Shown here: positions 1 through 21,552 of the stretch, one piece after another | How the letters are laid out: every line of letters starts with the position of its first letter | Position numbering within the stretch: the stretch's first letter is position 1 | Made by a program: the position numbers and the translations under genes | Virus record (IMG/VR): IMGVR_UViG_3300042896_000495 | Coordinates: 1-21,552 of that record | DNA from: a virus | Reading direction: 5' to 3' (one strand) | DNA length: 21,552 bases | Notes under the pieces: generated by a model | The model's input: only the letters and a program-made list of their open reading frames with translations | What the model was told of the DNA's origin: nothing | Databases searched by the model: none

Positions 1-59
1 GGTCCGCTGCCGGATGATCGGACAGCGGGAGAACCTTTATATGGTGCGTTATTGCTCAT
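1..59 (-). CDS. 5' end of an unidentified leftward gene, cut by the window edge
   Basis: A reading frame opens at an ATG at 59 and runs off the window with no stop, giving 19 full codons that begin MSNNAPYKGSPAVRSSG. The ATG overlaps the TGA of the preceding spanin-like gene in an ATGA junction. The same junction joins the other lysis-end genes, and this is the main reason to accept so short a fragment. It continues the late operon leftward. Too little protein is visible to name a function. Confidence 0.6.
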   Translation of the reverse strand, partial: MSNNAPYKGSPAVRSSGSG

Positions 60-286
60 TCCTTTGGGAGTGCGTACCAGCCCTCATGGATGGTAATACG
101 GTTCTTACTACGCACCGTTTTACCGCTGGCGTCAACAGTCCAAACCTTTGCTTCAACGCTCTCAGCGAGGCGCACAGGCTCACCGTGGGGGACGTAAATC
201 ACCCGGCTCGCGCAGCTCACGCTCATGCTCGCGCACACGATCAAGAAGACCGCGCTTAAGATCAGGTTGTTTCTTGGCGTCTTCAC
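56..286 (-). CDS. small exported lipoprotein-like protein, candidate outer-membrane spanin
   Basis: The 76-aa product starts with a basic stretch (MKTPRNN), then a hydrophobic segment at about residues 8-20 and cysteines at 18 and 25. This fits a signal peptide, possibly of the lipoprotein type, although neither cysteine sits in a canonical lipobox. The mature part contains VIYVPHGEPVRL and ends WYALPKE, a pattern I associate with small phage lipoproteins found next to holins. Its first 107 bases overlap the upstream gene in another frame, as Rz and Rz1 spanin genes do. A spanin would link the inner and outer membranes at lysis. The role is inferred from position, overlap and topology, not from a proven match. 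Confidence 0.6.
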   Translation of the reverse strand: MKTPRNNLILSAVFLIVCASMSVSCASRVIYVPHGEPVRLAESVEAKVWTVDASGKTVRSKNRITIHEGWYALPKE

Positions 287-359
287 TCGTCGTGTCCCTG
301 GTCGTCAGCGAATGAATCCAGATGACCAGCTTCATCACCAAGTCGGCTAGGAAGTTCAT
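180..359 (-). CDS. small membrane protein, candidate inner-membrane spanin
   Basis: The 59-aa product starts at the ATG of an ATGA junction with the holin-like gene upstream. It has one hydrophobic segment (residues about 3-17, MNFLADLVMKLVIWIHSL region) followed by a strongly charged tail with RVREHERELRE, probably helical. The 3' part overlaps the lipoprotein gene out of frame. The layout resembles an i-spanin/o-spanin pair, but the protein is short for a classical i-spanin. It could instead be an accessory holin or antiholin. Confidence 0.6.
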   Translation of the reverse strand: MNFLADLVMKLVIWIHSLTTRDTTSEDAKKQPDLKRGLLDRVREHERELREPGDLRPPR

Positions 360-550
360 TCCGTCTGTTTGACGGGTGCGGCAGCGGCTGATTGCTTGTT
401 CTTCCAGATCGACCATACAGCACCGAGCAGGGTGACAGTCGCGCCAGCAATCTCGGCAACCTGATCAGCACTGGCCAACCCCTTGGCTACAAGGAAGCCG
501 CCGAGTGCGCTAAGACCGTGGCGGAGGAGGGATGAAATATTGGCGTTCAT
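356..550 (-). CDS. holin-like small membrane protein (64 aa)
   Basis: The start is the ATG in an ATGA overlap with the upstream gene, giving MNANISSLLRHGLSALGG. Two hydrophobic stretches (about residues 8-25 and 30-48, with GATVTLLGAVWSIW) flank a short polar turn. A polar tail rich in K, Q and A follows. This hairpin of two membrane segments in under 70 residues fits class II holins or phage membrane accessory proteins. Its place beside a second small membrane protein and spanin-like genes supports a lysis role. The specific holin family cannot be named from the sequence alone. Confidence 0.65.
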   Translation of the reverse strand: MNANISSLLRHGLSALGGFLVAKGLASADQVAEIAGATVTLLGAVWSIWKNKQSAAAAPVKQTE

Positions 551-741
551 TTGTCGTTTTTGAGTTTGCGATAGAGTTCGACTGCTTTCACGGCGCATGT
601 AAGAAGCGCGGCGAACGCGCCAAGTGCCAATGAGGCAGTCTTGAGATTCGGATCGGTAAATACCGCGTTCCCCAGAATGCCGATGGCCGGACCACCGACG
701 CCGATTGAGATGTCTCGAATGAAAGCGTGGTGGTCCGCCAT
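547..741 (-). CDS. holin-like small membrane protein (64 aa)
   Basis: The product begins MADHHAFIRDISIGVGG and has a glycine-rich hydrophobic stretch at about residues 11-28. A second, stronger one (TASLALGAFAALLTCAVKAV) follows, and the C-terminus is basic (LYRKLKNDK). Two membrane segments and a positive tail are typical of phage holins. It is followed by another two-segment protein through an ATGA overlap, so the pair could be holin and antiholin. Which is which cannot be decided here. Confidence 0.65.
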   Translation of the reverse strand: MADHHAFIRDISIGVGGPAIGILGNAVFTDPNLKTASLALGAFAALLTCAVKAVELYRKLKNDK

Positions 742-755
742 CGTGCGTGGATGTG

Positions 756-923
756 TTAGTTAGTGGCGGCTGGAGCCTGAGCCTGCTGCTTGGCTGAATC
801 GAGGATCAGATCGTAGAGAGGAAGTCCGGCTTTCACATTGTTAATGTTGCCAGCCTTCATCCCGATTTCCACGAGTTGCAGCAGTGTGTTGGTTTGTTCG
901 ATGGTCAGTTCAATTTTAATCAT
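756..923 (-). CDS. 55-aa hypothetical protein between tail and lysis genes
   Basis: The frame starts MIKIELTIEQTNTLLQLVEI at an ATG that forms an ATGA junction with the stop of the upstream 156-aa gene. It ends at TAA 14 bases before the next gene. The product is mostly helical in character, with a Q- and A-rich C-terminus (KQQAQAPAATN) and no membrane segment. Small proteins of this kind often sit between fibre and holin genes in phages. I do not recognise a function. Confidence 0.7.
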   Translation of the reverse strand: MIKIELTIEQTNTLLQLVEIGMKAGNINNVKAGLPLYDLILDSAKQQAQAPAATN

Positions 924-1390
924 GCCGCCGGAGCATCGGTGACATCCTGAACTGGCGCAACGATTTCCTGCGCCGAAGACGGCTCGGAATCGGCCTGCGT
1001 CACCAAAACCGGCTCAACCTGAGGCAGCATCGGAGGCACGATCATCACAGGCTCAACCCACGGCAGCGGCGGAGCGATGACCGGAGGGTTGATCTGGTCG
1101 GCGATCTGCGCGGAGACGTTCGCTTCGATGGCCGCTTGATCGACGCCGTTTGCGAAGCACCAGCCAAGCACCTGATCCTGCGTCAGATCCTCGTAAGGCG
1201 TGAACGAATCAGTGGGCGGAGCGAACGACGCGCTGCCGTAGCAGGTTCCGCTGTAGGTCTTCTCGTCGTCGCCGGTTCCGGTGGTTTCGGTGCCGTTGCA
1301 ACGCCAGTCGGCGGTAATCACAACGTCCGTGAGACTGCCTTCGGTCGGCTTAACGAGAAGGCGTTCGATGATCCAAGAGAGGGTGGGCAT
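920..1390 (-). CDS. tail-fibre-associated phage protein (156 aa)
   Basis: The N-terminal 100 residues carry a pattern I associate with small phage proteins encoded next to tail fibres: WIIERLLVKP, then DVVITADWRC, a Y-S-G-x-C-Y-G segment, FTPYEDLTQDQVLGW, and an IEANVSAQI helix before PPLPW. The last 50 residues are rich in Pro, Val, Glu and Ala and probably disordered. The gene starts 3 bases after the fibre stop codon, so the two are probably co-translated. A virion or fibre-assembly role is likely. The precise family (possibly DUF7936) is from memory. Confidence 0.65.
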   Translation of the reverse strand: MPTLSWIIERLLVKPTEGSLTDVVITADWRCNGTETTGTGDDEKTYSGTCYGSASFAPPTDSFTPYEDLTQDQVLGWCFANGVDQAAIEANVSAQIADQINPPVIAPPLPWVEPVMIVPPMLPQVEPVLVTQADSEPSSAQEIVAPVQDVTDAPAA

Positions 1391-1393
1391 AAA

Positions 1394-2932
1394 TTAGCGG
1401 GCTTCGAGGGTTTGGACGCGAGCGCGGAGCGATTGGATTTCGGCAATCAGCAGCGGGACAAACGAAGAGACATCCATTTGCTGATACCTTGGATTGCCAT
1501 CAACATCGACAGCATCCTTTTCTCCAGTGACGGCATAAGGAGCGACAGTTTGAGCTTCGTGGGCCACAAGCATCGGGCGTTCAACCGAAGCACCCTTCAT
1601 CTTGCCGATGTACACCTTCAGAGAATCAATGACAGATCCGCTGTTTGAAACAGGGCCAATGATATCCTTGGCTCTGTAATCGGATGTCGTGTTGTATGCG
1701 ACAAGACCACCAGAGCGGTTGTAGCTGATAGAACCACGGCTGGTGACTGAAGCCTCTGTGTCAAAGTCGATGAAAATGTTGTTACCAGTTGTGGCGGTAT
1801 GCCAAACATTGACGGTTTCAACCGTGGCGGCACCAGTGCTTTGAAGCGCAGCAGCAACAGTTCCAACAACGGAAAGTCGCCGAGATGAGGCTATCAAAGC
1901 ACTCGTCGTCCCCACCAACAGATTCCCGCTCGCGTCGAGCGACATTCCGCTAATAGGACTAAGCGCTGCACCAGCACCACTGGAATTGTTCGTCGAATAA
2001 AACCATTCGTGCGTTCCAGTGGTCGGATTCTGAACGTATGAAAGCGAATAACCGTTTGCGATGTACTTGTTCGCTCCATCGAAATAGCGGTTGTTGCTGA
2101 CAAACAACTGGCTCACATACTGCCAAGCAGCCGATTGAGTTCCAACCTGAAGCGCTTTAACGCTCGACTGCCACGCACTCGGCGTAACCCCCACGCCGAC
2201 GTTGCCGGAGCTATCAATCCGCATCTTCTCAGTAGCAGCAGCATCCTGAGCGCAAGTGTAGAACGACAATCCCATGACGCGTCCAAACGCAGTATTGTCG
2301 AGATTGATTCCGTAAACACCGGACGACCTTACAAGACTTCCGGCTGAGTATGCCGCAGAAGATGCGGAAAAAGTGAATCCAACAAGCGAATTGAAGCTGT
2401 TGTTTGTGTTGTCTGAAGCGGCGCGAATAACCTGCTCGCGAATCTGGCTAGTACCCGTAAGCGTTGCATCCTGAACAAAGAACTTGGTGATTGGACTTCC
2501 CCCCACGCCCAGCCCCGTGGAGTTCAGGGTCATGGCGGTGGAGCCGCCGATGTTGAAGCCAGCAGTAAAACCAGCGTCGATCAGAACTACACCAGCTTTG
2601 ATTCGCGCACCTTGAACATTATCCTCCGGTGTAATATAAGCCGTCGCTGAATATCCGAGATACTTACCGGCACCAATCTGGATGTTTCCAGCACCGAGAG
2701 TTCCAACGACTCCAACGCCCACTCCATTTGCGTTCACTGTCAATCCAGCAGTCCGCACCGTCAGATCGCCGCTGATGGTGGCGGTACCCGGAACGACGAT
2801 GTTATTGCCGCTCGGCCCAACAGCCGTGTACAGCTCCGTGAAGTTCAGATTGCAGTAATCGAACGAGGTCCGCAGCGGCGTTCCCGTTCCGTCGTTCGGA
2901 GCTGTTCCGATATTGATCGTTTGCTGTGCCAT
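1394..2932 (-). CDS. tail fibre or spike with C-terminal S74 intramolecular chaperone
   Basis: The 512-aa protein opens with MAQQTINIGTAPNDGTGTPL, a motif common at the start of phage receptor-binding proteins. A long body rich in Gly, Ser, Thr and Asn follows, with repeats of the type SSGNVGVGVTPSAW and DASGNLLVGTTS. This suggests a trimeric beta-structured fibre. The last 96 residues are a peptidase S74 domain: SDYRAKDII (candidate Ser417-Lys422 dyad), a VAHEAQTVAPYAV segment, a YQQMDVSSFVPLL segment, and a terminal coiled coil IQSLRARVQTLEAR. In known S74 fibres this domain drives trimerisation and then cleaves itself off just before the serine. Receptor specificity lies in the body and cannot be read. 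Confidence 0.9.
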   Translation of the reverse strand: MAQQTINIGTAPNDGTGTPLRTSFDYCNLNFTELYTAVGPSGNNIVVPGTATISGDLTVRTAGLTVNANGVGVGVVGTLGAGNIQIGAGKYLGYSATAYITPEDNVQGARIKAGVVLIDAGFTAGFNIGGSTAMTLNSTGLGVGGSPITKFFVQDATLTGTSQIREQVIRAASDNTNNSFNSLVGFTFSASSAAYSAGSLVRSSGVYGINLDNTAFGRVMGLSFYTCAQDAAATEKMRIDSSGNVGVGVTPSAWQSSVKALQVGTQSAAWQYVSQLFVSNNRYFDGANKYIANGYSLSYVQNPTTGTHEWFYSTNNSSGAGAALSPISGMSLDASGNLLVGTTSALIASSRRLSVVGTVAAALQSTGAATVETVNVWHTATTGNNIFIDFDTEASVTSRGSISYNRSGGLVAYNTTSDYRAKDIIGPVSNSGSVIDSLKVYIGKMKGASVERPMLVAHEAQTVAPYAVTGEKDAVDVDGNPRYQQMDVSSFVPLLIAEIQSLRARVQTLEAR

Positions 2933-2959
2933 ATCTGATTAAATAATTTGTTTTTCGAG

Positions 2960-3169
2960 TTACAGAAATTCGGTCATGTCCGCCGTGATGATCGTGCTGT
3001 CAGCCGTAATCACCGTGTTGTCCGCCGTAATGTCAGCCGTTCCGCCAAGCGTCGCAGCCTCCCAGAGTAGGCCAATCTCCAGCAGATTACGCTCGCGCGG
3101 ACTCTTGCACGAAGCGCCGTAAGCCTCGGCGATCAGATTAGCAGCTTCCGCGCAGGAGATGTTAGCCAT
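2960..3169 (-). CDS. small virion-like protein with a two-Cys N-terminal module and ITAD repeats
   Basis: The 69-aa protein begins MANISCAEAANLIAEAYGAS. Its first 40 residues match the N-terminus of the next gene upstream (pattern N-I-x-C-x-E-A-x-x-L-I-x-E-A, a second Cys, then S-P-x-E). The C-terminal 25 residues are a short repeat series, with ITAD or a close variant about every 7 residues. No full C-terminal domain follows. It may be a truncated paralogue or a minimal version of the module. It lies between the other paralogue and the tail fibre, which suggests a virion or fibre-attachment role. No function is known to me. Confidence 0.7.
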   Translation of the reverse strand: MANISCAEAANLIAEAYGASCKSPRERNLLEIGLLWEAATLGGTADITADNTVITADSTIITADMTEFL

Positions 3170-3170
3170 A

Positions 3171-3599
3171 TCAGATGATGATGAACCAAGCGGTTCCGTT
3201 GCTCATAACCGTCACGCCAGCCCACTGAGAACTCAGCGTGTACGTCGTCGCCCCGTCAATCGTCTCCGACGCATAGCCGTCAACAACCACGTTGTTCGCA
3301 CCGGCATTGATCCGCTTGAACACATAGATCCGACCCGGAACAAGCGCAGCCGGAGGCAACGTAACCGTCACCGCGCCAGCGGTTGAATCGCAGAGCAGAA
3401 GATAATCACCACTCGTGACATTACCCGTCGCGCTCACGCTCCGATACGTTCCGCGCGTCGCGCCACCGCCCTGAAGATACGCGGCAATGCGATTCTCCAG
3501 AGCCAGCTTCGCCAGTTCAACCTCCCATGGAGAACGACATCCCAGCGACGCCGCCTCATTGATCAGCGTCTCCGCTTCGTCGCATGTGATGTTTGGCAT
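3171..3599 (-). CDS. virion-like protein: two-Cys N-terminal module plus beta-rich C-terminal domain
   Basis: The 142-aa protein has the same N-terminal module as its downstream neighbour (MPNITCDEAETLINEAASLG, with cysteines near positions 6 and 21). A GGG-containing linker follows at about residue 45. The C-terminal domain contains VTVTLPPAALVPGRIYVFKR and ends GTAWFIII. That pattern is common at the ends of phage fibre and decoration proteins, where it forms a small beta-sandwich. Its TGA lies one base before the ATG of the next gene, so the two are probably translationally coupled. It is likely a minor virion or fibre-connector protein. Confidence 0.7.
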   Translation of the reverse strand: MPNITCDEAETLINEAASLGCRSPWEVELAKLALENRIAAYLQGGGATRGTYRSVSATGNVTSGDYLLLCDSTAGAVTVTLPPAALVPGRIYVFKRINAGANNVVVDGYASETIDGATTYTLSSQWAGVTVMSNGTAWFIII

Positions 3600-3612
3600 A
3601 TCGATTTACAAT

Positions 3613-3900
3613 TTAGGCCATCGGACCAGAACCACGGCGCATCACCTCGGCAATGAAACCCTCCCCGCCGCCGCCCTCCGCAACCTCCTCCTCCTCGTAC
3701 TCCTCCTCATCCTCTCCGCGCTCGGCCATCTTCTTGCCCTTCGACTTACTCTCGTAGCCTGGGATGACCATGCCATCAATCTCGATGACCTCAGCCTTGC
3801 CGCCCTTGCCAAGAACGATAGTCGCCATCGTCTGGAAAGCCTCGCCTTCCTTCAGATTCTCGGGGATTTCAACGCCTTCGGGGATGGTAAATACCGGCAT
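3613..3900 (-). CDS. acidic hypothetical protein of the late operon (95 aa)
   Basis: The product starts MPVFTIPEGVEIPENLKEGE and has a compact, possibly beta-rich first half (ATIVLGKGGKAEVIEIDGM). A very acidic stretch follows (residues about 63-75, mostly Glu), then a GGGGEG linker and a hydrophobic end. The acidic low-complexity segment recalls small scaffold or decoration proteins near capsid genes, but that is only an analogy. It is the first gene after two terminators, so it probably has its own promoter or depends on read-through. Confidence 0.65.
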   Translation of the reverse strand: MPVFTIPEGVEIPENLKEGEAFQTMATIVLGKGGKAEVIEIDGMVIPGYESKSKGKKMAERGEDEEEYEEEEVAEGGGGEGFIAEVMRRGSGPMA

Positions 3901-3938
3901 ACGGGGAGCATCACTTTGTAGCCTACTCTGTCAATGCC

Positions 3939-3976
3939 AAAAACCCCCCACCAGCGCGCAACACGCTGATGAGGGG
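3939..3976 (-). terminator. second intrinsic terminator-like hairpin downstream of the capsid gene
   Basis: Read on the minus strand, a 13-bp stem (3976-3964 with 3956-3944, three G-U pairs) encloses a 7-nt loop. It is followed by five Ts (3943-3939). Together with the hairpin at 4033-4058 it makes two terminators in tandem between the capsid gene and the 95-aa gene. Capsid transcription is therefore strongly insulated from the downstream virion genes. Confidence 0.8.
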
Positions 3977-4026
3977 CGAACGTATGATACCACAAAACTA
4001 AACCGAGCCGCAATGATGCGTGAAAA

Positions 4027-4058
4027 CAAAAAACCCGCAAGCCTTTCGACCTGCGGGT
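4027..4058 (-). terminator. intrinsic terminator of the capsid gene
   Basis: On the minus strand an 11-bp stem (4058-4048 with 4043-4033) is closed by a GAAA tetraloop and followed by a run of Ts (4033-4027). It lies 20 bases after the capsid stop codon. The A at 4033 both ends the stem and begins the T run on the transcribed strand. This is a textbook rho-independent terminator for leftward transcription. Confidence 0.92.
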
Positions 4059-4077
4059 CTGTGAATTATTAGCTCAC

Positions 4078-5325
4078 TTACGAGCAGATGATGGTCGTCA
4101 GAGCGCCGGTGCAACGACGGAAGATGATGGTCATGCCCTGGTTAGTAAATACTGGCTCCGACGCATGCACGAACTCAGCGTAATGCTGACCCTTCTTCTC
4201 CAGCGGATCTTCGCAGTCCGTATTGAACTTGTAGGCACCAGTCACCCACTGCCACTCGCCCATGTAGTTGGTCGGCATCCAGCTCAAATCACCAACGCGG
4301 TTCACAGGACGCACGATGTGCGACTTGAAGACGTACGGGGTGACGATGAACGCAGCCTCGTACGGAGCGGTCGTCCAGCTCGGGTTGACGCTGAACACCG
4401 TACCCTTCGTGCCGGAAGCACTGGTGAACGGCTGAACCAGCGTGTACTTGCCACCGGCATAGGTGAAGCGGGGCGGGAACAGATTCGGAACGTGCCGGAA
4501 GTTCTTGATGACCCGGTTCGCGCCAATGCGCTTGAGCAACTCCGCTCCAGCGCCACTGCCCTGATCAGCGAAGCGCAAGTCATCGCGGAACGCGGGGTTG
4601 TTCTGAGCGATGCGCTGCGAAGCCTCCAAGCCGATGTACAGCGGGAAGATCGGACCATCGCTGGAGTAGCTGATGAAGCCAGAGCTATCAGGATTCGTCG
4701 CGCCGTTACGGATCAACGTGGCGGCGGCGACATCGAGCATCTCCTGAGTCAGCTCGGAGGTGGACTGATTGAGCGCCTGACCAACCGATCCGGTCTGAAT
4801 CCAGGGGAACTCATTCACGCCAGAGGGAATCGTCTCGACCTGAGTAAAGGACGAGTCGGCCACAGCCTTGATAGCGAACTTGGCGAAGGTGTTCTGATAA
4901 CGAGTCTCCCAAGTGCGCTGAGCGCGGATCGAGAGCTTCTCCAAGTAGACGCGCAAGAACGCCTCGACGCGGTGGTCATAGGTCAGGTCATCCTTACACA
5001 GAAGCGGACCTTTCAGCGCAAAACGCTCAGGACTCCATGTAACGGAATTAAAACCAACCGGAACCTCGCTGTAAGTGACATCGCAAGCGCCGCCGTTGTC
5101 GCCGGGGTTACCGCTCGCCAGAGTAATGGCCGACCACTCCTCAGCCGAAGTCGGCTCGATGCTGGTCGTGTTGTACGAGGTCTGGGTCAGACCCGTACCC
5201 TGAGGATACTCGCCGCGCTCAATCATGTTGAGCCACATCGAGCGGTACGAGGCGCGTTTATAAACGTCCTGAGCGAGCGACTCGGTAGCCACCGCAAAGG
5301 CGTTGAAGACATTAGGACAAGACAT
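4078..5325 (-). CDS. probable major capsid protein (415 aa)
   Basis: The protein starts MSCPNVFNAFAVATESLAQD and has no signal peptide or membrane segment. Its middle contains VTWSPERFALKGPLLCKDDL and a helical stretch EAFLRVYLEKLSIRAQRTWE. This resembles the spine-helix region and overall layout of phage major capsid proteins. Single-gene insulation supports very high expression: a long structured leader precedes it and a strong terminator follows it. Its length fits HK97-type capsid proteins. An in-frame ATG at 5373 would add 16 residues and has a GGTGGATGG stretch just upstream, so the start is uncertain. The identification rests on context and general resemblance, not on a named match. 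Confidence 0.7.
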   Translation of the reverse strand: MSCPNVFNAFAVATESLAQDVYKRASYRSMWLNMIERGEYPQGTGLTQTSYNTTSIEPTSAEEWSAITLASGNPGDNGGACDVTYSEVPVGFNSVTWSPERFALKGPLLCKDDLTYDHRVEAFLRVYLEKLSIRAQRTWETRYQNTFAKFAIKAVADSSFTQVETIPSGVNEFPWIQTGSVGQALNQSTSELTQEMLDVAAATLIRNGATNPDSSGFISYSSDGPIFPLYIGLEASQRIAQNNPAFRDDLRFADQGSGAGAELLKRIGANRVIKNFRHVPNLFPPRFTYAGGKYTLVQPFTSASGTKGTVFSVNPSWTTAPYEAAFIVTPYVFKSHIVRPVNRVGDLSWMPTNYMGEWQWVTGAYKFNTDCEDPLEKKGQHYAEFVHASEPVFTNQGMTIIFRRCTGALTTIICS

Positions 5326-5377
5326 GAGATGAAAAATGTAAACCGACGTTACCTGCGTTGTTTGGTTGGCCATCCAT

Positions 5378-5513
5378 CCACCACACGGTGGCTGATTATC
5401 CAACCGCTTCCGATGCGGAGTGTCATTGCCGCTTAGACGTTTGCCACGGATGACCAATCCGTGGCCCTGCTTAGGGTCGTTACGCGGGATGGAGCGATAG
5501 AAATGCTTATCGC
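5378..5513 (-). promoter_or_regulatory. structured 5' leader of the capsid gene with four hairpins
   Basis: The 193 bases between the nuclease gene and the capsid ATG (5325) hold no gene. They contain four inverted repeats: 5378-5391 (5-bp stem, ACAC loop), 5404-5418 (CCGC/GCGG), 5443-5465 (perfect 9-bp stem GCCACGGAT, 5-nt loop) and 5494-5513 (6-bp stem GCGATA). None is followed by a T run in the leftward direction, so they are more likely leader structures or protein sites than terminators. All four lie upstream of both possible capsid start codons. Confidence 0.55.
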
Positions 5514-5518
5514 GTCAA

Positions 5519-6046
5519 TTAAAATGTGTCGTCCATAGGGTTGGCCACTAACTCCGATTGGATGGCGGCGTATGAGCGATAACCCTTAATTATCTCAATC
5601 CGATGAGGCGCGATGATCGTCTCCCGCGCTATCATGCCACGGTAAGTGTACGGACCTGGGAATGAGCCGGTCATTAGGACATAGAAATCAACGCTATCGG
5701 TTTTCGGGCCTTTGCGCGCATCGACTAGTAGCTTTCCAGTCTCGTACTTGGTCGTTTTGACATCGATGCGGAATCCTGGCGGAGGTGGGATTGTCGCGTC
5801 GTAGAGCGGATGCGGAGGATCGCGGTCGGTATCCAGATCAGGATACACGTTGAACAACTTACAGAACGCTATCTCGCCGCATATACCCTCCAAATCCACA
5901 GTCGCAGAATCCTGCGCGCTGATCTTCAGGTTGGTAATGTTGAAATGACGATTATTGCCGTTGCGATTCTTGGCGATGAAGTGGGCCAACTTCCTCTCAG
6001 CGGTTGTTAAAGATACAGTTTGACCGATTTTGATTTTGTTTATCAT
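5519..6046 (-). CDS. PD-(D/E)XK-like phage nuclease
   Basis: The 175-aa protein has the arrangement of a PD-(D/E)XK nuclease core. There is a helix with DLEGICGEIAFCKLFNVYP (Glu58), an acidic strand with YDATI (Asp83), and RIDVKTTKY (Asp95-x-Lys97). I associate this pattern with a phage family of about this size. The start at 6046 (MINKIKIGQT) was chosen because it begins just before the conserved part. The frame is open further up to an ATG at 6211, but that stretch contains a hairpin and reads as low-complexity protein. The gene sits between terminase-like and capsid genes, so a role in DNA processing at packaging or in host DNA breakdown is possible. Confidence 0.7.
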   Translation of the reverse strand: MINKIKIGQTVSLTTAERKLAHFIAKNRNGNNRHFNITNLKISAQDSATVDLEGICGEIAFCKLFNVYPDLDTDRDPPHPLYDATIPPPPGFRIDVKTTKYETGKLLVDARKGPKTDSVDFYVLMTGSFPGPYTYRGMIARETIIAPHRIEIIKGYRSYAAIQSELVANPMDDTF

Positions 6047-6174
6047 GGTCAAAAAGGTGGAAAATTTTTGAGGGGGGTATCGTAAACGAAGCCCACCCGC
6101 AAAGGGGGTGCCACCCTCTACCCCATAAACTGTGCCAATCCTAGGGAAAAACAATCCTTTTCTGTCATAAGCAA

Positions 6175-6195
6175 AACTTATGCTGATCATAAGTT
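6175..6195. promoter_or_regulatory. 8-bp inverted repeat in the leader of the nuclease gene
   Basis: AACTTATG and CATAAGTT form a perfect 8-bp inverted repeat around a 5-nt centre, and a further partial copy (GTCATAAG) lies at 6164-6171. This is the main structure in the 177-bp gap 6047-6223. The rest of the gap is G/C-homopolymer rich, with GGGGGG and CCACCC tracts at 6072-6124. The repeat could be an operator for a dimeric repressor or a hairpin downstream of the small-terminase-like gene. Confidence 0.4.
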
Positions 6196-6223
6196 CCCCT
6201 GCGTTGCACAATGGGTGTTATAT

Positions 6224-6673
6224 TTACTTCGAATCGGATTCTCCCGTGACTTGAATCTCCGCGACTCGATCAGGCATTGAACCAAGCAGATTAATGCTCA
6301 CACTTGCTTGCTCGCCAGTTTCCGACCACCCAAACACAAGCGCCGATCGCTTCGCCACGCTGCCCAGAATAGTCTCACGCACGCTTTCGTCTTTTATCCC
6401 GTCCAAGTCATAGCTGTCTATGCGTTCCAACGTGCTGGCTGCATCGGCGGCGAGCTTTGAGCGGACAAGTGCGGACAGGCTTTCTAGGCTTTCGGTTTTC
6501 TTTTCAATGCAAACCGTTTGCATTTCCTTTTTGACCTTCGTAACACCTTCTAAGCTTGCCCGTTTGCAAAGCGTTGTTTTGTTCACTTTCAATTTGTCTG
6601 CGATAGCGTCCCATTCCATTCCGGCAAGGTAGAGGCTACATGCCCTTTGCCAGACTTCCTTTGGCATTCCCAT
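6224..6673 (-). CDS. helix-turn-helix protein, candidate small terminase subunit
   Basis: The 149-aa protein has an N-terminal helix-turn-helix (residues about 5-45): VWQRACSLYLAGMEWDAIAD, then KLKVNKTTLCKRA. A central helical region (SLSALVRSKLAADAASTLERI) could oligomerise, followed by a C-terminal tail. This layout, and its place as the first gene of the late operon, fits phage small terminases, which bind the packaging site. No large terminase follows in the window, so a transcription regulator remains possible. Repeats matching ATTCCGGCAAG lie in and just upstream of the gene and are candidate binding sites. A second ATG at 6667 is an equally plausible start. Confidence 0.55.
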   Translation of the reverse strand: MGMPKEVWQRACSLYLAGMEWDAIADKLKVNKTTLCKRASLEGVTKVKKEMQTVCIEKKTESLESLSALVRSKLAADAASTLERIDSYDLDGIKDESVRETILGSVAKRSALVFGWSETGEQASVSINLLGSMPDRVAEIQVTGESDSK

Positions 6674-6759
6674 TCCGGCAAGCTATCGGGACGCAAGGAA
6701 TCCGGCAAGGAATCGATCTTTACACCGTCAAGATACCGCATTTTCCCCAATGAATCCGG
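6617..6759. repeat. ATTCCGGCAAG-type direct repeats at the terminase-like gene
   Basis: CATTCCGGCAAG occurs at 6617-6628 and again, identical, at 6671-6682. A variant AATCCGGCAAG is at 6699-6709, and a shorter AATCCGG match is near 6753. The first copy is inside the helix-turn-helix gene and the others lie at or upstream of its start. All have the same orientation. Such spaced direct repeats could be a packaging recognition site or an operator for the adjacent protein. Confidence 0.5.
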
Positions 6760-6776
6760 CCCTTTCCCCCCTTTCT

Positions 6777-6796
6777 AAACTTTTTCAAACTTTTTC
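6777..6796 (+). repeat. tandem 10-bp repeat next to the early promoter
   Basis: AAACTTTTTC occurs twice in direct succession (6777-6786 and 6787-6796), one base before the -35 hexamer of the rightward promoter. The period is about one DNA turn. It could be an A/T-rich UP element or a double activator site. The remaining part of the 6674-6834 control region shows nothing else besides the direct repeats and the promoter. Confidence 0.55.
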
Positions 6797-6797
6797 T

Positions 6798-6826
6798 TTG
6801 ACTCCCCGCCACGTCCACTCTAGTCT
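6798..6826 (+). promoter_or_regulatory. rightward early promoter, TTGACT-17-TAGTCT
   Basis: A -35 hexamer TTGACT is separated by 17 bases from TAGTCT. Another site in this window (13334) has nearly the same hexamers and the same spacer. Transcription would begin about 6833, at or one or two bases before the ATG at 6835, so the first message could be leaderless. The assignment rests on sequence pattern and on its place in the divergent control region. Confidence 0.6.
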
Positions 6827-6834
6827 ATCCCAAC

Positions 6835-6942
6835 ATGAAACGCTCAACCCTCAAACGCCTCGCCATTGCCTTGGCAATCATCGCTTTCGTCATCTTCCAA
6901 GCATATCTAGAAACGTCCCTCAACTTCACCCCCAACCACTAA
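6835..6942 (+). CDS. 35-aa single-span membrane peptide, first early gene
   Basis: The frame reads MKRSTLKRLAIALAIIAFVI and continues to a short polar tail ending NFTPNH. A basic N-terminus followed by about 17 hydrophobic residues indicates one membrane segment. It is the first frame after the early promoter and ends 10 bases before the next start, so it fits a first gene of the operon. No Shine-Dalgarno site precedes it. Function is unknown; very early membrane peptides of phages often act on the host envelope, but nothing in the sequence proves this. Confidence 0.6.
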   Translation: MKRSTLKRLAIALAIIAFVIFQAYLETSLNFTPNH

Positions 6943-6952
6943 ATCAAATCCC

Positions 6953-7324
6953 ATGAATTATCCCGAAACTATCCCCGCCGCCTATTCCGCCGATTCCGCT
7001 TTGGAGCGTGCCTATCGCCTAGGTTGGAATCATGGCCATGGAATCGCTTGCCATAACACGCCATCGATCGGCGATTCGATTGACAGGTCAATTGACTGGA
7101 CTGGACTTGATAAAACCGTCACGCCGGAAAATATCGCCGAATATCATGAATGCCTTTGCTTCGCCGCCGAATCCAATTCCCGTGACTTCTCGCCATTCGA
7201 ATTCATTGCCCACGAATTCAACGAATCGGAGGATTCCGAATCGCTTTGGGAAGCTTTCGAATCCGGCGTTGCCGATTCTATTCGATTCGATTTGAAGTCC
7301 TATTCCTACTCCGAATTGGTTTGA
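6953..7324 (+). CDS. acidic hypothetical early protein (123 aa)
   Basis: The product starts MNYPETIPAAYSADSALERA and contains a GWNHGHGIACHN segment, then long acidic stretches (FIAHEFNESEDSESLWEAFE). It has no membrane segment. It has the look of an acidic early phage protein, but I do not recognise a family. The start lies in the context AAATCAAATCCCATG with no Shine-Dalgarno site; the same 15 bases precede the next gene. Its TGA is the first part of RNA element A1. Confidence 0.75.
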   Translation: MNYPETIPAAYSADSALERAYRLGWNHGHGIACHNTPSIGDSIDRSIDWTGLDKTVTPENIAEYHECLCFAAESNSRDFSPFEFIAHEFNESEDSESLWEAFESGVADSIRFDLKSYSYSELV

Positions 7325-7381
7325 TTCCCGATAGACAGGCTTTCGGAAACGGAAGCCTGCAATCGGTAATCACGCCGAATC
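7323..7381 (+). ncRNA. structured RNA element A1, GAAA-capped, between early genes
   Basis: Starting inside the TGA of the upstream gene, nested helices can form. P1 is GATTC (7323-7327) with GAATC (7377-7381). P2 is CCGAT (7328-7332) with ATCGG (7362-7366). P3 is 10 bp (7336-7345 with 7350-7359, one G-U pair), closed by GAAA. A small AGA/CA internal loop separates P2 and P3. Element A2 keeps the plan and the P1 bases but has different P3 and mostly different P2 sequences. There is no T run, so it is not an ordinary terminator. Confidence 0.65.
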
Positions 7382-7404
7382 AAAAACCAATCAAATCAAA
7401 TCCC

Positions 7405-7650
7405 ATGAAAGCCAATTGCTACCTCTCCCCGCACTCTAAAGTTCGCCGTACGTTTCCCCGTTCTCATGAAGCCTCGTTTTACGTTTCCGGGGAATCCCCG
7501 GAGCCTATCGTCAAGCTTTACGGTTCGATTGAACGGGGGCAGTGCCATGCCGAACTTGTAAACGGGGAATACCTCACGGTTCCCACCGGCAAAGGATTTA
7601 TCCTTTCAATCCATGAAGTCGAAACCCCTGCAATACTCGCCAACCGATAA
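7405..7650 (+). CDS. hypothetical early protein (81 aa)
   Basis: The product starts MKANCYLSPHSKVRRTFPRS and reads as a small mixed alpha/beta protein with no membrane segment or recognisable motif. The ATG was chosen over upstream starts because it carries the same AAATCAAATCCCATGAA context as the gene before it and lies after element A1. It is followed after 19 bases by the next ATG, without any structured element. Confidence 0.7.
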   Translation: MKANCYLSPHSKVRRTFPRSHEASFYVSGESPEPIVKLYGSIERGQCHAELVNGEYLTVPTGKGFILSIHEVETPAILANR

Positions 7651-7669
7651 TTCCAACGCATCCAATCCC

Positions 7670-7990
7670 ATGATCCTAATTTCCCGTACCTATGAAGTCG
7701 TCACCCCGGAATCCGCCGAATTCGGGGAATCCGACGACGCCGGATTTATCTGTCAATCGGAGCCGGTTTCCTTCCGCGAGCTAGTCGAATTGATGCGCGC
7801 GCATCCAATCCCTTCCTCGTCGCCGTGTGATGGTTCCCGTTGGGATTGGCTTTCATCTTATCCTGAGGAAAACTATCGGGATTGTTCCAATCGGACGGAA
7901 TCCCTTCATTACGACAAGTCCAATCCGCCGTCGCGCGACAAATACTGGCGCAAATCAATGGCCATGGCCGGAATCCGTATTCGCCGCTGA
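7670..7990 (+). CDS. conserved-type phage hypothetical protein (106 aa)
   Basis: The start at MILISRTYEVVTPESAEFGE is favoured by the CCAATCCCATG context; an upstream in-frame ATG at 7613 would overlap the previous gene. Residues about 9-45 (TPESAEFGESDDAGF, then VSFRELVELMRAHP) and a segment with W and Y before RTESLHYD match a pattern I know from many phage and plasmid hypothetical proteins. Its function is not established. The stop codon begins element A2. Confidence 0.75.
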   Translation: MILISRTYEVVTPESAEFGESDDAGFICQSEPVSFRELVELMRAHPIPSSSPCDGSRWDWLSSYPEENYRDCSNRTESLHYDKSNPPSRDKYWRKSMAMAGIRIRR

Positions 7991-8036
7991 TTCCCCGCGT
8001 CAATCCATTCGAAAGAGTGGATTGCAGCGGCGAATC
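7989..8036 (+). ncRNA. structured RNA element A2, GAAA-capped, between early genes
   Basis: It has the same plan as A1. P1 is GATTC (7989-7993) with GAATC (8032-8036). P2 is CCGC (7995-7998) with GCGG (8027-8030). P3 is a 10-bp stem (8001-8010 with 8015-8024, one G-U pair) capped by GAAA. A GT/CA internal loop lies between P2 and P3, and the CA is shared with A1. As in A1, the first two bases are the GA of the upstream stop codon. Nearly the whole P3 stem differs from A1 in sequence but stays paired. Confidence 0.65.
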
Positions 8037-8069
8037 AATCCCGATTCCCGGTTCAATAAATCCAATCCC

Positions 8070-8339
8070 ATGCAATCAATCCAAACAAAATTCCTGTCAG
8101 CGACTGAATCAAAAGGCTCACGCATCAAAGCAAAGTGCGCGCGTGGTTCTATCGTCATCCCCTACCCGCATGAATTGACAGGCGACGAAACCCACCGCGC
8201 GGCAGTTCTCGCGCTTGTGACTCGTTTTCTTGACGAAGACGAATCGAAAGGCAAGCCCCGCGAAACCAATTTTTGGAACCGCACTTTCGTAAGCGGTTCG
8301 CTCCCCGACGGTTCGATGGCGCATGTTTTCCTAAGCTGA
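8070..8339 (+). CDS. hypothetical early protein (89 aa)
   Basis: The product starts MQSIQTKFLSATESKGSRIK in the context AAATCCAATCCCATG. It contains a YPHELTGDETHRAAVLALVT helix, an acidic-basic patch and an aromatic C-terminal half with FWNRTFVSGSLPDG. This pattern (sequence tag, then HxxAAxALxxK-like helix) recalls small conserved phage proteins of unknown role. No membrane segment or catalytic motif is visible. Element B1 follows 4 bases after its stop. Confidence 0.72.
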   Translation: MQSIQTKFLSATESKGSRIKAKCARGSIVIPYPHELTGDETHRAAVLALVTRFLDEDESKGKPRETNFWNRTFVSGSLPDGSMAHVFLS

Positions 8340-8343
8340 CCGC

Positions 8344-8406
8344 TGACCCATCCTCCGCGCGCCATGCGGCAACGCGTGACGCGAAAGGGTAGGTCAATCT
8401 ATCCGC
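8344..8406 (+). ncRNA. structured RNA element B1, GCAA-capped, with conserved flanks
   Basis: A 6-bp inner stem (8363-8368 with 8373-8378) is capped by GCAA. After a C/A mismatch it is extended by 4 bp (8358-8361 with 8380-8383). ACCC (8346-8349) can pair with GGGT (8387-8390) around it. Alternatively, GGGTAG (8387-8392) can pair with CTATCC (8399-8404) over a 6-nt loop. The flanks TGACCCATCCTCCG and AAAGGGTAGG are shared with B2 while the stem bases differ. Confidence 0.65.
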
Positions 8407-8421
8407 AACCGATCAAACATT

Positions 8422-8751
8422 ATGTCACCTGAACCAATCATCTCAGAATTCCGCACCCTTGAATCCCAGCACCTTGTGCGCCTCCGCGCAGAACCGGAAA
8501 CCGAAAGTTATTTCTCCGTTTTCGGAGAACCGGATTCCGCGCAGGAACGGCAGCAAATGCTCGACACTATCGAAAACCTCGGCTGTTGGTGCGTCATCTC
8601 GGAATTCTACGAGGACGGCGCATGGCATCATTCCGACAGCGTTGGTTTTTGCACTGGTTACGAAAACCCACTGAAGCCTGAAGAAAATTTCTATGTTGTT
8701 GACCTTATGCGCGCAGCTATCGACAGCCTGAATCGACCGGAGCCGGTTTGA
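8422..8751 (+). CDS. hypothetical early protein (109 aa)
   Basis: The product starts MSPEPIISEFRTLESQHLVR. It is acidic, with an AQERQQMLDTIENLGCWCVI segment and a tail with DLMRAAIDSLNRP. There is no membrane segment or known motif. The start context (AAACATTATG) lacks a Shine-Dalgarno site. The gene sits between elements B1 and B2, and its TGA is the first part of B2. Confidence 0.72.
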   Translation: MSPEPIISEFRTLESQHLVRLRAEPETESYFSVFGEPDSAQERQQMLDTIENLGCWCVISEFYEDGAWHHSDSVGFCTGYENPLKPEENFYVVDLMRAAIDSLNRPEPV

Positions 8752-8808
8752 CCCATCCTCCGCGCATCACACGCAAGTGTGCTGCGAAAGGGTAGGCCAA
8801 ACTATCCG
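8749..8808 (+). ncRNA. structured RNA element B2, GCAA-capped, covaries with B1
   Basis: It has the same plan as B1. The inner stem is CACAC/GTGTG (8768-8772 with 8777-8781) with a GCAA loop. After a T/C mismatch there is an outer stem CGCA/TGCG (8763-8766 with 8783-8786). ACCC (8751-8754) can pair with GGGT (8790-8793), or GGGTAG (8790-8795) with CTATCC (8802-8807). In the outer stem a G-C pair of B1 is an A-T pair here. The inner stem has changed in sequence and length but remains paired. Confidence 0.65.
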
Positions 8809-8826
8809 CAGCAATCAATCCACCCC

Positions 8827-9039
8827 ATGCGCTACAAAATCCAACTCTCAACCTCAACCGGCGGCTGGTCAGACCTCCGCGAATCCGCGAATGACGGCCA
8901 GACCTACGAAACCTGTTTATTCCCCACGCGCAAAGCAGCCCTTGCCGCGCGCGAGGAGTTCTCAGAACTGTCGGAATTCCTCGAAACCATGCGAATCGTC
9001 CCCGCCGAAACTCCAGAAACCGAGAACATCTACGCCTGA
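8827..9039 (+). CDS. hypothetical protein with KIQ...GWSDL fold, paralogue of 11581 gene
   Basis: The 70-aa product starts MRYKIQLSTSTGGWSDLRES. It shares the pattern K-I-Q-x-S, GWSDL, then a Tyr-Thr pair, F-x-T-R-K-x-A and R-I-x-V-P with the protein at 11581-11826, so the two are paralogues. The fold is probably a small alpha/beta domain. The start was placed after element B2 at CACCCCATG. No function is known to me. Confidence 0.72.
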   Translation: MRYKIQLSTSTGGWSDLRESANDGQTYETCLFPTRKAALAAREEFSELSEFLETMRIVPAETPETENIYA

Positions 9040-9045
9040 AATCCC

Positions 9046-9282
9046 ATGAAATACAGAATCGGATACAATCATACCTCGCCCGAGTTTACGTCTTCCTATG
9101 CTGACGCGCGGAAAGCGGTCCGGCGTGAGGCTCGGACGCGCCGCATGATCGGCATGTCGGTCCGCCTCCGCTCGGTCAAATGCGACGACGGCGAATACCT
9201 CTACCTATCGACCGCCGATCTTCGCCAAGATTGCGACGGTTCGCGCGCCTTCGCGGTCATCTCCAAAAACTCCAACGCCTAA
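9046..9282 (+). CDS. basic hypothetical protein (78 aa)
   Basis: The product starts MKYRIGYNHTSPEFTSSYAD. A basic helix (ARKAVRREARTRRMIGM) follows, then a polar C-terminus with DGEYLYLS. The charge could suit nucleic acid binding, but there is no named motif. The ATG has the AAATCCCATGAA context 6 bases after the previous stop. No membrane segment is present. Confidence 0.68.
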   Translation: MKYRIGYNHTSPEFTSSYADARKAVRREARTRRMIGMSVRLRSVKCDDGEYLYLSTADLRQDCDGSRAFAVISKNSNA

Positions 9283-9289
9283 GAACCCA

Positions 9290-9571
9290 ATGAAATCCCA
9301 CACTCCCGGACCTTTCCCGCTCAAAATCACGCAATCTGACGACTTTTTCGTCATCATCACGAATCAGGGAAACCATTACGCGAAGACTTTCGACCCTGCC
9401 GCCGCCCATTTAATCGCCTCCGCCCCTGAGTTGCTGGCCGCGCTGGAAGCCGTGACGAAAGCCTATGTCGAACTGGTTCAGTCTGATTATCCGCCTTCGT
9501 GGAGTGCTGAGAAAGACAGTGAAGTCATTGCAGCACGAGCAGCCATCGCGAAAGCAAAAGGAAACGAGTGA
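9290..9571 (+). CDS. HTPGP-type phage protein, paralogue of 9758 gene (93 aa)
   Basis: The product begins MKSHTPGPFPLKITQSDDFF, then AAAHLIASAPELLAALEAVT and ends IAKAKGNE. The HTPGP start and the LIASAPELLAALE helix are a familiar pattern of small proteins common in phage early regions, function unknown. The protein at 9758-10021 shares the helix and the AKG ending. The stop overlaps a GTG start of the next gene (GTGA). Confidence 0.75.
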   Translation: MKSHTPGPFPLKITQSDDFFVIITNQGNHYAKTFDPAAAHLIASAPELLAALEAVTKAYVELVQSDYPPSWSAEKDSEVIAARAAIAKAKGNE

Positions 9572-9753
9572 AAACCAAACAGCCAACCTATCGCGAACTT
9601 TACCTTCGCGCCTATGCGGCCCACGCGCAAGAAGAGGGCAAATATCAGCGACTGCTTTTCCTAACGCGCAAGATCGCGAAAGCAATTCCCGCAGGGCATA
9701 AAGTCCTGAAAGACTGGAAAGACTGGGAACAACAAATCAAAGAGAACGGATAA
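9568..9753 (+). CDS. basic small hypothetical protein (61 aa), GTG start
   Basis: The frame begins at a GTG in a GTGA overlap with the previous gene and reads as M-KTKQPTYRELYLRAYAAH. It is basic and helical, with a C-terminal KVLKDWKDWEQQIKEN. The junction supports the non-ATG start. No motif is recognised. Confidence 0.6.
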   Translation: MKTKQPTYRELYLRAYAAHAQEEGKYQRLLFLTRKIAKAIPAGHKVLKDWKDWEQQIKENG

Positions 9754-9757
9754 AATT

Positions 9758-10021
9758 ATGCCAAGACATTACCTTAAAGATCCAAGCGACGGACCATGGA
9801 AGCGTACCCTAGGCTTATACACCGGATGGGAAATCATGGATTCCAATGGCCATATCATCGTGCGAGTAATCGACAACACCCACGGCAAGCCAAACGCCAT
9901 TCTGATTGAATCCGCCCCCGATCTTCTCTCCGCGCTGGAACGTCTCACGCATCCAATGGCCGACGACGACGACCTAGGCTACGCGCGCGAGGTCATTAAG
10001 AAAGCGAAAGGCCAGCTATGA
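9758..10021 (+). CDS. HTPGP-type paralogue (87 aa)
   Basis: The product starts MPRHYLKDPSDGPWKRTLGL. It has a beta-rich middle with IVRVIDN and a helix ILIESAPDLLSALERLT, and ends VIKKAKGQL. The helix and ending match the protein encoded at 9290, so this looks like a diverged duplicate. The stop overlaps the next ATG (ATGA). Role unknown. Confidence 0.7.
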   Translation: MPRHYLKDPSDGPWKRTLGLYTGWEIMDSNGHIIVRVIDNTHGKPNAILIESAPDLLSALERLTHPMADDDDLGYAREVIKKAKGQL

Positions 10022-10158
10022 AAGTCTATTGGACAGCCTACTACGGCAAATTCCGAAAAAGCGAATACACGTTTCAGGGCCGCAACGCCAAGCGCGACGC
10101 GTATCGACTGGTCAAACGATTCGGCGGACGTGTGGTTCGCGAGAAAGGTCAGCCATGA
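10018..10158 (+). CDS. 46-aa basic hypothetical protein
   Basis: The frame starts at the ATG of an ATGA junction and ends in another ATGA junction with the following gene, which supports its reality despite its size. It reads MKVYWTAYYGKFRKSEYTFQ and continues with a basic helix (NAKRDAYRLVKRF). The charge and aromatic residues would fit nucleic acid binding, but this is only a possibility. Confidence 0.62.
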   Translation: MKVYWTAYYGKFRKSEYTFQGRNAKRDAYRLVKRFGGRVVREKGQP

Positions 10159-10346
10159 AGAAACACACTCACAAACCAAGGACATTTATCACTCGCTGTT
10201 TCTCTGGTCCGGTCGAATCCGACAAGCCAAATCCCCGCGCGCACGGCTGGGCGACGGTTAAGCAAGTCTGCCCTTGCGGCGCATGGCGACTGATCAACGT
10301 GAACCAAGGGCAAAAGGAAACCGGACATTGGCAAACCGAGCAGTAA
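10155..10346 (+). CDS. small protein with a CxC motif (63 aa)
   Basis: The frame starts at the ATG of an ATGA junction and reads MKKHTHKPRTFITRCFSGPV. It has a C-P-C-G-A-W-R-L-I-N segment plus an earlier Cys and several His residues. This could bind a metal or form a small beta domain. No named family is recognised. A 34-base gap without structure separates it from the lysozyme-like gene. Confidence 0.62.
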   Translation: MKKHTHKPRTFITRCFSGPVESDKPNPRAHGWATVKQVCPCGAWRLINVNQGQKETGHWQTEQ

Positions 10347-10380
10347 ATCCAACGAAAACCACCCAAAACCGCATCAAATC

Positions 10381-10764
10381 ATGCATCCATTGCTCTTATC
10401 CGCTCTTATTCAGGTTGAATCCAACGGAAACGACCAAGCGCGCGGCAAACACGGCGAACTCGGCGCGCTTCAAATCAAATCAATCATGGTCCGCGACGTG
10501 AATCGGATCATGGGGACGCACTACGCGCACCAACAGGTAACGAATCGGACCATCTCAATTTTCATCGCGGAGTCCTATTTCTCGCACTACGGACGCAATC
10601 TCAGCGACGAATCTTTAGCTCGACTCTGGCAAGGTGGGCCAAAAGCCCTTAAAAGGTCGTCCACGCGCGCCTATGGTCGTCGTGTCATGCGCGAGCTTGA
10701 GAGGCAGCGAACCGTCAGAGGGGATTCATTGACAGTTGCCAGTTCAACCCAATCCATCAAATGA
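10381..10764 (+). CDS. lysozyme-like protein, candidate endolysin
   Basis: The 127-aa protein starts MHPLLLSALIQVESNGNDQA with a candidate catalytic Glu13 in QVESNG. Then come LGALQIKS and a DVNRIMGTHY segment, FIAESYFSHYG, and LARLWQGGPKAL. This order (E-S-x-G, G-x-x-Q-I, a Y-x-x-x-Y helix, then W-x-G-G) is that of small lysozyme-like/lytic transglycosylase domains in phages. It would cleave peptidoglycan at lysis. It is encoded in the early arm, away from the holin-like genes. It has no signal peptide or membrane segment. Whether it is the main endolysin or an entry or accessory enzyme is unclear. Confidence 0.72.
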   Translation: MHPLLLSALIQVESNGNDQARGKHGELGALQIKSIMVRDVNRIMGTHYAHQQVTNRTISIFIAESYFSHYGRNLSDESLARLWQGGPKALKRSSTRAYGRRVMRELERQRTVRGDSLTVASSTQSIK

Positions 10765-11042
10765 ATGAGTTTTTAACTGAAAGAGACTGCCTGGTCATTG
10801 AAGTGCCAGGAAATGTGTGTGAAAGAATGAGGAAATCGGAATACGTTTATCTGGCCTTGATGAATCCAGAGGACACGATGACGTATGTTTTTGTTCCGAT
10901 TCCCGAAAACATAACGGATAAAAACGTGGAACTTTTTATTAATACCGCCGAGAAAACACTCAAAGTAAAAGGCAAATCATATCGCGCATTACCTAAAGGA
11001 ACAAACATTGTAATGTGTCCCCCTTCCGGATGGTCAAACTAA
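10761..11042 (+). CDS. A/T-rich hypothetical protein, possibly recently acquired (93 aa)
   Basis: The product starts MNEFLTERDCLVIEVPGNVC. It has a beta-rich middle (YVFVPIPENITDKNVELFIN) and two cysteines, and ends CPPSGWSN. Its DNA is visibly richer in A and T than its neighbours, with third-position A/T codons. This suggests later acquisition. It joins the lysozyme-like gene by ATGA, so it might be co-regulated with lysis, but no function is recognised. Confidence 0.68.
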   Translation: MNEFLTERDCLVIEVPGNVCERMRKSEYVYLALMNPEDTMTYVFVPIPENITDKNVELFINTAEKTLKVKGKSYRALPKGTNIVMCPPSGWSN

Positions 11043-11048
11043 AAACAA

Positions 11049-11282
11049 ATGAAACTAACCATTCAGTCCAAAACCAACGCCCAGACGATTGTCGATCTAT
11101 TCAACGCAATCATCACCGGCGAGTGCGAGACACCAGGCGTAACCCCGCTCTCGATCTACGACGACGACCGGCATATCTGCTCCCTCATAGACGCGGACGG
11201 CCATCAGATTCTTGAATTGATCATCGAGCGCGAGATTGGTGACAAGCTCATGCAGATCGGCGAACCGGAGACGTTGCAATGA
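11049..11282 (+). CDS. hypothetical acidic protein (77 aa)
   Basis: The product starts MKLTIQSKTNAQTIVDLFNA, with an acidic middle (SIYDDDRHICSLIDADG) and a helical end with LELIIEREIGDKL. No motif, membrane segment or signal peptide is seen. The start lies 6 bases after the previous stop in an A-rich context; the stop overlaps the next ATG (ATGA). Confidence 0.65.
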   Translation: MKLTIQSKTNAQTIVDLFNAIITGECETPGVTPLSIYDDDRHICSLIDADGHQILELIIEREIGDKLMQIGEPETLQ

Positions 11283-11584
11283 TCGACAAAAAAACATTTT
11301 ACCAAAACCTATCCGAAAAGGTCCTTGTGCAGGCTGGTACGATGCCGCTTAAGGAGTTGATCGAGAATCTCGAATCAGTCGCGCACATGATGCATTCGCC
11401 AATGCTCCGCGAGGCGGCGAACCGGCTTCGCAACGCTGATTGCGCGGCAACAATACTGGAGGACTCGCTTTTCTACGCGCGGATGTACCGCGACACGACC
11501 ATCGAGGGCGATAATCGGCGGAGAATGCTGATCGACGATGCGGAGACGGTTTGCTCGATAATCCGAAAGGGAGGGTGCCAATGA
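11279..11584 (+). CDS. helical hypothetical protein (101 aa)
   Basis: The product starts MIDKKTFYQNLSEKVLVQAG and appears mainly alpha-helical, with LREAANRLRNADCAATI near the middle. It begins and ends in ATGA junctions. The C-terminal CSIIRKGGCQ has two cysteines. No family is recognised. Confidence 0.66.
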   Translation: MIDKKTFYQNLSEKVLVQAGTMPLKELIENLESVAHMMHSPMLREAANRLRNADCAATILEDSLFYARMYRDTTIEGDNRRRMLIDDAETVCSIIRKGGCQ

Positions 11585-11826
11585 TCCGCAATCAATTCGC
11601 ACCGCCCAAATTCAAGATCCAGATCAGCGGCGCGATTGGCTGGTCCGATCTGAAGGAGAAGGTTGTCAGCTACCGGACGGTCGAATTTGCCACGCGCAAG
11701 GAGGCGGATCGAGCGGCCAAGGAGTTGAACCCCGGCGAGTACACGCAGGGTCGGATTCGGGTCGTGCCGTTCGAGATGGCGGAGGACTACGATGTTTATC
11801 CGGTGGTGGAGCGGGTGAAGCCATGA
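11581..11826 (+). CDS. hypothetical protein with KIQ...GWSDL fold, paralogue of 8827 gene
   Basis: The 81-aa product starts MIRNQFAPPKFKIQISGAIG and continues WSDLKEK. It shares KIQ-x-S, GWSDL, F-x-T-R-K-x-A-x-x-A and the R-I-x-V-V-P strand with the protein at 8827, with a longer N-terminus. Duplication within the same early block is the simplest explanation. The start and stop are in ATGA junctions. Confidence 0.7.
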   Translation: MIRNQFAPPKFKIQISGAIGWSDLKEKVVSYRTVEFATRKEADRAAKELNPGEYTQGRIRVVPFEMAEDYDVYPVVERVKP

Positions 11827-12428
11827 ATGTTGATTTCCAAATCGTGAAGGTCCATCCAGACCTGATTCTTTACGTCGATGCGCTGCAAAAAAAGAACGCT
11901 GAAGCTTTGAGCTTCTATCCGAAGTGCGTTTTCGAGAGAGAATCTGAGAATGGCAGGATCTTTCTCGGATTGCTGAACGGTCAGCCGTGCGGCTACCTCT
12001 ACGTTGGTGCTGCCGGTTCCGATGTGAAGTGCCATCAGGTCTGCATCGAATACGACGCAAGGCGCAAACTCTACGGGGCTGCACTTGTTGCTGCGATGGA
12101 GGAATACGCAACCGGAGCTTTCACCGTCACCCTGCGGTGCGGGTTCGACCTCGACGCGAACAGGTTTTGGTCTGAGATGGGCTACAAGTGCATCGCGGTG
12201 CAAGACGGAGGCATTCGCAGAATGAGGAAAATCAACGTCTGGAGGAAATCACTACAAGAGGAGCTGTTGATTACCGACAAGACTGTTCAGCCAGCCAGCG
12301 GGAAAACCGACGCATCGGTTTGGCGTAGGAACAAGAACACCGGCATCGTCACCCAGTTCGTCCGAGGAAAAGCGATGCGTGATTATCGAGCGATGATTAT
12401 CGCATCGGAGAAGATTTCTCCCAGCTAA
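11823..12428 (+). CDS. GNAT-like acetyltransferase domain protein (201 aa)
   Basis: The N-terminal 140 residues have the course of a GNAT fold. A strand (FLGLLNGQPCGYLYVG) is followed by a VKCHQVCIEYDARRKLYGAA segment in the place of the acetyl-CoA-binding loop and helix. A second strand and the typical end pattern ANRFWSEMGYKCIAV come next. The classical R/Q-x-x-G-x-G/A loop is weak (RRKLYGA). A further 60 basic residues follow. Possible targets are host proteins or tRNA-like molecules, but nothing shows which. It closes the first early block. Confidence 0.62.
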   Translation: MNVDFQIVKVHPDLILYVDALQKKNAEALSFYPKCVFERESENGRIFLGLLNGQPCGYLYVGAAGSDVKCHQVCIEYDARRKLYGAALVAAMEEYATGAFTVTLRCGFDLDANRFWSEMGYKCIAVQDGGIRRMRKINVWRKSLQEELLITDKTVQPASGKTDASVWRRNKNTGIVTQFVRGKAMRDYRAMIIASEKISPS

Positions 12429-12472
12429 CTTCTCCGCAGTCCAGAGGTAGGCCAATCTGAGCATCCAAAACC
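12429..12472 (+). repeat. degenerate third copy of the B element 3' flank
   Basis: The stretch contains CTCCGCAG, then AGGTAGGCCAATCTGAGCATCC-like sequence at 12445-12466. Its GTAGGCCAATCT differs from GTAGGTCAATCT of B1 at one base and from GTAGGCCAAACT of B2 at one base. The GNRA stem is missing. It lies in the same position, between a stop codon (12428) and an ATG (12473), so it may be a decayed or shortened B element. The match is short. Confidence 0.4.
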
Positions 12473-12519
12473 ATGTCTTTCCATCGATTCGATTCTAGCG
12501 CGGCCACATGCGAAACCGT

Positions 12520-12556
12520 CCGTAGAGCCGCAAAACACCCTCCGAACGCTCTACGG
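12520..12556. repeat. 9-bp inverted repeat CCGTAGAGC/GCTCTACGG
   Basis: A perfect 9-bp inverted repeat (12520-12528 and 12548-12556) flanks a 19-nt loop. GGCGTTTC follows, with only three Ts. It could be a weak terminator for the first early block or part of a structured non-coding region. The core CGTAGAGC recurs in the leader of the excisionase-like gene at 13389. Confidence 0.45.
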
Positions 12557-12614
12557 GGCGTTTCTGAGCGATTAAACAGCATTCTCGAATGTCGATTGAG
12601 CGGTGTTCGAGGGG

Positions 12615-12685
12615 GAATTCCGCCGCTGCTCGCGACACCGCCGTTCAAGGCGGGGGGAAAAGCGAAGCAGCGAAAAGCGGAATTC
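12615..12685. repeat. large interrupted inverted repeat with nested central hairpin
   Basis: GAATTCCGC (12615-12623) pairs with GCGGAATTC (12677-12685). Inside, CGCTGCTCGC (12624-12633) pairs with GCGA-A-GCAGCG (12662-12672, one bulged A). CCGCC (12638-12642) pairs with GGCGG (12649-12653) at the centre. About 24 bp can form over 71 bases. There is no T run on the plus strand. It lies in the 395-bp stretch 12429-12823, which holds no convincing gene. A structured RNA, a cruciform or an origin-type element are all possible. Confidence 0.6.
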
Positions 12686-12688
12686 AAG

Positions 12689-12728
12689 CTCCCTATTTAT
12701 AGGGAGTTAGTACTCCCTTATAGGGGAG
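12689..12728. repeat. paired CTCCC...GGGAG palindromes, operator-like
   Basis: CTCCCTAT/ATAGGGAG form a perfect 8-bp inverted repeat around TT (12689-12706). After TTAGTA a related one, CTCCCTTATAGGGGAG (12713-12728), follows. The inner arms GGGAG and CTCCC around TTAGTA can also pair with each other, so alternative foldings exist. Two similar palindromes 24 bases apart, 58 bases before a promoter, suggest binding sites for a dimeric repressor. Confidence 0.55.
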
Positions 12729-12785
12729 GTAGTAGGATCTATGCTAACTTTTAACGAAGTGAAAGTGGTACCACACAGAAGTTAG

Positions 12786-12814
12786 TTGACGCGAACAAAA
12801 AGGAGAGGTATTTA
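12786..12814 (+). promoter_or_regulatory. rightward promoter TTGACG-17-TATTTA
   Basis: The -35 hexamer TTGACG is separated by 17 bases from TATTTA. The predicted start of transcription is about 12821, two or three bases before the ATG at 12824, so this message could also be leaderless. A GGAGAGG lies in the spacer (12802-12808), too far upstream to serve as a ribosome site for this ATG. The palindrome GTGGTACCAC sits just upstream at 12765-12774. Confidence 0.5.
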
Positions 12815-12823
12815 CAAGTTCTT

Positions 12824-13315
12824 ATGAGTTACTTAGAGAATGGAGCAACGCACCGCAGCATGTTCCGCTTGATGGAGCCGCTGCATCACGACGCCGATCC
12901 GAACCGCTCGCAGGTTCTGGCCCACATCATGGAGAACATGCGCTGCGACATGGGGCGAGCGATACGAGCGTTCAATTCGATGCGACACCCCAAGTCGAAG
13001 GTCTTGGTCTTCGATTCCATCCATCGGATGTGGAAGGGGTGCGACTGGGTTCCAGCCGACAACGATTCCAAGGACAGCATGTTCATCGTCGAGCTTCGCA
13101 CCCTACAACGCCGCGTGGTGGCGATGGATTCCGAGCTGAAGAAAGCTGTTAAGGAAATCAAAAGGCTGAACAAGAAGATGGCCAACGCGAAGGAGATGGG
13201 AAGCACGCCTGAAATAGATGGGGACTGGTTCGCAAAGATGAGGGAAGCTCTTGGAACGACCGACGAAAAACCCATGAACACGACCGAATCGCTTGTCGCC
13301 CAGGCATGGAGCTGA
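12824..13315 (+). CDS. hypothetical protein with a coiled coil (163 aa)
   Basis: The product starts MSYLENGATHRSMFRLMEPL. A helical region (VLAHIMENMRCDMGRAIRAF) is followed by SIHRMWKGCDW, a basic coiled coil at about residues 88-125 (LQRRVVAMDSELKKAVKEI and on to KRLNKKM), and an acidic tail. It is the first gene after the structured region and its promoter, which fits a regulator or replication-initiation helper. No family is recognised. Confidence 0.7.
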   Translation: MSYLENGATHRSMFRLMEPLHHDADPNRSQVLAHIMENMRCDMGRAIRAFNSMRHPKSKVLVFDSIHRMWKGCDWVPADNDSKDSMFIVELRTLQRRVVAMDSELKKAVKEIKRLNKKMANAKEMGSTPEIDGDWFAKMREALGTTDEKPMNTTESLVAQAWS

Positions 13316-13333
13316 AAATATTTGCGATGCCTG

Positions 13334-13362
13334 TTGACACGACCAAAGACGACTGCTAGTTT
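13334..13362 (+). promoter_or_regulatory. rightward promoter TTGACA-17-TAGTTT
   Basis: The perfect -35 hexamer TTGACA is 17 bases from TAGTTT. The early promoter at 6798 has the same spacer and a -10 of the form TAGTYT. Transcription would start near 13369 and give a leader of about 98 nt for the excisionase-like gene. It begins 19 bases after the previous stop codon and no terminator intervenes. Confidence 0.65.
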
Positions 13363-13378
13363 CACCTTACAAATTTCT

Positions 13379-13451
13379 GCAACTAGGCGTAGAGCGCGTT
13401 GAGGTAACGCGACGGGATTTTGGATTTTCTCCCTGATTATCACCTAGTTGC
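13379..13451 (+). promoter_or_regulatory. structured leader closed by a 9-bp stem
   Basis: GCAACTAGG (13379-13387) is complementary to CCTAGTTGC (13443-13451). Inside lies a hairpin CGCGTT/AACGCG (13395-13400 with 13406-13411, GAGGT loop) and a T-rich single-stranded part. The whole fold sits between the promoter at 13334 and the ATG at 13467. It could be an RNA control element. As DNA, its inverted repeat could be the operator of the excisionase-like protein. Confidence 0.5.
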
Positions 13452-13466
13452 GGTTTCCAACGAACC

Positions 13467-13682
13467 ATGAAGTGCTACACGACCAAGACCGCCGCTGAGA
13501 TGCTGAACGTATGCAGCGAGACATTGCGCCGACTCTGCCGGGAAGGCGCGCAACACCGTCGTGTCGGTCGTCGCATTTTGTTCACTGAATCAGACTTGGC
13601 GGCGTTACTTGAATCTAAGGTGATGCGAGATGAAGTAAATCCGTTCGCCCGGAAGACGAAGGTGCAGGAGGTGAACACATGA
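13467..13682 (+). CDS. excisionase/MerR-type helix-turn-helix protein (71 aa)
   Basis: The product reads MKCYTTKTAAEMLNVCSETL, then RRLCREGA, VGRRILFTESDLAALLES. This is the pattern of the HTH_17 family: T-x-x-E-A-A-x-x-L-x-V-s-x-x-T, a turn, then R-x-G-x-x-I-x-F-x-x-x-D-L-x-x-x-L. Such proteins bind DNA as excisionases or small regulators. No integrase is in the window, so regulation is more likely than excision. It has a structured leader with an inverted repeat, and it overlaps the next gene by ATGA with GGAGG before that start. Confidence 0.85.
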   Translation: MKCYTTKTAAEMLNVCSETLRRLCREGAQHRRVGRRILFTESDLAALLESKVMRDEVNPFARKTKVQEVNT

Positions 13683-14251
13683 CCACGCAAACTGAGCAGA
13701 TTCAGGCGACGAAACGATGCGGCAAATGTCATGCCGACAAAATCTTTTCCGAGTTCTCAAAGACTAAAAGAAATCCTGACGGCCACCAAAGGTACTGCAA
13801 GGCATGCTGCAAACAATACAAGCGGGAGAATCGAAAGAAGCTGTCAGCCTATCAGAAAAAATGGTGTGCCGAGAACAAGGAACGGCTCAGTGAGTACGGC
13901 AAGGATTATTACGCAGCCAATCTGTCGAAAAAGGCCGAGCAGCACCGAGCGACTTATTTTAAGATCAAGAACGACCCGGTCAGATACGAGAAACATCTTG
14001 AGCGAATGCGGAGATTGAACAGGGCTTCCCAGTTAAAATATCCAGAAAAGCAAAAGGCTAGAAAAGCAGTCGTATTGGCAATAAAGTCTGGAAAGCTTAT
14101 CAGGCCTGAATCCTGTTCAGCCTGCATGAAGACCTGTGTTCCAGAAGCGCACCACGACAGTTACGATCAAGACAAGCGGCTCGATGTCAGGTGGCTTTGC
14201 AAGCAATGCCATGAAGCGCACCACCGAAAGTATCCGATGATTTCCAGATAA
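13679..14251 (+). CDS. HNH/endonuclease VII-like zinc protein (190 aa)
   Basis: The N-terminus has a CxxC pair (RCGKCHADKIFSEFSK) and a second CxxC-type pair (YCKACC), a zinc finger often seen before phage HNH domains. A long basic helical middle follows (KRENRKKLSAYQKKW). The C-terminus has CSACMKTCVPEAHHDSYDQD and WLCKQCHEAHHRKY. It combines CxxC pairs with an E-A-H-H and a C-H-x-x-H-H cluster, as in zinc-type HNH nucleases. A DNA-cutting role is likely, as a homing or processing nuclease. It is translationally coupled to the DNA-binding gene before it. Confidence 0.72.
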   Translation: MTTQTEQIQATKRCGKCHADKIFSEFSKTKRNPDGHQRYCKACCKQYKRENRKKLSAYQKKWCAENKERLSEYGKDYYAANLSKKAEQHRATYFKIKNDPVRYEKHLERMRRLNRASQLKYPEKQKARKAVVLAIKSGKLIRPESCSACMKTCVPEAHHDSYDQDKRLDVRWLCKQCHEAHHRKYPMISR

Positions 14252-14255
14252 TTTT

Positions 14256-14273
14256 GTCCGCTGCTTTGCGGAC
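14256..14273 (+). promoter_or_regulatory. 6-bp hairpin GTCCGC/GCGGAC in the RecT-gene leader
   Basis: An inverted repeat GTCCGC/GCGGAC (TGCTTT loop) lies 5 bases after the HNH gene stop and 31 bases before the RecT-like start. A few Ts precede it but none follow, so in the rightward direction it is not an intrinsic terminator. It may separate HNH translation from RecT translation or stabilise the message end. Confidence 0.4.
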
Positions 14274-14304
14274 GTGTCAGAGAACAAAAACAAGAGAAAC
14301 AAGT

Positions 14305-15126
14305 ATGAGCAACACATTGACGGTAGTCGCGCCCAACCAGCCTCAACCGCTGGAGCAGTCGCAATCAGGAGCAGAGTTCTATTCCCAGGCATGCACGTCG
14401 CTTGACGCCGTGAAGCAGCTTGGCGAGTGGATGGCACACTCTGGACTCTTTGGTCTGACCAAACCGGAGCAAGGATTCGTTCTAGCTCTTGAGTGCATCG
14501 CCAGTCGCCAAACGCCGCTGACGTGGAAGAAGTCCAATCACGTCATCAATGGCCAGATAGCCATGAAGTCCGAGGCGATGCTGTCCGGATTGATGGATGC
14601 GGGTTGGGAAATTGATTGGGTGCAATTTGACTCTCAAGCGGCAATCGCTGATTTCTGCAAAGGTCAGAAGAAAGTCAGAATTTCATTCACCGCAGAAGAC
14701 GCGAAGCTGGCCGGACTGCTTCCTGCGAAACCCGGCAGCGGATGGCAGAAGTTCCCGGCGGCGATGATGCGCGCACGTCTGGTGAGTCTTGCCACCAGGA
14801 TGCTCGACCCTCGTATTACGCAAGGTCGATATTGCGTGGAAGAAGTAGCCGACTTCTCTGTTCCCCCATCAACACCCGCCCAACCCACTCCGACGCGCCA
14901 GACGGTCAATGTGACGCCGGAATCGACCTTCTCGCTGATCGAGAAGCTGGAGCAAATCCTCGAACCGCACAGCGACATCGCCAATGCGTTCCTGCTCAGC
15001 AAGAACCTGATCAAGGAAGGTCAGAACTTCCGCGATGTCTCGACCAAGGTGGCCAACATGATCGTGTCCGATCCTGATGGTTTCATCTCCAAGGCTAAGG
15101 CATTTTCAGCTCCCACACTCGAATGA
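14305..15126 (+). CDS. RecT-like single-strand annealing protein (273 aa)
   Basis: The start MSNTLTVVAPNQPQPLEQSQ was chosen because an upstream in-frame ATG (14254) reads through the hairpin. Residues about 25-190 follow the RecT-type course: LGEWMAHSGLFG, a helix with FVLALECIASRQTPL, INGQIAMKSEAMLSGLMDAG, a KVRISFTAEDAKLAGLL segment, WQKFPAAMMRARLVSLATRM, and GRYCVEEVADF. A linker and a helical C-terminal domain end the protein. It would anneal complementary strands during recombination or replication. The following exonuclease overlaps it by ATGA, as expected for a RecE/RecT pair. Confidence 0.75.
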   Translation: MSNTLTVVAPNQPQPLEQSQSGAEFYSQACTSLDAVKQLGEWMAHSGLFGLTKPEQGFVLALECIASRQTPLTWKKSNHVINGQIAMKSEAMLSGLMDAGWEIDWVQFDSQAAIADFCKGQKKVRISFTAEDAKLAGLLPAKPGSGWQKFPAAMMRARLVSLATRMLDPRITQGRYCVEEVADFSVPPSTPAQPTPTRQTVNVTPESTFSLIEKLEQILEPHSDIANAFLLSKNLIKEGQNFRDVSTKVANMIVSDPDGFISKAKAFSAPTLE

Positions 15127-15917
15127 GCATTCTAAACCGCCACGTTAATTTCGACATGCCAGCGGCTCAGTATCACGCCGTTGATGCTCTCTCAAAGTCG
15201 ATGATGACCAAGATCCTCAAGTCACCGGCGCACTACAAAGCCGCTTTGGAGGAGCATCAGGAGCCGACGAAAGCTATGCAGCTTGGCACGGCGATTCATA
15301 CCGCTGTTCTCGAACCGCATCTGTACTCGCAGGTCGTCGCCGTGATTCCGCCGGACATCGACGGTCGTAACAAGGAGGGCAAAGCATGGAAAGAGCAGCA
15401 TAAGAGCCGCATCCACCTGACTCATGCCGAGGACATTGATGTCCAGGGCGTCGCGAACAGTGTCCGACGCCATCCGTTCTGGGACATCATCCATCTCAAC
15501 CACAAGATCGAAGCCAGTGTGTTTGCCGAGGACGAGGAAACCGGCATTCCTCTCAAAGCTCGTCCCGATCTGTGGGTCGATAACGACACGCTGGTCGATG
15601 TCAAAACAACCGACGATGCTTCGGCTGAAGCGTTCTCAAGGACCGTCACCACGTTCGGCTACCACATTCAAGCCGCTCACTATCTGGCGATGACCGGAGC
15701 GGAGAACTTCATCTTCGTGGCCGTCGAACGCAAAGCGCCGTACGCCGTCGGTATCTACAAGCTGGACATCGAGTGGCTTCAGGCCGGTGAGAATCTGCGG
15801 CGTAAAGCCATCTCAATGCTCCACGAGTGCCGCGCACTGGACAGTTGGCCAGCCTATCCGACTGCGACACAAACACTTTCATGCCCGAAATGGGTGCTGA
15901 ATAAATCCGAGAGTTAG
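15123..15917 (+). CDS. RecE-like PD-(D/E)XK exonuclease (264 aa)
   Basis: The protein contains the motif series of RecE/RecB-type nucleases: LSKSMMTKILKSPAHYK, MQLGTAIHTAVLEP (His59), Glu130 in IEASVFAEDEETG, ARPDLW (Asp149), LVDVKTTDDA (Asp159-x-Lys161) and YHIQAAHYL (Q183-x3-Y187). It would degrade one strand of double-stranded DNA ends, giving the single strands that the RecT-like partner anneals. The length matches the RecE catalytic domain. The ATGA overlap with the RecT gene supports joint expression. Confidence 0.88.
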   Translation: MSILNRHVNFDMPAAQYHAVDALSKSMMTKILKSPAHYKAALEEHQEPTKAMQLGTAIHTAVLEPHLYSQVVAVIPPDIDGRNKEGKAWKEQHKSRIHLTHAEDIDVQGVANSVRRHPFWDIIHLNHKIEASVFAEDEETGIPLKARPDLWVDNDTLVDVKTTDDASAEAFSRTVTTFGYHIQAAHYLAMTGAENFIFVAVERKAPYAVGIYKLDIEWLQAGENLRRKAISMLHECRALDSWPAYPTATQTLSCPKWVLNKSES

Positions 15918-15943
15918 ACCACAATCCAAATCCCTAAAACAAT

Positions 15944-16381
15944 ATGTTCAAAGTCAATCGTAAGGACGCCGGAGGCAGCTACATCAACGCTGAAGGCGAG
16001 TACACCGTCACCGTGATGAAGGTCGAGGAAACGCTCGATGCAAAGGGCCGTGAGGTCTGCAAGGTGACATTCGCAACCGAGGACGGATCAAGCATCGCCG
16101 ACCGTTTTATCAACCAGGAGAACGTCTGGTTCCGCGTGAATCAGCTTGTCGCCGCCACCAACCACAATGTGCCGGATGGAACCGAGGTGGACTTCCTTGG
16201 CGTCAAGGGCAGCTATGCCAACTTCCTGCGCTCAATGATTGGTCTTGAGCTGGCCATCACCGTTCGTGCTGAAGAGTACGAATCGAATGGAGAGAAGAAG
16301 AAGGCGTATCGCATCAAGAACATGAAGGCAGCTCCTGCGCCGACTGCTCCTGACTCCGACGGCGAGGAAAAGCCGTTCTAA
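15944..16381 (+). CDS. possible ssDNA-binding-type protein (DUF669-like, 145 aa)
   Basis: The protein starts MFKVNRKDAGGSYINAEGEY. Its beta-rich course includes VCKVTFATEDGSSIADRFIN, VWFRVNQLVAATN, and an ELAITVRAEEYESNG strand. It ends in a Pro/Ala linker and an acidic tail (SDGEEKPF), a feature of single-strand-binding proteins and of DUF669-type phage proteins, which often lie beside recombination genes. It follows the exonuclease in the same direction after 26 bases. Another SSB lies at 21000. A direct DNA-binding role is not proven. Confidence 0.6.
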   Translation: MFKVNRKDAGGSYINAEGEYTVTVMKVEETLDAKGREVCKVTFATEDGSSIADRFINQENVWFRVNQLVAATNHNVPDGTEVDFLGVKGSYANFLRSMIGLELAITVRAEEYESNGEKKKAYRIKNMKAAPAPTAPDSDGEEKPF

Positions 16382-16451
16382 ACTAAGGAAGACGGGGGGA
16401 GGGGAGCGCATTCCTAGTTAACGCTCAAACCTAAGAATTCAATTCGCATCC

Positions 16452-17096
16452 ATGAAAGTCAAAATCGCAGCAATCACAAAACCACTTGTCGGCGACGGCA
16501 CAATGACCGCATCCGACTTCATCACGTTCGCAGCGCGAGTCAGTAATCCGAGCAACCAGATGAGCCTGCTCACCGCTCCGAAACTACTGGCCTACTGCAT
16601 CAAGAACGGCCACTGGAGCATTTTCGAACAGGCCAGTATGACAGTCGAGATTCAGACCAGCCGCGCCATCTCCGCTCAGATCATTCGCCATCGTTCGTTC
16701 TGCTTCCAAGAATTTTCACAACGGTATGCGCCGAGTGATTCGCCGGAGCCGGTCGAACTTCGCACTCAGGATCGAGTCAACCGCCAGGGAAGTGGCGATT
16801 CGTTTGATCAAGACTGGGCGTACGACGCGGTGGCCAAGTCTGTCGATCTTGCGTTCCGCACCTATCGCAAACTCCTGCAAGAGGGCGTGAGCCGCGAGAC
16901 TGCTCGCATGGTTCTTCCGCTCTGCACACAAACAACGCTGTACATGACTGGCAACATCCGCTCATGGATTCATTACTTCGAGCAGCGTTGCGCGAAGGGT
17001 ACGCAGAAGGAGCATCGCCAGATCGCGCTGGCCATTCGAGACGGCATTTTTGCCGAGCATTTTCAGGTCATTCACGAAGCGATTACGAGCGAATAA
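16452..17096 (+). CDS. thyX: FAD-dependent thymidylate synthase
   Basis: The 214-aa protein has the ThyX signature RHRSFCFQEFSQR (residues 79-91), close to the consensus RHR-x7-S-x-R. It also has the earlier HWSIFEQASMTVEI segment and the C-terminal SRETARMVLPLCTQTTLYMT and IRSWIHYFEQRC regions. ThyX makes dTMP from dUMP using methylene-tetrahydrofolate, NADPH and FAD, and supplies thymine nucleotides for phage DNA synthesis. Length and motifs are normal. Upstream, 70 bases hold no gene; a G-rich run (16396-16409) is the only feature. Confidence 0.95.
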   Translation: MKVKIAAITKPLVGDGTMTASDFITFAARVSNPSNQMSLLTAPKLLAYCIKNGHWSIFEQASMTVEIQTSRAISAQIIRHRSFCFQEFSQRYAPSDSPEPVELRTQDRVNRQGSGDSFDQDWAYDAVAKSVDLAFRTYRKLLQEGVSRETARMVLPLCTQTTLYMTGNIRSWIHYFEQRCAKGTQKEHRQIALAIRDGIFAEHFQVIHEAITSE

Positions 17097-17097
17097 A

Positions 17098-17259
17098 ATG
17101 AACAAACCCAAACCCAAACGCCCCGTCGCCAAGATGTTTGTCGTGTCAGACGACACGCACAAGCGGCTGAAAGAATACGCACAAAAGAAAGGCTACAAAC
17201 TACAATACGTAGCAGATGAGGCGGTTAGTGAATATCTAAAGAGACAGGAAACGAAATGA
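17098..17259 (+). CDS. ribbon-helix-helix-type small protein, paralogue of 19656 gene (53 aa)
   Basis: The product starts MNKPKPKRPVAKMFVVSDDT. It has the layout of a ribbon-helix-helix domain: a beta strand (AKMFVVSDDTHKRLKEYA) followed by a second helix with VADEAVSEYLKRQ. It shares the V-x-D-x-x-H-x-x-L, KKGYKL-like and A-x-x-A-V-x-E-x-L positions with the gene at 19656. It may regulate transcription as a dimer. It begins the chain of overlapping genes. Confidence 0.65.
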   Translation: MNKPKPKRPVAKMFVVSDDTHKRLKEYAQKKGYKLQYVADEAVSEYLKRQETK

Positions 17260-17453
17260 GCGAACAAAACAAATCAGAGACGGTACGACTAACATTCAAA
17301 GGACTGCTGTCCATTTACCTGCCGGACGAGAAGGTGGCGGAAGTCTACAACGCCACCGAACTGTCCTGCCGCAGGAACAATTGGGGAATCGCAATCGACG
17401 AGAGCAACCGGCTTGACTTCGTTCCGATGGTGAAAGTGGAGGAAACCAAATGA
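17256..17453 (+). CDS. hypothetical protein (65 aa) in the coupled chain
   Basis: The product starts MSEQNKSETVRLTFKGLLSI and has strands LSIYLPDEKVAEVYN, then RNNWGIAIDES. It looks like a small beta-rich domain with no named motif. Its start overlaps the previous stop (ATGA), and its stop overlaps the next start with a GGAGG stretch just upstream. Confidence 0.66.
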   Translation: MSEQNKSETVRLTFKGLLSIYLPDEKVAEVYNATELSCRRNNWGIAIDESNRLDFVPMVKVEETK

Positions 17454-17800
17454 ACATCGAACAAACCAAAGAAGCCATCAAAGTAATGCAGGCATTTGTG
17501 GATGGGAAGGAAGTGCAAGCCCGTGATGTGGGACTTGAAAGATGGAACGCTGTAATCATACCCAGGTGGAATTTGGAGGATTTCGAATACCGCATCAAAC
17601 CCACCCCGACACTCCGCCCGTGGACTGCGGATGAGGTGCCGCTGGGTTCAATAATGAGGACCAAAGGATTGGAAGGACGATGCATTATCATAGACACAGA
17701 AACTTCAGACGATAGATCCTATTGGTTGAACGCCAGAGAACATAGCACCGACGGCGGTAAAACATGGCACCCGTGCGGGGTGATGGAGGAGGCGAAATGA
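17450..17800 (+). CDS. phage hypothetical protein (116 aa)
   Basis: The protein begins MNIEQTKEAIKVMQAFVDGK and contains the pattern V-x-A-R-D-V-G, W-N-L-E-D-F-E-Y-R-I-K-P-T-P and RPWTADEVPLG, a recurring layout in phage hypothetical proteins of unknown function. The second half has IIIDTETSDDRSYW and a GGKTWHPCG end. The start has a GGAGG-type site and an ATGA overlap. Confidence 0.72.
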   Translation: MNIEQTKEAIKVMQAFVDGKEVQARDVGLERWNAVIIPRWNLEDFEYRIKPTPTLRPWTADEVPLGSIMRTKGLEGRCIIIDTETSDDRSYWLNAREHSTDGGKTWHPCGVMEEAK

Positions 17801-17985
17801 AAGACAACCCTCCTATTATTATAGCAATAGTTGTTTCGGTTATAATCTCAGGCTTAGCTTCGAACCGAATTGGATTCGTTGGAGGAATTGATAAAGTACA
17901 ACAAGAAGCCGTTCTCAAAGGCCATGCCGAGTGGGTGGCTGACACAAGCGGTAAACCGCAGTTCAAATGGAAGGAGTGTAAATGA
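17797..17985 (+). CDS. single-span membrane protein (62 aa)
   Basis: The product starts MKDNPPIIIAIVVSVIISGL, a signal-anchor-type membrane segment, and continues with a soluble part ending KGHAEWVADTSGKPQFKW. I associate this ending (A-E-W-V-x-D-x-x-G-x-P-x-F-x-W) with small phage membrane proteins of unknown role. A GGAGG lies before the ATG. Its DNA is A/T-richer than its neighbours in the first half. Confidence 0.7.
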   Translation: MKDNPPIIIAIVVSVIISGLASNRIGFVGGIDKVQQEAVLKGHAEWVADTSGKPQFKWKECK

Positions 17986-18233
17986 GCGACACCCCAATAT
18001 CAGACTCAACTCCGCACAACGTGGCCGATCTGGGGATGCGGATCAGGATGATCGAACGCGAACTCAACGCGGCTAACGCAATCATCCGGCAGCAGCAATT
18101 GTTGGATGAGGAGAACCTGCGGTTACAAGACCACATCAAGCGGCTGGAGGAGGCGGGGGATGAAGCAATCTACCCCTTTGAATATGCGGCCAGAGTGAGA
18201 ATTTGGACAGAAGCCAAGGAGGACAAGCCGTGA
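17982..18233 (+). CDS. coiled-coil protein (83 aa)
   Basis: The product starts MSDTPISDSTPHNVADLGMR. A coiled coil covers residues about 18-60 (IRMIERELNAANAIIRQQQL, then ENLRLQDHIKRLEEAG). AAGGAG lies ahead of the ATG in an ATGA junction. It is the first of three consecutive small coiled-coil genes, which could be duplicates or parts of one complex. Confidence 0.7.
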   Translation: MSDTPISDSTPHNVADLGMRIRMIERELNAANAIIRQQQLLDEENLRLQDHIKRLEEAGDEAIYPFEYAARVRIWTEAKEDKP

Positions 18234-18409
18234 GTGAATACGAACACAATGAGCATTTGCTCGACGAGATTCAGAGACTCCGTGAATCCAACTTCCACCT
18301 TCGCAAAGACTGCGAGGAGCAGAAGCAGCGCATCAAGCAACTCGAAACCGAGAACGACGCATTGCGAGCGGATCTACTGCTGTGGGATGAGAAGGAGGTG
18401 AAGTTGTGA
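18230..18409 (+). CDS. coiled-coil protein (59 aa), GTG start
   Basis: The frame starts at a GTG in a GTGA junction with AAGGAGG upstream, and reads M-SEYEHNEHLLDEIQRL. Most of it is a coiled coil (EEQKQRIKQLETENDALRAD). The non-ATG start is supported by the junction and ribosome site, as in its downstream neighbour. Confidence 0.66.
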   Translation: MSEYEHNEHLLDEIQRLRESNFHLRKDCEEQKQRIKQLETENDALRADLLLWDEKEVKL

Positions 18410-18621
18410 GCCATCTTGTTAACGCCAACAAAAAGGTCGTCAGCAAAACACCGCGCACAGACCGACAGCCGGTTGTCACCGTAGCGTTCCAGCACTTCGT
18501 GAAGGCTGGCTTCGCCCGTCAGCTAGAGAGGCAACTGGCTGGAGCGAATAAACGCATCAAAGAACTCGAAGCCAAGATCGCTGAACTCCACGACTTGGAG
18601 AAATGGTTGGAGGGACGATGA
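18406..18621 (+). CDS. coiled-coil protein (71 aa), GTG start
   Basis: It starts at a GTG in a GTGA junction with AGGAGG upstream. It reads M-SHLVNANKKVVSKTPRTD and ends in a coiled coil (FARQLERQLAGANKRIKELE, then AKIAELHDLEKW). The ANKRIKEL heptads resemble those of the two genes upstream. Function unknown. Confidence 0.67.
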   Translation: MSHLVNANKKVVSKTPRTDRQPVVTVAFQHFVKAGFARQLERQLAGANKRIKELEAKIAELHDLEKWLEGR

Positions 18622-18902
18622 AACTCACCAAAAGACAAGAGCAGATGCTGATTAACGCAATCAGACCACTGATAAAAGCTGATTCAGTTTGTCAGTTCTG
18701 CAATCACAATATGTTTGGAATTGGACCAGTCGTGGATACTAGGGAGTACAACGATGGGATAGGATCAGAATTGATTCAAGGTGCAGCACATATTCCGTTC
18801 GCGTCTGTTGCCTGTATCAAATGCGGACATACTTACCTGTTCAATGCAATTGCACTTGGACTTGTGGATCCAAGCAATGGAAAGCTAAAGGACGGAGAAT
18901 GA
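18618..18902 (+). CDS. zinc-ribbon-like protein (94 aa)
   Basis: The product starts MKLTKRQEQMLINAIRPLIK. It has two CxxC pairs, CQFC (25-28) and CIKC (66-69), about 38 residues apart, which is a zinc ribbon layout. The DNA is A/T-richer than the neighbouring genes. It sits in the overlapping chain with a GGAGGG before the ATG. It could bind nucleic acid or protein; no named family is recognised. Confidence 0.7.
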   Translation: MKLTKRQEQMLINAIRPLIKADSVCQFCNHNMFGIGPVVDTREYNDGIGSELIQGAAHIPFASVACIKCGHTYLFNAIALGLVDPSNGKLKDGE

Positions 18903-19117
18903 TCGTACCCATCGGCCCTGCCGCATTCGTGTTCCGCCACAATCGAACCGGCCAGATTGTCGTCGCACCCAGCGAGCGATGGCATGAGTACTACGACAAC
19001 AAAGAAGACTGGGAACACACTGCGAGCGTGAATGCTTGCGGAGCTTTACAGTACATCATCGACGCCAAACCGGCTGAGAGGAACCGATACATCAAGTCGC
19101 TTACGGAGAAACCATGA
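18899..19117 (+). CDS. hypothetical protein (72 aa)
   Basis: The start MIVPIGPAAFVFRHNRTGQI lies in an ATGA junction with GGAG upstream; longer in-frame starts would reach back into the previous gene. It contains a VVAPSERWHEYYDNKEDWEH segment and a helical end with AERNRYIKSL. No motif is known to me. The stop overlaps the next start. Confidence 0.67.
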   Translation: MIVPIGPAAFVFRHNRTGQIVVAPSERWHEYYDNKEDWEHTASVNACGALQYIIDAKPAERNRYIKSLTEKP

Positions 19118-19659
19118 TCTACTCACAAGCAGGCCAATTGCCTCACCATCAGTACTGCTTCGTCGAAGCATCCTTCCTCGGATTGTCCGGGACAGCATTC
19201 ATCCCCTGCGTCTGGTTCGGCCTAGTATCCATCCCAGGTCGGATGTGGGGTTGCACCATCATGCTCGAATGCGGAGCGGTCTATCGAGCCGTACCACCCC
19301 ACGCCATAACATTCAGCTCCGATCCAGAGATTGAATGGACACCTCAGCAAGCCCAGCGATGGGACTGCTACGGCACCGATTTCACCACCATCGAGTACAC
19401 CTTCCTCCGAGGACTCGAATGCCAGGTCAAATGCGCCGATCAAATAATCACCGGCGACTACCTCTTCACCGCCGCTCCCATCGGCGATAGCTGGAGCCGA
19501 CAACCCAACCAAGCCAAGGAATTCATGTTCATCCGAACCGATGGCGAACGACTCACCATCCAGCCCACCGATAAGGTCATCTTCATCGAGAAGTCATTCA
19601 CCGAACCTCAATGGCCCACCGGCCTGCGAACCACCGACAAAATCTACACCTGCGAATGA
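19114..19659 (+). CDS. conserved-type phage hypothetical protein (181 aa)
   Basis: The protein starts MIYSQAGQLPHHQYCFVEAS. It contains the pattern F-I-P-C-V-W-F-G-L-V-S-I-P-G-R-M-W-G, then MLECGAVYRAVPPHAITF, WTPQQAQRWDCYG, and WSRQPNQAKEFMFI before a LTIQPTDKVIF segment. This matches the layout of a phage protein found in many genomes, whose role is not established. Its size and lack of membrane segments suggest a soluble protein. Confidence 0.75.
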   Translation: MIYSQAGQLPHHQYCFVEASFLGLSGTAFIPCVWFGLVSIPGRMWGCTIMLECGAVYRAVPPHAITFSSDPEIEWTPQQAQRWDCYGTDFTTIEYTFLRGLECQVKCADQIITGDYLFTAAPIGDSWSRQPNQAKEFMFIRTDGERLTIQPTDKVIFIEKSFTEPQWPTGLRTTDKIYTCE

Positions 19660-19841
19660 AAACCAAAAAGAAAAGCACAGTCATTACAATCGACTCAGAA
19701 CTTCATTCCGAGCTGCGCGCTGTTAGCGAAAAGCATGGAATCAAGATCGGATTTCTCGCTGAAAAAGCGGTGAGAGAACTGCTGGAAAAGATGAGCAATA
19801 CGACGCAAGTAAGCGCATCATTGACGGCAGTCACCCATTAG
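19656..19841 (+). CDS. ribbon-helix-helix-type small protein, paralogue of 17098 gene (61 aa)
   Basis: The product starts MKTKKKSTVITIDSELHSEL. It has the same strand-helix-helix pattern as the 17098 gene, with ITIDSELHSELRAVSEKHGI, IGFLAEKAVRELLEK, and a Ser/Thr-rich tail. The two paralogues bracket the chain of overlapping genes, one at each end. It starts in an ATGA junction. DNA-binding regulation is a reasonable guess. Confidence 0.66.
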   Translation: MKTKKKSTVITIDSELHSELRAVSEKHGIKIGFLAEKAVRELLEKMSNTTQVSASLTAVTH

Positions 19842-19923
19842 TAAGCGATTCGTACCGTGTGGTACGGACAACACCCTCTGGCCACCATGAAGCGGCGGTC
19901 GGAGGGACAAATTTCCTAAAACT
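19842..19923 (+). promoter_or_regulatory. intergenic hairpins upstream of the helicase gene
   Basis: The 82-bp gap holds two inverted repeats. CGTACC/GGTACG (19851-19866, GTGT loop) contains GTGTGGTAC, also present on the minus strand at 12768-12776. CCCTCTGGCC/GGTCGGAGGG (19874-19883 with 19897-19906) pairs over 10 bp with two G-U pairs and a 13-nt loop. No T run follows. The gap ends a chain of overlapping genes and starts a new one, so a regulatory role is plausible. Confidence 0.45.
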
Positions 19924-21003
19924 ATGAATCTAAGAGAATACCAACAGAAAGCAGTCGAGTGGGCCAAAACTAGCGATGGTCTGATCATCGCACCGGCTGG
20001 CAGCGGCAAGACCTGGATTGCCGCGAGCATTATCAAGAACTATCAAAACTGCGGATCTGGATTGAGATTCGGATGGCTTGCTCCAACCCGTGAGACATGC
20101 CAGCAAGCGCGAACATCTCTCCGTGTTGCCGGTGTGCCTGATGAGATTGTGGATGTCCGCTGTCCGCATGAGTCAGTGGACTTCAGCAAGAAGGACATGC
20201 TCATCGTGGACGAAGCGAAGCACAGTCCTGCCGCTGGATGGCGTCGCATCATCGAGTCCTGTAACGGGCTGCGTTATGGCTTTGATGCGACTCCATGGTG
20301 CGACGATGAAGAGCGCAATGCCGTAACGCAAACACTCTTCCACAACCGCACCTACGAAATCAAACGGAGCGACATCGGTGATTCATTGGCCGACGCTTAT
20401 CTCGAAATCAGCGATGCTACCGACCTCAACATCCAGCAGAAGATCGATGACAACATCGAGCGGTTGTTCACCACGCGCCGTCGGTACATGCGGATAAGTG
20501 ACGACGAATTGAAGCGCATGTGCGCCTGGGAATCGCTCGTTGAAATCGGCATATGCGAGAACCGTGAGCGCAACGATTACGCCATCGACTACGCGCTAGA
20601 CCACCTCGACATGCAGACGCTCATTCTCATCCCGCGCATCACGCTTGGCGAGGACTACGAAAAGCGCATTCCGAATTCTCTGCTCGTCCATTCCAAGATT
20701 GCGAAGAAGCAGCGCAAGGCGGCGATGGAGGAGTTCAAGGCTGGCAACCTGCGGACCATGATTGCTACATCACTGGCCGACGAAGGACTTGATCTTCCAA
20801 ATGTCGAACTGCTGATTATGGTCAGCGGCGGTCGTTCATCACAGAAGACGATCCAGCGAGCAAGTCGCGCACTGCGGAAAACAGATTCCAAAAACTGTGC
20901 GACAATCGTGGACTTTTCTGACAAGTTCCACCCCATCGGAGCATACCACGCAAAGAAGCGAATGGCATGCTACCGTCAACTCGGTTGCGTCTTCCTCCAA
21001 TGA
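19924..21003 (+). CDS. SF2 DEAD-like helicase (359 aa)
   Basis: The protein starts MNLREYQQKAVEWAKTSDGL. It has Walker A APAGSGKT (residues 23-30), motif Ia with APTRET, motif II DEAKH (96-100), and motif III DATPW. A second RecA-like domain has TLILIPRITLGEDY and TMIATSLADEGLDLP, and motif VI QRASRALRK. The DEAK-H form with DATP is atypical but occurs in phage helicases, which unwind or remodel DNA during replication or recombination. It ends in an ATGA junction with the SSB gene. Confidence 0.88.
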   Translation: MNLREYQQKAVEWAKTSDGLIIAPAGSGKTWIAASIIKNYQNCGSGLRFGWLAPTRETCQQARTSLRVAGVPDEIVDVRCPHESVDFSKKDMLIVDEAKHSPAAGWRRIIESCNGLRYGFDATPWCDDEERNAVTQTLFHNRTYEIKRSDIGDSLADAYLEISDATDLNIQQKIDDNIERLFTTRRRYMRISDDELKRMCAWESLVEIGICENRERNDYAIDYALDHLDMQTLILIPRITLGEDYEKRIPNSLLVHSKIAKKQRKAAMEEFKAGNLRTMIATSLADEGLDLPNVELLIMVSGGRSSQKTIQRASRALRKTDSKNCATIVDFSDKFHPIGAYHAKKRMACYRQLGCVFLQ

Positions 21004-21362
21004 GTGCATCAATTACAACGACAACAAACGAAACAGCCACGCCCACAGAGAACGTGGTTTATCTGATCGGCGAACTTCGAGGTATCAGCCGTCAAACAGA
21101 AACCAAAACGGGTGCGCTTATGGTGCGCCGCGTTATATCCGTCGCTCGCCATTGGACGGATGCGGATGGCCGATTCCACGAAGATTACGACGAATTCGAG
21201 CTGTCCTCATGGGGCCAAGTTGCGGAGAAGATCATGGAAGTCGGCAATGGCGCGCTGGTGCGTGTCAAAGGCCGTGTGAAGGTTGAGAAGTGGTCGGACG
21301 GTGGTGACACGAAATCAGCCGTTCGAATCGCTGCCGAGAACGTCACTATCCTTTGTTACTGA
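21000..21362 (+). CDS. ssb: single-stranded DNA-binding protein (120 aa)
   Basis: The start MSASITTTTNETATPTENVV was chosen for its ATGA overlap with the helicase; an earlier in-frame ATG lies inside that gene. An OB-fold course follows: VVYLIGELRGISRQTETKTG, VRRVISVARHWTDADG, FELSSWGQVAEKIMEVGNGA, and LVRVKGRVKVEKWSDGG. This is typical of SSB. The C-terminus stops at ILCY right after the last strand, so the acidic tail that normally recruits partners is absent. It would protect single-stranded DNA in the replication module. Confidence 0.82.
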   Translation: MSASITTTTNETATPTENVVYLIGELRGISRQTETKTGALMVRRVISVARHWTDADGRFHEDYDEFELSSWGQVAEKIMEVGNGALVRVKGRVKVEKWSDGGDTKSAVRIAAENVTILCY

Positions 21363-21366
21363 GCGA

Positions 21367-21552
21367 ATGAGTAAATCAAACAAACCCATCGTTGCCGTTG
21401 ACCCTGGTGTCGGCGGCGGATTCGCAGTCAACACACCGGATGGAATCGTCCTGTTAAAGATGCCGGAATCACTGCCGGACATCTGCGCGCTGATCAATCA
21501 GCTAAAGGTGGCCAACTCAGAGTTATGGATCGAGGAGCTTCCGAACTTTGTG
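21367..21552 (+). CDS. RuvC-like Holliday junction resolvase, 5' part only
   Basis: The first 62 codons are visible before the window edge and read MSKSNKPIVAVDPGVGGGFA, with the acidic strand VAVDPGVGGGFAV at residues 8-20 and a second acidic pair at WIEELP. In the RNase H-like fold these are the first catalytic Asp and a following Glu region. Phage resolvases of this kind cut branched DNA before packaging. It starts 4 bases after the SSB stop. The rest of the active site is outside the window. Confidence 0.75.
   Translation, partial: MSKSNKPIVAVDPGVGGGFAVNTPDGIVLLKMPESLPDICALINQLKVANSELWIEELPNFV

Follow-up and report, generated by a model that had tools for sequence, protein, structure and literature searches.

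Stop-codon-anchored hairpins in a small-gene array of related viral contigs: a candidate phage element against re-initiation

Two hairpins of an IMG/VR virus fragment, termed here A1 and A2, belong to a family of structured elements (family A) whose lower helix starts on the stop codon of the upstream gene, and which sits between mosaic small genes in approximately 60 related viral contigs. Judged by their anatomy, A1 and A2 could be modular phage elements resembling the ribosome termination structure (RTS), placed between cistrons and blocking re-initiation between gene units; we give this reading a probability of roughly 0.5. As a kind of element, family A is closest to the RTS. As an RNA family with a stop codon built into a stem, it is one for which our literature search found no precedent, and one in a subscription journal could exist.

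The window, i.e., the whole stretch of DNA analyzed (21,552 bases), carries leftward genes over positions ~1-6,670 and rightward genes from ~6,840, the latter opening with a row of small ORFs. A1 stands at the stop of the first array ORF of more than 100 aa (6953-7324) and A2 at the stop of the third (7670-7990). The features of this region are as follows.

7322..7372, plus strand: A1 stop-anchored hairpin (fold; homologous junctions; covariation); P1 7322-7326/7368-7372 with the TGA stop in its 5′ strand, P2 7328-7332/7362-7366, P3 7336-7345/7350-7359, GAAA loop 7346-7349
7988..8037, plus strand: A2 stop-anchored hairpin (fold; covariation); P1 7988-7993/8032-8037, P2 7995-7998/8027-8030, P3 8001-8010/8015-8024, GAAA loop 8011-8014
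7363..7378, plus strand: possible alternative helix P4 of A1, TCGGT 7363-7367 with GCCGA 7374-7378 (in-silico fold)
8032..8047, plus strand: possible alternative helix of A2, GAATC 8032-8036 with GATTC 8043-8047 (constrained fold)
8344..8396, plus strand: B1, a hairpin of family B (the sister family), beginning 7 nt beyond the T of the TGA stop located at 8337
8749..8799, plus strand: B2, hairpin of the sister family B, beginning at the TGA stop of ORF 8422-8751
6953..7324, plus strand: ORF g1, 123 aa, with TGA 7322-7324 as its in-frame stop
7405..7650, plus strand: ORF g9, with a TAA stop and a 19-nt junction to g8 without a hairpin
7670..7990, plus strand: ORF g8, 106 aa, ending in A2, with TGA 7988-7990 as its in-frame stop
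8070..8339, plus strand: ORF g13 (phrog_3199, unknown function), followed by B1
6947-6955, 7398-7407, 7664-7672, 8064-8072, and 9040-9048, plus strand: leader AATCCC-ATG at ORF starts

The array starts lack a Shine-Dalgarno sequence. The AATCCC-ATG leader is often preceded by AAATCC repeats, variable in number, and ATCCCATG occurs at 56 of 83 next starts in the relatives. The g1 protein has no match in Pfam or PHROGs, and its AlphaFold model, with a mean pLDDT of 46.6, is of too low a quality for use. Upstream of it, a short ORF of approximately 34 codons (MKRSTLKRLAIALAIIAFVIFQ..., 6836-6942) apparently encodes a membrane-inserted peptide, and similar peptides precede g1 in many relatives. 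A possible early promoter (TTGACT..TAGTCT, 6794-6835) lies directly ahead of the first array ORF; it is absent from the list returned by a consensus promoter scan, and two related contigs, L037 and L080, have a similar TTGACT..CTAGTCTGTCC ahead of their arrays. Further downstream in the window, positions 16452-17096 encode a thymidylate synthase-like protein with ~52% identity to the thymidylate synthases of cyanophage and Escherichia phage Pollock.

Both paired hairpins of the original prediction exist, with z-scores of -6.9 (A1) and -7.6 (A2) against 200 dinucleotide shuffles, and its 10-bp GAAA-capped P3 was borne out, as was the change of P2 from CCGAT/ATCGG to CCGC/GCGG. The fold had been placed within the stop codon from its GA onward; the tie to TGA stands, whereas the starting point moves, because the stop's T takes part in the pairing as well. 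Closure by GAATC, proposed for both copies, is correct for A2 (stem TGATTC/GAATCA) and fails for A1, where in the minimum-energy fold TGATT pairs with the proximal AATCA (7368-7372) and not with the distal GAATC (7377-7381). The proximal closure is backed by compensated changes in relatives (TAATT/AATTA and TGAAT/ATTCA). The P3 stems, described as entirely different between the copies, in fact agree at 4 of 10 bases of their 5′ strands and share the U·G wobble of the family, and the CA singled out in the 3′ internal loop varies family-wide (CA, TA, GG, CC, or AT).

A protein search with g1 yielded 46 viral loci, approximately 43 of which have the same kind of hairpin right at the stop, and a pattern search added approximately 20 further contigs. 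With a covariance model, the family was found across the related contigs and, in the longer ones, only within the small-gene region. Loss of pairing in related phages had been named as evidence against the fold, and pairing proved to be retained. The 26 homologous first-position junctions contain 68 double changes compared with 19.6 after shuffling, and their covariation score is 0.431 versus 0.171 (0/500 shuffles). Among 44 A2-type copies, 97.8% of cells are paired, with 149 double changes versus 43.8 and a covariation score of 0.486 versus 0.162 (0/500). The covariation is lost when the partners are shifted by 1-3 columns.

The non-Watson-Crick cells in the alignments bear on the strand. In the set chosen by protein homology alone, G-U occurs in 39 cells and A-C in 3; this is the usable figure, since another ratio obtained, 93:1, is biased by a search that itself allowed GU. 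Because action on the opposite strand would reverse the bias, the ratio of 39:3 indicates a structure that works as coding-strand RNA, and the sequence comparison thus favors family A being an RNA-level structure on that strand. In a set of 91 distinct hairpins chosen only by folding at stops, 78 carry a GNRA tetraloop (GAAA, GCAA, GCGA, or GTAA). The third pair below the loop is a U·G wobble in 49 of 58 distinct P3 stems and also in 22 of 25 family B copies.

The anchoring of family A on stop codons is nearly without exception. If homologues had been placed independently of stops, the predicted tie would have failed; instead, the 86 distinct copies start with TGA (84) or TAA (2), and in at least 84 of the 86 an ORF (of ≥40 aa, or running off the contig) ends in frame at the starting triplet. 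At one exception, L038:3388, the real stop lies 5 nt upstream of the hairpin; for L056, where two TGAs overlap, the script took the first of them as the starting triplet. Every one of the 26 homologues pairs the second base of its stop (20 GC, 4 GU, and 2 AU), and so does every one of the 44 A2-type copies (30 GC, 13 GU, and 1 AU); this pairing could partly descend from a few ancestral junctions. The lower helix P1/P2 takes up 11-13 bases on the 5′ side, and, when bases are numbered from the stop's T, P3 starts at base 14 (45 copies), 15 (19), 13 (8), or 17 (7). By established toeprint geometry, a ribosome holding a stop codon in its A site covers approximately 12 bases, the first of which is the first base of the codon; thus, the lower stem would lie inside the terminating ribosome and P3 just outside it. 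The fold free energy of 40-nt windows at the stop has a median of -16.3 kcal/mol, the weakest of 79 copies reaching -11.7 kcal/mol.

The hairpins follow a simple rule of junction length. Junctions with hairpins are 66-84 nt long, hairpins being found only at gaps of at least 60 nt, and the stops there are TGA in 100 cases versus TAA in 3. None of 103 distinct gaps of 0-30 nt contains a hairpin, and their stops are mostly TAA (73), followed by TGA (29) and TAG (1). The type of junction goes with the upstream gene: an A hairpin follows g1, g3, and g8 at all of their distinct junctions (33/33, 27/27, and 16/16, respectively), g4 leads into a short junction (16) or into B (8), g17 likewise into either, and g9, g18, and g24 reach their partner genes through short junctions. 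This grammar implies that the hairpins separate units of closely spaced genes. Two short junctions, L008:4338 and L071:2947, resemble a lone 5′ hairpin arm (TGACCCATCCTCCGCGCATACAATG and TGATTCCCCGCGCACTTATG, respectively), as if hairpins were gained or lost as a block.

The original prediction left open whether such a fold serves termination, re-initiation, or message stability. Control of re-initiation appears to be favored by the anatomy, given P3 just outside the terminating ribosome, the rule of short and long junctions, and the missing terminator T-run. Under the proposed mechanism, the ribosome decoding the stop would have to melt P1/P2, as this lower helix starts on the stop codon itself, while the GNRA-capped P3 would stand just beyond the leading edge of the ribosome. 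Upon release, P1/P2 would refold over the stop codon and block the post-termination 70S or 30S particle from sliding to the next AUG, ~25 nt further on. With sliding blocked, every unit would be translated by fresh initiation at its own AATCCC-AUG leader, and coupling would be permitted at the short, hairpin-free junctions within units.

This anatomy is that of RTSs, hence the proposal that the hairpins insulate the units of an early operon. RTSs are recognized by a folding energy of no more than -6 kcal/mol per 40 nt; they are depleted below and enriched above gaps of 25 nt, their signal peaks at the boundary of the mRNA that a terminating ribosome shields, and experiments with a synthetic operon have linked them to reduced re-initiation (Chemla et al., 2020, PMC7518266). 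The RTS proposal itself is based on a synthetic operon together with genome-wide averages. By the same measures, all 79 copies of the present hairpins lie beyond -6 kcal/mol per 40 nt, they occur at long gaps and in none of the 103 distinct gaps of 0-30 nt, and A1 and A2 stand apart from their shuffled counterparts (z of -6.9 and -7.6). Family A is therefore like an RTS in its stable fold directly behind the stop at the ribosome edge, in its gap rule, and in the lack of a transcription terminator. RTSs, however, are defined by stability alone, have no general motif, and are mostly located at operon ends, whereas family A is a covarying family with conserved arms, a GNRA loop, a U·G wobble, and the stop inside the stem, lies within operons between exchangeable phage genes, and in some copies has a possible second fold. 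The conserved arms, loop type, and wobble exceed what insulation alone requires.

The possible second fold arises when the tail behind the hairpin pairs with the 3′ arm of its stem, e.g., CGGCGA-ATCAA-TCGCCG, CGGGT-AATCAA-ACCCG, and CGGTGA-ATTAA-TCACCG. This helix, P4, excludes P1/P2 in A1; when the first 12 nt are held unpaired in silico, to mimic a ribosome, P3 persists and P4 forms. Among A2-type copies, the arms pair better with their own tails (13.24) than with swapped ones (11.29 ± 0.26; 0/500) and the P4 columns covary (0.159 versus 0.075), although the fourth pair of P4 fails in 20 of the 44 copies. In class a, the hairpin class to which A1 is close, own tails pair no better than tails swapped within the class, so P4 there lacks covariation support, and P4 is absent from the TGAAT subclass. 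In masked folds, P4 forms in 67 copies with own tails, compared with 49 ± 3 after letter shuffling and 62 ± 2 after swapping, the last of which makes this count weak evidence. Overall, the second fold is suggestive and partly supported. It raises the thought of a two-state switch that senses the terminating ribosome: an occupied stop would free the 3′ arm of P1/P2 to form P4 with the tail just upstream of the next start, an empty stop would be locked by P1/P2, and the state would decide whether the next gene is started. We regard such a switch as rather unlikely.

Several other functions were weighed against insulation. The hairpins might act on mRNA stability or processing, blocking 3′-to-5′ exonucleases or marking cleavage sites so that each unit has its own half-life. 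Very stable GNRA-capped stems at gene ends would suit this function, as would the read-through transcripts expected where no terminator T-run is present. Neither the exact start of the stem on the stop in at least 84 of 86 copies nor the constant distance of P3 would be explained in this way, and we consider it an unlikely main function.

The gene order of the array is mosaic, and nine hairpin cores (38-45 nt) recur unchanged between different pairs of genes; in L057, the hairpin that closes g25 is of class a and almost the same as A1, even though the g25 and g1 proteins are unrelated. Such findings would be expected if the hairpin region were mainly a conserved seam for the exchange of small genes by homologous recombination. 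Recombination, however, needs sequence identity, whereas the P3 arms diverge with their pairing kept and with GU preferred over AC, which argues for selection on RNA structure; exchange may merely result from shared junctions. Accounting for the family primarily as a seam thus seems improbable.

A further possibility is that the hairpin slows the finishing ribosome and so cuts the output of the upstream gene. Hairpins of the E. coli REP type located <16 nt from a stop have been reported to stall ribosomes and to reduce upstream translation, and P3 of family A, which begins 13-17 nt away from the stop's first base, falls within the 15-nt window given there (PMC12306157, citing an earlier study). 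REP palindromes resemble family A in their many copies and in a hairpin near stops, and differ from it in being chromosomal and in not requiring pairing with the stop (PMC12306157). A roadblock needs no such pairing, yet the lower helix has it; moreover, the presence of hairpins tracks the junction grammar (between versus within units), and one would expect the early genes of a phage to call for high rather than lowered output. A stalling role is accordingly given little weight.

The recurrence of the U·G wobble (49/58 P3 stems and 22/25 B copies) and of GNRA loops (78/91) would be consistent with a tip read by a phage or host RNA-binding protein that regulates the array. No candidate protein was found, GNRA loops are stable anyway, and stop anchoring would be left unexplained, making this function highly improbable. 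Recoding at the stop, either selenocysteine insertion or programmed read-through, deserves almost no credence: bacterial SECIS elements likewise have a hairpin immediately after UGA, its upper stem standing just beyond the ribosome, but family A has no read-through frame (in 47 of 82 copies the hairpin itself contains the next in-frame stop, and hairpin length does not keep to one frame), tolerates TAA, present with compensation in two copies, and has no Rfam match.

Three further candidates were rejected. An intrinsic terminator is contradicted by the lack of TTTT within 15 nt after the hairpin in all 91 cases (0/91) and by a terminator scan that was negative at A1 and A2. For integron attC sites, which are folded bottom-strand DNA with RYYYAAC...GTTRRRY boxes, the boxes are absent from the copies inspected by eye and the GU:AC ratio is 39:3; a hint of them (GCTTAAC...GTTAGGT) appears in two copies of the unrelated contig L047 described below and is missing from three of its five copies and from family A. 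A DNA cruciform or a bottom-strand hairpin is disfavored by the bias of GU over AC.

In family B, the arms (TGACCCATCCTCCGCGC..P3..GCGAAAGGGTAGGCCA) are nearly invariant in 25 relatives and the inner stem covaries. These hairpins stand mostly at the last junction ahead of the next gene block. Of 39 junctions, 9 have the hairpin beginning precisely at the stop, and in the others it begins 4-13 nt downstream; if these hairpins perform the same job, it is without strict stop anchoring. Within family B, pairing is also possible between the tail sequence CTATCC and GGGTAG in the 3′ arm. Two additional types were observed in the relatives. The first (L007:3887, L025:6022, and L029:10113) follows a TAA stop and has the form CCAGGAAATTTTTATTTC..GNRA..GTAAATC..TCCTGG, standing between g41 and g10 in L007 and L029. 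The second (L059:2597, L061:3535, and L067:6594) is another stop-anchored subtype, TGAAGGTGCGCGTC..GCAACGTGTCTTCA and relatives, with the tips of the family and different arms.

Hairpins of a comparable design but other sequence occur in L047, an unrelated phage contig that encodes a distant g1 relative. Five of them, TGACAATC..CTTAA..P3..TAGGTGACTGCCA, lie at positions 7625-10150, and a search of IMG/VR found this pattern only in L047. The P3 arms differ and all of them pair, one P3 being common to two of the five copies; P3 starts at base 15-17 after TGA, and the next start is preceded by a GGGGA leader. The stop bases are unpaired in the fold of the bare element and weakly paired in longer folds. 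By sequence, the L047 hairpins may represent a parallel to family A that arose independently.

Among previously described elements, Rfam 15 gave no gathering-score matches in the window, the best sub-threshold matches lying elsewhere and being ascribed to chance. DNA of named phages does not match A2. The closest named relative of the helicase is from Verrucomicrobia phage P8625 (34%), a phage from which the hairpin element is absent. A scan of cellular genomes gave three hits, none of them with a GNRA-capped P3, which we read as chance. Phage T4 has intercistronic CUUCGG hairpins that are, as in family A, exceptionally stable tetraloop hairpins between genes; the tetraloop differs, and we know of no stop anchoring among them. 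A likeness to the array is also found in the SAS/ESAS elements of cluster K mycobacteriophages, repeated leaders right ahead of the starts of many small variable genes, about half of which have an inverted repeat just upstream (PMC3203893). They share with the array a repeated leader at such starts and differ from family A in sequence, in being defined by gene starts with no stop anchoring, and in having no covariation analysis (PMC3203893).

What a ribosome does after an in-operon stop, and what share RNA structure has in deciding it, is an open question, for which the many selected variants of one stop-pairing element make base-by-base predictions possible. If the two-state switch were true, family A would be the first dedicated RNA family with a stem built on the stop codon, and such a design would have arisen more than once in phages, namely in family A and, with a different sequence, in L047. 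If insulation is true, these phages could swap small early genes within one operon without disturbing the translation of their neighbors.
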